Of a DNA stretch of 59,509 nt, positions 1 to 59,509 are shown in pieces. This DNA is from Capnocytophaga cynodegmi DSM 19736 (GTDB lineage Bacteria; Bacteroidota; Bacteroidia; Flavobacteriales; Flavobacteriaceae). The notes under the pieces were generated by a model. It was not told where the DNA came from and searched no databases. It saw only the letters and a list, made by a program, of their open reading frames with translations. The position numbers and the translations under genes are program-made. The DNA is taken from positions 95 to 59,603 of the forward strand of contig NZ_KB900736.1 of the NCBI RefSeq assembly GCF_000379185.1. The letters run 5' to 3'. Numbering within the stretch: the first letter of the stretch is position 1; the number at the start of each line of letters is the position of its first letter.

Positions 1-33
1 GTTGTAAATTGCTTTCAATTTTCCGTAACTTTG
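1..33 (+). promoter_or_regulatory. Promoter embedded in the CRISPR repeat
   Basis: TAACTTTG at 26-33 fits the Bacteroidetes -7 consensus TAnnTTTG. TTG at 2-4 sits 21 nt upstream as the -33 element. A start 6-8 nt further on would fall near base 40, so a transcript would begin in the last few bases of the repeat and run into the next spacer. This resembles the repeat-borne crRNA promoters known in Neisseria meningitidis type II-C. In this terminal copy it would fire into the terminator at 52-86. Confidence 0.6.
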
Positions 34-47
34 TGATTAGTTACAAC
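1..47 (+). CRISPR. Terminal repeat of a type II-C CRISPR array (rest of array lies left of the window)
   Basis: A 47-nt unit with 7-bp terminal inverted repeats, GTTGTAA at 1-7 and TTACAAC at 41-47. This is the size and end structure usual for Bacteroidetes type II-C repeats. Positions 2-16 are exactly complementary to the 5' end of the tracrRNA at 6603-6617, which fixes the crRNA strand as plus. Only one copy is visible, so spacers and array length cannot be read. The array is transcribed rightwards, towards cas2, and this is its last repeat in the direction of transcription. Calling it a repeat rests on the anti-repeat match and the cas genes next to it. Confidence 0.85.
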
Positions 48-51
48 CTCA

Positions 52-86
52 AAAAATAATCCTCTGACAGACAGAGGATTATTTTT
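52..86. terminator. Bidirectional terminator between CRISPR array and cas operon
   Basis: A perfect 15-bp stem (52-66 with 72-86, core AATCCTCTG) and a 5-nt loop, with A-rich and T-rich outer arms. It can stop plus-strand crRNA precursors 5 nt after the last repeat, and minus-strand cas transcripts about 75 nt after cas2. Confidence 0.85.
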
Positions 87-159
87 GTTTTTAGAAATAA
101 AAAATTGAGCAAAAAAAGAATAAATCGGGCTGAGTAAATCCATTTTTTTCATTCTACTT

Positions 160-1388
<1,229 letters not shown>

Positions 1389-1394
1389 AGATTT

Positions 1395-2090
1395 CTATTT
1401 TTTAATCTCGAAAACGCCATCTCTTTCTAAATCAATGAAACCTCCTTCGTAGCCACACTCCCCCATTCTTGGTGAATTTACAACAGGCATCGAAGCATAA
1501 TCTAAAAAACCTTCACATTCTTTTTCGTGAATTTCAGCACAAGATTCACAGAAAAAATGAGGCTGGTCTTCATACAAATGAGCCACGCATAAATGAACAG
1601 CTGGAAGTTTTTTACATTTTTGACAATAAATTTCTAAAGGTTCATTTCTGCTCAAAAGCAAAACTTTACTTTTTACCCCCATAGGATATTCTTCTTCCAC
1701 CTTTATTTGGAGATCTGTTGTAGAACCAAAATCATACTCATATTCCAATACATCACCTTTATTTAAGGCGTCTTTAAGTTTTTTGGACATTCCTAATTTT
1801 CCTCCCCCCTTATACGCAAAAGCACTCAAATGACCGCAACAATCCAACAAAATATCCCTCAAAAAACGATCTACTTTCTTCATCGTGGTCTCTCCATCTA
1901 CCAACAGATAAAGAAAATAATTGGAATTTTTGTAATTAGGATAAGTAAATATTTTTAATAAATATGATTTTTTATCCTTATCACCTTCCGTTTTTGACAA
2001 TTCTTTTAAATGCTTTTTGAGGTGGGTATTGATGTTACTTTTAGCAACCAACTCTTCACAAAAAAAGCATTTTCCTGTTATATTTTCCAT
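1395..2090 (-). CDS. Zinc-finger protein with pRiA4b ORF-3-like domain, inside the cas operon
   Basis: 231 aa, not a known Cas protein. Residues 8-27 hold Cys8-x2-Cys11 and His23-x3-His27, a possible C2H2-type finger. Residues about 45-135 resemble the pRiA4b ORF-3 fold (PF07929), with the signature segment DVLEYEYDFGSTTDLQI around 113-129. A Cys-rich C-terminus follows (CQKC 156-159, Cys168, CESC 181-184, Cys192), likely a second metal site. It lies 74 nt after cas9 and 6 nt before cas1 on the same strand. The function is unknown. Its place suggests an accessory role in adaptation or regulation, but it could equally be a passenger gene. The domain assignment is from motif recognition only. 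Confidence 0.75.
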   Translation of the reverse strand: MENITGKCFFCEELVAKSNINTHLKKHLKELSKTEGDKDKKSYLLKIFTYPNYKNSNYFLYLLVDGETTMKKVDRFLRDILLDCCGHLSAFAYKGGGKLGMSKKLKDALNKGDVLEYEYDFGSTTDLQIKVEEEYPMGVKSKVLLLSRNEPLEIYCQKCKKLPAVHLCVAHLYEDQPHFFCESCAEIHEKECEGFLDYASMPVVNSPRMGECGYEGGFIDLERDGVFEIKK

Positions 2091-2164
2091 TTATTAATTT
2101 ATTTTAAAATCTTTTGTATAAATTCTTCCACATCATTTATTTTACATTTTATTGAATAGGTATA

Positions 2165-5100
2165 TCAATACTCCCCTACACTAACAATGTCCCCTAAATG
2201 ATTGATGCGGACTTTAATTATATTTTTTATATGATTTAAAGATAACCTTTTATAAGTCATATCTTTAGTAGCTGATTTTGTTTCCACCGTAGTTTCTAAA
2301 TGATGTCTAAACCAATAATCTCCGGTAGCCAACTTTTGTACCCTAAATAAATTCGGGCTTATTATTTTCTTGTTTTTAGGGTCTAATAAATCAATATCGT
2401 TAGGATTAAATCCTGTTGATTCATTCGGGAAGACAAACATTTCATTCTGTTTCATTGAGAACAAAAATTCCCAACCCAAATACTGATTGTATGTTTTGTC
2501 TATTATTGGCAAACCTTGATTAGCTCTTACCACAGCTTCAAAAACCGATACTACTTTTTCTTGTAAATTTCCCTTCTCATCACGGTAAACCGCTACGTGG
2601 TGATTGCTGCCCGTACTGATAAAATCCACAGGAATAGGCTTACCTTCTTTATCCAAAATTTCTTTGCCTAAATGGTCTTTTTTGGTATGCAAAGGCTCGG
2701 CATTTGCTACACCGCTTATGGTTACACGCTTTATCGCAATTCCTTTCTCTTTATTGAGCCATATCGGATTTTTCTCTAAATCAGAAAAGGCTTTTTTAGC
2801 ATCGTTTCCAAAAGATTGTAGTCGTTCTTTCAAAATTCTTTTCACCCCTTCGTCTAATATTTTGTCGATTAACTTTTCATCTTTAAAGTTTTCAGGAGTA
2901 ATGTCTTTTCGAATGGAAAAACTATTTTCTAACCATACCAATTTCACTTTTTCAGGCAGTTGTTCTGTTTGGGCTTCATCTAAATAAATAGGATTTTTCG
3001 CCAATGAATTTTTACCTGTAAAAGCCTTTTTCGGATCGCCGCCATTTTCTTCTAATCTCTTTTTCAACAAGGATTGATACAGTGGATTGGCTACTTTTTC
3101 TATAGTCTCCAAATCAAATTTACCTCCGATTTTTTCCTCTTTTTGTACATAATACTGGTATTTTCCATAAATTGTTTCTTTATGCAATTGTCCGCGAGGA
3201 GTTAAAACTTCCTGAACTTTGTTATTTCCCGAAATTTTATTCTTGTTTTTGGTAACTACCTTATTTTTAGCCTTATGAGAAATTAAAACATTTTCCAAAA
3301 AGGCTTTGGCTACCTGACGGAAATTGGGCATTGGAGCTTTAAAAATTCGTTTTTCATTACCATTTTCATCGGTTACTTTTATGGTTTCCAATTGTTGTAT
3401 CGCCATAATGTTGTTATGCTCCTTATGTTTTTCATTTTTACGAGCATTTAGATAATTAAGGTATTGAATATGATTGTGCTTGGTAAAAGCAACCGTAAGA
3501 GCATCCATTGCGTGATGGCGGAGGTCATTTCGTTTAGTCCAATCGGTGATGACTTCCACTTGCTGACCATATTTGCGGTCTTCCATTTTGGTAAGTCCCA
3601 AAGCTCTGTATTTCGGCAAGTTGAGTTCTTTCATCACATTGATTAAATCCCAATCTTCCCTCAATCTATCTGTAATACCTCCCGATGTAGAAAGCACACT
3701 GCGAGTGATTTGTAAAAGAATCTCTTTGGCTTTTTTAGCAATGTATTGTGTTTCACGCAAATCTCTTTCCACAAAACCATCTCCGATTTCACTTTCTTTT
3801 TTCAATAATTTTTTATACTTAGAATCAGATATTCCTTTTTCCTCAACTTTTTTCAATGGATTTCTCCTATTATGCAATCTACTAGGTTTTCCTATTTCGT
3901 ATAAATTTTCTATTCTAGAAAGAAACTCTTCCAATTGCTTTTCACCCAAACTTTCTATATAATCATACGCAGTTCGCTCACCTTTTTCTAAATTCGTTTT
4001 TCTATAAGTAATCGTTTTATTTGAAAAACTATCATCAAACACTCTTGCTTTAGGTATAATATGCTCTATATCAATTTCTTTACTAAATAATTTCTCTCTT
4101 GGAATGTAATCTCCTTTATACAAATCTTTATATCCATTATCTTTCAACTCTTCATACAAGCGATAACGGATAATATCATTTCTTGTTGGATTTGGTAAGC
4201 CAAACTCATTCTTCAAAATTTTAATGATTTTCTCGTGTTCAGTTTTCGCTTTATTGATGTTTGCCGTCATATTGGCTCTTTCTTCCGCCTTTTTTTTCAG
4301 TTCACGAGCCAATTCTATACGAATTTCATCGAATTTAAAGTTAGGGTTTTCGGTTCGGTATTTCTTTAAAAGTGCATTGACTAAGTTAATCATCTGATTT
4401 AGAATCTTTTCTACTACCGGTTGGCGCAAACTATTCTTTTTCAAGACTTCCAAACTATCTTTCAGCACACGCTTTTCATTTTCTTCTTTGGTCAATGAAT
4501 GTTTAGAATGCTTATAACCAGCAAATTCACAAGCACTTGGTTCATCAGGTCTATCTTTTCGTCCTGTGAAAGGAAAACCTTGTTTCAAATGAGTGATAAT
4601 TTCCCGCATCGCTTTGGTAGAAAGATTACCATAATCATCTGACAGAGAAACATTCGCTAAAATTTGAGCATACTCTTTTTTAAAACCGAATTTTGTTTCT
4701 AACAATTTATAAAGCAATTCGTTACCACTTTTAGAATCATCGCCTTCATAAGAATACAGCAAATGCCAAAGCTGATAACTTGCTTGATTTTCAAAATCTT
4801 TACCGTCTAATTCAGCATTGAAATGCAGAATATCCGTGTTGATACCTGCCTCTTTAAAAATCGCTTGAACCATATCCTTGATTTCCGATGCAGGAACTTT
4901 CAAATCATCAAGCTCCACCTCATCTTTATTCAATTTTACTTTGAGGTGATTTTTTGCATCATATCCCTCTAAATCAGTAATTTTCAAATATGCTTCGTAT
5001 AATGCTTTATTTGTTCTATTGCCCTCCAAAATGGAATAATTCATCTCCCATTCTTTGGGAGAATAGCCTAAAATTTCCAAGCAATAATCCGCTTTGAGAT

Positions 5101-6511
5101 TTCCTTTGAGATTTAACTCATTAAATAATGCTTGTTTTGCCTCCAAATCCAATTCGGAAATTGTTTTTTCTTCTTCAAAAAGAACTGCTTGTTGATTTTT
5201 AGCTACTTTTTTCGTTTTACTTCCTTTTTTACGAATCAAGACATTGTTTAAATTCTGCCAAATTTTAAACTCTTGAAACAGAGGCGATGATTTTGGAGCT
5301 ACTTTAAGACCGATTACTTTTTTAGTAGTCGTTCCATCTTCATTTTTAATCTCTATTTCCTTATTTTCGAACTCACAGAAACTCACCAATGATTTTTGAG
5401 ATTTTAATTTTCTTTGGTAGAAAATCACCACATCTCGAAGTTCTTTTTTTAGTTCGTCGGTCAAAATTTCAGGATAAAAAGCGGATTGTGTTTTCCAAAT
5501 TTGTTCAAATTCATCTAAATAATCTTGGCGATAAAACACCTGATTTTTCAACGAATTATGCGGATTTGCTGCAATTTGTTTCCAAAGATATTCGCCCACG
5601 GTTTCATTGTTGAAGTAAAGTTCCTTACTTCGGTCTGAAATTGCTCCCAAATAACCACTGGAATTATTTAAATTATTATTGATTTCGGTGATGACAAAAG
5701 CCAATTCTTCCCTTGTCAATTCCTTTGAGAGCGCATCTACTCGCCATTGATAGGCTTGTAATTTTTTATCTTCCCTACTTCCTTTATTTTCAGCAGTATA
5801 GATTTGGTATTTTGCCAAAAACAAAGCACTGGTTGCCCTTTGTCCTTTACCTTTAAGTTGAGCGTAAAATTCATCGGTCAAAATATCCGAATGAGATTGT
5901 TTCTGAAAGTTCCAAACTTTATCCAATTCAAACTGTAAATCAGAACGATAATAGTCAGGTAATGATTTTTTACCTTCTTTTAAAAGTTGTAGAGATAATT
6001 GTCCCGTAGTAAGGTTTTCTTCATAAAGTCTTTTGGCAATTTCCATTCCGTCTATCAGTTGCCCTTCGTCTTCATTTTTAGCTTTTCGACTACTTTTATA
6101 ACCTCTTTTTTTATTAATCGTTAAAAAAACACGAGCCAACTCTTCCAAAGATATTTTTTCTTTAGCCGATTTTGCTCGTAATTCTAATGTTTGGAAGGTG
6201 GTTCCTTTACCGTTTTCTGTTAAAATTGTATTTTCAGAAATGAGTTGATGTTCTTTCAAAAGTTCGATGAGTTCTTTTCTACGGAGCTTATAGCGTTGCA
6301 GGTTGCGTCTAGCACTTCGTTTCAGGGTTCTATCGGCATTGGTAGAAATGGGCTTCCCTTTCTCGAAATTTGTTTTTTCATCGGTTGTTAGCGGATTAAC
6401 CCGAACACCAACATCCACAATTTCTGATTGTTCATTATCATTTTGAGCTTCTTTTACAACTGCCCAACCAATAGAGTTGGTCCCCAAATCAAGACCGAGT
6501 ATATGTTTCAT
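2165..6511 (-). CDS. cas9: Type II-C CRISPR effector nuclease Cas9
   Basis: 1448 aa, long for subtype II-C but usual for Bacteroidetes members. It is the RNA-guided DNA endonuclease that uses the tracrRNA encoded upstream. All catalytic motifs are intact: RuvC-I LGLDLGTNSIGWAVV with Asp8, an Arg-rich bridge helix (ADRTLKRSARRNLQRYKLRR) around 60-80, RuvC-II IRIELAREL with Glu733, HNH motif DIEHIIPKA with His817, and RuvC-III LRHHAMDA with His999, His1000 and Asp1003. Insertions in the recognition lobe account for the length. First gene of the cas operon, divergent from tracrRNA. In-frame codons continue past the TGA with protein-like sequence (see findings). The PAM cannot be inferred from sequence. 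Confidence 0.97.
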   Translation of the reverse strand: MKHILGLDLGTNSIGWAVVKEAQNDNEQSEIVDVGVRVNPLTTDEKTNFEKGKPISTNADRTLKRSARRNLQRYKLRRKELIELLKEHQLISENTILTENGKGTTFQTLELRAKSAKEKISLEELARVFLTINKKRGYKSSRKAKNEDEGQLIDGMEIAKRLYEENLTTGQLSLQLLKEGKKSLPDYYRSDLQFELDKVWNFQKQSHSDILTDEFYAQLKGKGQRATSALFLAKYQIYTAENKGSREDKKLQAYQWRVDALSKELTREELAFVITEINNNLNNSSGYLGAISDRSKELYFNNETVGEYLWKQIAANPHNSLKNQVFYRQDYLDEFEQIWKTQSAFYPEILTDELKKELRDVVIFYQRKLKSQKSLVSFCEFENKEIEIKNEDGTTTKKVIGLKVAPKSSPLFQEFKIWQNLNNVLIRKKGSKTKKVAKNQQAVLFEEEKTISELDLEAKQALFNELNLKGNLKADYCLEILGYSPKEWEMNYSILEGNRTNKALYEAYLKITDLEGYDAKNHLKVKLNKDEVELDDLKVPASEIKDMVQAIFKEAGINTDILHFNAELDGKDFENQASYQLWHLLYSYEGDDSKSGNELLYKLLETKFGFKKEYAQILANVSLSDDYGNLSTKAMREIITHLKQGFPFTGRKDRPDEPSACEFAGYKHSKHSLTKEENEKRVLKDSLEVLKKNSLRQPVVEKILNQMINLVNALLKKYRTENPNFKFDEIRIELARELKKKAEERANMTANINKAKTEHEKIIKILKNEFGLPNPTRNDIIRYRLYEELKDNGYKDLYKGDYIPREKLFSKEIDIEHIIPKARVFDDSFSNKTITYRKTNLEKGERTAYDYIESLGEKQLEEFLSRIENLYEIGKPSRLHNRRNPLKKVEEKGISDSKYKKLLKKESEIGDGFVERDLRETQYIAKKAKEILLQITRSVLSTSGGITDRLREDWDLINVMKELNLPKYRALGLTKMEDRKYGQQVEVITDWTKRNDLRHHAMDALTVAFTKHNHIQYLNYLNARKNEKHKEHNNIMAIQQLETIKVTDENGNEKRIFKAPMPNFRQVAKAFLENVLISHKAKNKVVTKNKNKISGNNKVQEVLTPRGQLHKETIYGKYQYYVQKEEKIGGKFDLETIEKVANPLYQSLLKKRLEENGGDPKKAFTGKNSLAKNPIYLDEAQTEQLPEKVKLVWLENSFSIRKDITPENFKDEKLIDKILDEGVKRILKERLQSFGNDAKKAFSDLEKNPIWLNKEKGIAIKRVTISGVANAEPLHTKKDHLGKEILDKEGKPIPVDFISTGSNHHVAVYRDEKGNLQEKVVSVFEAVVRANQGLPIIDKTYNQYLGWEFLFSMKQNEMFVFPNESTGFNPNDIDLLDPKNKKIISPNLFRVQKLATGDYWFRHHLETTVETKSATKDMTYKRLSLNHIKNIIKVRINHLGDIVSVGEY

Positions 6512-6566
6512 AATTAATAGTTTAAAAATTAATGGGTATAAAAATACAAATAAAAAGTTAATTATT

Positions 6567-6597
6567 TTTGATATTCAATTATTTTTTTCTATCTTTG
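6567..6597 (+). promoter_or_regulatory. tracrRNA promoter
   Basis: TTTG at 6567-6570, a 19-nt spacer, then TATCTTTG at 6590-6597: a full match to the Bacteroidetes -33/-7 consensus. The predicted start, 6-8 nt downstream, coincides with the first base of the anti-repeat at 6603. The unit lies in the cas9 5' region and points away from cas9. Confidence 0.8.
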
Positions 6598-6602
6598 TAG
6601 CA

Positions 6603-6675
6603 GAAAGCAATTTACAATAAGGATTATTCCGTTGTGAAAACATCTAGCGCCTCGCCTATCTGCGGGGCTTTTTAT
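6603..6675 (+). ncRNA. tracrRNA of the type II-C system
   Basis: Anti-repeat GAAAGCAATTTACAA at 6603-6617 is the exact reverse complement of repeat positions 2-16; one more U-G pair is possible at 6618. A short nexus-like hairpin follows (GGA-TTAT-TCC, 6621-6630), then a linker. The 3' end is a 7-bp terminator stem (6649-6655 with 6662-6668, one G-U pair, loop CTATCT) followed by five T. The transcript would be about 73 nt and would begin with the anti-repeat, so it may need no 5' processing. Confidence 0.88.
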
Positions 6676-6770
6676 TTCTACATTCTTCTAAAAAAAATTG
6701 ATTAACAAATGATTATACAGTAGTTCATTTCTAATATACACAAAAGCTATTTTAAAAACATCTAAAAATA

Positions 6771-6806
6771 AAAAATCCTTTCTCTGTTGATTGAGAAAGG
6801 ATTTTT
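6771..6806. terminator. Bidirectional terminator downstream of nqrF
   Basis: Arms of 14 nt (6771-6784 and 6793-6806, core AATCCTTTCTC) around an 8-nt loop. On the minus strand it ends the nqr operon 32 nt after the nqrF stop; on the plus strand it could back up the tracrRNA terminator. The rest of the 6512-6838 gap holds the cas9 leader, tracrRNA and AT-rich sequence with nothing recognised. Confidence 0.85.
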
Positions 6807-6838
6807 ATTTAAAATCTCTAATACTTCATTACGTTTCA

Positions 6839-8152
6839 TTATCCACCAAAGTCGTCGAAGCGGATGTTTTCATCAGGAAGACCGAAGTCTTGTCCCATTT
6901 TTTGTACCGCTTTGTTCATCATTGGAGGTCCACAGAAATACAATTCGATATCTTCTGGTGCATCGTGTTTGCTCAAATATTGGTCGATAACCGCATTGTG
7001 AACAAATCCTGTAAATCCGTCTCCTTCCGTATCGTTAATGTCTTTCTTAACTTTCCAATTATCCTCTGGAAGTGGTTCAGACAACACGATGAAGAACTTA
7101 AAGTTCGGAAACTCACGCTCCAATTCCCAGAAATGTTCCAAGTAGAACAACTCTCGTTTAGAACGTCCTCCGTACCAATACGTTACTTTACGTCCTGTTT
7201 TCAACGTTTTGAACAAGTGATATAGGTGCGAACGCATCGGTGCCATACCTGCACCACCTCCTACGTACAACATTTCGGCATTCGATTCGTTGATAAAGAA
7301 TTCCCCGTAAGGACCAGAAATAACCACTTTATCACCTTTCTTACGAGAGAAAATGTACGAAGAAGCCACCCCTGGATTTACGTTCATCCAGCCGTTTTTA
7401 GCTCTGTCCCAAGGCGGAGTCGCAATACGAACGTTCAACATAATTTCACGCCCTTCAGCAGGATACGAAGCCATTGAGTAAGCACGTTCTACCGTTTCGC
7501 CATTTTTCATTACCAAAGGCCAAAGGTTGAATTTGTCCCATTCCATTTTGAATTTTTCAGGTTCTCCTGGGTGTTCAGCAGGGTGAGCCGTGATGTCAAT
7601 ATCAGAATACTTAATCTCACAAGGTGGAATTTCAATCTGAATGTATCCTCCTGGTTTGTAGTCCATATCCTCAGGAATTTCAACTACAAATTCTTTGATG
7701 AACGAAGCTACGTTGTAGTTACGAACCACGACAGCTTCCCATTTTTTGATACCAAAGATTTCCTCAGGAATTGAAATTTCCATATCCTGTTTTACCTTCA
7801 CCTGACAAGCCAAACGAGCTCCTTCTTTTAGTTCTTTTTTGGTAAAGTGAGGTGTTTCTGTTGGAAGAGCCTCTCCTCCACCTGAAAGCACGTGGCATTC
7901 GCATTGGATACAAGACCCTCCACCCCCACAAGCTGAAGGCAAAAATATTTTCTGATTTCCTAATGTAGAAAGCAACGACCCTCCCGAAGGTACTTCAATT
8001 ACTTTCTCGCCATTAATCTTGATTTTTACAGGTCCTGATGGAGCTAACTTCTGTTTTACGACCAACAAAAGTGCCACCAAAAGCAATGTTATCACCAGTA
8101 AAGCGATAACCGTTACTGCTACTGTTACAAATATACTACTTGATAATACCAT
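6839..8152 (-). CDS. nqrF: Na+-translocating NADH:quinone reductase subunit F
   Basis: 437 aa. The electron-entry subunit, which oxidises NADH and passes electrons through FAD and a 2Fe-2S cluster. One N-terminal membrane helix (about 8-32) is followed by a ferredoxin domain with Cys75, Cys81, Cys84 and Cys116 (motif [12 protein letters not shown]). FAD-binding motif RAYSMASYP is at 223-231, GPYGEF at 280-285, and the NADH-binding loop VGGGAGMAP at 297-305. Last gene of the nqr operon. Its ATG overlaps the nqrE stop by one base and it is followed by a strong terminator. Confidence 0.96.
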
Positions 8153-8862
8153 TACTTAATTTCTTTTGTGTTATTGGCTAATTTTTCAGTTTTATCAACT
8201 TTTTGCTCGATAACTGCCTTTTTATCCTCGTCAGATTTTTTCTCTCCCCCTGTAAGCATTCCTCCGAAACTCATAAAGCCGATAGCCATAAGCCCCGTAA
8301 TGATAAAGGTGATTCCCAATCCGCGAAGTGCAGGTGGCACGTTCGAATAACGGATTTTCTCACGAATGGCAGCAATGGCAACAATTGCCAAAAACCAACC
8401 AATCCCTGATGCCAATCCGTAAGTAGCCGCCAAACCAATGGTAGGTATTTCACGCGATTGCATAAAGAGTGAACCTCCCAAAATTGCACAGTTTACAGCA
8501 ATAAGTGGTAAGAAAATCCCCAATGAATTGTACAAAGCAGGAGCAAATTTTTCAACAATGATTTCTACTAACTGAACCATCGTAGCCACAGTTGCAATGA
8601 ACAAAATGTAGGTCAAGAAACTTAAATCATAACTTGCGTACTCCTCGCCCAACCAAGCCAAAGCTCCTTCTTTGAGCAGATATTCGTTTAGTAGCCAGTT
8701 CATCGGAACAGTTACAGCCAATACGAAAATAACCGCTGCTCCCAAACCAACTGCCGTAGATACTTTCTTAGATACCGCAAGGTACGAACACATACCCAAA
8801 AAGGTAGCGAATACCATATTATCTACGAATATCGACTTAAAAATCAGTTCTATATATTCCAT
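8152..8862 (-). CDS. nqrE: Na+-translocating NADH:quinone reductase subunit E
   Basis: 236 aa. An integral membrane subunit related to NqrD, with six predicted helices; the pair is thought to carry a membrane-embedded Fe-S site and take part in Na+ passage. Family motifs include [14 protein letters not shown] near the start (with the conserved Cys) and [12 protein letters not shown] in the middle (second conserved Cys). The C-terminus has a hydrophilic tail of about 30 residues rich in Lys and Asp/Glu, longer than in proteobacterial NqrE. It lies between nqrD and nqrF. Confidence 0.95.
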
Positions 8863-8887
8863 TTTCTAATTTTTATTTAGTTACTAA

Positions 8888-9529
8888 TTATTCCTCAATT
8901 AAGGATTTGTTACGTGTACGCTGAATCCAAATCACAATTCCGTAAGTGATAAGTGCCATCGGAGCCAATAACATAAATCCGTTATTTTCGTATCCTAATG
9001 CATACAAACCTGTCTTTTTGATAGGGTCACCCAATACTTGAAATCCAAGTAGCGTTCCCGAACCTAAAAGCTCACGGAAGAAAGCCACGATGACAAGAGC
9101 CAACGCATATCCACCCGCATTTCCGATACCATCCAAGAACGATTTCCAAGGGGTATTTCCCAAAGCAAAAGCCTCGAATCGTCCCATAATGATACAGTTT
9201 GTAATTATAAGCCCCACGAATACAGATAGTTGTTTACTCAATTCATACGAAAAGGCTTTTAGCACTTGGTCAACTATGATTACCAACGCCGCAACCACCA
9301 ACAATTGCACGATAATACGAATTTTACCAGGAATAACATTTCTAATCAAAGAAATTACTACGTTCCCCACACTAAGTACAAATATTACGGACAATCCCAT
9401 AACGATAGCTGCTTTAAGCTGTGCCGTAATCGCCAATGCGGAACAAATCCCCAGTACTTGTACGGTAATTGGGTTGTTATCCCATAGCGGGTCTGTAACC
9501 AATTTTACGTCTTTTTTTGATAGTCCCAT
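8888..9529 (-). CDS. nqrD: Na+-translocating NADH:quinone reductase subunit D
   Basis: 213 aa, normal length. A membrane subunit with six predicted helices, the partner of NqrE in the sodium-pumping complex. Motifs of the family are visible: VQVLGICSALAIT near residues 24-36 with its conserved Cys, and ITNCIIMGRFEAFA in the middle with the second Cys. It begins 4 nt after nqrC and is followed 25 nt later by nqrE, so it is part of the same transcript. Confidence 0.95.
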   Translation of the reverse strand: MGLSKKDVKLVTDPLWDNNPITVQVLGICSALAITAQLKAAIVMGLSVIFVLSVGNVVISLIRNVIPGKIRIIVQLLVVAALVIIVDQVLKAFSYELSKQLSVFVGLIITNCIIMGRFEAFALGNTPWKSFLDGIGNAGGYALALVIVAFFRELLGSGTLLGFQVLGDPIKKTGLYALGYENNGFMLLAPMALITYGIVIWIQRTRNKSLIEE

Positions 9530-9533
9530 AATA

Positions 9534-10268
9534 TTAGTTTTTTAAGTTTTTAATATAATCAACATAAGCACCAACGCCTGTTTTTACCATCTCATTTACT
9601 CCGTTTACGGTAAGGGTTGCACCAGCAATGGCATCTACTTTTCCGTCTTCTTTGCGTTTGTTTTCAGGGTCTCCGTTTGATTTTGAACCCTCTACACTTT
9701 GGAAGTTACCCGAAGCGTCCAACAAATGCTCTCCGATGAAATCGTCCATAAAGAAACGTTCTTTGATGTTTGACCCCAAACCAGCAGTTTCACCTTTGTG
9801 GTCAAAGAAAACTCCTTGAACGATAAGATCTTTATCCACAGCCACATATCCCCAAATAGCGTCCCAAAGACCTTTTCCAAAAACAGGAATAATATAGAAT
9901 GTTTTGCTGTCTTTCTCTCCAACGAAAAGAGGTAATCCCTTTTCAGCTGTCCACTTTGGGTCTTCAATCAAATCGGCTTCAACAGCTTGATTTCCTTTGA
10001 TGAAATATTGCCCTTTGATGTATTTTTTGAACTCGGCAGTAACCTCATTTGTCGGAACAAAAGTTACATCTCCTTCACCCAAATTCGTATTCTGATTGCG
10101 GTTTACGCCCATTGCGTAAAGTACGTTTTGTTGCTTTTCGAACTTTCTGTTCTCGCTGATTCTATCGCTCAACGCCGAAGAAACTCCCGCAAGCAACGCT
10201 CCTACGATAATTACCATTATGATGGCAAAAATCACTGTATATGAATTACTTTCAGTTCTATTTGACAT
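9534..10268 (-). CDS. nqrC: Na+-translocating NADH:quinone reductase subunit C
   Basis: 244 aa. A periplasmic FMN-bearing subunit anchored by one N-terminal helix (about 10-32). The flavinylation motif reads IAGATLT, with Thr218 as the expected covalent FMN attachment site (family consensus S/T-G-A-T; the first position here is Ala). The FMN transferase ApbE is not encoded in this window. It lies 2 nt after nqrB and 4 nt before nqrD. Confidence 0.95.
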   Translation of the reverse strand: MSNRTESNSYTVIFAIIMVIIVGALLAGVSSALSDRISENRKFEKQQNVLYAMGVNRNQNTNLGEGDVTFVPTNEVTAEFKKYIKGQYFIKGNQAVEADLIEDPKWTAEKGLPLFVGEKDSKTFYIIPVFGKGLWDAIWGYVAVDKDLIVQGVFFDHKGETAGLGSNIKERFFMDDFIGEHLLDASGNFQSVEGSKSNGDPENKRKEDGKVDAIAGATLTVNGVNEMVKTGVGAYVDYIKNLKN

Positions 10269-10270
10269 AT

Positions 10271-11497
10271 CTATGCAGTTTTAGCTTTTAGACGTTTTTT
10301 TCTTCTTGCCACATTTGCCTGAACCACGTAATGGTCGATCGTTGGAGCAAACACGTTCATCAACAAAATTGCCAACATAACTCCCTCAGGATAAGCAGGA
10401 TTGAAGCAACGAATCATTATCGAGATGAAACCTGCCAAAAATCCGTAGATGTATTTTCCTGTATTGGTTTGTGATGCCGTAACAGGGTCAGTTGCCATAA
10501 ACACCGTACCGAAAGCAAAACCTCCAACAAGTAAGTGTTGCCAAGCCGGTAAGCTCCACAAAGTGAAAAATTTAGTTCCTTCCATTGCAGGTGCAAAAGC
10601 ATTGAAAATGTATCCCATTGCTAAACCTCCAAGAACCATACTCAACATTATTCTCCAACTTCCTATTTTAGTGAAGATTAAGAACAATCCTGCCAAAATA
10701 ATCAATAAAGTTGATGTCTCACCGATAGAACCGGGCGTAAATCCGAAGAACATATCCGATACAGAGAATTTATCTGCAATGTTATGTTGTTGAGCCAAAT
10801 GTCCAAGAATAGTTTCTCCTGAAATAGCGTCTAAATTCGCTCCTTTGGCGATTTCACCTGCTCTTTCAGTAGCTCCGTGTACCCAAATTTTGTCCCCACT
10901 CATCGAAGTTGGATAAGCGAAGAATAAGAAGGCACGGATAGTCAAAGCCGGATTCAAGATATTCATTCCTGTTCCTCCGAAAACTTCTTTTCCGATAATT
11001 ACCCCAAAGGCAACCGCAACAGCAAGCATCCAAAGTGGTAAATCCACCGGAACGATAAGCGGAACAAGCATACCTGTTACCAAATATCCTTCCTCTACTT
11101 CGTGTCCGCGAAGTGTTGCGAATATAAATTCAATTCCCAAACCAACGGCATAGGAAACCACCACAAGCGGAAGCACTTTCATTGCCCCCAATGAGAAGTT
11201 TTTCCAAGTCCAAAAATCAGGACTGAAAAATGACAATCCTGCTGCGTGAGCAAACTCTCCCGTTGCAGCATAATGCTGATAACCTGCGTTAAAAATACCG
11301 AAAATCAAACACGGAATTAGTGCCATAATCACGGTATTCATCGTACGTTTTAGGTCGTCAGCTGCCTTAATGTGCGTACCTCCGTGGGTCGTTTCATTAG
11401 GCAAATAAAGGAATGTGTGCAAAGCATTGAAAGTCGTCTCAAACTTCGTTCCTTTATACTTTTCTTTTAACGTATGTAATTTACTTTTTAAGCTCAT
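10271..11497 (-). CDS. nqrB: Na+-translocating NADH:quinone reductase subunit B
   Basis: 408 aa. A large membrane subunit that carries covalent FMN and riboflavin and lies on the electron and Na+ path. The sequence is mostly transmembrane helices. The FMN site is DAISGETILG with Thr229; Glu replaces the usual Ala in the SGAT motif. The motif GGTGMNILNPALTIRAFLFF around 174-193 is a family signature. It is preceded by the ClbS-like gene, 19 nt away, instead of directly by nqrA. Confidence 0.95.
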   Translation of the reverse strand: MSLKSKLHTLKEKYKGTKFETTFNALHTFLYLPNETTHGGTHIKAADDLKRTMNTVIMALIPCLIFGIFNAGYQHYAATGEFAHAAGLSFFSPDFWTWKNFSLGAMKVLPLVVVSYAVGLGIEFIFATLRGHEVEEGYLVTGMLVPLIVPVDLPLWMLAVAVAFGVIIGKEVFGGTGMNILNPALTIRAFLFFAYPTSMSGDKIWVHGATERAGEIAKGANLDAISGETILGHLAQQHNIADKFSVSDMFFGFTPGSIGETSTLLIILAGLFLIFTKIGSWRIMLSMVLGGLAMGYIFNAFAPAMEGTKFFTLWSLPAWQHLLVGGFAFGTVFMATDPVTASQTNTGKYIYGFLAGFISIMIRCFNPAYPEGVMLAILLMNVFAPTIDHYVVQANVARRKKRLKAKTA

Positions 11498-11516
11498 TTT
11501 CTTATAATAAGAATAA

Positions 11517-12020
11517 TTATTTACTTTTTATTGATTTACGAATCAGTTTTAACCCCCAATCATAATGGCTTGATGTCGACGAAACTAAGTATGAACCAAG
11601 CGATGATGTTCCCGTCCATTTGTAATATTTCTTGGTAAAAAGCTCCTCATCAGTATGATCTTTAATAATTTTAAAAACAGCCTGATGCGTACTTTCAAAA
11701 AGTTTTAGCATTTTTTCCAACGATACACCTTGGCACTCTTCCCAAATATCCCGATTCAGACGTGGCGTATCGGCAAAGGTATAACCCTCTTTCGGAATTT
11801 TGGGCTTTTCGCCTTTCATTCCTACCTTATACCAAGTTAAAAAAAGTAGATGCCAATGATATAAATGCCCGATAACATCTCGGATATTTCGATTCATAGT
11901 CTCCTGAGGAAATTCCTCATTCTTTTGAGCTTCGGATAATCCTTCAACAAACAAACATAATTTCCGATAATTATCCTCAGCTAATTTTTCAAGCTCTATT
12001 TTCGATTGCGGTCGGGGCAT
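11517..12020 (-). CDS. ClbS/DfsB family four-helix bundle protein
   Basis: 167 aa from the ATG at 12020; codons upstream begin with TTG and family members start with MPRP, as here. Motifs include NIRDVIGHLYHWH and SSTSSHYDWGLKLIRKSIKS at the end, typical of the DinB-like ClbS/DfsB group. ClbS in E. coli protects against the genotoxin colibactin by cyclopropane hydrolysis; most relatives are uncharacterised. It sits inside the nqr operon, 36 nt after nqrA and 19 nt before nqrB, so it should be co-transcribed. A link to NQR is not established. The family call is good, the function open. Confidence 0.8.
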   Translation of the reverse strand: MPRPQSKIELEKLAEDNYRKLCLFVEGLSEAQKNEEFPQETMNRNIRDVIGHLYHWHLLFLTWYKVGMKGEKPKIPKEGYTFADTPRLNRDIWEECQGVSLEKMLKLFESTHQAVFKIIKDHTDEELFTKKYYKWTGTSSLGSYLVSSTSSHYDWGLKLIRKSIKSK

Positions 12021-12056
12021 AACACTCAATTATGATATAGAATTAATTTTTTAGAA

Positions 12057-13409
12057 TCACCCCAACTCCTGCATCATTAAATCCAAACCTTCACGGATAA
12101 TCTTCTGATGGGGTTGTTTTGAAACACAAACAAATTCAGTAAGTGCAAAATCCTCAGGAGCAACTTCATACGCCCCCAAGTTTTCTAACTCATCTAAATC
12201 TTTGTACAAACACGCTTTCAAAAGTTGCATCGGATAGATATCCAACGGAAATACCTCTTCGTACATTCCCGTCATTACAAATGCACGATGTTCGCCATTG
12301 GTATTGGTGTTCAAATTATACTTTTTCTTAGGATTTAGCCAAGAAAAAGTCATTGCACGAGTTGTTGAAACTTTATTGAATACAGGTTTGTTCCAACCAA
12401 AAAACTCATAATCATCGCCTTCTGGAATTGCTGTAACTTGGTCATCGTAGTATCCTAAAAATCCGTCTTCTGACACCTTTTTACCTGTCAATACGTCACC
12501 ACTGATAACGCGTGATTTTTCTTTTTTGAGATTTCCAGAAACTACACTACCAACCTGAGCACCAGCGATTACCGAAATGTATTGCGGTTTTTCAACACAA
12601 GCTCCTGTAAGTGCCAATGTTCGGGTTAGGTTCAATTTTCCGGTAAGGAAAAGTTCGCCCATCACGACCAAATCTTGTGGAGTAACCACCCATACCACTT
12701 CCCCTTTGTTAATTGGGTCAATTTTAGCAATTTGTGTACTGACATTTCCAGCAGGATGCGGACCCGAAACATTGTGAAGAATAATGTCTTTCAGATTTCT
12801 GAAAGGCGATAAAGAGCTGTTTTTGAATACAGAAACGTGAACCTTTCCTGTGGTCAATTTTGCCAAAGCCGTCAGTGCTGTTTGTAATTGCTTTTCTTTA
12901 CCTTTTAGAACATAGTCGTAATCGGGTGCAAGAGGATTGGTTTTACAAGCCGAAACAAAAATTGCTTTTGGAGTTGTGTCTGTCCCTGCAATGATGTCGT
13001 ACGGACGTTGTTTGATAAAAGTCCAAGCCCCTGTTGAAAGCAAGAAATCCTTGATTTGGTCTGCTGACATTTTTGCAGGGTCTTTGCTTCCAAAGTCTTT
13101 AAACACTTGCTCTGTATCGGGTAAGATTTTGATTTCTAAAATCTTACGACGTTCTCCACGAACAATCTCAGCGATTTTTCCACTTACTGGAGAAGGGAAA
13201 AGCACCCGCTCGTCTTTTTTGTCGTGAAAAACGGCTTCTCCGGCTTTAACCTCTGTGCCTTCCTTCGCGATAAGCTTCGGCACAACAGAATGAAAATCAG
13301 AGGGTTTAAGACCGTACATCTTAGCCAGAGGAAGTTGCCGAGTAATCTTCTCAGCTTCCCCTTCCAAATGTATGTCCAACCCCTTTCGAATGCGGATGTC
13401 GTTTGACAT
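12057..13409 (-). CDS. nqrA: Na+-translocating NADH:quinone reductase subunit A
   Basis: 450 aa from the ATG at 13409. The frame is open further upstream, but only to a TTG that overlaps the promoter, and MSNDIRIRKGLDI is the usual N-terminus. NqrA is a cytoplasmic subunit bound to NqrB and implicated in quinone binding. It begins with the lipoyl-like domain containing VEAGEAVFHDKK-type sequence (here VKAGEAVFHDKKDERV). First gene of the nqr operon, followed by the ClbS-like gene. Confidence 0.95.
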   Translation of the reverse strand: MSNDIRIRKGLDIHLEGEAEKITRQLPLAKMYGLKPSDFHSVVPKLIAKEGTEVKAGEAVFHDKKDERVLFPSPVSGKIAEIVRGERRKILEIKILPDTEQVFKDFGSKDPAKMSADQIKDFLLSTGAWTFIKQRPYDIIAGTDTTPKAIFVSACKTNPLAPDYDYVLKGKEKQLQTALTALAKLTTGKVHVSVFKNSSLSPFRNLKDIILHNVSGPHPAGNVSTQIAKIDPINKGEVVWVVTPQDLVVMGELFLTGKLNLTRTLALTGACVEKPQYISVIAGAQVGSVVSGNLKKEKSRVISGDVLTGKKVSEDGFLGYYDDQVTAIPEGDDYEFFGWNKPVFNKVSTTRAMTFSWLNPKKKYNLNTNTNGEHRAFVMTGMYEEVFPLDIYPMQLLKACLYKDLDELENLGAYEVAPEDFALTEFVCVSKQPHQKIIREGLDLMMQELG

Positions 13410-13451
13410 ATCTGTTAAATTATTGTTAGTTAGTTTTATTAAAATTCGGTA

Positions 13452-13459
13452 CAAATATA
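13452..13459 (-). promoter_or_regulatory. nqr operon -7 element
   Basis: On the minus strand this reads TATATTTG, an exact TAnnTTTG match, 42 nt upstream of the nqrA ATG. No clear TTTG is seen at -33. Confidence 0.6.
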
Positions 13460-13562
13460 ATACTTTATCTTTATAAAAGAAGATAAAAAAGGTTTTTTTG
13501 TTATATTTTGAGCTTTAAAACTAAAATGCAAAGCTTCTTTTCAAAGCATACTAAAATTAAAT

Positions 13563-13598
13563 AAAAAAACACCCTTTCACAGGTGAAAGGATGTCTTT
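13563..13598 (-). terminator. Terminator downstream of the Ig/FGE lipoprotein gene
   Basis: Stem CCTTTCA / TGAAAGG with a 4-nt loop and extra flanking pairs. On the minus strand it is followed by a run of seven T. It separates the lipoprotein gene from the nqr promoter. Confidence 0.75.
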
Positions 13599-13622
13599 GT
13601 AAATAACTTTATTTCTTCCTTT

Positions 13623-15452
13623 TTATTGTTCAAAAACAACACGGAAACCTATGTTGTTCTGGAAAGAACCATTTGATCCACGATTTGCAGAACGACAATA
13701 ATTTGGTTTACAATACACACTTGCTCCACGACGAACAAATACTTTTTTAGCATTATCCGTTTTGTATGGTACTGGATCAACTTTAGCATCTGGAGTATAA
13801 CTTGAGCTATACTCATCAGCTGTCCATTCCCAAGCATTTCCACTCATATCGTAGATACCTAACTCATTAGCTTTCAATGTACCCACAGGATTCAATCCTT
13901 TTGAATTTCCTAAATGGTATCCCACTTCATTAACAATATTACTTCCTGAAAACTTGAATTTGTTGGATTTGATTCCTCCGAGAGAAGCGAACTCCCATTG
14001 TGCTTCTGTTGGCAATTTTCCACCAACCCATTTAGCATAAGCATTCGCTCCATACCAAGATACGTAAGTTACGGGATAATTTTCGCGACCTTTTACCACT
14101 TCATAACTATTTCCTTTCTTAACAATACCTCTTTCCCTATCTTTGTCAGCACCATAATAGTAATACATTCCCTGTTCAATTTGATTACCTTTTTCATTCA
14201 AAAACTTAACAAATTGTGCATTAGTAACCTCATATTTACTAATTCTATAACTACTTAAAGTTACAGTATTTCTAACTCTCTCATCGGGATCTCCATCATC
14301 ACTTCCCATCAAAAAACTTCCTCCTTCGACTAACACAGTTTCCATATCGTTAGGCTTTATAATATTTTCAACAACATAAACCCCTAAGGCCGCTTCTTTA
14401 CCTGAAATCTTATCTTTTATGATAACTTCAGCTTTAGTAGTTACAATTCCTTTAATTACTATCTTATTGTCGGAAATTGTTGCATTTACACCATCTGGTA
14501 AACTTACTAACTCATACTGACCACTTCCATCAACAACTTGAATTTCAACCGATTCATTAACTTTTAAACTAATATTATTTACCTCCAGATTCAATGAATA
14601 CACATTAGCTATAATCACCCTAGGTTCATTTACTTCATTAGATATTGTTATGGTTACCACTCCTGTTTTATAACCATCAATATGGATCATATCCCCATTG
14701 ATCTTCACTTTGGCTATAGACTCATCACTTGATACTACTATATAGTTACCTGCACCAGAGATAATTCGTATTTTCGTACTTTCTAATTTTTCTCCCTTCA
14801 CTGATGCTCGTTCTCTTTCAACATCGGTAAAAGCCTTAATAATCAAATTATTACCCTCATAATCTAATCCGATAACTTCCTTTTCCTTTACTATTACATT
14901 AAAAGTAGCTTCTTTACCACTCTCAACATCTTTTATTGTAGTTGTTGTAGTTCCTACTGCTACCCCAGAAATAGTAATCGTAGTTTGAGATAGTGTTGCC
15001 GTCGCGATGCTTTGGTCAGCTACAACGACTTCATACTTTCCATTTCCTGAAGAAATATTAACAACTCCCTCCTGTCCTACAAGCAAACTAACTTCTTTAG
15101 CATCAAGTTCCAAATTAAGTAACCCCTTACTTATCGAAACTTTCACACTTGAACGTTGATTAGTCTTTTTGTCCAAAACAGTAATTGTAGCTTCTCCCGC
15201 AGCAATTCCCTTAAGAGTTACATTTGAATTGGAGATAGAAGCAGTAACCACACTATTATCAGAACTCACAACTTCATACTCCCCACTACCAGCATCGATT
15301 TTAAAAGAAGCACTTTCTCCAACTTTAACTGAAACATCATTTTTGATACTTAACTTAAGGTCATCATAAGCAACCTCATCTTTTTTTGAACAATTTGTAG
15401 CAGTTATCATAACCATCAGTACAATAGCTGCATATGCAAAAAACTTTTTCAT
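13623..15452 (-). CDS. Surface lipoprotein with Ig-like repeats and a formylglycine-generating-enzyme-like domain
   Basis: 609 aa. A lipoprotein signal peptide ends at Cys21 (ITATNC). The next residues, SKKDE, resemble the QKDDE-like signal that sends Capnocytophaga lipoproteins to the cell surface. Residues about 30-365 hold four bacterial Ig-like (BIG2-type) repeats of about 80-90 aa, each with a G-x-Y-x-V segment and a conserved G-x-A/T end. From residue 370 (METVLVEGGSFLMG) to the end is an FGE-sulfatase/SUMF1-fold domain, with the usual EVTNAQFVKFLN, SWYGANAYAKW, AQWEFA, SGNAWEWT and final NIGFR. Cells use this fold for protein modification or simply for binding; catalysis is not implied here. 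Monocistronic, with its own promoter and terminator. Confidence 0.85.
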   Translation of the reverse strand: MKKFFAYAAIVLMVMITATNCSKKDEVAYDDLKLSIKNDVSVKVGESASFKIDAGSGEYEVVSSDNSVVTASISNSNVTLKGIAAGEATITVLDKKTNQRSSVKVSISKGLLNLELDAKEVSLLVGQEGVVNISSGNGKYEVVVADQSIATATLSQTTITISGVAVGTTTTTIKDVESGKEATFNVIVKEKEVIGLDYEGNNLIIKAFTDVERERASVKGEKLESTKIRIISGAGNYIVVSSDESIAKVKINGDMIHIDGYKTGVVTITISNEVNEPRVIIANVYSLNLEVNNISLKVNESVEIQVVDGSGQYELVSLPDGVNATISDNKIVIKGIVTTKAEVIIKDKISGKEAALGVYVVENIIKPNDMETVLVEGGSFLMGSDDGDPDERVRNTVTLSSYRISKYEVTNAQFVKFLNEKGNQIEQGMYYYYGADKDRERGIVKKGNSYEVVKGRENYPVTYVSWYGANAYAKWVGGKLPTEAQWEFASLGGIKSNKFKFSGSNIVNEVGYHLGNSKGLNPVGTLKANELGIYDMSGNAWEWTADEYSSSYTPDAKVDPVPYKTDNAKKVFVRRGASVYCKPNYCRSANRGSNGSFQNNIGFRVVFEQ

Positions 15453-15495
15453 AAAATTATATTTGTTATTTAGTAGATATTTTCATTTGCAGGTG

Positions 15496-15529
15496 CAAAG
15501 GTAATTATTTATTCAATAAAAAACACAAA
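15496..15529 (-). promoter_or_regulatory. Promoter of the Ig/FGE lipoprotein gene
   Basis: On the minus strand TTTG (15526-15529), a 22-nt spacer, then TACCTTTG (15496-15503), 44 nt before the ATG. Both elements match the Bacteroidetes consensus. Confidence 0.7.
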
Positions 15530-15626
15530 TAAAAATTAAAAGTTTTCATAAAAGACACCTATAAATTAAAATAACGATAAAAACCTATTTACAAAAAGCT
15601 CTCCATTTAGTATATTTACAAAAATA

Positions 15627-18344
15627 CTAACGTAATCTTCTGTCTGGTTCTTTACTCTTATCCCACTTCAAATCAGAGAGCATTGAAGATTTTATACCTA
15701 TGAAAAAGTACCAAGAATTTCTATATCCAATAGGTGTAAAATGAAAACTCATTCTGAAGCTATTCAAATCCCTTTCAAATCGCAACTGTGTATAAGTAAT
15801 TCCTTTATTTATAAAGTCGTATCCGCTTGAAATACCCACTTGCCATTTTGGTGAAAGTTCCACATTACTCGAAAACATAATAGAGTTGTTCGATATTTTT
15901 GATTCACGAGCCACATTGCTATAAGTCAAAGAATACGCCAAATTCACGTCCCAAGGAATGGATGCATTATAAAAAGAGCTTTTCTTTTCATTTTTGTCTT
16001 CTTGTTCCTCTGTTTCTTCGTCTTTGTCTTGCATATCATTTATAGGTCTTGATGACCCAAACAAATCGTCTGCACGTCCTCCCGAAGCTCTATTGTCATT
16101 ATTTTTTGTTTTGTTTTTATCTCTATTTGAAAAAGTATAACTTGTGGAAAGGTTTGCATTTGTTAAGCGGAAAAGACTTCCCCCATTATTAATATTGAAT
16201 TTCTCCATTTGCCTTCCATTCTCATCAATTGCATACGGATTTAATGTCATTCCAAAGTTTATAGGCAATTTTCCTTCAAAAAGTGAAGTTCCCCCTGTTA
16301 CCGATACAGGACTAAATTGTTTTGTTATTACATTATAACTTGAACTGAAATTCAAACTATTAAGTAACATAATTTTCTTAGGCTCTGTTTCTGTGCTATC
16401 TTTTTGCTTTACTTTTGCTTCCAAAGTATTACTCAATGAAAAGCTAATGGATTGTGATTTATTTAGCCCTGGCACTCCATAAATTCCCCCTTCAAAGCGA
16501 GTATATTGCGATTTATTTCCAAAGGCATCTGAAATATAATCCTCATAATATTGGTCGAAAGCAGGTGTGTAACCATAACTAACTGATGGTCGCATTACAT
16601 GTCTAATAGCCTGTATTTTAGCATCTTTCTTAAATCGGAAAGTTCCGTAAACTGTTGTTCCCAAACTCGCTCCCAAATTATAAGTAAGAAAGCGGTCAAA
16701 ACCATTAAGTGTGTCAATTTTTGATGCACCTATATTGCTGTTAAAATCGTTTTTACGGATTGTTTTAAATTGCCAAGTTTCGTTCAATGATGAATTCAAA
16801 CCTAAAGTTACGTACTTGAACAATTTTGTCGTAGTACTAACGGGAATTGAATGTCGTACTCCGTTTTTGGCGTCATTGAACATTTTTTTTGAAAAGAACA
16901 AACTATCAGTTGTTGAAAACCGATTATCTGCCTGCATACTATATTGAAAATTAAGACTTTTTAGAAGTCCTCTTTTTGATTGACCTTGTTTAACAAAAGG
17001 ATAAATACGCTCCATATTGGCACGTAATGCTGGTAAAGTCATTTCAATGCTTTGTGTGTTCGTATTTTGCGAATGCGATGCTGTAACAGAAAGATTTACA
17101 GAAGGATATGCAGGAAATGTTTTTGAATACGAAATTGATGAGGATAATGTATTGTTCAAAACATTGGGTGAATTAATTTGATTGTATGAATTTTGGTAAT
17201 ACCGACTACTTCCCAAATTCACAGATGCAGAAAAACTTGAGTTAGGATTTGACTTTGCATCTTTTGAATGTGTCCATTGAATATTATACAGAGTGGTTCC
17301 GCTGTAATCAGGAAGTCCTTTGATACTATAAATCTGATTTTCATAGTTCAAACTAAAATTACCAGAAAACTTATACCGCTTGTTATATGTGGATTGTGCT
17401 CTAAAACCATAACTTCCGTTTGTAAAGTAATCTCCTGTGAGTGCTAAATCCAAATGGTCACTGATAACAAAGTAATATCCTCCGTTTTGTACAAAATATC
17501 CACGATTGTTTGCTTCTCCAAAAGTAGGAAAAATAAGCCCTGAAGACCTTCCTGAAACCATCGGATAGTATGCAAAAGGAATAGCTATAGGAGTCGGTAC
17601 ATCAACAATGTACATATTACTAAACCCCGCAACTATTTTCTTTTGTGGTACAAACTTAGCCTTCCGAAGTAAAATATAATAATCTGGGTCATCTAAATCT
17701 TCTGCCGTTGTAATGATAGCATTCTTCATAAAATAGGTAGAATCATTTTCCTTTTTAATGATTTCACCCTTTATGTTATTTTCATCTTGCTTTGTGTAAG
17801 CATTTCGGATAATCGCCCTTTGCGTTTTGTAATTAAAACGAATTGAATCGGGTTCTATTACATCATCTCCTTGCTTAAACACAGGATGTTGCGTATATTC
17901 TCCAACAGAATCCTTCAATCGCCCCGCGTAAACCTCTCCTATATCAAATTTGATAAGCTCAATTCCTGCAGATATATCAATATCAGTGTACTGCACTTGT
18001 GTTTCATTGTACAGAATGATTTCACTTTTCACCTTGTTGAATACGATACTATCTTTGGCTTTGTACTTAACAATATCCTCCAAAGCCCCTTTAGGTTTTT
18101 GCAAAGAATCCTTCCTGAGTGAATCGGCTTTTTGCAGAAGAGAATCGGTTTGAGGTTTTATATTTTGTTTTTTGATAGTATCTTTGGCTGAATTTCTGGA
18201 ACGCCGCAAAGTATCCAATATTGAATAGGTATGAAAACTACGATAATCCATCTTTCGGATAGCAAATAGCTCCGCATACCAAAAGCAAGTGGTTGCGATT
18301 AATAATCCTATAAGTAAAACTATTTGTCTGCGATAATTCAGCAA
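15627..18344 (-). CDS. lptD: LPS-assembly outer-membrane protein LptD
   Basis: 905 aa. The outer-membrane barrel that inserts lipopolysaccharide on the cell surface. An N-terminal hydrophobic segment (about 8-28) is followed by an OstA-like beta-jellyroll region. The recognisable flavobacterial stretch VPTPIAIPFAYYPMVSGRSSGLIFP lies around 252-276. The remainder is barrel strands with many aromatic, Asn and Ser residues. The only start in frame near the signal sequence is TTG at 18344 (or an upstream ATT); the first ATG lies after the hydrophobic segment and would remove it. It follows the small membrane-protein gene by 26 nt, so the two probably form an operon. Confidence 0.85.
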   Translation of the reverse strand: MLNYRRQIVLLIGLLIATTCFWYAELFAIRKMDYRSFHTYSILDTLRRSRNSAKDTIKKQNIKPQTDSLLQKADSLRKDSLQKPKGALEDIVKYKAKDSIVFNKVKSEIILYNETQVQYTDIDISAGIELIKFDIGEVYAGRLKDSVGEYTQHPVFKQGDDVIEPDSIRFNYKTQRAIIRNAYTKQDENNIKGEIIKKENDSTYFMKNAIITTAEDLDDPDYYILLRKAKFVPQKKIVAGFSNMYIVDVPTPIAIPFAYYPMVSGRSSGLIFPTFGEANNRGYFVQNGGYYFVISDHLDLALTGDYFTNGSYGFRAQSTYNKRYKFSGNFSLNYENQIYSIKGLPDYSGTTLYNIQWTHSKDAKSNPNSSFSASVNLGSSRYYQNSYNQINSPNVLNNTLSSSISYSKTFPAYPSVNLSVTASHSQNTNTQSIEMTLPALRANMERIYPFVKQGQSKRGLLKSLNFQYSMQADNRFSTTDSLFFSKKMFNDAKNGVRHSIPVSTTTKLFKYVTLGLNSSLNETWQFKTIRKNDFNSNIGASKIDTLNGFDRFLTYNLGASLGTTVYGTFRFKKDAKIQAIRHVMRPSVSYGYTPAFDQYYEDYISDAFGNKSQYTRFEGGIYGVPGLNKSQSISFSLSNTLEAKVKQKDSTETEPKKIMLLNSLNFSSSYNVITKQFSPVSVTGGTSLFEGKLPINFGMTLNPYAIDENGRQMEKFNINNGGSLFRLTNANLSTSYTFSNRDKNKTKNNDNRASGGRADDLFGSSRPINDMQDKDEETEEQEDKNEKKSSFYNASIPWDVNLAYSLTYSNVARESKISNNSIMFSSNVELSPKWQVGISSGYDFINKGITYTQLRFERDLNSFRMSFHFTPIGYRNSWYFFIGIKSSMLSDLKWDKSKEPDRRLR

Positions 18345-18370
18345 GGTATTCTTCTTTGAAATGTCAAAAT

Positions 18371-18892
18371 TTAACGTAAAAACTCACGAACTTCCTCCTT
18401 TAAATGGCTCAAAGCACTTGACGAAGGCGATGGCTTGTTGATAAACTCTTTAAAAATAAATTCGGTCATCGCTTTGGAATCAGCAAGCTGCTCATCATAT
18501 GTAGCTTTACGTATTACTTGAATGGTTGCCATTTTTGCGGTTCGGATAACATTCCACAAATTTTCACTCATATAAATTTGCTGTGATAAGTTATGCTCAA
18601 ACTCCTCATCAATAGAATTTACCAAAAGGGCTTCATATTCTTTTTTAGGCAAGTTGCGAGAAGGAATGCGAAGTAGTAATTGCTGCGGACTGATGCGTTC
18701 CAAAAACAAAGCCATTCGCTCATACGCCTGTAAACGAAGCGGAAGTGAAAGCTTCTGATTTTCTTTTTGCAACAAAAATAAACGACGTTTTTCTTCGTTT
18801 TTGATTTGTAAATAGAAGAAATAATATGCAATTACACCAACAATCGCTGAAGGAACACAATACAACAAAAAAGTGACAATTTGGCTTTCCAT
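18371..18892 (-). CDS. Conserved flavobacterial membrane-anchored protein upstream of lptD
   Basis: 173 aa. One N-terminal membrane helix (about 6-28), then a charged cytoplasmic region with KENQKLSLPLRLQAYERMAL and FLERISPQQLLLR, which I recognise as a flavobacterial conserved family (possibly DUF7935; not certain). The function is unknown. It is co-oriented with lptD 26 nt downstream, and has a -7 element TATTTTTG at 18916-18923 on its strand. Confidence 0.75.
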   Translation of the reverse strand: MESQIVTFLLYCVPSAIVGVIAYYFFYLQIKNEEKRRLFLLQKENQKLSLPLRLQAYERMALFLERISPQQLLLRIPSRNLPKKEYEALLVNSIDEEFEHNLSQQIYMSENLWNVIRTAKMATIQVIRKATYDEQLADSKAMTEFIFKEFINKPSPSSSALSHLKEEVREFLR

Positions 18893-18915
18893 TTGTTATG
18901 ACATAATTTTGCGGA

Positions 18916-18958
18916 CAAAAATAATAATTTTTTCATACAAAAAAAATTCTTACCTTTG
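18916..18958. promoter_or_regulatory. Divergent promoter pair
   Basis: Minus-strand TATTTTTG (18916-18923) serves the membrane-protein/lptD genes. Plus-strand TACCTTTG (18951-18958) serves the thioredoxin lipoprotein, 21 nt before its ATG. Both fit TAnnTTTG. Confidence 0.6.
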
Positions 18959-18979
18959 GAAACTAAATTCTATTTTTTT

Positions 18980-19975
18980 ATGAAGCATACATATTTTTTA
19001 TCCGTGTTGGGACTGCTACTCACGCTAACTTCTTGTGAGCAACAACAAACAAAAAAAGAACAATCCTACACAATTCAGGGCAGCGTTGATGGGCAAACAA
19101 AAGGCAAGATTTATCTCTTGGAATTCAAAAACCGAGAATACACCGCTGTCGATTCTGTTGATATTAACAACGGAAATTTTAAATTCGAAGGAAATACTTC
19201 TGAGCCCCTCGTCTACTCTTTGCGACTCAATAACGTGGGAAAAAGAGCCAACTTCTTCCTTGAAAACACAAATATAACATTGCATTTGAACCAAAATTGG
19301 GAAATTGAAACCATAAAAGGAGATAAAAACACGCAACTTTTCAAACAATACGACGACCTGAACGAAAAAAGAGCCTTAAACTTAGATAGTATCCTCAAAA
19401 CAGACAATAATTCGCCTGTGATTGCCTACTTTTTGGGGCGAAATGCTTATATGTACGACTATCCGCAGCTCGTTTCGCTTAGAAAACAAATCGCTCCGGA
19501 GTTACTTAAAAATACATACATCGAAGAACTTGATACTGCTATCAATAAGCTCGAAAAACTTCAGCCAGGAAATCCCGCTCCTGATGTTATTATGGAAAAT
19601 CCTGAAGGAAAAACTTTTAAACTGAGTGATTTAAAAGGAAAAAATGTTCTCATTGATTTTTGGGCAACTTGGTGTCCTGATTGCCTCAAAGAAATACCTT
19701 CTCTGAAAGAAATTTACAAAACATACAATTCCAAAAACTTTACAATACTGAGTATTTCGCTCGACCGCAACAAAAAAAATTGGCAGAAAGCCATCGCCGA
19801 CGGACTTTCGTGGGAACACGGATTTGTGGAAAATGCTTGGAAATCAGAAGCAGCTCAAACCTATACTTTGCGTTGGTTGCCCACATACATTTTGATTGAT
19901 GCTAACGGAACCATCATCGCACGAACCATCGAAAGCCATAAAATGATTGAAGAAATCGAAAAGTTGGTTAAATAA
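18980..19975 (+). CDS. Periplasmic thioredoxin-like lipoprotein (TlpA/ResA type with DUF4369-like N-terminus)
   Basis: 331 aa from the ATG at 18980; an upstream TTG at 18956 lies within the promoter and is rejected. The lipoprotein signal ends in LTSC (Cys18). The N-terminal half resembles DUF4369 (beta-rich, YTIQGSVDGQTKGKIYLLEF). The C-terminal half is a thioredoxin fold with FWATWCPDC: the redox pair is Cys232 and Cys235, and the cis-Pro segment is RWLPTYILID. Likely reduces periplasmic disulfides, for example in cytochrome c maturation or metal handling; the substrate is not known. A hairpin around 20011-20039 (CTTCAAAAA / TTTTTTGAAAG) may end transcription. Confidence 0.88.
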   Translation: MKHTYFLSVLGLLLTLTSCEQQQTKKEQSYTIQGSVDGQTKGKIYLLEFKNREYTAVDSVDINNGNFKFEGNTSEPLVYSLRLNNVGKRANFFLENTNITLHLNQNWEIETIKGDKNTQLFKQYDDLNEKRALNLDSILKTDNNSPVIAYFLGRNAYMYDYPQLVSLRKQIAPELLKNTYIEELDTAINKLEKLQPGNPAPDVIMENPEGKTFKLSDLKGKNVLIDFWATWCPDCLKEIPSLKEIYKTYNSKNFTILSISLDRNKKNWQKAIADGLSWEHGFVENAWKSEAAQTYTLRWLPTYILIDANGTIIARTIESHKMIEEIEKLVK

Positions 19976-20445
19976 TCCTCCTGCTTTCTTTCGGAAAAAA
20001 GAATCTGTACAATACGCCTTCAAAAATGTTTTTTGAAAGTATATCGCACATCGGGGCGTACTGCATACATCTTGAGAAACAAAATGATAGTGTATGCAAT
20101 ACGCTTCCAAAAATATATTGTAATATCAATAAAAATACACAATCAAAAATTTTTTTTAAGATAAGATTATAGATAATCTAATGTCAAAAAAAGTTTTTTA
20201 AAGAAGATTGCAGACAATCCAATGTCAAAAAAAGTTTTTTAAAGAAGATTGCAGACAATCCAGCGTCAAAAAAAGTTTTTCAAAAAAGATTGCAGACAAT
20301 CCAGCATCAAAAAAATTTTTTTAAAGAAGATTGTAGACAATCCAACGTCAAAAAAATTTTTTGATTTCAAAATAACAATACAACAAATTGCACATCTTAT
20401 AAACACATCTATTTAATTGTATATCTACTAAAAAATAATTTATTA
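19976..20445. repeat. Intergenic region with five palindromes at exact 41-bp spacing
   Basis: A 470-bp non-coding gap. Five units of 41 bp occupy about 20158-20362. Each has a dyad of the form GATTG-CAGA-CAATC, beginning at 20165, 20206, 20247, 20288 and 20329, followed by a TCAAAAAAA-GTTTTTT-like A/T tract. Unit 1 reads GATTA-TAGA-TAATC, a paired change in both arms; unit 5 changes only the loop. To the left, near 20014-20110, are two partly similar segments sharing CAATACGC and CCAAAAAT, and a TGCATAC / GTATGCA inverted repeat. No ORF with coding character is seen. Confidence 0.85.
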
Positions 20446-21147
20446 ATGAAAGATTTATTCGGACAAGCTATCTTAGATTATCAACAAGGCAATTATACGG
20501 AAGATATTAAAACAGAAACTACTATTTCGGAAGAAGATATTTTGCCCCTGCCCTATTTGTTCCGTTCGTTTAAAGAAATGCCACCATTGGAGCAAAAAGC
20601 ATTGCGTTTGGCAAGAGGAAAAGTTTTGGAAGTGGGCTGTGGAGCTGGTAGCCACGGATTGTATCTGCAAAACGAACGAAATTTGGAAGTTCATTCTATC
20701 GACATTTCACCAAAGGCTGTCGAGGCTTGTAAACTCAGAGGTTTAAAGAACGTTTCAGTTGCCAATATTATGGAGTTCGAGGGGAAATTTGATACTATTT
20801 TGCTACTAATGAATGGAGCTGGAATGTGCGGACGATTAAAGCAAATGGGAACTTTTTTAGCTAAAATTAAAAGTCTGTTAGCCCCAAACGGACAAATTTT
20901 GACCGATTCGTCCGACATTATTTATATGTTCGATGAGAATGAGGACGGAACATACGACGTACCGCTCCATTTTGATTACTACGGCGAGGTTGATTATTTG
21001 GTTAAGTACAAAAATGAAAAAGAAGAGCCTTTTGCGTGGCTTTACGTGGACTACAACACTTTGCAGAACGTTGCACACTCGGTAGGCTTAGAATGCGAAT
21101 TGGTTGCCGAAGGAGAACATTACGACTACTTGGCAAAAATGTTTTGA
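20446..21147 (+). CDS. Class I SAM-dependent methyltransferase
   Basis: 233 aa. A Rossmann-fold methyltransferase: motif I LEVGCGAGSHGLYL around 61-74, acidic end of strand 2 VHSIDISPKAVEAC, then a motif IV-like FDTILLLMNGAGMCGRL. The substrate cannot be told from sequence. Small-molecule or protein targets are possible, and the central LLMNGAGM segment recalls bacterial methyltransferases of unknown substrate. It stands alone, between the 41-bp repeat array and a convergent gene 13 nt beyond its stop. Confidence 0.85.
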   Translation: MKDLFGQAILDYQQGNYTEDIKTETTISEEDILPLPYLFRSFKEMPPLEQKALRLARGKVLEVGCGAGSHGLYLQNERNLEVHSIDISPKAVEACKLRGLKNVSVANIMEFEGKFDTILLLMNGAGMCGRLKQMGTFLAKIKSLLAPNGQILTDSSDIIYMFDENEDGTYDVPLHFDYYGEVDYLVKYKNEKEEPFAWLYVDYNTLQNVAHSVGLECELVAEGEHYDYLAKMF

Positions 21148-21160
21148 GGTTGGTTTACTT

Positions 21161-21781
21161 TCAATCCAAGCCCATTTCTTTAGCCATTTGTCTTTTCCTG
21201 AGGTATCTTCTGTAAACCATCCAAAATAATTGCGTCAATAAGCCGATTGCGTCCCTCAATGATTGTTTGGGCATTTCTCGAAACTCATTCTGACGCAATT
21301 CTTCTATTTTCTCCTCGCATTCTTGTTTGGATATGTTGCCCAAAGTGTATTGAGCTACTGTTTCATATATTTTCACAATATGCATTCCCCAAGTTCTTAA
21401 AAATCTGTACAAACTTGACTCAAAAGTTAGTAGGAAGAGAAAATCTTCGACCGTAAAGTGAGGAATATGAAAATTTGCGACAATTTCTTCTTTAATTTCT
21501 TGTGCTTGATTGGTGTAATCGATGATTCGGTTTGAGATTTCATTTGCTGAAGAAAGAATATGGCTAACAGGTATTTCTTTTCCTGCTAAAAAACTTATGT
21601 CTTCGGAAAATTCCTTAGCTTCTTCATACGAAGAAAAATTTAAGTTGAGAAAGTCGTACTCCAAGTCTCTCCAAATGGTAAGGTAAGAGAAATGCGTTAG
21701 TTTTGCTATCAACAGATATTTTATATGTCTGTTTTCTCTGAAATATGCCTCCGTGTATGTGAATTCATCTTGCTTTTTCAT
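21161..21781 (-). CDS. Protein of unknown function, mostly alpha-helical
   Basis: 206 aa, not recognised. The composition is normal for a soluble helical protein, rich in Glu, Phe, Leu and Tyr, with no signal peptide and no clear membrane helix. Aromatic-rich segments include FTVEDFLFLLTFESSLYRFLRTWG around 117-140 and ALRDAIGLLTQLFWMVYRRYLRKR-type sequence near the C-terminus (basic end). It converges on the methyltransferase gene with a 13-nt gap, and lies downstream of topA on the same strand but separated by the topA terminator. Confidence 0.7.
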   Translation of the reverse strand: MKKQDEFTYTEAYFRENRHIKYLLIAKLTHFSYLTIWRDLEYDFLNLNFSSYEEAKEFSEDISFLAGKEIPVSHILSSANEISNRIIDYTNQAQEIKEEIVANFHIPHFTVEDFLFLLTFESSLYRFLRTWGMHIVKIYETVAQYTLGNISKQECEEKIEELRQNEFREMPKQSLRDAIGLLTQLFWMVYRRYLRKRQMAKEMGLD

Positions 21782-21819
21782 ATTCTTAATTGGAATAATG
21801 TTGTTGGTGTTATTTCATA

Positions 21820-21857
21820 AAAAAAACTTTGGCAAATCATTTTTTTACCAAAGTTTT
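21820..21857 (-). terminator. topA terminator
   Basis: AAAACTTTGG (21823-21832) pairs with CCAAAGTTTT (21848-21857). On the minus strand a run of T follows. It lies 8 nt after the topA stop. Confidence 0.75.
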
Positions 21858-21864
21858 CGTATCA

Positions 21865-24375
21865 TTATTTTTTCTTCGCTTTTGTGGTTGTCTTTTTGGT
21901 TTTTGCAACTTTTGAAGCTGTTTTTGTTTTCGGAGTTTTCTCAGCAATCAGGGCTGTAGCTTGTTCTAAAGTGAAAGTTTCAACATCGGTTTCTTTTGGT
22001 AATTCGATTTTCACTTTTCCTTTAATGAGATTATAACGTCCCCAACGTGCTTTTTCCAATCGGATAGAACCATCTTCCCATTCTTTTACCACTTTCTCCG
22101 ATTCTTTTTGCAATTTATTCTCAATGAGTTCTTCTATATCTTGTTTTGAAAGGTTATCGAAGTCATATTTTTTACTTACATTGATAAAAATATTATTCCA
22201 TTTAATAAAAGGACCAAATCTTCCTGTTCCCTTGGTAACTTCCATACCCTGATACATCGCGATAGGGGCGTCAGCTTTTTTCTTTTGTGAAATAAGTTCT
22301 TCGGCTCGTTGCAGTGTCACACCAAACACATCTTCTCCTTTGTCCAAAGAAATAAAAGTATCTCCATAACGCACATAAGGTCCGAATCTTCCTACATTCA
22401 CATCAACCTCTTTTCCGTCGATAATGCCCAATTTTCTGGGGAGTTCAAAGAGTTTTAAGGCTTCTTCGAAAGTAATCGTTTCGATAGACATTCCCGAATG
22501 AAGACTTGCAAAGAGTGGTTTTTCATCATCTTCATTTGTTCCTATTTGAGCCATCGCTCCGAAGCGTCCTAAGCGAACACTCAATGGTCTTCCTGATTTT
22601 GGGTCAGTTCCTAAAATACGTTCACCTGTTTCTCTCGCTGCGTTTTTTTCTACATTCTCCACAACTGGGTGAAAGTGTGTATAAAAATGTTGCAACATCT
22701 GCGTCCAGTCTTCAGTGCCTTCGGCTATATTATCAAAGCTACCCTCTACTTTTGCAGTAAAGTTGTAGTCCATAATATTCTCAAAATTTGTAACCAGAAA
22801 GTCATTTACAACAATTCCTATATCAGTAGGAATTAATTTGCCTTTATCGGCACCCACTTTTTCTGTAAGTGTTTTTTGTTGTATGGTATCTTTGGCAAGT
22901 ACAAGTTGTTCGTATTTTCTTTCCTCTCCTTCCAAAGAACTACGTTCTACATAGCCTCTGTTTTGGATTGTTGAAATTGTAGGAGCATAGGTTGAAGGAC
23001 GCCCGATACCCAATTCTTCGAGTTTCTTCACTAAAGAAGCCTCTGTGTAACGAGCTGGAGGACGAGTAAACCTCTGTGTGGCAATAATATTGTTATTGCT
23101 GATAGATTCTCCTTTTTTTAATGTTGGCAACATACCTTCTTGTTCTTCTTCCTCGTCATCGCTACCTTCGAGATATACTTTTAAAAATCCGTCAAAGCGA
23201 ATCATCTCTCCGTTAGCTGTAAAAAGTTCAGTATGTTTATCTGCTTGAATTTTCACGTTAGTTCGCTCAAGCTGAGCGTCTGCCATTTGTGAAGCAATCG
23301 TTCGTTTCCAGATGAGTTCATACAAACGAGCTTGATCGCTCTCTGCAGAGATGGAAGTACGTGTCATATCCGTAGGACGAATGGCTTCGTGTGCCTCCTG
23401 AGCTCCTTTTGCTTTGGTAGCAAAATTGCGAACCTGACTATATTGGTTTCCGTATATGCTAACTATGGCGTTTTTGGCAGTATTTATTGCTTCTTGCGAC
23501 AGATTAGTGCTATCGGTACGCATATAGGTTATAAAACCTGACTCGTACAAACGTTGTGCAATCATCATTGTTTTACTTACCGAGAAGTATAACTTTCGAG
23601 AAGCTTCTTGCTGCAATGTTGAAGTAGTAAAAGGAGGTGCAGGAGATTTTTTCGCAGGTTTTGTTTCTAAAGAAGCTATTGTAAAGTTTGCACCCACATT
23701 TTTTTCCAAAAATTGCTTTGCTTCCTTTAATGTCTCAAACGATTTTGGCAAGGTTGCCTTAAATGTTTTTCCTTCGGAATTAGCGAACTCTGCTGTTATT
23801 TTATAAGAAAAATTTGTTTTAAAATCTTGTATTTCGCGTTCTCTTTCAACGATTAATCTCACAGAAACTGATTGAACTCGTCCTGCTGAAAGTCCGCTTT
23901 TAACCTTTTTCCATAGCACTGGCGAAATTTCATATCCGACAAGCCTATCCAATACGCGACGTGCCTGTTGAGCATTTACCAAGTTGTAGTCAATTCCTCT
24001 CGGATTTTGAATGGCTTTTTCAATTGCAGACTTTGTAATAGAGTTAAAAACAATACGTTTTGTGTTTTCAGGTTTTAATTTCAACGTTTCTGACAGGTGC
24101 CAAGAAATAGCTTCTCCTTCGCGGTCCTCATCACTTGCTAACCAAACCGTTTCGGCTTTTTGAGTAAGCGTTTTAAGCTCCTTAACAACTGCTTTTTTAT
24201 CACTGGAAACCAAGTATTTGGGTTTGAAACCATTCTCGATATCTACGCCCAATTCCTTGGAGGGTAAATCAACAATATGTCCGTAACTTGATACTACTTT
24301 AAAATCTTTCCCTAAAAATTTTTCAATGGTTTTTGCCTTCGCAGGCGACTCTACAATTACTACGTTTTTAGCCAT
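21865..24375 (-). CDS. topA: DNA topoisomerase I (type IA)
   Basis: 836 aa. Relaxes negative supercoils by transient single-strand cleavage. TOPRIM domain at the start (VIVESPAKAKTIEKFL; metal-binding Asp82, Asp84 in SDEDREGEAIS). The active-site Tyr284 lies in GFITYMRTDST. The C-terminus has topoisomerase repeat segments (GRFGPYVRYGD, GRFGPFIKW, RWGRYNLIKG) with no Cys4 zinc fingers, and ends in a Lys/Thr-rich tail that probably binds DNA. A minus-strand -7 element TATTTTTG is at 24395-24402, 20 nt before the ATG. Confidence 0.97.
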   Translation of the reverse strand: MAKNVVIVESPAKAKTIEKFLGKDFKVVSSYGHIVDLPSKELGVDIENGFKPKYLVSSDKKAVVKELKTLTQKAETVWLASDEDREGEAISWHLSETLKLKPENTKRIVFNSITKSAIEKAIQNPRGIDYNLVNAQQARRVLDRLVGYEISPVLWKKVKSGLSAGRVQSVSVRLIVEREREIQDFKTNFSYKITAEFANSEGKTFKATLPKSFETLKEAKQFLEKNVGANFTIASLETKPAKKSPAPPFTTSTLQQEASRKLYFSVSKTMMIAQRLYESGFITYMRTDSTNLSQEAINTAKNAIVSIYGNQYSQVRNFATKAKGAQEAHEAIRPTDMTRTSISAESDQARLYELIWKRTIASQMADAQLERTNVKIQADKHTELFTANGEMIRFDGFLKVYLEGSDDEEEEQEGMLPTLKKGESISNNNIIATQRFTRPPARYTEASLVKKLEELGIGRPSTYAPTISTIQNRGYVERSSLEGEERKYEQLVLAKDTIQQKTLTEKVGADKGKLIPTDIGIVVNDFLVTNFENIMDYNFTAKVEGSFDNIAEGTEDWTQMLQHFYTHFHPVVENVEKNAARETGERILGTDPKSGRPLSVRLGRFGAMAQIGTNEDDEKPLFASLHSGMSIETITFEEALKLFELPRKLGIIDGKEVDVNVGRFGPYVRYGDTFISLDKGEDVFGVTLQRAEELISQKKKADAPIAMYQGMEVTKGTGRFGPFIKWNNIFINVSKKYDFDNLSKQDIEELIENKLQKESEKVVKEWEDGSIRLEKARWGRYNLIKGKVKIELPKETDVETFTLEQATALIAEKTPKTKTASKVAKTKKTTTKAKKK

Positions 24376-24394
24376 ACTACTAACTTTTGGTGGG

Positions 24395-24402
24395 CAAAAA
24401 TA
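24395..24402 (-). promoter_or_regulatory. topA -7 element
   Basis: Minus strand TATTTTTG, matching TAnnTTTG, 20 nt upstream of the start codon. Confidence 0.5.
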
Positions 24403-24521
24403 GTAATTTAATTGGTATTTGAAAATTAAATTATTCTTAAAATCAGAATTTTGCCATTAAGAAGTTCTAAAAACAAAATAATTTGCAAGAAACGAAGAAA
24501 TCTTTTGAAAAAATAAAAAGA

Positions 24522-24568
24522 AAAACTCTATCAAAACCTTGTGAAAAAGTATATTTCAATAGAGTTTT
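24522..24568 (-). terminator. Terminator of the acyl-CoA dehydrogenase gene
   Basis: AAAACTCTAT (24522-24531) pairs with ATAGAGTTTT (24559-24568) across a 27-nt loop. On the minus strand the stem is followed by TTCTTTTTATTTTTT. Confidence 0.65.
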
Positions 24569-24595
24569 CTACATCAATCATTCAGGAATATTTTC

Positions 24596-26374
24596 TTATT
24601 TCTTACAAATTTCTTCTGCTGTAAATTCTTTTAAATCAATAACTTTTGGATAATTGTGATACTTTGTAAATCGTTTCAAGCCCATCAATAACATTCGTTG
24701 CTCATCTGCTTCACTGAAAGAGATTATTCCTTCCTTAGCTCGAGTAATTATTTTCTCGACAGATTGATACAAACAAAGCCTTGCCATCGCTATTTGCACT
24801 TTCTGATTTTCTTCTCCAAAGCGTTTTGCATTTTTTTCTGCTCGTAATACAACCGATTCGGCCATATAAATTTCCATCATAATATCGGAAGCCACCATCA
24901 ATAATAACTGGTGTTTTTCTAAATCAGTTCCATACTTCTGAATGGCAAACCCCGAAACCATCAAAAAAACTTTTTTCAACCGAGCAATCAATTCTTTTTC
25001 CTCCGACATTACTTCCGAAAAATCAGGAATTTCAAAGGAAGGAATTCCCATCAATTCATCTTTGATTGCCATTGCTGGAGTGAGCAAATCCACGTGACCT
25101 TTCATAGCTTTTTTAATAAGCATTCCCACTGAAAGCATTCGATTAATTTCATTGGTACCTTCATAAATTCGCGTGATACGAGCATCACGCCAAGCACTTT
25201 CCATAGGCATCTCAGCTGAATATCCCATTCCTCCAAAAATTTGAATTCCTTCATCACTACTTCGCTGAATATTTTCTGAAAGAACTACTTTTAGAATAGA
25301 ACACTCAATCGCATATTCTTCAATACTCTTAAGTTCAGCTTCATTTTCAGCATTCCCTTCAGATTTTCTGATTTCTATTCGATTCTCAATTTCTTTAAGT
25401 GTTCTGTACACGGCTGCCTCACCTGCATACAAGTTACTTGCTATTTCTGCTATTTTCGCTTTAATTGCTCCAAATTCAGCAATACGTGTCCCAAACTGAA
25501 TACGTTCTTTTGCATAATTTACAGAATTTTCAAGTATGCAACGTTGAGCGTCTAAAGTAGCCACCGACAATTTTATTCTACCTATGTTTAATACATTGAG
25601 TGCTATTTTAAACCCGTTATTTCTCTCCGAAAGCATATTTTCAACAGGAACTTTTGTATTGTTAAAAAATATTTGTCGGGTAGAAGAAGCGTGTATCCCC
25701 AATTTGTGTTCCTCCTCACCTAAAGTTATCCCATTAGGATTAGAAGGATCATATTCCACAATGAATGCAGTTATGTTTTTATCGTCATTTATACGAGCAA
25801 ATACTGTTAAAATTGTGGCAAACCCAGCATTTGAAATCCACATTTTTTGTCCGTTGAGTATATAAAACTTTCCATCAGGAGATAGCTCTGCTTTTGTTTT
25901 TCCAGCATTGGCATCAGAACCTGCTTCTGGCTCCGTTAGGCAATACGCTCCAAAAGCTTCGCCTGTTGCTAATTTTGGTAGATATTTTTGCTTTTGTTCT
26001 TCCGTTCCGTAAAGCAAGATTGGCATTGTTCCAATCCCTGTATGTGCCCCAAAAGCCGTAGCAAATGAGCCTGTCGCTCCCGAAATATAATCACATACAA
26101 CCGACGTAGTAACAAATCCCATTCCAAGCCCACCATATTCCTCTGGAATAGCAATTCCTAACAATCCCATTTCTCCAATTTTCTTCATCATCTCTATGGT
26201 ATAGGCGTAGTCTTTTTGCTCAAAACGAGGCTTATTTGGATAAATTTCTTTATCCACAAACTCCTTAACCGTGTCTTTCATCAAGATTTGCTCTTGCGAA
26301 AAATCCTCAGGTGTAAAAATGTTTTCACATAGGGTTTCTTTTACTAAGAACTCTCCTCCTCTAGTTGTTTCCAT
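24596..26374 (-). CDS. Acyl-CoA dehydrogenase family protein
   Basis: 592 aa, with a C-terminal extension of about 180 residues beyond the usual 380-400-aa fold, as in the very-long-chain type. FAD-dependent oxidation of acyl-CoA to enoyl-CoA in beta-oxidation. Motifs: CLTEPEAGSDA around the FAD/substrate strand, WISNAGFATILTVFA, QIFGGMGYSAEMP, and RIYEGTNEINRM with the probable catalytic base Glu405. It pairs in function with the acyl-CoA synthetase just upstream, though each gene has its own promoter and terminator. Substrate chain length is not shown by sequence. Confidence 0.93.
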   Translation of the reverse strand: METTRGGEFLVKETLCENIFTPEDFSQEQILMKDTVKEFVDKEIYPNKPRFEQKDYAYTIEMMKKIGEMGLLGIAIPEEYGGLGMGFVTTSVVCDYISGATGSFATAFGAHTGIGTMPILLYGTEEQKQKYLPKLATGEAFGAYCLTEPEAGSDANAGKTKAELSPDGKFYILNGQKMWISNAGFATILTVFARINDDKNITAFIVEYDPSNPNGITLGEEEHKLGIHASSTRQIFFNNTKVPVENMLSERNNGFKIALNVLNIGRIKLSVATLDAQRCILENSVNYAKERIQFGTRIAEFGAIKAKIAEIASNLYAGEAAVYRTLKEIENRIEIRKSEGNAENEAELKSIEEYAIECSILKVVLSENIQRSSDEGIQIFGGMGYSAEMPMESAWRDARITRIYEGTNEINRMLSVGMLIKKAMKGHVDLLTPAMAIKDELMGIPSFEIPDFSEVMSEEKELIARLKKVFLMVSGFAIQKYGTDLEKHQLLLMVASDIMMEIYMAESVVLRAEKNAKRFGEENQKVQIAMARLCLYQSVEKIITRAKEGIISFSEADEQRMLLMGLKRFTKYHNYPKVIDLKEFTAEEICKK

Positions 26375-26409
26375 ATATTTTTAAGTTAAAAAATTAGACT
26401 CTACTGCCA

Positions 26410-26448
26410 CAAATATAACAATAAAATTTGATAATAGGAATTTTATTG
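26410..26448 (-). promoter_or_regulatory. Acyl-CoA dehydrogenase promoter with adjoining inverted repeat
   Basis: Minus-strand -7 element TATATTTG (26410-26417) lies 35 nt before the ATG. Directly upstream is a perfect 10-bp inverted repeat, CAATAAAATT (26419-26428) and AATTTTATTG (26439-26448), with a 10-nt spacer. It covers the -10 to -40 zone and could be an operator. The AT richness lowers its weight. Confidence 0.45.
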
Positions 26449-26608
26449 CGGTTTATTCAGTTTACTATTTTAATCTTACTTTTTACGAAATTCATTTAAT
26501 GATTCTTCATCAATAAAAACAGTTTTATCTATATCTCATCACAGCATTTTCCATTCAAAGAAAGATTTTTTCTGAACTCCACCAGTAAAAATATACAGAA
26601 AATAAAAA

Positions 26609-26632
26609 AAGGACAGCGATAATTCTGTCCTT
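26609..26632 (-). terminator. Terminator of the acyl-CoA synthetase gene
   Basis: AAGGACAG / CTGTCCTT stem with an 8-nt loop. On the minus strand it is followed by seven T. It begins 7 nt after the stop codon. Confidence 0.85.
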
Positions 26633-26638
26633 ACTTTT

Positions 26639-28432
26639 CTACTTGTACATTGCTTCAATTTCTTTACTATAATTTGCGTAGATAACCTTACGTTTGAGCT
26701 TTAATGTTGGTGTAATTTCATTTCGCTCAATTGAGAAAGCATCAGGAAGCAACGTGAATTTTTTAATTTTCTCATAATCAGGCAAATCATTTTGAAACTT
26801 CTGTAATTGTTTGGTAATATAGTCAATTACCTGACTATTTTTCAAAAGTTCCGTTGTTGATTTGTACTTGATATTCAACTCCTGAAGAGCCTGTGTAAGC
26901 ATCTCAAAATTAGGCACAATCAAAGCCGAAACAAATTTTTTTCCATCTGCAATTACTGCAATCTGATTTATGAGATTATATTTTCCTACCTTTCCTTCAA
27001 TATGTTGTGGTGCAATATATTTTCCGTTAGAAGTTTTCATTAACTCCTTGATTCTGTCTGTAATATACACATTATTTTGAGTATCTAAATTACCCGCATC
27101 ACCCGTTTTCAAGAAGCCATCTTCCGTAAATACTTTTTTGGTTTCCTCAGGATTTTTATAATACCCTTTCATCACCATACCTCCTTTAACCAAAATTTCG
27201 TTATCTGCTCCAATTTTGACTTCCGCATTTGGCATTATCGACCCAACTGACTGAACTTCAAAATCTACATTATCCCAACAAGACACCGTAGCAAGTGTTT
27301 CGGTCATTCCATATCCTAATTTTACGTTTACCCCTATGGAATGGAAAAAACGTCCTATACTTGGCTCTAAATTAGCTCCACCACAAGGCATAAAACGAAT
27401 GCGTCCGCCTAATGATTGCTTTAATTTAGAATACACTAACTTATCTGAGATATTGTGTGCTTTTTTTAACCACCAAGAAATCTTCTTACCTTCTTGATTG
27501 ATTTTCAAGACCTTTCTTCCTGTTTTTATAGCAAAAGCAAATATCATCTTCTTAGCGAAAGAAGAACTATCCACTTTGTCGTGAACGGTTGCAAATATTT
27601 TCTCATAAAATCTTGGTACAGCACACATTACAGTTGGTTTTACTTCCTCCAACGCACTTTTAATATTATTGGGGTTTTCTAAGTAATAAACCGTAGCACC
27701 TTTATATAACGAATAGTACGTCCAAGCTCTTTCAAAAACGTGTGATAAAGGCAAAAACGCCAATGATTCATCTTTATCCGAAATTTCAAGCCTTATATCG
27801 TGTCCAATTAATTGGTAGGCTAAATTTTCATAATCCAACATCACACCTTTAGGCTCACCTGTTGTTCCTGAAGTATATATTATTGTAAATAAATCATCTA
27901 ACCTTTTATCTGTTATCCTTTTTTGAAGTTCTTCATTATAGATATCCGTTTTTCCGTACACTAAAAAATCATTCCATTTAATGGAATATTTATCTTCTTT
28001 CAGCTCAACATCTTCTTTAAAAACAACTATTTTTTGTAAGGAAGGACATTTTTCCACTATTTGAAGAGCTTTTTCATATTGTTCGGTATCACCTACAAAT
28101 AATATCTTTACCTCTGCGTGATTCAACACATAGAGGGCTTGTTCTGATGTATTTGTAGCATAAATAGGAACGGGTATCACTCTAATTTGTAAGCTACCAA
28201 AGTCTGTAATTGTCCACTGAGGCATATTTTGAGAAAAAATGCCAATAGTTTCTTGTGGGTGAAGTCCAAAATGTAGTAATGATTTTGAAAGTAAATTGGT
28301 TACATCTCCTAACTCATTCCAAGTAATCCCTTCCCAATTTTGTTCAACTTTACCTATTAAAGCTTTCTTATGCCCAAATTTTTCCACATTTTCGTGAAAA
28401 ACAGAAGTATAATGATATGATAATAAATTCAT
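26639..28432 (-). CDS. Long-chain acyl-CoA synthetase (AMP-forming)
   Basis: 597 aa. Activates fatty acids to acyl-CoA through an acyl-adenylate. AMP-binding P-loop YTSGTTGEPKG at 186-196; further motifs GYGMTETLATVS and GEILVKG-like DNEILVKGGMVMKGYYK; C-terminal hinge KTGDAGNLDTQNNVYITDRIKEL with the conserved Asp-Arg. Bacteroidetes genomes often carry several paralogues, so a gene symbol is not assigned. The promoter carries a palindrome (28473-28486), which suggests ligand-controlled repression. Functionally linked to the acyl-CoA dehydrogenase downstream. Confidence 0.93.
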   Translation of the reverse strand: MNLLSYHYTSVFHENVEKFGHKKALIGKVEQNWEGITWNELGDVTNLLSKSLLHFGLHPQETIGIFSQNMPQWTITDFGSLQIRVIPVPIYATNTSEQALYVLNHAEVKILFVGDTEQYEKALQIVEKCPSLQKIVVFKEDVELKEDKYSIKWNDFLVYGKTDIYNEELQKRITDKRLDDLFTIIYTSGTTGEPKGVMLDYENLAYQLIGHDIRLEISDKDESLAFLPLSHVFERAWTYYSLYKGATVYYLENPNNIKSALEEVKPTVMCAVPRFYEKIFATVHDKVDSSSFAKKMIFAFAIKTGRKVLKINQEGKKISWWLKKAHNISDKLVYSKLKQSLGGRIRFMPCGGANLEPSIGRFFHSIGVNVKLGYGMTETLATVSCWDNVDFEVQSVGSIMPNAEVKIGADNEILVKGGMVMKGYYKNPEETKKVFTEDGFLKTGDAGNLDTQNNVYITDRIKELMKTSNGKYIAPQHIEGKVGKYNLINQIAVIADGKKFVSALIVPNFEMLTQALQELNIKYKSTTELLKNSQVIDYITKQLQKFQNDLPDYEKIKKFTLLPDAFSIERNEITPTLKLKRKVIYANYSKEIEAMYK

Positions 28433-28455
28433 TACAAATAATCTATTTGAGATGG

Positions 28456-28489
28456 CAAAGGTAATAAAAAAAGTAATACGTATTACAAA
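28456..28489 (-). promoter_or_regulatory. Acyl-CoA synthetase promoter with a 14-bp palindrome
   Basis: Minus-strand TTTG (28486-28489), a 22-nt spacer and TACCTTTG (28456-28463). The perfect palindrome GTAATACGTATTAC at 28473-28486 lies between the two elements and overlaps the -33 end. This is a classic position for a repressor operator, for example of a TetR-family fatty-acid regulator; the regulator is not in this window. Confidence 0.6.
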
Positions 28490-28498
28490 TGGCCTATA

Positions 28499-29185
28499 TT
28501 AAAAAAATCGATATGCAAACCCTGTACTTACAAACCAATTCGAATTTTCATTAAAAATAGAACAACCAAAAGAGATATCAACCTGAAAATCAGAAGTTAT
28601 ACAATACAACACCCCTGTATCAAAATTATGTACAGGAAACTGATTTCCGAAAACAGCAAAATATTCTAAAAATGTGTACAAGTCCTTACTAATAGAATAA
28701 CCAAATTGGGTTGTAACATTCAGCTCTTTAAAAAAATTCGATGTTCCCACATTGTAGCAAAGAACAAACTTTTCAGAAATATTATTTTCAAAAGCTAAAT
28801 AAACATCTGTTTGCCATTGTTTCAGAGGATTTTTGTATGCCAAGTAACCAACCAGAGTAATTGCAGGTAAACTTCCCTTTTCTTGCAAAATGCGTTGTTT
28901 GAAACTCAAAACTAAATTATCTACCTGAATATTTTCCGATTTATTTTTCTCAATATCAGAAGACAATCGAATTTCTGTTCCGTTAAAAACCCCATAACGC
29001 AACATCAAATTATTAGAAGTATTTTCATCAGAAAACGTAAAGCCATCTTCCAACTGAAATTTATTTTTCGGAAGTGTGTAAACTCCTTCACTTTGGTCGG
29101 GACGGTCAGTATTCACATCATCAAGTTGCTGAGAATACAGCGTTGATGTTATCAACAATAGAAAAAACAAACAAATTTTTCTCAT
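28499..29185 (-). CDS. Small outer-membrane beta-barrel protein (phenol MetA-type family)
   Basis: 228 aa. Signal peptide of about 18 residues ending near LYSQQ. The mature start DDVNTDRPDQSEGVYTLPK matches the family once named after the MetA phenol-degradation protein (PF13557-like), common in Bacteroidetes as small outer-membrane channels. Alternating hydrophobic patterns and the C-terminal aromatic FAYRFF fit a barrel. The substrate is unknown. It lies between the E2 gene and the acyl-CoA synthetase with no obvious operon partner. Confidence 0.7.
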   Translation of the reverse strand: MRKICLFFLLLITSTLYSQQLDDVNTDRPDQSEGVYTLPKNKFQLEDGFTFSDENTSNNLMLRYGVFNGTEIRLSSDIEKNKSENIQVDNLVLSFKQRILQEKGSLPAITLVGYLAYKNPLKQWQTDVYLAFENNISEKFVLCYNVGTSNFFKELNVTTQFGYSISKDLYTFLEYFAVFGNQFPVHNFDTGVLYCITSDFQVDISFGCSIFNENSNWFVSTGFAYRFF

Positions 29186-29265
29186 AACTCAAATTTTAAC
29201 TCGTTTCCTAAATTTTTGTGCAAAAGAATGGCTTTTTTTCTATTTTTCCTAATATTCCAAAAATA

Positions 29266-29301
29266 GAAAATGCAAATCTAAATATTCAGACTTGCATTTT
29301 C
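29266..29301 (-). terminator. Hairpin downstream of the E2 gene
   Basis: GAAAATGCAA (29266-29275) pairs with TTGCATTTTC (29292-29301). On the minus strand it is followed by TATTTTTGG, a weak T-tract. Probable terminator of the pdhA-E2 pair. Confidence 0.55.
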
Positions 29302-29331
29302 AACGTAATATTATAAAAACCCTAAAAATTT

Positions 29332-30912
29332 CTAAGCTAGCATTGTAACAGGATTTTCAATGTACGTTTTAAGCGTTTGCAGGAATTGAGCTCCTGTAGC
29401 ACCATCAACTGTACGATGGTCACACGCCAAGGTAACTTTCATTGTATGTCCTACCACAATTTGTCCTTCTTTAACGACTGGTTTTTCAACAATAGCTCCA
29501 ACTGACAAAATCGCTGAATTAGGTTGATTGATAATTGACGTAAACGACTCAATGCCAAACATTCCTAAGTTAGAAACAGTAAATGTGCTTCCTTCCATTT
29601 CAGCTAGAGTTAGCTTTTTATTTCTTGCTTTACCCGCCAAATCTTTCACTTGTCCACCTATTTGAGTAAGGCTCAATTGGTCCGCAAACTTAAGTACTGG
29701 CACCACCAATCCTTCATCTACAGCAACCGCTACACCAATGTGTACGTGCTTGTTGTAAACGGTAACATCATTCTTCCAAGAAGTATTCACTTGAGGATGT
29801 TTTTTGAGTGCCATTGCACACGCCTTCACAACCATATCATTGAATGAAACTTTGGTATCAGGTATGTTGTTGATTTGCACACGTGAAGCCATCGCATTTT
29901 CCATATCAATCTCTATAGTCAGGTAATAATGAGGTGCCGTGAATTTCGACTCAGAAAGGCGTTTAGCAATCGTTTTACGCATTTGAGAGTTTTTAACCTC
30001 TTCTACTGCTTCTTGCCCTACAGGTGCAAAAGTAGCTACCAATGCAGAAGAAGTACTTTGTGCTGGAGATGCCACTGCAGATGGTGTAAATCCTTCAACA
30101 TCTTTTTTGGTAATACGTCCATTTTCCCCAGAACCTTTCACTTGCGAAAGATTAATACCTTTTTCCTGTGCTATTTTTTTAGCCAATGGAGAAGCGAAAA
30201 TACGTTCACCACTAGTAGCTACATTAGAATTAGACACAGAAACTGAAGTCACTTCTTTTTTCTGTTCAGTTTTTTCTTCCTGTTTAGGCGCGGGAGCTGA
30301 AACTTTTCCTCCACTAGCCACGATGGCACTCACATCAGTCCCAGCAGGACCTACAATAGCTAAAAGAGAATCTACTGCGGCTGACTCGCCTTCCTTTATG
30401 CCTATATACAACAGAGTTCCTGAATAGAATGACTCAAACTCCATTGTAGCTTTGTCAGTCTCAATTTCTGCCAGAATATCACCTTCACTTACCCTATCAC
30501 CTACCTTTTTTAGCCAAGTAGCTACTGTTCCCTCAGTCATAGTGTCACTTAATCGTGGCATAGTTACCACTTCCACTCCCGAAGGTATGGTTACTTCTGC
30601 TGCAGGTGCTTCTTCAGGTTGAGAAGCGACTTGAGGAGCAGAACCTCCACCTATTAAGGCTGAAATATCTTCTCCTTCTTTACCTACAATTGCTAAAAGA
30701 GAATCTACAGGAGCTGTTTCGCCTTCTTGAAGACCAATATACAACAATGTGCCTGAATAAAATGATTCAAACTCCATTGTAGCTTTATCAGTCTCAATTT
30801 CTGCTAAAATATCACCTTCACTTATTTTATCACCTACTTTTTTTAGCCACTTTGCAACAACTCCTTCTTCCATTGTGTCGCTCAATCGTGGCATATTGAT
30901 TATTTCTGCCAT
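29332..30912 (-). CDS. pdhC: Pyruvate dehydrogenase E2, dihydrolipoyl acetyltransferase
   Basis: 526 aa. Core of the pyruvate dehydrogenase complex; transfers acetyl groups from lipoate to CoA. Two lipoyl domains, with lipoylated Lys43 and Lys154 in ETDKATMEF, are linked by Ala/Pro-rich stretches. A peripheral-subunit-binding domain follows (FASPLAKKIAQEKGINL...GRITKKDV, about 237-275). The catalytic domain ends with DHRTVDG (His499, Asp503). The two lipoyl domains are nearly identical at DNA level. It begins 6 nt after pdhA, so the two are co-transcribed; E1-beta and E3 are not in the window. Confidence 0.95.
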   Translation of the reverse strand: MAEIINMPRLSDTMEEGVVAKWLKKVGDKISEGDILAEIETDKATMEFESFYSGTLLYIGLQEGETAPVDSLLAIVGKEGEDISALIGGGSAPQVASQPEEAPAAEVTIPSGVEVVTMPRLSDTMTEGTVATWLKKVGDRVSEGDILAEIETDKATMEFESFYSGTLLYIGIKEGESAAVDSLLAIVGPAGTDVSAIVASGGKVSAPAPKQEEKTEQKKEVTSVSVSNSNVATSGERIFASPLAKKIAQEKGINLSQVKGSGENGRITKKDVEGFTPSAVASPAQSTSSALVATFAPVGQEAVEEVKNSQMRKTIAKRLSESKFTAPHYYLTIEIDMENAMASRVQINNIPDTKVSFNDMVVKACAMALKKHPQVNTSWKNDVTVYNKHVHIGVAVAVDEGLVVPVLKFADQLSLTQIGGQVKDLAGKARNKKLTLAEMEGSTFTVSNLGMFGIESFTSIINQPNSAILSVGAIVEKPVVKEGQIVVGHTMKVTLACDHRTVDGATGAQFLQTLKTYIENPVTMLA

Positions 30913-30918
30913 TTTTTA

Positions 30919-31917
30919 TTATAATTTATGAGATAAAAAAGGATAATTTTCTTGTTCATACACAGTATCGTACATCACATTTTTGGCTGGGAATGGAGAT
31001 TCCTCTGCGAATTTTTCGCATTCAGCAACAAGTTTCTTAACTCGCTCATCAATAGCTTCAATCTCAGCCTCAGAAGCATATTTCTTAGCTTTTATCACAT
31101 CTAATACTTGAGTAATTGGGTCTATTTTCTTGTACTCCTCTACTTCCTCTTTAGTACGATAATGCTGAGCATCAGACATTGAATGCCCACGATAACGATA
31201 CGTTCTGATATCTAAAAGAGTAGGTCCGTCTCCACGTCTTGCTCTCTCCACTGCTTCATAAACTGCCTCAGCAACTTTTACAGGATTCATTCCGTCGACA
31301 GGCCCACAAGGCATTTCGTAACCCAAACCAAGTTTCCAGATATCTACGTGATTTGCAGTTCTTTCCACTGAAGTTCCCATTGCATAATGGTTATTTTCAA
31401 TAATGAACACAACAGGCAATTTCCAAAGCATTGCCAAATTGAGTGTTTCGTGGAAAGCCCCCTGACGAACAGCACCATCTCCCATAAATGTTAGTGTAAC
31501 TGCCTTTCTGTCAAAATATTTATCAGCGAAAGCCAAACCAGCTCCTAACGGAATTTGACCTCCAACGATACCGTGACCTCCATAAAAATTATGTTCCTTT
31601 GAGAAGATGTGCATTGACCCGCCCAATCCTTGTGAAGTTCCTGTAGCTTTTCCGTATAACTCAGCCATAACTCTTTTAGGGTCAACACCTAAAGCGATAG
31701 GATGAACGTGATTACGGTAAGAGGTAATCATTTTATCTTTTTTAGGATCAATAACGTGCATACAACCTGCAACAATAGCTTCCTGCCCATTGTACAAGTG
31801 TAAGAATCCTCTCACCTTTTGTTGAATATAAACTGCTGCGAGTTTATCTTCAAACTTTCTCCAAAAAAGCATATCCTCATACCATTTTAGGTACACATCT
31901 TTACCAATTTTTTTCAT
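30919..31917 (-). CDS. pdhA: Pyruvate dehydrogenase E1 component, alpha subunit
   Basis: 332 aa, normal length. Thiamine-diphosphate-dependent decarboxylation of pyruvate with the beta subunit, which is encoded elsewhere. The TPP motif begins with GDGAVRQGAFHETLNLA and ends with IENN. The phosphorylation-loop region YRYRGHSMSDAQHYRTKEE is conserved as in mitochondrial and Gram-negative alpha subunits. Expression probably starts from TATTTTTG at 31995-32002 on the minus strand. It leads the E2 gene by 6 nt. Confidence 0.95.
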   Translation of the reverse strand: MKKIGKDVYLKWYEDMLFWRKFEDKLAAVYIQQKVRGFLHLYNGQEAIVAGCMHVIDPKKDKMITSYRNHVHPIALGVDPKRVMAELYGKATGTSQGLGGSMHIFSKEHNFYGGHGIVGGQIPLGAGLAFADKYFDRKAVTLTFMGDGAVRQGAFHETLNLAMLWKLPVVFIIENNHYAMGTSVERTANHVDIWKLGLGYEMPCGPVDGMNPVKVAEAVYEAVERARRGDGPTLLDIRTYRYRGHSMSDAQHYRTKEEVEEYKKIDPITQVLDVIKAKKYASEAEIEAIDERVKKLVAECEKFAEESPFPAKNVMYDTVYEQENYPFLSHKL

Positions 31918-32079
31918 TTGCCTTTATATTTTAGTATGATATAATCTTATAATATCTGATTCTTAATAATTTACATAAAAAATAGGTGAATTATCAAAAA
32001 TATTTGCAAAGGTGCAAAAAATCTGCTTTTTTTCAAAATAAAATAGCAAAAAAATACCTTTAACTTATTTTACTCACTT

Positions 32080-32925
32080 TTACATTTCCAAATTATCTAT
32101 CAAGCGAATTCCATCAACATACACAACAACAAAAGCCCTATACTTTTTACCAGATTCTTTTTCAGCAATCTCAGTCAATGTATCTGCTTCTGCTATGCTA
32201 AAATACTCTAATTCAAAATCTTTTTTTATTTCAAATTGTTGTTTTACCCACTTCTCAATTTCAATAGGATTCTTTGTACTAAACTGATTTCTAACCTCTT
32301 GGAGTACCTGATAAATATAGGCAGCTTCTTCTCTCCTATCTTCACTAAGCCTTTGATTTCTAGAGCTCAAAGCCAAACCTCTTTCATCTCGAACAATCGG
32401 ACAACCAATTACGTCGACAGGCAATTTTGTTTGAGCAACCATCTTCTTGATAATGAGGAGTTGTTGGTAATCTTTCTCTCCAAAATAAGCTTTATCAGGA
32501 GTAACAATCTGGAAAAGTTTCTTTACAACGGTGCCTACCCCATCGAAATGCCCAGGACGAAATTTACCTTCCATTACTTTGTCAAGTCCCTCAAAATTAA
32601 ATTTTTCGGAAACTACGTCTTTGTCATAAACATCTTCCACACTGGGAGCATAAACAATCACTTCTTCACTAACTTTTTTTATCTTCTCCACATCTGCCTC
32701 AAGCGTTCGTGGATACTTATCCAAATCCTCAGCATTATTGAACTGCGTTGGATTTACAAAAATACTCACTACAGTCACATCATTTTCTGACAAAGATTTG
32801 TAAATCAATGATAAATGCCCTTCGTGTAAAGCTCCCATTGTAGGAACAAAACCAATACTTTTTCCTGATTTTTTATATGTTGAAATTGTGTTTTTTAGTT
32901 TCTCTTGCTGCGTATAAATTTCCAT
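32080..32925 (-). CDS. panC: Pantothenate synthetase
   Basis: 281 aa. Condenses pantoate and beta-alanine with ATP to give pantothenate, the precursor of CoA. Motifs: PTMGALHEGHLSL at 28-40 with the HxGH nucleotide-binding signature, FVNPTQFN, KLFQIVTPDKAYFGEKDYQQ, and the KMSKS-like loop LALSSRNQRL. Divergent from the glycogen-synthase-like gene, as commonly seen in Bacteroidetes. Its -7 element TAAGTTTG lies at 32945-32952. Confidence 0.97.
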   Translation of the reverse strand: MEIYTQQEKLKNTISTYKKSGKSIGFVPTMGALHEGHLSLIYKSLSENDVTVVSIFVNPTQFNNAEDLDKYPRTLEADVEKIKKVSEEVIVYAPSVEDVYDKDVVSEKFNFEGLDKVMEGKFRPGHFDGVGTVVKKLFQIVTPDKAYFGEKDYQQLLIIKKMVAQTKLPVDVIGCPIVRDERGLALSSRNQRLSEDRREEAAYIYQVLQEVRNQFSTKNPIEIEKWVKQQFEIKKDFELEYFSIAEADTLTEIAEKESGKKYRAFVVVYVDGIRLIDNLEM

Positions 32926-32944
32926 TCTTTAAATAATTATCGTG

Positions 32945-32993
32945 CAAACTTATATATTTTTTATGGATTTCTGTATATTTTTTTGTACTTTTG
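32945..32993. promoter_or_regulatory. Divergent promoters of panC and the glycogen-synthase-like operon
   Basis: Minus-strand TAAGTTTG (32945-32952) faces panC, 20 nt before its ATG. Plus-strand TACTTTTG (32986-32993) lies 37 nt before the ATG at 33030. Both match TAnnTTTG. Confidence 0.6.
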
Positions 32994-33029
32994 TAGCTTT
33001 CAAAGCTAACAAAAAACTATTTACTTTTT

Positions 33030-33839
33030 ATGAAAGATAAAAAAGTGCTTTTTGTGTCTTCTGAAGTAATGCCTTATTCTCCTGAAAATGAGATTTCAAA
33101 AATGTCTTTTGAAACCCCAAGAATGGTTAATAGCAATGGTGGACAGATACGAATTTTTATGCCACGCTTCGGAAATATCAATGAGAGAAGACACCAACTT
33201 CACGAAGTAATTCGACTCTCAGGAATGAATATCGTTATCAATGACATTGATGTACCCTTGATTATCAAGGTTGCGTCTATACCCAAGGAGCGTATTCAGG
33301 TTTATTTCATTGACAATGATGAATATTTTAAAAGGAAAGCTACTTTTTCAGATGAAAATGGAGAGTTATTCCCTGATAATGATGAGCGTTGCATTTTTTT
33401 CGCAAAAGGTGTAGTAGAAACTGTTAAAAAACTTAATTGGCTTCCTGACATCATTCATATTCACGGCTGGTTAGCATCATTATTACCACTATATTTGAGG
33501 ACTTATTACAAAGATGAGCCTATTTTTCAGGAAAGTAAGATAATTACTTCAGTATTCAATAAGGATTTTGAAGGCAATTTGGACTCAACATTAATTAGTA
33601 AAGTGAATTTTGATGGTATTAGTTCCAGAGCCTCCGATGCACTAAAAGAGCCTAATTATTTCAATTTGATGAAGATAGCTGCGAAAAACTCTGATGGGGT
33701 AATCATTGTAGGAGATGAAATGTCGGAGGACTTTAATGCTTTCCTTAAAGGACTTAAAAAACCTATCCTTTACAACAACGATCAGGAAACTTTTCAAGAA
33801 TCCTACAGAGATTTTTATTTACGAATTTTAAAAAAATAA
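33030..33839 (+). CDS. Glycogen/starch synthase-like protein, N-terminal GT5 domain only
   Basis: 269 aa, about half of a real GT5 glycogen synthase (around 480 aa). It begins with the family fold VLFVSSEVMPYSPENEISKM, but the ADP-glucose-binding K-x-G-G-L motif that should follow is absent. DIIHIHGWLASLLPLYLRTYY keeps the usual DxxHxHDW-like segment with Gly for Asp. The C-terminal GT-B domain is missing. It is thus unlikely to be a glycosyltransferase; similar short proteins accompany panC in other Bacteroidetes. The next gene starts 14 nt after it, so they form an operon. Confidence 0.8.
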   Translation: MKDKKVLFVSSEVMPYSPENEISKMSFETPRMVNSNGGQIRIFMPRFGNINERRHQLHEVIRLSGMNIVINDIDVPLIIKVASIPKERIQVYFIDNDEYFKRKATFSDENGELFPDNDERCIFFAKGVVETVKKLNWLPDIIHIHGWLASLLPLYLRTYYKDEPIFQESKIITSVFNKDFEGNLDSTLISKVNFDGISSRASDALKEPNYFNLMKIAAKNSDGVIIVGDEMSEDFNAFLKGLKKPILYNNDQETFQESYRDFYLRILKK

Positions 33840-33853
33840 GACGAAGAGAGAAT

Positions 33854-35422
33854 ATGAACAAAACAATGTTTTTCAAAACATTAGCAATCACAGGGTTATC
33901 AATTATCTTTTGTGGTTGTACTGATGATTCATTCAAGGAAATTGAAAGCGATTTGTTAGGAAATCCTAATTACGATACAGGCGTTTATACTGCTACAGTT
34001 TCTATAAATAATATCAAAGAGAAAGCCACCCAAGCCAACGGACTTGGAGGATATCTTTTAGGACAATACACTCAAGAACCATTTGGAACAAAAAAAGCAA
34101 GTATCATCGCTCAAGTAACTTTACCAAGTGAAAATCCCACCTTTGGTGCTAATTCTCAAGCTACTGAAATTAAAAATAAATCACAAGAGGAAGAGACCGT
34201 TACTGAAGCATACCTATATATACCTTTTTTCAATCCTAATAGTTTTTCAAAAAACTTCTCGTATACCAAAGATGCTGAATACGTGTTAGATTCTATCTAT
34301 GGGGATTCAAAAGCGTCTTTCCAAGTAGATGTAAAGGAACTTACTTATTTTTTGAGAGATATTGATGAAAATTTAAAAAATCAAGTTTATTATTCTGACT
34401 TGAATGTTAATAACCACTTGGGAGCTTCTTTAATAAAAGAAAACAAAAGCTACACCATTAGCAGAAAAGCCATCACACGAAATAAGTTAGATAGTTCAAA
34501 AACGAATGATAAAGGAACTGATAACGTGGGAGATGTGTTGGCTCCAGGAATACGAATTGATTTGAAAACAGACTTCTTTCAACAAAAAATATTGGATAAA
34601 GAAGGTAGTAATGAACTTTCTAACCAGAATGTTTTTAAAAACTATTTTAGAGGGATAGCTGTTTCTGTTGATAATCTTTCAGCAGACTTGATGATGCTTT
34701 TGAATATGGCAAATGCAAAAATTGAATTGGTTTATACTTATAAATCATCTTCAGACAAGGATAAAAAGAATACCAATCGTTATGAGATGAATGTAAACGG
34801 AATTACAGTAAATCTTTTTAATAATTCGCAAGAAGCTATTAATTCAGATTCAAATCCTAATGATGTATCAAGAGTTTTCCTCAGCGGCTCACAAGGAAGA
34901 ACTGCTGAACTCAAACTATTTACAGAAACTGAATTGGCAGAAATTCGCAAAAAAGATGTTCTAATCACAGATGCGAGTTTGTTTTTATATGTAGATGAAT
35001 CGGTTACCTATAACAAAGAACCGGAGCGAATTTTTATCTATAATGCCAAAACAGGAGCTATTTTAGCTGATTATCTGCACGACCCAACAACAAGTTTGCC
35101 TTCATCAAACGATGCTCAAACGGTTCATCTGGGAAAATTGCAAAAGAAAGATGGAAAGGGAGTTTACTATCAGCTTCGCATAACAAATCATATTCTAAAT
35201 ATTGTGAAAAACAATGCGGAAAATGTTCCATTAGGAATAGCTGTGGCTTCAAATGTTAAAAACAGTTTTTCTGCAAAATATTTGAATTCATCGAATGAAA
35301 AGAAATTTATTCCTATGAATTCACTTTCAACTCCTTTGAGTACTGTAATTTACGGAAATAGTTTAAGTATTGATAAAGATAAACGCTTGCAATTGAAAAT
35401 AAACTATACTAAATTGAAATAA
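33854..35422 (+). CDS. DUF4270 family lipoprotein
   Basis: 522 aa. The lipoprotein signal peptide ends at Cys23 (IIFCGC). The mature part is beta-rich, with the family features LGNPNYDTGVYTATVSI near the start, LGGYLLGQYTQEPFGTKKASIIAQ, and AYLYIPF. DUF4270 proteins are conserved in Bacteroidetes next to the short GT5 gene and panC; their role is unknown, presumably at the outer membrane. A 16-bp inverted repeat follows the stop (35443-35494). Confidence 0.85.
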   Translation: MNKTMFFKTLAITGLSIIFCGCTDDSFKEIESDLLGNPNYDTGVYTATVSINNIKEKATQANGLGGYLLGQYTQEPFGTKKASIIAQVTLPSENPTFGANSQATEIKNKSQEEETVTEAYLYIPFFNPNSFSKNFSYTKDAEYVLDSIYGDSKASFQVDVKELTYFLRDIDENLKNQVYYSDLNVNNHLGASLIKENKSYTISRKAITRNKLDSSKTNDKGTDNVGDVLAPGIRIDLKTDFFQQKILDKEGSNELSNQNVFKNYFRGIAVSVDNLSADLMMLLNMANAKIELVYTYKSSSDKDKKNTNRYEMNVNGITVNLFNNSQEAINSDSNPNDVSRVFLSGSQGRTAELKLFTETELAEIRKKDVLITDASLFLYVDESVTYNKEPERIFIYNAKTGAILADYLHDPTTSLPSSNDAQTVHLGKLQKKDGKGVYYQLRITNHILNIVKNNAENVPLGIAVASNVKNSFSAKYLNSSNEKKFIPMNSLSTPLSTVIYGNSLSIDKDKRLQLKINYTKLK

Positions 35423-35442
35423 CTTATTTTTATTTTTTTGTT

Positions 35443-35494
35443 TGAGGTTTGAAATTTAAGATTTTATAAGTAGAATTCTAAATTTCAAACCTCA
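35443..35494 (+). terminator. Inverted repeat downstream of the DUF4270 gene
   Basis: Perfect 16-bp arms at 35443-35458 and 35479-35494 (outer end TGAGGTTTG), with a 20-nt loop. There is no T-tract on the plus side, so termination is possible but not certain. Confidence 0.5.
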
Positions 35495-35533
35495 ATCGCA
35501 ATTATAGAACTTTATTTTAAAAAATTTGATTGA

Positions 35534-36253
35534 ATGTACGCATTATTCAAAAAAGAAATACGTTATTTTTTCACTTCACCCATCGGTTTTACTATCATTG
35601 GGCTATTTGTCGTTCTAAACGGATTATTTTTATGGATTCTGAAAACAGAATATAACATTTTCAATAGTAATTTTGCTGATTTACTTCCATTTTTCAAAAT
35701 TTCATCGTGGATTTTTGTATTTTTAGTCCCTGCCTTAACAATGCGAACCATTTCTGAGGAAAAACGCAGCGGAATGTTAACACTTTTATTTACAAAACCC
35801 ATAAGCACTTTGGAAATTGTACTCGGGAAGTACTTAGGAGTTCTATTTTTACTATTTATCACGCTTATTCCCTCTGTCATATATATATATATGGTATGGA
35901 CTTTAGGCAATCCTGTCGGAAATTTAGATATTGCTGGTACTATTGGCTCTTACATTGCTCTTTTCCTTCTTATTGCCTCATTTTCAGCTGTAGGGCTATG
36001 GGCTTCATCGGTAAGTAACAACCAAATTATTTCATTTGTATTGGCTGCTTTTTTGTGCTTTTTTTTCTTTTTCGGATTAGACCAAATTGTAGAGCTGATT
36101 TTTCCTGAAAACCTCTCAAAAATCGGATTTCAATCGCATTTTGATGCTATAAGTCGTGGTGTGATTGACAGCAGAAATATCATTTATTTCATTTCTGTAA
36201 TTGTTTTTTTCTTATATATAACAACCTTATCTTTAAAAAGTTATAAGCTATGA
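35534..36253 (+). CDS. gldF: Gliding-motility ABC transporter permease GldF
   Basis: 239 aa with six predicted membrane helices. An ABC-2 type permease: MYALFKKEIRYFFTSPIGFTIIGLF at the start and the motif TMRTISEEKRSGMLTLLFTKPIS around 74-96 typical of this class. In Flavobacterium johnsoniae, GldA, GldF and GldG form an ABC system required for gliding. The stop overlaps the start of gldG by 4 nt, so the pair is coupled. gldA is not in this window. Confidence 0.93.
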   Translation: MYALFKKEIRYFFTSPIGFTIIGLFVVLNGLFLWILKTEYNIFNSNFADLLPFFKISSWIFVFLVPALTMRTISEEKRSGMLTLLFTKPISTLEIVLGKYLGVLFLLFITLIPSVIYIYMVWTLGNPVGNLDIAGTIGSYIALFLLIASFSAVGLWASSVSNNQIISFVLAAFLCFFFFFGLDQIVELIFPENLSKIGFQSHFDAISRGVIDSRNIIYFISVIVFFLYITTLSLKSYKL

Positions 36254-37932
36254 AAGTACTTCTAAATAAAATTGGTTTCAAAGCAATTATAGCTTTTTTG
36301 ATGTTACTTTTGGTCAATTTCTTGGCCAGTAAATGGCATAATCGTTGGGATTTAACCAAGGACAAACGTTATACCCTTTCTGAAACAACGCAAAAAATAT
36401 TGCTAAAAATTCATAGTCCTATAGTTATTGATGTTCTTCTAAAAGGAAACATTCCAACAGAATTTAAAAAATTACAAACGGAAACGTTGCAACTTCTGGA
36501 AGAATATTCAGCTTTTAACAACAATATTCACTTCAATTTTGTCAATCCTCTGGAAAATGAAGAAAATACAGAACAGACCTTACAAGAATTAATTAATTTT
36601 GGACTAAATCCCTTACAGATATCACAAAATGAAGCTGGAAAATCATCTATTGAGTATATTTTTCCTTGGGCAATAGTAAATAATGGAGAAAAATCAGAAA
36701 AAGTAGCTCTTTTTGTAAATAAATTAAGTGCAAACGACCAAGAACGTGTTCAAAACTCCGTGCAACGATTAGAATATGGCTTAACAGATGCTCTTCATAA
36801 GTTGACTTTGAAAAAGAGAAAAAAAATTGCAATGTTAAAAAGCAATGGAACTCTCGAAGATATATATATAGCTGATTTTCTGAAATCTGTACAAGGATAT
36901 TATCGAATTGCTCCCTTTACTTTGGATTCAGTAAGCACCAATCCAGAAAAAACACTAAAAGACCTCAATGAATTTGATTTACTGATAGTTGCTAAACCTA
37001 CTGAGCCTTTTTCCGACCCTCAAAAACAGGTAATCGACCAATTTGTGATGAAGGGTGGACGTGTATTGTGGCTCATCGACAATGTAAAAATTGATATTAA
37101 CGATTTGTACAATCCTTCAGGTACAACAATGGCAATGCCTGTAAATCTGAATCTTACAGATTTATTCTTTCAGTACGGTTTTCGAATTAACTTCAATATT
37201 ATCAATGATTTATACTCATCACAAATCGTAATTGCGACTGGAGAAGGAAGCCAAACTCGTTATATGCCTATTCCTTGGGTGTATAATCCTATGATTTTAT
37301 CCAAAAATAATCACCTAATTAACAATCACTTAGACGCTACGAGATTGCAATTTGCTAATAGTATTGACACACTAAAAAACGGAATTAGAAAAACTATTTT
37401 GCTTTCAAGCTCTCCTTTTTCAAAATCCGATGGTACTCCAAGAGAAGTAAGTCTGAAAATTGATGTAAATAAGCTAGATAAAAATGCTTATAAAACAGGT
37501 AACATCCCTACAGCTGTTCTTCTGGAAGGAGAGTTTACTTCTGTTTATAAAAATAGAATCCGACCTATTGATTTGAAAACCAATACTGAAATTAGTAAAC
37601 CTACCAAAATGATTGTAGTTTCTGATGGCGATATTATCAAAAATGACATCAGTGACAATAATCCTTTGGAATTAGGTTTTGACAAATGGACCAATAAATT
37701 TTACGATAACAAAGCATTCCTACAAAATGCCATTAACTATCTATTAGATGACACGAATTTTCTTGTACTACGGAATAAAAAGGTACAATTAGCTTTTCTG
37801 GATAGAGAAAAAGTTGCTGAAAGTCAGAAGTCTTGGAAAATAAAAAGCATTATTTATCCCCTTCTATTATTTTTCTTAGTAACTATAATCATTCGAGTTT
37901 ATTATCAAAGAACAAATGTTGTGAAAAAGTAG
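36250..37932 (+). CDS. gldG: Gliding-motility ABC transporter component GldG
   Basis: 560 aa. An N-terminal membrane helix (about 10-28), a large periplasmic part, and a C-terminal helix (about 528-550) give the usual GldG topology. Motifs: WDLTKDKRYTLSETTQKIL after the first helix, PVKVDVLLKG-like PIVIDVLLKG, and KGGRVLWLIDNV in the ABC-type uncharacterised (PF09822) fold. The partner GldF is encoded directly upstream with a 4-nt overlap. Confidence 0.93.
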   Translation: MKVLLNKIGFKAIIAFLMLLLVNFLASKWHNRWDLTKDKRYTLSETTQKILLKIHSPIVIDVLLKGNIPTEFKKLQTETLQLLEEYSAFNNNIHFNFVNPLENEENTEQTLQELINFGLNPLQISQNEAGKSSIEYIFPWAIVNNGEKSEKVALFVNKLSANDQERVQNSVQRLEYGLTDALHKLTLKKRKKIAMLKSNGTLEDIYIADFLKSVQGYYRIAPFTLDSVSTNPEKTLKDLNEFDLLIVAKPTEPFSDPQKQVIDQFVMKGGRVLWLIDNVKIDINDLYNPSGTTMAMPVNLNLTDLFFQYGFRINFNIINDLYSSQIVIATGEGSQTRYMPIPWVYNPMILSKNNHLINNHLDATRLQFANSIDTLKNGIRKTILLSSSPFSKSDGTPREVSLKIDVNKLDKNAYKTGNIPTAVLLEGEFTSVYKNRIRPIDLKTNTEISKPTKMIVVSDGDIIKNDISDNNPLELGFDKWTNKFYDNKAFLQNAINYLLDDTNFLVLRNKKVQLAFLDREKVAESQKSWKIKSIIYPLLLFFLVTIIIRVYYQRTNVVKK

Positions 37933-38047
37933 TTCTTTCTGAACAAGAAATCACCTAAAACGTCAATGTTAATTTTTTAAATATTTCTGACGTAAAAAAA
38001 CTTAAAATTTTAACAACTATAAAGTGTTATATATTACTTAAATTGTA

Positions 38048-38055
38048 TATATTTG
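38048..38055 (+). promoter_or_regulatory. secDF -7 element
   Basis: TATATTTG matches TAnnTTTG, 40 nt before the secDF ATG. The 163-nt gap after gldG shows nothing else. Confidence 0.5.
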
Positions 38056-38095
38056 CCGATTGAAGAAAAAAAGAATAAGTAATTAATTTAAAAAA

Positions 38096-41056
38096 ATGCA
38101 AAACAAGGGACTTATTAAACTATTTGCACTCTTATTCGGACTTGTAAGCATCTTTCAGCTTTCATTTACGTACATCGCAAATAGGGTGGAGAACAAAGCT
38201 AAGGCATTCGCTGAGGCAAAAGTGTCGAACGCAGAGAGTAATTACGTTTCGAAACGAGAAAGAGTTGAATCTCAGTACTTAGACTCTATGTTGGGGCAAG
38301 ATGTGTACAACATCGGCATTACCAAGTACACCTATGCACAGGTGAAAGACAAGGAGTTAAACAGAGGTTTGGACTTAAAGGGAGGGATTAACGTAATCCT
38401 ACAAATTTCTGTGAAAGACATATTAAAAGGTCTTGCTAACAATACAAAAGACCCCATTTTCAACAAATCATTAGCTGAGGCTGACGAATTATTACGAAAA
38501 ACAGATCGTACATATTTGGATTTGTTTTTTGAATCATACGAAAAAAATGGAGGTAAATTGGCTTCTCCTGATGTTTTTGCCAATAAAACATTAAGTGAGG
38601 AAATCAACTTCCAAATGTCTGATAGTGAAGTTCGTCCTATCATTAAAAGAAAAGTTGATGAATCTGTAACATCAGCCTTTGAGGTATTGCGTAAACGTAT
38701 TGACAAGTTTGGTGTTTCACAACCTAACATTCAACGTTTGGGTGCTTCAGGACGTATCTTAATTGAATTACCTGGAGCTAAAGATGTTACACGTATCAAA
38801 TCACTTTTACAAAGTACAGCTCAGTTAGAATTTTGGGAAACTTTTAAAAACATAGATGTTCTTCCTTACATAAGTGCTGTAAATGAAACCTTAAAATCTA
38901 CAATAAAACCTCAGGAATCTGTAAGTGAATCAACTACAAATACAATTGATTCACTTCTTACAGACATTAAAAAAGACTCAATAGACCAAGCAAAACAGAT
39001 TAACCCTTTGTTTGATTTATTTAAGCCTGTACCGACTTATGAGGGTTCTCCAGTTCTTTTTGCTGTAAGTTTAAAAGATACTGCAAAAGTTAATAACTAC
39101 TTAAGATCTGCTGATGCAAAACGATTGTTACCAGCAAATCTTCAGTTTGCTAAATTCGTTTGGGGCAAACCTTCCAAAGATTCAGATTTGGTGGAAATGT
39201 ATGCTTTAAAATCTAATCGTGATAATGTAGCAGCACTGACAGGAAATGTAATCACAGATGCAGCTCAAACGTACGATGTGAGAAATCAACCTGCTGTTTC
39301 GATGCAAATGGACGGAAAAGGAGCTAGAATTTGGGAAAGCCTTACTGATAAAGCGTTCAAAGAGCAAGGAAACATCGCTATCGTTTTAGATGATATCGTG
39401 TACTCTGCACCAGGCGTAACAAATGGAGCCATTACTGGTGGACGTTCAGAAATCACAGGAACTTTCACACTAAATGAAGCTATTGACTTAGCTAACGTAC
39501 TAAGAGCGGGTAAATTACCAGCAGGAGCTGATATTGTTCAGTCAGAGGTAGTTGGACCATCACTTGGACAAGAAGCTATTGATAGTGGTATGAATTCATT
39601 TTTGATTGCTGCTATCATCATTTTTGCTTGGATGATTTTCTACTACGGAAGAGCAGGAATTTATGCTGATATAGCATTGGTTTTCAATATATTATTGGTA
39701 TTTGGTGTACTAGCAAGTATCAATGCTGTACTTACCTTGCCTGGTATTGCAGGTATTGTGCTTACTATCGGTATGGCAATTGATGCTAACGTACTTATAT
39801 TTGAGCGTATTAAAGAAGAATTAGACAAAGGTAAAGGTGTTTCACAAGCAGTTTCTGATGGTTTTGGAAATGCCCTTTCATCAATCTTAGATGCCAACAT
39901 AACAACTGGGCTGACAGCTCTTATTTTGTTAGCTTTTGGTAGCGGACCTATCCAAGGCTTTGCTACTACTTTGCTTATTGGTATCGCAACTACTTTGTTT
40001 ACAGCTATTTTCATAACACGTTTACTAATAGACTATAGTGTTGAGAAAAAACACAATTTGACGTTTTCTACAAATCTTACTAAGAATATTCTTAAAAATG
40101 TCAATATTGATTTCATTAAAAAACGTAAAGTTGGCTATATTATTTCGGCTGTTGCTATATTAGTTAGTATCATCTCACTATCTACTAAAGGATTAAACCA
40201 AGGGATTGATTTTGTAGGAGGTAGAACATACCAAATTCGTTTTGAACACCCTGTGGTTCCAGCTGAAATATCTAAAGAATTACAGCCACTCATCGGAAAT
40301 GTCGAAGTAAAAACTTTTGGTTCTGCAAACCAAATCAAAATCGCTACTAAGTACAAGGTAGAAGAAGAAAGCACTGCTGTGGACAATGAAATTCAAGAAT
40401 TACTATACAAAGGATTACAGAAATTCTTACCACAAGGGTACTCATATGAAGACTTTGTAGGAGCTTCTGCAGAGAGTTCTTTAGGAATCGTACAATCAAT
40501 GAAGGTAGGTCCCACAATTGCTGAAGATATCAAAAGTAACGCTGTTTGGTCTGTGCTTGGAGCTTTGGTTGTGATTGCTTTCTACATTTTAATCCGCTTT
40601 AGAAGATGGCAATTTTCTTTGGGAACAGTGGTGCCTTCTGCTCACGATGTTATTTTAGTACTAGGTGTTTTCTCTCTAACTTACAGCTTTATGCCTTTCA
40701 ATATGGAGATTGACCAAGCTTTCATAGCTGCTATTTTAACGGTTGTAGGGTACTCATTGAACGATACGGTAATTATTTATGACCGCATTCGTGAATATAT
40801 GCACGAACCTAATTGGACAAAAGAAAAAATTAATACGGCGTTGAATAGTACATTAAGTCGTACTTTGAATACTTCGCTTACCACATTGGCTGTGTTAGTA
40901 ACCATATTTATTTTTGGTGGAGAAACGTTAAGAGGCTTTATGTTCGCAATGATTGTAGGTGTAGTTGTAGGAACATATTCATCTATATTTATTGCCGCCC
41001 CAATGCTTTATGATACTTTGGATAGAAAATCTAAAAAAGAAGAATCACATTCATAG
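38096..41056 (+). CDS. secDF: Protein translocase SecDF (fused)
   Basis: 986 aa; SecD and SecF in one chain, common in Bacteroidetes. It uses the proton gradient to assist Sec export. The SecD half has LDLKGGINVILQI (first periplasmic motif), the P1 region with VLRKRIDKFGVSQPNIQRLG, and the helix motif GMAIDANVLIFERIKEEL. The SecF half begins near 660, with STKGLNQGIDFVGGRTYQI, and has the matching GYSLNDTVIIYDRIREYM. About twelve helices in all. It is followed by a strong terminator at 41077-41110, so monocistronic. Confidence 0.97.
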   Translation: MQNKGLIKLFALLFGLVSIFQLSFTYIANRVENKAKAFAEAKVSNAESNYVSKRERVESQYLDSMLGQDVYNIGITKYTYAQVKDKELNRGLDLKGGINVILQISVKDILKGLANNTKDPIFNKSLAEADELLRKTDRTYLDLFFESYEKNGGKLASPDVFANKTLSEEINFQMSDSEVRPIIKRKVDESVTSAFEVLRKRIDKFGVSQPNIQRLGASGRILIELPGAKDVTRIKSLLQSTAQLEFWETFKNIDVLPYISAVNETLKSTIKPQESVSESTTNTIDSLLTDIKKDSIDQAKQINPLFDLFKPVPTYEGSPVLFAVSLKDTAKVNNYLRSADAKRLLPANLQFAKFVWGKPSKDSDLVEMYALKSNRDNVAALTGNVITDAAQTYDVRNQPAVSMQMDGKGARIWESLTDKAFKEQGNIAIVLDDIVYSAPGVTNGAITGGRSEITGTFTLNEAIDLANVLRAGKLPAGADIVQSEVVGPSLGQEAIDSGMNSFLIAAIIIFAWMIFYYGRAGIYADIALVFNILLVFGVLASINAVLTLPGIAGIVLTIGMAIDANVLIFERIKEELDKGKGVSQAVSDGFGNALSSILDANITTGLTALILLAFGSGPIQGFATTLLIGIATTLFTAIFITRLLIDYSVEKKHNLTFSTNLTKNILKNVNIDFIKKRKVGYIISAVAILVSIISLSTKGLNQGIDFVGGRTYQIRFEHPVVPAEISKELQPLIGNVEVKTFGSANQIKIATKYKVEEESTAVDNEIQELLYKGLQKFLPQGYSYEDFVGASAESSLGIVQSMKVGPTIAEDIKSNAVWSVLGALVVIAFYILIRFRRWQFSLGTVVPSAHDVILVLGVFSLTYSFMPFNMEIDQAFIAAILTVVGYSLNDTVIIYDRIREYMHEPNWTKEKINTALNSTLSRTLNTSLTTLAVLVTIFIFGGETLRGFMFAMIVGVVVGTYSSIFIAAPMLYDTLDRKSKKEESHS

Positions 41057-41076
41057 TAATAATTGTTTTTAAAGGG

Positions 41077-41110
41077 AAAAAAGCTACTCAAATAAAGGGT
41101 AGCTTTTTTT
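41077..41110 (+). terminator. secDF terminator
   Basis: AAAAAAGCTAC (41077-41087) pairs with GTAGCTTTTTT (41099-41109), loop of 11 nt, with the T-run on the plus strand. Confidence 0.85.
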
Positions 41111-41219
41111 ACTAAAACTAAGATGTATAGCAAGAAAATCAAAAAACTTCTGAATCAATATTTTTTGGATTTATCTATCTATCAAAATGAACCGAAACAT
41201 TAAGTAATTTATCTATTCT

Positions 41220-42317
41220 ATGAAAGTAAAAGACATTACTCAGAAGATAGAACAACTCAGCCCGTTATCATACGCGGAGGGTTTTGACAATGTAGGCTTA
41301 CTTGTAGGTAATCCTGAAATGAGTGTAAACAAAGTTTTGATAACGCTTGATACTCTTGAAAGTGTTGTTGATGAAGCTATTGAAAAAAAATGCAACCTTA
41401 TTGTTAGCTTTCACCCAATTATTTTCAGCGGATTAAAGAACCTTACAGGTCAAAATTACGTGGAGCGTGTAGTGATGAAAGCTATCAAGAATGATATTGC
41501 TATTTATAGTATGCATACAGCTTTGGACAATATGTTTTTAGGTGTCAATTCAGCAATATGTGATGCTTTGAAACTTAAAAATAGAGCTATTCTAATTCCT
41601 CAAAAACACACAATTCACAAACTTGTTACTTACGTTCCTCATAAGCACTCCGAAATGTTACGAAAAGCATTATTTGAATCAGGAGCTGGAGAAATTGGTA
41701 ATTACAGCAATTGTAGTTTTAATTTGGAAGGATATGGAACGTTCAAAGGCAATGACAATTCCAACCCAACAATTGGTGAGAAAAATCTCTTACACACTGA
41801 AAATGAAACACAAATAAACGTTATCTTTCCTAAACATCTTGAAAATAAAATATTAAAAGCCTTGAAAGAAAATCACCCTTACGAAGAGATTGCCTATGAA
41901 ATTTATGTTCTGGAAAATACTCATCAACATATCGGAATGGGAATGATTGGAGAACTTGAAAATCCAATAGACGAACAAGATTTTCTTAATTATCTAAAAA
42001 ATAAAATGCAAACTAATTGCATTCGGCATTCGGCTCTAACTGGTAAAAAAATAAAAAAAGTTGCTGTTTTGGGAGGAAGTGGAGCTTTCGCCATTGACAA
42101 AGCCAAAGCTGCCAAAGCTGATGCTTTCGTTAGTGCTGATTTTAAATATCACGATTTTTTCAAAGCTGAAAACCAGATTTTACTCACCGATATTGGTCAT
42201 TTTGAAAGCGAACAATTCACAAAAATGCTTTTATTTGATTATCTTACAAAAAATTTTCCTAACTTTGCCGTCGTTTTATCCGACGTAAACACAAATCCTA
42301 TCAAGTATTACCAGTAA
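41220..42317 (+). CDS. Nif3-like dinuclear metal-centre protein
   Basis: 365 aa, the long Nif3 type with a central PII-like insertion. Expected metal ligands are visible: His in SFHPIIFSGLKN, the pair in MHTALDNM, and His/Glu in DIGHFESEQF near the end. The N-terminal YAEGFDNVGLLVGNP motif is diagnostic. Often annotated as GTP cyclohydrolase I type 2; the physiological role is unsettled. The next gene starts 2 nt after the stop, a pairing common in Bacteroidetes and Firmicutes. Confidence 0.92.
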   Translation: MKVKDITQKIEQLSPLSYAEGFDNVGLLVGNPEMSVNKVLITLDTLESVVDEAIEKKCNLIVSFHPIIFSGLKNLTGQNYVERVVMKAIKNDIAIYSMHTALDNMFLGVNSAICDALKLKNRAILIPQKHTIHKLVTYVPHKHSEMLRKALFESGAGEIGNYSNCSFNLEGYGTFKGNDNSNPTIGEKNLLHTENETQINVIFPKHLENKILKALKENHPYEEIAYEIYVLENTHQHIGMGMIGELENPIDEQDFLNYLKNKMQTNCIRHSALTGKKIKKVAVLGGSGAFAIDKAKAAKADAFVSADFKYHDFFKAENQILLTDIGHFESEQFTKMLLFDYLTKNFPNFAVVLSDVNTNPIKYYQ

Positions 42318-42319
42318 AT

Positions 42320-43102
42320 ATGACAAAGAAAGCTGAAATTACAGTAGAAGAAAAGTTGAGAATGTTGTATGATTTGCAACTTATCGACTCACAAATTGAT
42401 GAATTACAAAATGTTCGAGGCGAACTTCCATTAGAAGTTTCAGACCTTGAAGATGAAGTTGAAGGACTTAAAAATCGTTTATCTAAATTCAAAGAAGAAT
42501 TAGAACATTTGCAGTCTGGAATTGCTGAGAAAAAAAATGTTATAGAAGAAGCTAAAATCTTGATTAAAAAGTACAATACACAACAAAAAAACGTACGCAA
42601 CAATCGAGAATATAATTCCATTACAAAAGAAATTGAGTTTCAAGAACTTGAAATTCAATTAGCTGAAAAACGAATCAAAGAAGGTAAAGCTCAGGCAGAC
42701 CAAAAAAAGGAAGCCATCAAACAAGTTGAAGAGAAAAAAACTCAACGAGAAGCTCATCTTAAGCACAAAAAAGAAGAATTGGATTCCATTTTAGCTGAAA
42801 CTGAAAAAGAAGAAGCTTTCTTAAGACAAAAAGCTGAAGAATACGCCGAGCAAATTGAAGAAAGGCTACTAACTGCTTATCGCAGAATTCGTAGTAGTGT
42901 AGTTAACCGTTTGGCAGTAGTTCCTGTGGAACGTGGAGCTTCAGGTGGTTCATTTTTCACTATACCACCACAAGTACAAATGGAAATTGCTGCTCGTAAG
43001 AAAATCATAACCGATGAACACAGCGGACGCATTCTGGTAGATTTAGCACTTGCTGAGGAGGAAAAAGAAAAAATGGAAGCTCTTTTCAACAGCATAAAAT
43101 AA
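42320..43102 (+). CDS. Coiled-coil protein of the C4-zinc-ribbon family with cysteines lost
   Basis: 260 aa. Long coiled coil (about 10-185, Glu/Lys/Gln heptads) followed by a zinc-ribbon remnant. Where homologues have two CxxC pairs, this protein reads GASGGSFFTIPP and TDEHSGRILVD, so all four zinc ligands are replaced (Ser, Ser, Asp, Ser). The fold is otherwise conserved, down to FTIPPQVQMEIAARKKII. The function of the family is unknown; a nucleic-acid or Nif3-partner role has been suggested by context only. Operon with the Nif3-like gene (2-nt gap). A long hairpin follows. Confidence 0.85.
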   Translation: MTKKAEITVEEKLRMLYDLQLIDSQIDELQNVRGELPLEVSDLEDEVEGLKNRLSKFKEELEHLQSGIAEKKNVIEEAKILIKKYNTQQKNVRNNREYNSITKEIEFQELEIQLAEKRIKEGKAQADQKKEAIKQVEEKKTQREAHLKHKKEELDSILAETEKEEAFLRQKAEEYAEQIEERLLTAYRRIRSSVVNRLAVVPVERGASGGSFFTIPPQVQMEIAARKKIITDEHSGRILVDLALAEEEKEKMEALFNSIK

Positions 43103-43124
43103 AACCAATAATACAATATTTTAT

Positions 43125-43173
43125 ATGGAAATTTGAAAAATTGAGTAGCATATACGTTTTTTCAAATTTCCAT
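43125..43173 (+). terminator. Long hairpin ending the Nif3/coiled-coil operon
   Basis: 16-bp arms at 43125-43140 and 43158-43173 (ATGGAAATTTGAAAAA and its complement), loop of 17 nt, with T-rich sequence following. Probable terminator. Confidence 0.65.
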
Positions 43174-43239
43174 TTTTCATATAACAAATATTGATAGCAA
43201 CCAACTTTTTCTAACAATAATTTTTCAATTTATTTTCTG

Positions 43240-44016
43240 ATGAATTCTCGCAAAGAACAATTACAAGCATTTGAGCGTCTGCTTGATATAATGGACGATT
43301 TAAGAGAAAAATGTCCTTGGGATAAAAAACAAACCCTGCAATCACTTCGTCACTTAACTATTGAAGAAACTTATGAGTTAGGTGATGCTATTTTGGACAA
43401 CAATTTACAAGAAATTAAGAAAGAATTAGGTGATTTGCTTCTTCATATTGTTTTTTATTCAAAAATTGGTAGTGAGACCAACGATTTTGATATTGCAGAT
43501 GTAGCCAATTCAGTATGCGAAAAACTCATTGAGCGTCATCCGCATATCTATGGTGATGTTAAAGTTGAAAATGAGGAAGATGTAAAGAGAAATTGGGAAA
43601 AAATCAAATTGAAAGAAGGTAAAAAAAGTGTTTTAGAAGGGGTTCCGAAAAGTTTACCTGCTTTGGTAAAAGCTTCTAGAATTCAGGATAAAGCAGCTGG
43701 AGTGGGCTTCGATTGGGATTCAAAAGAAGGTGTCTTTGATAAAATAAAAGAAGAAATCAATGAACTTCATTATGAAATTGAAAACAAAAACAAGGAAAAC
43801 ATTGAAAAAGAATTTGGTGATGTGCTTTTCAGTCTAATTAATTATGCTCGATTCCTGAAAATTAACCCAGAAGATGCTTTGGAAAAAACAAATAAAAAAT
43901 TCATCAAACGTTTTCAGTTTTTAGAAAATAAAGCCCTACAACAAGGTAAATCATTGAAAGATATGACTTTGGAAGAAATGGAACACTTTTGGCAAGAATC
44001 AAAAAAAATAGATTAA
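43240..44016 (+). CDS. mazG: Nucleoside triphosphate pyrophosphohydrolase MazG
   Basis: 258 aa, the two-domain length of E. coli MazG. Hydrolyses NTPs to NMP and PPi; linked to nucleotide-pool cleaning and stress survival. First domain: CPWDKKQTLQSLRHLTIEETYEL with the EExxE...D metal motif (EELGDLLLHIVF-like KKELGDLLLHIVFYS). Second domain: AGVGFDWDSKEGVFDKIKEEINEL and KEFGDVLFSLINYARFL. Not to be confused with the toxin regulator MazE/F. A small gene follows 1 nt after its stop. Confidence 0.95.
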   Translation: MNSRKEQLQAFERLLDIMDDLREKCPWDKKQTLQSLRHLTIEETYELGDAILDNNLQEIKKELGDLLLHIVFYSKIGSETNDFDIADVANSVCEKLIERHPHIYGDVKVENEEDVKRNWEKIKLKEGKKSVLEGVPKSLPALVKASRIQDKAAGVGFDWDSKEGVFDKIKEEINELHYEIENKNKENIEKEFGDVLFSLINYARFLKINPEDALEKTNKKFIKRFQFLENKALQQGKSLKDMTLEEMEHFWQESKKID

Positions 44017-44017
44017 T

Positions 44018-44230
44018 ATGTATCCTTACCACAACAAAATAAAACAACGAATAAAAAATGGTGAACTAGTAAAATATGAATTTGTTGAAAAATACAAAAA
44101 CATAAGTCTGTGTTTACTACTCTACTTTAACACAGAGCCTTACATTCGTCCTGTTCGAGAACATCGTTTCGCAGAATATGAAGAAATCTTATCACTTCAA
44201 AACAAAATTTCAAAACAAAAGGAGCAATAA
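44018..44230 (+). CDS. Small hypothetical protein downstream of mazG
   Basis: 70 aa, not recognised with confidence. Basic and aromatic, no signal peptide or membrane helix: YHNKIKQRIKNGEL, LLLYFNTEPYIRPVREHRF, then a charged tail. Starts 1 nt after the mazG stop, so it is translationally coupled to it. Its ordered composition and tight spacing speak for a real gene. It converges on rarA with an 11-nt gap. Confidence 0.65.
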   Translation: MYPYHNKIKQRIKNGELVKYEFVEKYKNISLCLLLYFNTEPYIRPVREHRFAEYEEILSLQNKISKQKEQ

Positions 44231-44241
44231 AATATTAAAAA

Positions 44242-45522
44242 TCAATAATTATATCTTTCTTTCCACAAATTTTTTAAGTACGTGCGTATTACATTCTCAC
44301 GTGGATTATCCCCTGGCTCATAAAATTTTTCTCCTTGCAACTCTTCTGGTAAAAAATCCTGAAAAGCAAAATTATTTTCATAATCGTGCGAATATTTGTA
44401 ATCTTTTCCATAATTCAGCTCCTTCATAAGTTTGGTTGGAGCATTGCATAAATGAATTGGAACGGATAAATCACCCGTTTGCTTTACCTTTTGTTGTGCC
44501 TTATTGATCGCCATATATGATGCATTACTTTTGGGGGAAGAAGCCAAGTAAGTAGCACATTGACTGAGAATTATCCTCGCCTCAGGATAACCAATCGTTG
44601 TAACTGCCTGAAAAGCATTGTTTGCCAAAATAAGTGCCGTCGGGTTTGCATTTCCAATATCTTCTGAAGCTAAAATAAGCATACGCCGAGCTATGAACTT
44701 CACATCTCCACCTCCTTCAATCATTCGAGCAAGCCAATAAACAGCTCCGTTTGGGTCACTTCCACGAATTGATTTGATGAAAGCTGAAACAATATCGTAA
44801 TGCTGTTCTCCTGTTTTATCATATAAAACCGTATTTTTTTGAACAATTTGAAATACTTTGGCATTTGTTATTTCAATAATTTCATCTTCTGATGAAGAAT
44901 TTATAATTAATTCAAAAGTATTGAGTAATTTTCTTCCATCTCCTCCAGAAAGTTGCAAAAGAGCTTCTGTTTCAGTAAGTATTACGTTTTTAGTTTTCAA
45001 AATTGAGTCCCTTTCAATGGCATTTCTCAATAATTTTTCCAAATCATTTCGCTCAAAAGCATTGAGGACATACACTTGGCAACGTGAAAGTAAGGCAGGT
45101 ATTACTTCAAAACTCGGATTCTCTGTCGTAGCACCGATAAGCGTAATCCACCCTTTTTCAACGGCTTGTAACAACGAATCTTGTTGAGTTTTATTAAAAC
45201 GATGAATTTCATCAATAAAAACGATTGGATTTTTAGCAGAAAACAAACCTCCAGCTCCTTTAGATTGTTCTATTACCTCGCGAACTTCCTTAATACCTGA
45301 ATTAATGGCACTTAACGTAAAAAAAGAACGATTACTTTGCTGAGCTATGATGTTAGCGAGTGTTGTTTTTCCCGTTCCTGGAGGTCCCCAAAATATGAGA
45401 GAGGGAAGCAAACCAGTTTCAATTTGTTTCCGTAAAGAACCATTTTCGCCTATCAAATGTTCTTGTCCCACATATGAAGCCAAATTCTGCGGACGCATAC
45501 GCTCTGCTAAAGGTGTATTCAT
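44242..45522 (-). CDS. rarA: Replication-associated recombination AAA ATPase RarA/MgsA
   Basis: 426 aa from the ATG at 45522; the frame extends upstream but MNTPLAERMRPQNLASYVGQ is the family N-terminus, and the -7 element lies just beyond it. Acts at stalled replication forks with the clamp-loader-like AAA fold. Walker A GPPGTGKT at 46-53; Walker B IVFIDEIHRFN around 97-107; sensor 1 LIGATTENPSF; the C-terminal tetramerisation region has GSDPNGAVYWLARMIEGGGD. Alternative ATG one codon upstream (45525). Confidence 0.95.
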   Translation of the reverse strand: MNTPLAERMRPQNLASYVGQEHLIGENGSLRKQIETGLLPSLIFWGPPGTGKTTLANIIAQQSNRSFFTLSAINSGIKEVREVIEQSKGAGGLFSAKNPIVFIDEIHRFNKTQQDSLLQAVEKGWITLIGATTENPSFEVIPALLSRCQVYVLNAFERNDLEKLLRNAIERDSILKTKNVILTETEALLQLSGGDGRKLLNTFELIINSSSEDEIIEITNAKVFQIVQKNTVLYDKTGEQHYDIVSAFIKSIRGSDPNGAVYWLARMIEGGGDVKFIARRMLILASEDIGNANPTALILANNAFQAVTTIGYPEARIILSQCATYLASSPKSNASYMAINKAQQKVKQTGDLSVPIHLCNAPTKLMKELNYGKDYKYSHDYENNFAFQDFLPEELQGEKFYEPGDNPRENVIRTYLKNLWKERYNY

Positions 45523-45542
45523 CATCAAAAAATATGTTTTCG

Positions 45543-45550
45543 CAAAGATA
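45543..45550 (-). promoter_or_regulatory. rarA -7 element
   Basis: Minus strand TATCTTTG, an exact TAnnTTTG match, 20 nt upstream of the ATG at 45522. It also rules out the longer open frame as the real start. Confidence 0.65.
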
Positions 45551-45702
45551 TAAAACTTTTTACCATTTGCAGTTTGTGAACCAACCAAACACAACAATTT
45601 TTCAAACGTCACTTCTCACTAGTGATTTAAAAAACACTTCATTTTTTGCTTTTTCAAAAATAAACTCATATCTTTAGCGATTAATTTTACCATAAATTTT
45701 TT

Positions 45703-47811
45703 ATGTCTATGAAGTATTCTAATTTTTTAACCTCAACAGCTTTAGTCTTAGCCTTAGTTAGTTGTAATGAAAATCAATCAGTTAAAAATGACACTATGGA
45801 AGAAAATCCATTACTAATTGAAAGTACATTGGAGTATTTTGCTCCTGATTTCTCGAAAATCAAAGATGAACACTTCCGTCCTGCATTGTTAAAAGGAATG
45901 GAATTACAAGCAGAACGCGTTAAAGCCATCGCCGAAAACAAAGAGGCCCCTACGTTCGAAAACACAATAGTAGCTTTGGAAAAAAGTGGTGAAGAATTTA
46001 GCCGAGCAAGACGAGTTTTTGGAGCTTTGGCTTCAGCACACACCAACGATACTATTAAAAACATTCAGAAGGAATTATCACCCAAATTTGCAGCACATTC
46101 TGACGCTATTTATCTGAATGACAATCTTTTTAAAAGAATAAAAGAACTTTACGAAAAACGTGAAAATTTAAACTTAGATGCTGAGTCTAAAAAATTATTG
46201 GAGCATTATTATGAAAATTTCATAATTTCAGGTGCAAATTTATCTTCCACTGACAAGGAAACTTTGAAAGGTTACAATTCAGAGTTAGCATCATTGCAAA
46301 CCGAATTTAATCAAATATTATTGGAAGGAAATTTGGCTTCTGCCCAAGTATTTACGGACAAAAATTCTCTTGAAGGTTTGAGTGATGAAGCCCTAAAAGG
46401 ACTTGAAACAGAGGGACAATGGAAAGTTCCTACTTTCAATACCACACAACAACCACTACTTGTAGACTTGAAAAATAGAGAGACCCGCAAACAGATTTTT
46501 GAATCTGCCTGGAACAGAACCGATGACGGGAAACACAATACAAATGAAGTGATTAAAAAAATTGCTTTACTTCGTGCTAAAAAAGCAAGTTTACTAGGAT
46601 TTAAAAACTATGCGGAGTGGTCATTACAACAAACAATGGTTAAGACTCCTGAAAATATCTATCAGTTTTTCAAGGATTTAGTTCCCGCTTCTGTTGGAAA
46701 AGCCAAAGATGAAGCTAAAGAAATTCAAGCACAAATTAAGGCTACAGGAGGCGATTTCAAACTTACTCCATACGATTGGAATTTTTATGCTGAACAGGTT
46801 CGAAAAGCAAAATATGACTTAGATGAAAATGAAATAAAACCTTATTTTGAGCTGAAAAATGCTTTAGAAAATGGTGTTTTCTACGCCGCTACAAAACTAT
46901 ACGGAATCACTTTTAAAGAAAGAAAAGATATTCCTGTATATCACCCTGATGTTGTTGTTTATGAATTGTTTGAAGAAGATGGAACCAAATTAGGACTATT
47001 CTATGGTGACTTTTTCGCTCGTGAAAGTAAACGAGGAGGTGCTTGGATGGGTAATTTCGTTGAGCAATCTAAGTTATTAGGCAAAAAACCTGTAATTTAC
47101 AATGTTTGTAACTATCCAAAAACCGCTAATGGAGCTCCTACCCTACTCTCTTTTGACGAATTAACTACACTTTATCACGAATTTGGTCACGCTTTGCACG
47201 GATTTTTTGCCGATCAGCAATATGCTTCACTTTCTGGAACATCTGTAGCTCGTGATTTTGTTGAATTACCATCACAATTTCACGAAAACTGGGCTTTACA
47301 CCCTGAAGTTTTGAGTAATTATGCATTTCACTATCAAACTAAAGAAGCTATCCCTCAATCTTTAGTTCAAAAAATAAAAAATGCAAGTACCTTTAACCAA
47401 GGATATTCATTTACAGAGGTTTTAGCTGCCGCAAATTTAGATTTGCAATGGCACACTATTTCTGCTGACACCAAAATCGAAGATGTAACTACCTTTGAAA
47501 AGGAAGCTTTGAAAAAAACAGGATTGCTATTAAATGAAGTTCCTCCTCGCTATCGTTCATCGTATTTTGCTCACATTTTTGGAGGAGGATATGGAGCCGG
47601 ATACTATTCATACCAATGGACAGAAATGTTACATCACGATGCTTACAAATGGTTTGAAGAAAATGGCGGACTTACCAGAGCTAATGGTCAGCGTTTCAGA
47701 GATATGATTCTTTCTCGTGGTAATACGTTGGATTACGAAAAAATGTATTTGGATTTTCGAGGAAAAGAACCTTCTATTGAATCATTACTGAAAGCTAGAG
47801 GATTAAGATAA
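45703..47811 (+). CDS. dcp: M3 family peptidyl-dipeptidase lipoprotein (Dcp-like)
   Basis: 702 aa. Zinc metallopeptidase that cleaves dipeptides or oligopeptides. A lipoprotein-type signal ends in LALVSC (Cys23 from this start), then NENQSVKND, so it is likely periplasmic. Zinc motif LYHEFGHALHG with His492 and His496; the downstream substrate-binding region FAHIFGGGYGAGYYSYQWTEM is typical of Dcp/oligopeptidase A. A second ATG two codons on (45709) could also be the start. Followed by a bidirectional terminator shared with cydB. Confidence 0.93.
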   Translation: MSMKYSNFLTSTALVLALVSCNENQSVKNDTMEENPLLIESTLEYFAPDFSKIKDEHFRPALLKGMELQAERVKAIAENKEAPTFENTIVALEKSGEEFSRARRVFGALASAHTNDTIKNIQKELSPKFAAHSDAIYLNDNLFKRIKELYEKRENLNLDAESKKLLEHYYENFIISGANLSSTDKETLKGYNSELASLQTEFNQILLEGNLASAQVFTDKNSLEGLSDEALKGLETEGQWKVPTFNTTQQPLLVDLKNRETRKQIFESAWNRTDDGKHNTNEVIKKIALLRAKKASLLGFKNYAEWSLQQTMVKTPENIYQFFKDLVPASVGKAKDEAKEIQAQIKATGGDFKLTPYDWNFYAEQVRKAKYDLDENEIKPYFELKNALENGVFYAATKLYGITFKERKDIPVYHPDVVVYELFEEDGTKLGLFYGDFFARESKRGGAWMGNFVEQSKLLGKKPVIYNVCNYPKTANGAPTLLSFDELTTLYHEFGHALHGFFADQQYASLSGTSVARDFVELPSQFHENWALHPEVLSNYAFHYQTKEAIPQSLVQKIKNASTFNQGYSFTEVLAAANLDLQWHTISADTKIEDVTTFEKEALKKTGLLLNEVPPRYRSSYFAHIFGGGYGAGYYSYQWTEMLHHDAYKWFEENGGLTRANGQRFRDMILSRGNTLDYEKMYLDFRGKEPSIESLLKARGLR

Positions 47812-47832
47812 AAATTAATATTTTTCAATTAC

Positions 47833-47875
47833 AAAAAACAGCTGATAAATTTTAAAAATTTATCAGCTGTTTTTT
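47833..47875. terminator. Bidirectional terminator between dcp and cydB
   Basis: Perfect 20-bp arms (47833-47852 and 47856-47875; core CAGCTGATAAATTT) with a 3-nt loop and A/T-run ends on both sides. It serves the convergent dcp and cydAB units. Confidence 0.92.
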
Positions 47876-47895
47876 CATTTTATAAATCACTCTTA

Positions 47896-48972
47896 TCAAT
47901 GTTCACCATAATCGATATTATCCAATTTCCCCCTAAAAACCCTAAATTGAATAACAAAATAAGCAACTACCAATACGGCAGCAATAATAAACCAATTTAA
48001 TCCTACATTCAAACCATAATCGTTTGCTGCTGTATTATAAATAGTTAAAGAAGAATTAACATCATTAGTAGAAGGCAATAAATTTGGGAATAATGACGCT
48101 ACACTGGTGGCAAAACTTCCAAAAATAAACAATGTTGAAAATACAAAACCAGTGCTATCCTTTTTAAAATTCTGAATACGAAACTGACCTAATAATCCCA
48201 CAGCAGCAATTATAGGAAAAATCCACAGCCATAAATGCTCTTTAAAGTTATGAAAAGGAACAGGACGAACATATTGCCATAATATTATTGACAAAATTAC
48301 TAAAAATACCAAAGCAAAATTCAGCTTGAAAATAATAGTTCGCAAACGTTGATTAAGAGGAGAGGAAGTTTTTAAAATCACCCAGTTAGCCCCGTGTATG
48401 GTTAAAGTTACCACAGCTAAAACTCCCATAAGCAATGTAAACCAATCAATTACACCTTGCTGATGAGCAATAGGATCAAAAGTTGGATTCCACAACGGAA
48501 GGAAAAAATAATGAGGCTCTTGAGTAGAAATTCCGTTTTCAACCATTCCTAAATTTACCCCACGAACAACATTTCCTAACGCTGCCCCAAAGAAAAGAGC
48601 TAACAACAAACTCGCAATTCCAAAAGCCTTATCCCAAAATCCTTCCCATAACGGATTGTGAAATTGTCCACGAAGCTCCAAGCCTACAGCTCTGAAAATC
48701 AGCAACCATAAAACCATCATCAAAGGCAAATAAAATCCACTAAATGATGAAGCATACAAAGTTGGGAATGCAAAAAACAACACTCCTCCCCCTGCAATTA
48801 ACCAAACTTCATTAGCGTCCCAAAAGGGTCCAATGGCTTTCGTTACAGCCCTTTTTTCCTCTTCAGTTTTAGCAAAGAATAAATGTACAATTCCTGCACC
48901 AAAGTCATATCCGTCAAGAATAACATACATTCCCAACATAAACATCAAAACGATATACCAAAATAACTCCAT
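47896..48972 (-). CDS. cydB: Cytochrome bd ubiquinol oxidase subunit II
   Basis: 358 aa, with eight to nine predicted helices. The partner of CydA in the high-affinity oxygen reductase. Start motif WYIVLMFMLGMYVILDGYDFGAG with the family WFxLxxxMxxxYxxLDGFDxG pattern; GPFWDANEVWLIAGGG next; RAVGLELRG around 90-98. Five nt separate it from cydA, so the two are co-transcribed. No cydX-sized ORF fits in the 20 nt between its stop and the terminator. Confidence 0.95.
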   Translation of the reverse strand: MELFWYIVLMFMLGMYVILDGYDFGAGIVHLFFAKTEEEKRAVTKAIGPFWDANEVWLIAGGGVLFFAFPTLYASSFSGFYLPLMMVLWLLIFRAVGLELRGQFHNPLWEGFWDKAFGIASLLLALFFGAALGNVVRGVNLGMVENGISTQEPHYFFLPLWNPTFDPIAHQQGVIDWFTLLMGVLAVVTLTIHGANWVILKTSSPLNQRLRTIIFKLNFALVFLVILSIILWQYVRPVPFHNFKEHLWLWIFPIIAAVGLLGQFRIQNFKKDSTGFVFSTLFIFGSFATSVASLFPNLLPSTNDVNSSLTIYNTAANDYGLNVGLNWFIIAAVLVVAYFVIQFRVFRGKLDNIDYGEH

Positions 48973-48977
48973 ATTTC

Positions 48978-50318
48978 TTAGTGATTTAGCTGAATTTTTG
49001 TTTCAGGTCCTTTATTAACGATTTTAAATACCAAAAGAATGAAAAGTAAGCCCAAAAGCAGATAAAGACCTACAAATCCGAGAAACGTAAATAGCGTATT
49101 TCCAGAAGAAACCGTAGGAGATACCCCATCTACTGTTCGCATCAAATTATAAACAAGCCAAGGCTGTCTGCCAAGCTCAGCAGTATACCAACCAGCCGTG
49201 TTAGCGATATATGGAAACGGAAGTAACATCATCAAAACCCAAAGTAGCCATCTTGTGTGGAAAAGCCGTTTCTTCCAAAGCAAAAAAGCTGCAAGAGCCA
49301 TTATTCCTATGAAAATAGTTCCTAAACCAACCATAATATGATAAGCGTAATATAACCCTGGAACGTTTGTTGGGTGAAGTGATGGGTCAAAATCATTCAA
49401 TCCTTTAATTTCTGCATCCCAACGGTGGTGAGTTAAAAAGCTAAGTACGTTAGGAACAGCTATTTTGTTATCAATTTTCTTATTTTGCATATCAGGCTGT
49501 CCTATAAGTATAATTTCCGCACCTGCTTTCTCAGTTTCAAAGATACCTTCCATTCCAGCAAAAGTAACAGGCTGATACTTTGCTACATTTTTAGCAGCCA
49601 AATCTCCCGTTGGGAAAGCTACTAAAATGGCTGAAATAACTCCAAAAATAACTCCGTTTTTAACAAATAGTTTACCGTATTTGCTATGTTTGTTATTCAA
49701 CAGATAAAATGCACCAACTGCTGTCACAAAAAAAGAGCTGGTAACAAGCGACCCTGCCTGATTATGCAAATATGAAGGCCATAACCAAGGATTATCAAAT
49801 AAAGCAGAAAAATTATTCAAAACGAATTTTCCGTTAGCAAGAATTTCATAACCTACTGGATGTTGCATCCAAGAATGCGTCGCGATTATGAGAAATCCAC
49901 TCGCCCAAGACCCTAAAAAGACCAAAAATCCTGCAAGAAAATGAAGTCTGTGTCCCAATAATTTCTCCCCAAAAAGGAACATTCCCAAAAAGGAAGATTC
50001 CAAAAAGAAAGAGAACATTCCTTCCATAGCCAATGTTTGCCCTATAATTCCGCCTGTAAGTTCAGAGAATTTTGCCCAATTCGTTCCAAACTGAAACTCC
50101 ATTGGGATACCTGTAACCACCCCCATTGCAAAATTCAACGCAAAAATTTTCATCCAGAATTTTGCCGCATCATTATAAGACACATCATTGGTTCTTAGGA
50201 ATTTCCACTTAAAGTAAACAATCATTAAGGAAAGTCCCATCGTTAATTGTGGAAATAAATAATGAAAAGTAATCGTAAAAGCAAATTGCAATCGATTATA
50301 TAAAATCATATCTTCCAT
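48978..50318 (-). CDS. cydA: Cytochrome bd ubiquinol oxidase subunit I
   Basis: 446 aa from the ATG at 50318. Carries hemes b558, b595 and d and oxidises quinol. His19 (FTITFHYLFPQLTMG) is the expected heme ligand; a second His lies in WPSYLHNQAGS; the conserved GRQPW motif (ELGRQPWLVYNLMRT) is present. The quinol-binding Q-loop is short. The frame is open upstream to 50351, but that codon falls on the promoter. The enzyme suits a microaerobic or capnophilic life. Confidence 0.95.
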   Translation of the reverse strand: MEDMILYNRLQFAFTITFHYLFPQLTMGLSLMIVYFKWKFLRTNDVSYNDAAKFWMKIFALNFAMGVVTGIPMEFQFGTNWAKFSELTGGIIGQTLAMEGMFSFFLESSFLGMFLFGEKLLGHRLHFLAGFLVFLGSWASGFLIIATHSWMQHPVGYEILANGKFVLNNFSALFDNPWLWPSYLHNQAGSLVTSSFFVTAVGAFYLLNNKHSKYGKLFVKNGVIFGVISAILVAFPTGDLAAKNVAKYQPVTFAGMEGIFETEKAGAEIILIGQPDMQNKKIDNKIAVPNVLSFLTHHRWDAEIKGLNDFDPSLHPTNVPGLYYAYHIMVGLGTIFIGIMALAAFLLWKKRLFHTRWLLWVLMMLLPFPYIANTAGWYTAELGRQPWLVYNLMRTVDGVSPTVSSGNTLFTFLGFVGLYLLLGLLFILLVFKIVNKGPETKIQLNH

Positions 50319-50348
50319 AAAACAAAATTTAAGTTTTAAAAACGTCCG

Positions 50349-50356
50349 CAAAGTTA
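50349..50356 (-). promoter_or_regulatory. cydAB -7 element
   Basis: Minus-strand TAACTTTG matches TAnnTTTG, 30 nt upstream of the ATG at 50318. The rest of the 310-nt gap up to rpsP holds the rpsP promoter and leader; nothing else was recognised. Confidence 0.55.
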
Positions 50357-50573
50357 CGTATTTATAGTTAATAATTCTAAATAATAAACTTATAAAAATA
50401 CTTTTGATAGAAATAAATATTCCCTTAAAAACTTAGCAAATTGATAATTCTTACAAAGAACATCATCAAAAATACTTAGATCACTTAAGGTAAAACATCT
50501 TCATTTTGATTTTTAGATAATTACATTTTTAAAAAAATTTTTTCAATTCTGCTTCTATTTCAAAAAATAGATA

Positions 50574-50613
50574 TATATTTGCACCCTGAATTAATAACGA
50601 GGTCGTGAACCTC
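50574..50613 (+). promoter_or_regulatory. rpsP promoter and leader hairpin
   Basis: TATATTTG at 50574-50581 is a consensus -7 element. The leader has a small hairpin GAGGT-CGTGA-ACCTC at 50599-50613, 15 nt before the rpsP ATG. It might regulate translation; that is an inference. Confidence 0.5.
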
Positions 50614-50628
50614 ACAAATTAAATACTT

Positions 50629-51147
50629 ATGCCAGTAAAAATCAGATTACAAAGACACGGAAAAAAAGGGAAACCATTCTATTGGGTGGTTGCAGCTGAT
50701 TCTCGTGCAAAAAGAGATGGTAAATTCCTTGAGAAAATAGGAACTTACAACCCAATTTCAAATCCTGCTCAGATTGAGTTAAACATTGATGCAGCGGTAA
50801 AATGGTTAAAAAATGGGGCTCAGCCTACAGAAACAGCTCGTAGAATTCTTTCTTACAAAGGTGTTCTATTGAAATATCACCTTTTGGGTGGTGTTGCTAA
50901 AGGAGCTTTAACTATGGAACAAGCTGAAGCAAAATTCAATGCTTGGTTAGAAGAAAAAGCTGGGAAAATCTCTTCAAAAGAAGAAAAATTAGCAAAAGAC
51001 AAAGCTTCTGCAAAAGCAAACGCTTTAGCTGCTGAAAAAGAAGCTAATGAGAAACGCAAAAATGCTGCTATTGCTAAAGCTGCGGAGGCTGAAAATGAAG
51101 TTGCTGAAGCAACTACAAGTGAAGAAAACAACGAAACTGAAGCATAG
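50629..51147 (+). CDS. rpsP: 30S ribosomal protein bS16
   Basis: 172 aa, twice the E. coli length. Residues 1-85 are a normal bS16 (MPVKIRLQRHGKKGKPFYWVV, DSRAKRDGKFLEKIGTYNP). The rest is an Ala/Lys/Glu-rich, probably helical tail, a feature seen in Bacteroidetes. It binds 16S rRNA in 30S assembly. It is followed 2 nt later by rimM, whose product helps bring about 30S maturation, as in other bacteria. Confidence 0.97.
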   Translation: MPVKIRLQRHGKKGKPFYWVVAADSRAKRDGKFLEKIGTYNPISNPAQIELNIDAAVKWLKNGAQPTETARRILSYKGVLLKYHLLGGVAKGALTMEQAEAKFNAWLEEKAGKISSKEEKLAKDKASAKANALAAEKEANEKRKNAAIAKAAEAENEVAEATTSEENNETEA

Positions 51148-51149
51148 TT

Positions 51150-51677
51150 ATGACTTTGAAAGATTGTTTTTATGTAGGAACAATTGTATCAAAATTCAGT
51201 TTTAAAGGGGAAGTTTTGGTAAAATTAGACTCTGATGACCCCGAATTGTACGAAAATTTGGAATCAGTTTTTATTGCCCTTGGCAATAATCTGGTTCCTT
51301 TTTTTGTTGAAAAATGCTCCCTACATAAGTCCGACTTACTGCGAATTAAATTTGAAGATGTTGAAAATGAATCGGACGCAGACACTTTATTAAAACATAA
51401 ACTTTATTTACCACTCTCTTTTCTCCCAAAATTAAGCGGAAATAAATTTTATTATCACGAAGTTATCGGATTTACAATGGAAGACATTGAATACGGGTAT
51501 GTGGGAACAATTACTGGCGTAAACGACAGCACCTCACAAGCTTTATTCGAAGTAAAAAACAATGACAAAGAAATTCTTATACCAATGAATGATGAATTTC
51601 TTGAGAAAGTGGACAGAGAAAACAAAAAAATTATAGTAAAAACTCCCGAAGGATTGATTGACCTTTATCTTGATTAG
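51150..51677 (+). CDS. rimM: 16S rRNA-processing protein RimM
   Basis: 175 aa. A 30S assembly factor with an N-terminal RimM fold (FYVGTIVSKFSFKGEVLVKLD) and a C-terminal PRC-barrel (YHEVIGFTMEDIEYGYVGTITGV, ILIPMNDEFLEKVD). It begins 2 nt after rpsP, so one transcript. It is followed by a convergent gene 10 nt later. Confidence 0.95.
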   Translation: MTLKDCFYVGTIVSKFSFKGEVLVKLDSDDPELYENLESVFIALGNNLVPFFVEKCSLHKSDLLRIKFEDVENESDADTLLKHKLYLPLSFLPKLSGNKFYYHEVIGFTMEDIEYGYVGTITGVNDSTSQALFEVKNNDKEILIPMNDEFLEKVDRENKKIIVKTPEGLIDLYLD

Positions 51678-51687
51678 TAATATATTC

Positions 51688-52281
51688 TTATTTTCTTTTA
51701 TTTTTTCTGGGTTCAGTCTTCAAATGTTCTGCAATTAGTTCAAGCTCTTTGTACCATTGTTCTCCAAACTTTCGGATAAGTGCCTCTTTCACAAACTTAT
51801 AAACTGGAACTTGAAGTTCTTTTCCCAAACTACAAGCATCATCACAAATTTTCCAACGATTGTAATTTACAGCTGTAAAAGAAGTATATTCCTGTAAACG
51901 AATGGGATATAAATGACAAGAAATCGGTTTCTTCCAATCAATTTTACCATCGTTATAAGCTTGTTCAATGGCACACAAGGCCCATCCTTTCTCATTTCGG
52001 ATTACGTAAGCACACTCTCCCCCATCAATAAGTGGAGTTTCCCATTCTCCGTCTTCTCCCTTAATATAAACTCCTTGTTTTTCAATAGATTGCAACCCTT
52101 TAGTGGTAAGATATGGAGCTACTTTATCATAAATTTTCTCCAATATATTAAGTTCTGATTCTTCAACGGGAGCACCTGCATCTCCCTCAATGCAACAAGC
52201 TCCTGCACAAGCATTTAAGTTACAAACAAAATCATTTTCAATAATATCTTCTGAAATTATAGTTTCACCAATTTGTATCAT
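51688..52281 (-). CDS. DUF3109 family Cys-rich protein
   Basis: 197 aa from the ATG at 52281; the longer frame begins within the promoter. The Cys cluster CNLNACAGACC near the N-terminus, with further Cys in WALCAIEQAY, ISCHLYPIR and CDDACSLG, suggests a metal (Zn or Fe-S) site related to the YkgJ type. The family is conserved in Bacteroidetes, function unknown. It has its own -7 element and is divergent from the symporter gene. Confidence 0.85.
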   Translation of the reverse strand: MIQIGETIISEDIIENDFVCNLNACAGACCIEGDAGAPVEESELNILEKIYDKVAPYLTTKGLQSIEKQGVYIKGEDGEWETPLIDGGECAYVIRNEKGWALCAIEQAYNDGKIDWKKPISCHLYPIRLQEYTSFTAVNYNRWKICDDACSLGKELQVPVYKFVKEALIRKFGEQWYKELELIAEHLKTEPRKNKRK

Positions 52282-52311
52282 TTTTAATTCGGACAAAAAG
52301 AATTTGGGGTG

Positions 52312-52409
52312 CAAAAATATAAAAAAGTTCCATTAGAATGAAATTTTTGCTCCTCTACCGAAATATACCTCCTTTTTTTTGATTTTAGAATTAAAAAAAT
52401 ATACCTTTG
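52312..52409. promoter_or_regulatory. Divergent promoters of the DUF3109 and symporter genes
   Basis: Minus-strand TATTTTTG (52312-52319), 30 nt before the DUF3109 ATG, and plus-strand TACCTTTG (52402-52409), 19 nt before the symporter ATG. Both match TAnnTTTG. Confidence 0.6.
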
Positions 52410-52428
52410 TAAGACCAATATTTTCGTT

Positions 52429-55062
52429 ATGATAAAAAATTATTATTCAGTCGTTTTTTCAATTCTTTTTTTCTTTGGGGCAATCTTTTCTTCAAAAGCT
52501 CAGGAAAGGAAAACTATTAACCAGCTTGAACAATCCGTAGTTTGGAATAGTAATTCACTTCAAACAAAACAATTTCAAGAAGGATTAGCAGGAACTTATT
52601 TCGGCAAACATAAGCAATTTTTTATACTAGCAGGTGGCTCATATTTTCCTAAGGAAAAACCTTGGCAGGGAGGCAAAAAAGAATTTTCCAAAACTATTTT
52701 TATTTTTGAATCCTCAACTGATGGTAAATTATCATTAGTTCACCAAGGAGATGATTTGCCTGAAGCCATCGCCGAAGGGACTTATATTTCTCTCCCTGAA
52801 GGACTTCTCTGCATTGGAGGACAAACACCTGATGACGTTTCATCAAAAAACTTTTTAATTTCTTACGAAAACAAAAAAATAAAAATCACAAACTTTCCAG
52901 ATTTACCAATAGCCGTAAAAAGTGCGGCGGCAACTCTCATAGAAAACCACATATATATTGTTGGTGGACAGACAACTAACGGGACGTCATCGAATCAATT
53001 CATAAGATTAGACATTAACAACCCTAAAAAAGGTTGGCAAAAATTACCCAATTATCCCAAAAACGTGTCGGGAGCAGTGGCTGTTGCCCAACAAGATGGA
53101 GAAGAAATTTCAATTTTTGCTTTTGGAGGAAGAAGTCGTAATAATTCTAACATTACTGATTTTTACGATGAAGTTTATCAATTCAAACATTCAAAAAATC
53201 AATGGATTAAAAAGAAAAACATTCAAAACTCGAAAGGAAGTTTACCTCTGGCAGTTTCTACAGGTACCAAAGTAGGGGCATCAAGTATTTTACTATTTGG
53301 AGGAGATACTGGAGTTATTTTCAATCAGATAGAAAAAGCTATAAACGATAATGATATTGAACTTCGTAACAAACTTTGGCAAAACCATCAAGGATTTGAA
53401 AAAGAAATTTTAGTTTACAATACAATTACCGATGAGTGGTTTACTTTAGGCAATGCAAACAACACTGTAGCTGTATCCTCAATCTTTTATGACACTCAAA
53501 ATCAACATATTTATATCGCAGGAGGAGAACAAAAACCAGGTATTCGTTCTTCTTTGATTACCAAATTATCATTTTCAAAGGGTGAAAGTTTTGGTTGGTT
53601 AAATTATGCTGTATTGGGGTTATATTTCATAGGAATGTTAGGACTTGGGTTTTTCTTTATGAAAAACAATAACAATACTGATGATTATTTTAAAGGAGGC
53701 GGACGCATTCCGTGGTGGGCAGTAGGGGTAAGTATTTTTGCTACGATGCTCAGTGCCATTACGTTTATCTCTATTCCTGCCAAAACTTATGCTACTGATT
53801 GGCGTATGTTGATGTTCAATATGACAATTATTTTGGCTGTACCCATAATTATTCACTTTTTTCTACCATTTTTCTTGCGTTTTAAATTAGACACAGCTTA
53901 CCAATATTTAGAAATCCGTTTTAATCGCCCAATTCGCTGGGTGGCATCGGCTTTTTTTACTCTCTTTATGATAAGCCGTATCGCAATTGTACTCTTCTTG
54001 CCTTCATTAGCTTTAAACATAGTTACGGGATTTAACATTTACTATGCCATATTGATAATGAGCTTTGTGACCATAATTTACTCAACAAGTGGTGGAATGG
54101 AAGCTGTGGTTTGGGGCGATGTAATCCAAGGATTTATTTTAGTTGGAGGTGCTATTGCTGCTCTTGTAGTAATGATTACAGGGATTGAAGGTGGTATTAG
54201 TGAATTTTGGGAGACAACAAAATCATTCAACAAATTTGATACATTCGATTTTCGATTCGATTTCTCGCAACCTGTATTTTGGGTTGTAGTTTTTGGAGGA
54301 CTTGCCAATACTTTAATATCATATACCAGTGACCAATCGGTTGTACAGAGATATATGTCGACCGTAAACGAAAAAGCAACGGCAAAAAGTATTTGGTTGA
54401 ACGGAATTGTTAGCGTTCCTGTGAGCATTTTGTTTTTCCTTCTTGGAACAGGGCTATTTGCATTTTACAAATCGAATCCTGAACAAATGTCCATTACAGA
54501 CCTTAATATTGATTCTATTTTTCCTCAATTCCTTGTTTCACAGATGCCTGTAGGATTATCAGGATTACTAATAGCTTCCATTTTTGCTGCAGCGATGAGT
54601 ACACTTTCATCAAATATCAATTCAGTTTCAGCGGTAATTACTTCTGACTTTTACAAATCTCTATTTAAAAATACTTCATTCAAACAACAAATGATTGTAG
54701 CCAGATGGTCAGGAGTTGTCATTGGTTTATTAGGAACAGGAATGGCTATTGTATTGGCTACTTGGAATATTGCTTCACTTTGGGATCAATTTAATACCTT
54801 TTTGGGGTTATTAACCAGTGGATTAGGTGCTTTATTCATTTTAGGAATATTTTTCCCTCGCGTGGGTGCTACTCCTGCTTTCATTGGGTTGATTTCTGGT
54901 GTAATTGTCCTATATTTGGTAAAATCTCACACAGATTTTTCATTCCTACTTTACGGACTTATAGGAATGGTTTCTAACATCATCGTTGCATTTACTTTGA
55001 GCTTATTGATTCCAAACCAAAAATCAATCGAAGGAATCACCTGGAAAACAAGAAAGAAATAG
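52429..55062 (+). CDS. Kelch-type mutarotase fused to a sodium/solute symporter
   Basis: 877 aa in two parts. A signal peptide (1-24, FSSKAQ) is followed by a kelch-like beta-propeller of about 350 residues, with repeated GG-x-F/Y segments (YIVGGQT, FAFGGRS, LFGGDT, YIAGGE); this matches the cyclically permuted NanM-type mutarotase family. From about residue 390 on is an SSS-family transporter with around 13 helices (YFKGGGRIPWWAVGVSIFATMLSAITF; GGMEAVVWGDVIQG). The likely substrate is a sugar, perhaps sialic acid, with the external propeller epimerising it before uptake. The substrate is inferred from family context. A terminator follows. Confidence 0.88.
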   Translation: MIKNYYSVVFSILFFFGAIFSSKAQERKTINQLEQSVVWNSNSLQTKQFQEGLAGTYFGKHKQFFILAGGSYFPKEKPWQGGKKEFSKTIFIFESSTDGKLSLVHQGDDLPEAIAEGTYISLPEGLLCIGGQTPDDVSSKNFLISYENKKIKITNFPDLPIAVKSAAATLIENHIYIVGGQTTNGTSSNQFIRLDINNPKKGWQKLPNYPKNVSGAVAVAQQDGEEISIFAFGGRSRNNSNITDFYDEVYQFKHSKNQWIKKKNIQNSKGSLPLAVSTGTKVGASSILLFGGDTGVIFNQIEKAINDNDIELRNKLWQNHQGFEKEILVYNTITDEWFTLGNANNTVAVSSIFYDTQNQHIYIAGGEQKPGIRSSLITKLSFSKGESFGWLNYAVLGLYFIGMLGLGFFFMKNNNNTDDYFKGGGRIPWWAVGVSIFATMLSAITFISIPAKTYATDWRMLMFNMTIILAVPIIIHFFLPFFLRFKLDTAYQYLEIRFNRPIRWVASAFFTLFMISRIAIVLFLPSLALNIVTGFNIYYAILIMSFVTIIYSTSGGMEAVVWGDVIQGFILVGGAIAALVVMITGIEGGISEFWETTKSFNKFDTFDFRFDFSQPVFWVVVFGGLANTLISYTSDQSVVQRYMSTVNEKATAKSIWLNGIVSVPVSILFFLLGTGLFAFYKSNPEQMSITDLNIDSIFPQFLVSQMPVGLSGLLIASIFAAAMSTLSSNINSVSAVITSDFYKSLFKNTSFKQQMIVARWSGVVIGLLGTGMAIVLATWNIASLWDQFNTFLGLLTSGLGALFILGIFFPRVGATPAFIGLISGVIVLYLVKSHTDFSFLLYGLIGMVSNIIVAFTLSLLIPNQKSIEGITWKTRKK

Positions 55063-55082
55063 TAAAAATAAGAATAAAATCG

Positions 55083-55115
55083 AAAACAGATTGTCTTTTC
55101 AGACAATCTGTTTTT
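55083..55115 (+). terminator. Symporter gene terminator
   Basis: AAAACAGATTGTCT pairs with AGACAATCTGTTTT around a 4-nt loop (TTTC), with T-run following. Confidence 0.9.
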
Positions 55116-55274
55116 ATTTATATAAAAATATGATTAACAATAGTATAAAAATTAAAATATGAAATAAATTATATTATTTTAGTTTCTAAAAACAAAAAAT
55201 GCAAAATTACTTTGCTTTGTATTTCATTTTTTTATACTTTTATAGGGTATTTTTAACACCCAAAATTATTCATT

Positions 55275-57380
55275 ATGGATTATAATACCAACAATATTCG
55301 GAATGCGGTTCTTTTAGGACACGCCGGAAGCGGAAAAACTTCTTTGGTAGAAACAATGCTGTTTGAATCAGGAGCTACTACACGCATCGGAAGCATTGAA
55401 GAGGGAAATACAATTTCCGATTTTCACGAAATGGAACGAGAAAAAAAACACAGTATTTTCAGTTCGTTGATGCACGTGTTATGGGGAAATGTCAAAATCA
55501 ATTTTATTGACACCCCTGGTTTTGATGATTTTATCGGTGAAGCCATTTCAGGGCTGAAAGTCGCCGATACCGCCGTAGTGGTTATCAACGCTAAGGAAGG
55601 CATTGAGGTTCAAAACGAACTCCACAAAGATTACATCGAAGAGTTTAAAACCCCTACTCTTTTCGTTATCAACCAAATGGATCACGAAAAAGCAGACTTT
55701 GAAAAATCACTTCAGGAAATCAAAAATACTTTTGGAAATAAAGTAGTCGAAATTCAGTTTCCGTATCAATTAGAAAACGGATTTAATCATATCGTTGATG
55801 CATTACGTATGGTAATGTATACCTTCGATTCCAACGGAGGAAAACCTAAAAAAGAAGCTATTCCCGAAGAAGTACTTGAACGAGCAAAACAAATTCACAA
55901 TCAGCTTGTTGAAATAGCTGCTGAGGAAGAAGAAGGACTAATGGAACGTTACTTTGAACAAGGAACATTATCGGAAGAGGAACTTACCAAAGGACTTCAA
56001 TTGGCTATGGGAAAACAAAATTTCTTCCCTGTTTTTTGTGCTTCGGCAAAGGAAAATAAAGGAACGGGACGTATTATGGGTTTCATTCGTGACATTTGTC
56101 CTTCACCCTTGCAACAACCTGATAAAGAGCTTCAAAACGGAAAAACTCTCGCTCCGAATGCTTCATTACCCACAAGTATTTTCATCTACAAAACACTGAA
56201 CGAATCACAAATTGGAGAACTCAGTTATTTTAAAGTATATAGCGGAAAACTGAAAAGTGGAGAAACTCTTAAAAATCAGATGAATGGCGAAGATGAACGC
56301 ATCAACAAAATCTTCATCGTCAATGGAAAAAACAGAGAACCCGTTGAGCAATTGGTCGCTGGTGACTTGGGAGTTACCATAAAACTAAAAAATTCACATA
56401 CCAACAACACACTCAATGCGGAAGGGCACGAGGACGTACAAATACGCAAAATCAAATTCCCACAAATGAAAATCCGTATGGCTGTGGTGCCTCCTTCAAA
56501 ATCGGATTTTGAAAAACTAACCAACGCTTTACATATCATTCAGGAGGAAGACCCAACCTTCACCTTGCAATATTCTCCTGAGCTGAAACAAACCATCATT
56601 CACGGACAAGGACAAATGCATTTTGATGTGGTGAAACAACGTATCAAATCGCTGTATAATATTGATATGGAGCTTATTCGTCCGAAAATCCCGTATCGTG
56701 AAACGATTTCAAAAACTGCTGAAGCCCAATATCGTCATAAAAAACAATCGGGCGGAGCTGGGCAATTTGCCGAAGTGCATCTTCGTGTTGAACCTTATGA
56801 TGAAAACTCCCCTCTACCTACCGATTTGAATATCAGAAAAGAAGAACTCATCGAACTACCTTGGGGCGGATATTTGCATTTCTTGTGGTGCATTGTTGGC
56901 GGAAGCATCGACACACGTTTTATTGGAGCTATCAAAAAAGGAATTATGGCAAAAATGGAGGAAGGACCTCTCACAGGTTCATATTGCCAAAACGTTCGCG
57001 TAAGCGTTTTCGACGGAAAAATGCACCCTGTAGATTCCAATGATATTGCCTTTCAGTTGGCAGCTTCAGCTGGTTTCTCGGAAGCCTTCAAAAATGCTTC
57101 ACCAAAAATTATGGAACCCATTTACGAATTGGAAGTGCTTTGTGACGCTGTTGCGATGGGCGATGTAATGACCGATTTACAAAGCCGAAGAGCTGTCATT
57201 ACAGGAATTGACAACATCCGACAATACCAGCAAATCAAAGCTTTAGTACCCATTGCCGAGATGTACGGATATTCCACCTCACTGCGTTCCATCACGCAAG
57301 GAAAATCTAAATTCAGTAGGCAGTTATGGGGTTATCAGGTGATGAACCACGAAGTCCAAGAAAAATTATTAAAAGGATAG
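55275..57380 (+). CDS. EF-G paralogue (EF-G2 type)
   Basis: 701 aa, full EF-G length and domain order. P-loop GHAGSGKT near residue 15. The switch II motif reads DTPGFDDF, with Phe83 where translating EF-Gs have the catalytic His. NQMD stands for NKxD. Domain IV is present, with HPVDSNDIAF. The EF-G2 of Bacteroides, a paralogue without GTPase activity, is needed in starvation and gut colonisation; this gene is probably its counterpart. The standard fusA is not in this window. Alone between terminators. Confidence 0.88.
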   Translation: MDYNTNNIRNAVLLGHAGSGKTSLVETMLFESGATTRIGSIEEGNTISDFHEMEREKKHSIFSSLMHVLWGNVKINFIDTPGFDDFIGEAISGLKVADTAVVVINAKEGIEVQNELHKDYIEEFKTPTLFVINQMDHEKADFEKSLQEIKNTFGNKVVEIQFPYQLENGFNHIVDALRMVMYTFDSNGGKPKKEAIPEEVLERAKQIHNQLVEIAAEEEEGLMERYFEQGTLSEEELTKGLQLAMGKQNFFPVFCASAKENKGTGRIMGFIRDICPSPLQQPDKELQNGKTLAPNASLPTSIFIYKTLNESQIGELSYFKVYSGKLKSGETLKNQMNGEDERINKIFIVNGKNREPVEQLVAGDLGVTIKLKNSHTNNTLNAEGHEDVQIRKIKFPQMKIRMAVVPPSKSDFEKLTNALHIIQEEDPTFTLQYSPELKQTIIHGQGQMHFDVVKQRIKSLYNIDMELIRPKIPYRETISKTAEAQYRHKKQSGGAGQFAEVHLRVEPYDENSPLPTDLNIRKEELIELPWGGYLHFLWCIVGGSIDTRFIGAIKKGIMAKMEEGPLTGSYCQNVRVSVFDGKMHPVDSNDIAFQLAASAGFSEAFKNASPKIMEPIYELEVLCDAVAMGDVMTDLQSRRAVITGIDNIRQYQQIKALVPIAEMYGYSTSLRSITQGKSKFSRQLWGYQVMNHEVQEKLLKG

Positions 57381-57403
57381 TGTAAGCTCATATATTTGAT
57401 TTT

Positions 57404-57443
57404 AAAGCGAAACGTACTTCAAATTATAATTACGTTTCGCTTT
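57404..57443 (+). terminator. EF-G2 gene terminator
   Basis: AAAGCGAAACGTA (57404-57416) pairs with TACGTTTCGCTTT (57431-57443), 24 nt after the stop. Confidence 0.85.
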
Positions 57444-57505
57444 TGTTATTTTAAATTCTACAATCAAATTTGAAATTTTATTTTTTAACTTCTGACTACA
57501 TTTCA

Positions 57506-57513
57506 TACCTTTG
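57506..57513 (+). promoter_or_regulatory. -7 element of the AAA ATPase/mnmD operon
   Basis: TACCTTTG matches TAnnTTTG, 62 nt before the ATG at 57576. Confidence 0.5.
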
Positions 57514-57575
57514 CCTAAATTTTTTGATAAAAACGAACTTTTTCTCTGTTTGAAAATACTTAAAAAAAACTATTT

Positions 57576-58718
57576 ATGAAGATACAAGACTCTAAATATT
57601 ATCGCCCTATTAATCTACTACAAACTGATGGAGATGATAACATTCAGGTTGTGGATAAATTCAAAATGCTGACTTACAGCAACCCATATCAGTGTTTGCT
57701 GGACGATTTGATGAGTAGAATTTATCTAAGTGGAGAGGATTTAGTAATTCAGAAAGAAAAGCTGAAACATTTTGTAAAATGCACTGATTACTATACGGTT
57801 GATTATGCATCAAAACAAAATGAACTTTTTGAATCGGAGGAATGCTTTTTTCATCCAGAATTGGAAGTTTTTATTCTAACAGATAAAAACCTATCTAATG
57901 AATATGATAATCAAATATTTGAGGAGGGACTTTTTAAAGTAAATTACGTATATTACGAAAATACAAATCCCAAAACGAAAGAAAATTTAAGTGCCCTTTT
58001 TTCGGAATATATAGAAAAATATGTTTCTAAAGATTCGAAAGTATCAATTTTATTAAAAACTCAAGTTGGACTTGAAATCAAAACTCACACTATAAAACCA
58101 TATCGTATTGATTTTGAGACAATGTACAATGATGATTTTTTGGAAATCCACAATCGAGTTAAAAATGTTTTGACAAACGACACGAAAGGAGTAGTTCTTT
58201 TTCACGGAATTGCAGGTTCTGGTAAAACAAACTATATCAAATGGTTAACAAGTCAAATTCCGAATAAAAAATTCATTTTCGTTCCTACAACAATGATTGG
58301 CTCACTTACCGACCCCGCTTTTATTGGGCTACTGATTGGAAACAAAAACTCCATTTTAGTTTTGGAAGATTGCGAAAATTACATTGCTGAACGAACTGCT
58401 TTCAATAGCAATACAGATGTAGTTTCTTCTATCCTAAATATTGCAGATGGTATGCTTTCCGATGTGCTTGAATGTCAATTAATTTGCACTTTCAACTCGG
58501 ATATTTCAAAAATTGACCCAGCCCTTTTACGAAAAGGAAGGCTTATTGCCGAATACAAATTTAAGGAACTCACCATTGAAAAAGCAAACAAATATTTACA
58601 ATCAACTGATAAACAAATCACTGTAAATAAACCTTATTCTTTAGCAGAATTGACAAACATTAATATCAAGGAATTTAAGGAAAATTCTGAACCTTCAAAA
58701 ATAGGCTTTAAAAACTAA
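57576..58718 (+). CDS. AAA family ATPase, function unknown
   Basis: 380 aa. The first 190 residues match nothing I recognise. Then an AAA module: Walker A GIAGSGKT at 211-218, Walker B ILVLEDCEN with Glu264 and Asp265, and sensor/Arg-finger region DPALLRKGRLIAEYKF that resembles Bcs1/proteasomal-type AAA domains. A C-terminal helical end follows. The gene is 3 nt upstream of mnmD and so co-transcribed with it. Possible roles (chaperone or remodelling factor) are guesses. Confidence 0.8.
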   Translation: MKIQDSKYYRPINLLQTDGDDNIQVVDKFKMLTYSNPYQCLLDDLMSRIYLSGEDLVIQKEKLKHFVKCTDYYTVDYASKQNELFESEECFFHPELEVFILTDKNLSNEYDNQIFEEGLFKVNYVYYENTNPKTKENLSALFSEYIEKYVSKDSKVSILLKTQVGLEIKTHTIKPYRIDFETMYNDDFLEIHNRVKNVLTNDTKGVVLFHGIAGSGKTNYIKWLTSQIPNKKFIFVPTTMIGSLTDPAFIGLLIGNKNSILVLEDCENYIAERTAFNSNTDVVSSILNIADGMLSDVLECQLICTFNSDISKIDPALLRKGRLIAEYKFKELTIEKANKYLQSTDKQITVNKPYSLAELTNINIKEFKENSEPSKIGFKN

Positions 58719-58721
58719 AAA

Positions 58722-59381
58722 ATGGAACGAAAAGTTATCGTGACTTCCGATGGTTCAACTACTTTACATATTCCTAAGTGGAATGAAAGTTTCCATTCCA
58801 AACACGGAGCCATTCAGGAAGCCTTACACGTATTCATAAAAAACGGGCTTCATTTATTTGAAAATCAGTCTATTTCTATTCTTGAAATTGGCTTTGGAAC
58901 AGGATTAAATGTTTTAGTAACTTATTCAGAACATTCAAAATTAGGGTTGAAGATTCATTATGAAACTGTGGAAGGTTATCCACTTTCTTGGGAAGAAGCT
59001 CAACAAATGAATTATTGCAACCTTCTGAATAACAATTCACTACAATCTATTTTTGAAAAAATTCACCAATCGGAATGGGAAAAAGAATTTCCTCTTTCAG
59101 AAAACTTTGTAATTAAGAAAAGAAATCACTTTTTTGAACAAATTGATGATTTTGAGCGGTTTGACCTTATTTACTTCGACGCTTTTGGAGCAAGGGTTCA
59201 ACCTGAACTTTGGGAAATTTCTATTTTTGAAAAAATGTACAACGCCTTGAAAAAAAATGGATATTTAGTTACCTATTCTTCAAAAGGAAGCGTACAAAGA
59301 GCGATGAAACATTGTGGTTTTGAGGTTGAAAAATTACAAGGTCCTCCCGGAAAACGTGAAATGTTAAGAGCTAAAAAATGA
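58722..59381 (+). CDS. mnmD: tRNA 5-methylaminomethyl-2-thiouridine methyltransferase (MnmD)
   Basis: 219 aa. The methyltransferase half of MnmC as a separate protein; it methylates nm5s2U34 in the tRNA wobble base. SAM motif ILEIGFGTGLNVLV around 51-64; HGAIQEALHVF and YFDAFGARVQPELW in the MnmC-like region (PF05430); end KLQGPPGKREMLRA is diagnostic. The FAD oxidase half is absent, as is usual in Bacteroidetes. The last 128 nt of the window contain no gene that I can support. Confidence 0.93.
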   Translation: MERKVIVTSDGSTTLHIPKWNESFHSKHGAIQEALHVFIKNGLHLFENQSISILEIGFGTGLNVLVTYSEHSKLGLKIHYETVEGYPLSWEEAQQMNYCNLLNNNSLQSIFEKIHQSEWEKEFPLSENFVIKKRNHFFEQIDDFERFDLIYFDAFGARVQPELWEISIFEKMYNALKKNGYLVTYSSKGSVQRAMKHCGFEVEKLQGPPGKREMLRAKK

Positions 59382-59509
59382 TTCTCTTTCCAAATTCATC
59401 AAAAATTTTAATATTTTGTAATTCAGTACGCAAATAAAATTTTCTATGGAAAAGAGAAAAAATGACGCTCGAAAATGTTAAAAAACACTAAATAATATTT
59501 TTAAATATA

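Follow-up and report, generated by a model that had tools for sequence, protein, structure and literature searches.

Accessory genes tied to the Cas9 of subtype II-C CRISPR loci have been described. The pro-CRISPR factor PcrIIC1, which occurs in some II-C loci, is a (predicted) PIN-domain, Cas9-binding protein in the accessible portions of PMC12669027 and PMC13153721, and the latter names CbCas9 as its partner. Exchange of cas9 in place is known for the II-C loci of Flavobacteriales (legend to Extended Data Fig. 9 of PMC12669027) and for F. psychrophilum (PMC10309648, in part), and such in situ shuffling puts near-identical cas1-cas2 genes next to distant cas9 genes. The portions of these two accounts accessible to us mention no extra gene between cas9 and cas1, whereas the locus described here has one, which we call x231. 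Two protein families resemble its product: PRiA4_ORF3 (PF07929; MM3350, PDB 2i1s) and SNAPC3/SNAP50 (snRNA-activating complex subunit 3, PF12251), a eukaryotic protein that acts in a complex.

We analyzed a 59,509-nucleotide stretch of contig NZ_KB900736.1, hereafter the window, in which the gene order is cas9-x231-cas1-cas2 in a subtype II-C locus adjoining a CRISPR repeat. On the minus strand lie cas9 (positions 2165 to 6511; 1448 aa; TIGR01865, 1.8e-136), x231 (1395 to 2090), the type II cas1 (495 to 1388; TIGR03639, 9e-86) and cas2 (160 to 498; TIGR01573, 2.6e-17). The repeat on the cas2 side of the array (1 to 47, plus strand) occurs four more times on contig C3 of this genome, whose array, broken by contig ends, holds at least 5 repeats. 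CbCas9 is the best PDB sequence match of the window's Cas9. The sequence-only reading of this DNA had noted a 231-aa open reading frame between cas9 and cas1, 6 nt before cas1, and we found the same: x231 is a real open reading frame that starts 74 nt after the cas9 stop, ends 6 nt ahead of cas1 and runs in the direction of the operon. Judged by this locus, Bergeyella zoohelcum ATCC 43767 is the closest relative with a name, showing 98% identity for x231, 99% for cas1 and 100% over the 96 aligned residues of cas2.

The predicted model of x231 has three parts, all encoded on the minus strand: a C2-H2 finger at the N terminus, a core folded like 2i1s and, toward the C terminus, a Cys ribbon. In the finger (C-x2-C-x11-H-x3-H; residues 8 to 27, positions 2010 to 2069), C8, C11 and H23 are invariant in 14 of 14 members and H27 is nearly invariant in the 13-member alignment A1. 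The core spans residues 38 to 150 (1641 to 1979) in the predicted structure, and in the ribbon (residues 156 to 188, 1527 to 1625) C156, C159, C181 and C184 are invariant. A family signature, VNSPRMGxCGYxG, follows in the family alignments at residues 204 to 216 (1443 to 1481). The product of x231 is a small, probably zinc-binding protein. Residue 81 is Leu in the window's x231 and Trp in nearly all relatives, ATCC 43767 included.

The core of x231 shares the fold of PRiA4_ORF3, yet its PF07929 score of 19.2 bits lies below the gathering cut-off of 26.6 bits; 7 of the 13 members of A1 match PF07929 at E up to 1, and the best of 10 members scanned singly, L104, reaches 26.3 bits. The finger, the Cys ribbon and the NSPRMGxCGY signature are additions relative to PRiA4_ORF3. 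The resemblance to SNAPC3 extends over nearly the full length of the model (12 to 16% identity, rmsd 4.5 to 4.8; VIA-align), whereas the Pfam model PF12251 is not reached: it is absent from the Pfam matches of x231 with E up to 10, and among the 13 members only L007 gives a weak match, over the part corresponding to the ribbon (E 0.028; 14.5 bits against a cut-off of 23.8). The fold link to SNAPC3 is distant; if it holds, it would suggest that this eukaryotic promoter factor has a relative among prokaryotes. No family in the PADLOC-DB defense models matched x231 at E up to 1, and searches of the PDB sequences with x231, with its profiles and with the L007 member found nothing significantly related. 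The description of x231 as a putative metal-binding, pRiA4b-like protein inside a cas operon thus stands, with none of the scanned family models above its cut-off.

Among 20 Bergeyella genomes, x231 is present in two (the window's own and G774) and cas1 in eight. In the six cas1-bearing genomes without x231, which include G784 with a broken cas1 and G778 with a partial one, about 4 to 35 nt separate cas9 from cas1. Two of the six, G775 and G789, carry nearly the same locus as the window: over the full length, their cas9 genes share 90% and 93% identity with that of the window, cas1 is 98% identical in both, cas2 is 100% and 99% identical, and cas9 is separated from cas1 by 17 nt. BLAST breakpoints place the stretch without counterpart in these otherwise matching loci at 1407 to 2163, its edges being uncertain by some bases. 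To the eye, the 73 nt upstream of x231 (2091 to 2163, minus strand) could be the 3' end of a further open reading frame, and a search of the 20 genomes found no donor for them. The arrays comprise 44 repeats in G775 and at least 49 in G789. Since a nearly equal locus has a long array in the absence of x231, the gene is dispensable for long arrays, and from the length of these arrays we infer that the G775 and G789 loci work. A role for x231 in the CRISPR system, as proposed by the sequence-only reading, finds no support in these near relatives.

The gene is likewise not tied to one kind of Cas9. The x231-cas1-cas2 block of the window recurs in ATCC 43767 and G774, where it adjoins a different cas9, with about 26 to 39% identity in aligned pieces between the ATCC 43767-type and window-type genes, as in the in situ cas9 shuffling described above. 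The occurrence of x231 beside two distant cas9 types indicates that x231 and cas9 type combine independently. The array of G774, a single-contig genome, consists of 2 perfect repeats plus one degenerate copy; array length is sharply unequal between G774 and the G775 and G789 loci (L119, L120 and L121), and all three genomes have a cas1 with 98% identity to that of the window.

We then examined 139 cas1 loci (77 from 397 genomes of the family, 7 from genus-mates and 55 more from a draw of the phylum, repeats dropped). In 103 loci cas9 adjoined cas1, and in the other 36 no cas9 was visible in the stretch examined. The gap between the two genes was at most 150 nt in 86 of these 103 Bacteroidota junctions (median, 3) and larger in 17. 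Only two of the 103 junctions, those of the window's genome and G774, held x231, which is accordingly not a core gene of subtype II-C.

The coding sequence of x231 looks constrained. Between the window and ATCC 43767 there are 7 synonymous and 4 replacement codons (dN 0.007 against dS 0.056), values that look like purifying selection. The dS of cas1 in the same comparison is 0.224, and the locus is therefore probably a mosaic. The codon GC3 is 0.276 for x231, 0.286 for cas9 and 0.453 for cas1; low GC3 is common to x231 and cas9, and composition therefore does not single x231 out. In the G774 copy (L119, 7603 to 8320), a homopolymer near the start is one base longer, which puts the first codons and the N-terminal finger out of frame; this frameshift may be real or a sequencing error.

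Outside Bergeyella we considered 22 family loci (L007 to L016, L099, L100, L103 to L105, L127 and L218 to L223), which include a C-terminal fragment (L016) and a partial match (L223) and exclude distant plasmid relatives. Such genes are sparse: they occurred in 3 of the 299 genomes drawn from the taxonomic family, in 2 of the 395 drawn from the phylum and in 7 of 244 genomes belonging to the class of G501. The flanks, several of them short, were searched by tblastn with the window's Cas9, Cas1 and Cas2, a search that detects only relatives of these proteins. Cas genes were near one of the 22, L013 of Flavobacterium sp. ZT3R18, where the x231 relative lies beyond the array and not in the cas9-cas1 gap. 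Within the flanks searched, none of the 22 relatives lies between cas9 and cas1 or adjoins cas1. Homologues thus lie mostly away from cas genes, and the gene is missing from the nearly equal, presumably working loci of G775 and G789. The sequence-only reading had named each of these two outcomes as refuting a CRISPR role, which is left without support, while the anatomy given in that reading is upheld.

Six of the 22 relatives lie in or beside defense loci. In L009 and L012 the relative is inside a type I restriction system, with hsdS on one side and hsdM on the other, and in L009 two small or medium open reading frames separate it from hsdM; in L103 it is directly 3' of Drt3a-Drt3b, in L105 near PglZ-BrxL and in L014 near two ThsB-like TIR genes, and the II-C locus is the defense neighbor in L013. 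The L103 locus (2360 to 6681) is on a contig from a viral collection, which bears a type I restriction-type helicase gene as well. Three loci are on viral contigs, one beside DRT3, one beside BREX genes and one, L104, beside phage terminase genes. The other 16 relatives have no clear defense neighbor among the matches listed, and some are uncertain: an SNF2 helicase gene is directly upstream of the relative in L007 (3080 to 6683; ZorD and DpdE models, best 1.4e-66), a PDC-S70 candidate-defense gene is about 4 kb away in L008 (6.3e-56), and L010 has a DprA-like gene matching ShosA (3.1e-60). The neighbors were scanned in sets of 62 (best 25 of 125 families), 28 and 52 (best 25 of 29), the 52 being a subset of the 62, and among the matches listed the pooled scans gave further single matches, e.g., MkoA (2.7e-51), mad2 and mad3. 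These uncertain matches leave the count of six clear cases as it stands. In a tree of 20 members, several forks of which are weak, x231 and the defense-linked members do not form one group. The idea of a pure defense-island family is weakened by the 16 relatives without clear defense neighbors. An identity as a phage anti-CRISPR was also considered and set aside, with no match in 50,697 phage records.

We consider it probable that x231 is optional cargo, under selection for its own job and not needed for CRISPR immunity. We observed that near relatives with long arrays have an empty site, that the gene occurs beside different cas9 genes, that its coding sequence is constrained and that its homologues are scattered. 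The GC3 difference from cas1, the out-of-frame start of the G774 copy and the six defense-linked relatives also speak for this reading, tempered by the low GC3 of cas9 and by the chance of a sequencing error in G774. Because 86 of the 103 junctions are tight, the empty state is the likelier ancestor and gain, not loss, is the probable direction: in some Bergeyella lineage, about 0.75 kb with x231 would have entered a II-C locus, in the spacer between its cas9 and cas1. The gene would probably be expressed by read-through of the cas operon and kept by purifying selection for its own job, CRISPR immunity being independent of it. That job may be that of an autonomous adaptor, binding nucleic acid or protein through the zinc modules and the PRiA4/SNAPC3-like core. 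Since relatives recur in defense operons, x231 may perhaps act against phage, a suggestion weakened by the 16 of 22 relatives without a clear defense neighbor. Against cargo, x231 is within the operon, co-directional and 6 nt ahead of cas1, and both x231-bearing lineages retain it although their cas9 genes differ. Carriage by a transposon was dismissed, as no duplication, inverted ends or donor was seen; the ends were judged by eye, and the search for transposon ends, repeats and a donor for x231 found none. The locus offers a natural comparison in which an extra gene in a cas operon can be dispensable cargo, and it counsels caution in guilt-by-association calls.

Three roles within the CRISPR system were weighed against optional cargo. 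A role as an optional partner of Cas1-Cas2 that modulates spacer acquisition, tending to hold it back, is rather unlikely. The gene does lie on the cas1 side of the cas9-exchange point and travels with cas1-cas2, and the array of the x231-bearing G774 is far shorter than those of G775 and G789; the numbers are tiny, however, and confounded with Cas9 type, and the G774 copy may be broken. Moreover, the window's genome has x231 and yet at least 5 repeats in an array broken by contig ends, loci without x231 clearly acquire spacers, and, within the flanks searched, the 22 relatives outside Bergeyella do not adjoin cas1. A DNA-binding operon regulator, with the cas promoter or the leader of the array as its target, would fit the two Cys/His modules and the likeness, over nearly the full length, to the promoter-binding subunit SNAPC3, and we hold it to be quite improbable: none of the 14 members of alignment A2 is net positive (net charge, -11.9 to 0.0), the SNAPC3 fold link is distant with a weak Pfam match in one of 13 members, and the relatives lie in unrelated operons.

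We regard as very improbable a Cas9 partner like PcrIIC1 that enhances target binding. Like PcrIIC1, x231 is an additional gene associated with Cas9 loci of subtype II-C, and it adjoins a large II-C Cas9 whose best PDB match, CbCas9, is the PcrIIC1 partner. PcrIIC1 combines a PIN domain with Cas9 binding in the accessible portions of the papers cited above, whereas a Pfam scan at E up to 10 gave no PIN match for x231, whose presence does not track the type of Cas9. A Cas9-specific partner was dropped as the leading idea because x231 accompanies two distant Cas9s (about 26 to 39% identity) and is missing next to the close ones (90% and 93%).

Optional cargo leaves the site itself to be considered, since x231 is inserted in a slot that other genes use too. 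The 17 filled junctions hold x231 in 2, Y1 transposases or their remains, of what we take to be the REP type (RAYT), in 12 and other genes in 3, and in all 17 the longest open frame is co-directional with the cas genes. One of the three others, in a genome of another genus (G041; L019, 872 to 1459), is a canonical PRiA4_ORF3 gene (PF07929, 6.1e-48), which is not a close relative of x231 and lacks the finger, the Cys ribbon and the signature; the remaining two are an HTH_3 gene (L028) and a 285-aa open reading frame (L149). It is doubtful that the cas9-cas1 gap of Bacteroidota II-C loci is an accessory slot recurrently capturing small proteins of nucleic-acid-binding fold (REP-type Y1 transposases for the most part, besides pRiA4-type proteins and x231) that tune Cas1-Cas2 adaptation, with x231 as a SNAPC3 relative working on CRISPR or phage DNA. 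The slot is nevertheless a more interesting lead than x231 itself: it is filled mainly by transposases, often single-copy, which raises the question of whether adaptation modules recruit transposase-like partners.

Among the transposase junctions, L024 and L053 gave weak Y1_Tnp matches below the cut-off, L047, L051, L052 and L056 resemble the L024 and L053 transposases, and L159, L165 and L175 had matches in a transposase search; L146, L018 and L038 read, from their sequences, as Y1/REP-type transposases or remains. A search with one query protein found no copy of the transposase in G000, G774 or G775. In nine genomes with a transposase junction, an extra-copy search, also with one query protein, returned the junction copy as the sole match in six (E of at most 1e-10), a tandem pair at the junction only in G700, and one further copy each in G162 and G312. 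In the L047 transposase the usual HUH motif lacks its first His.
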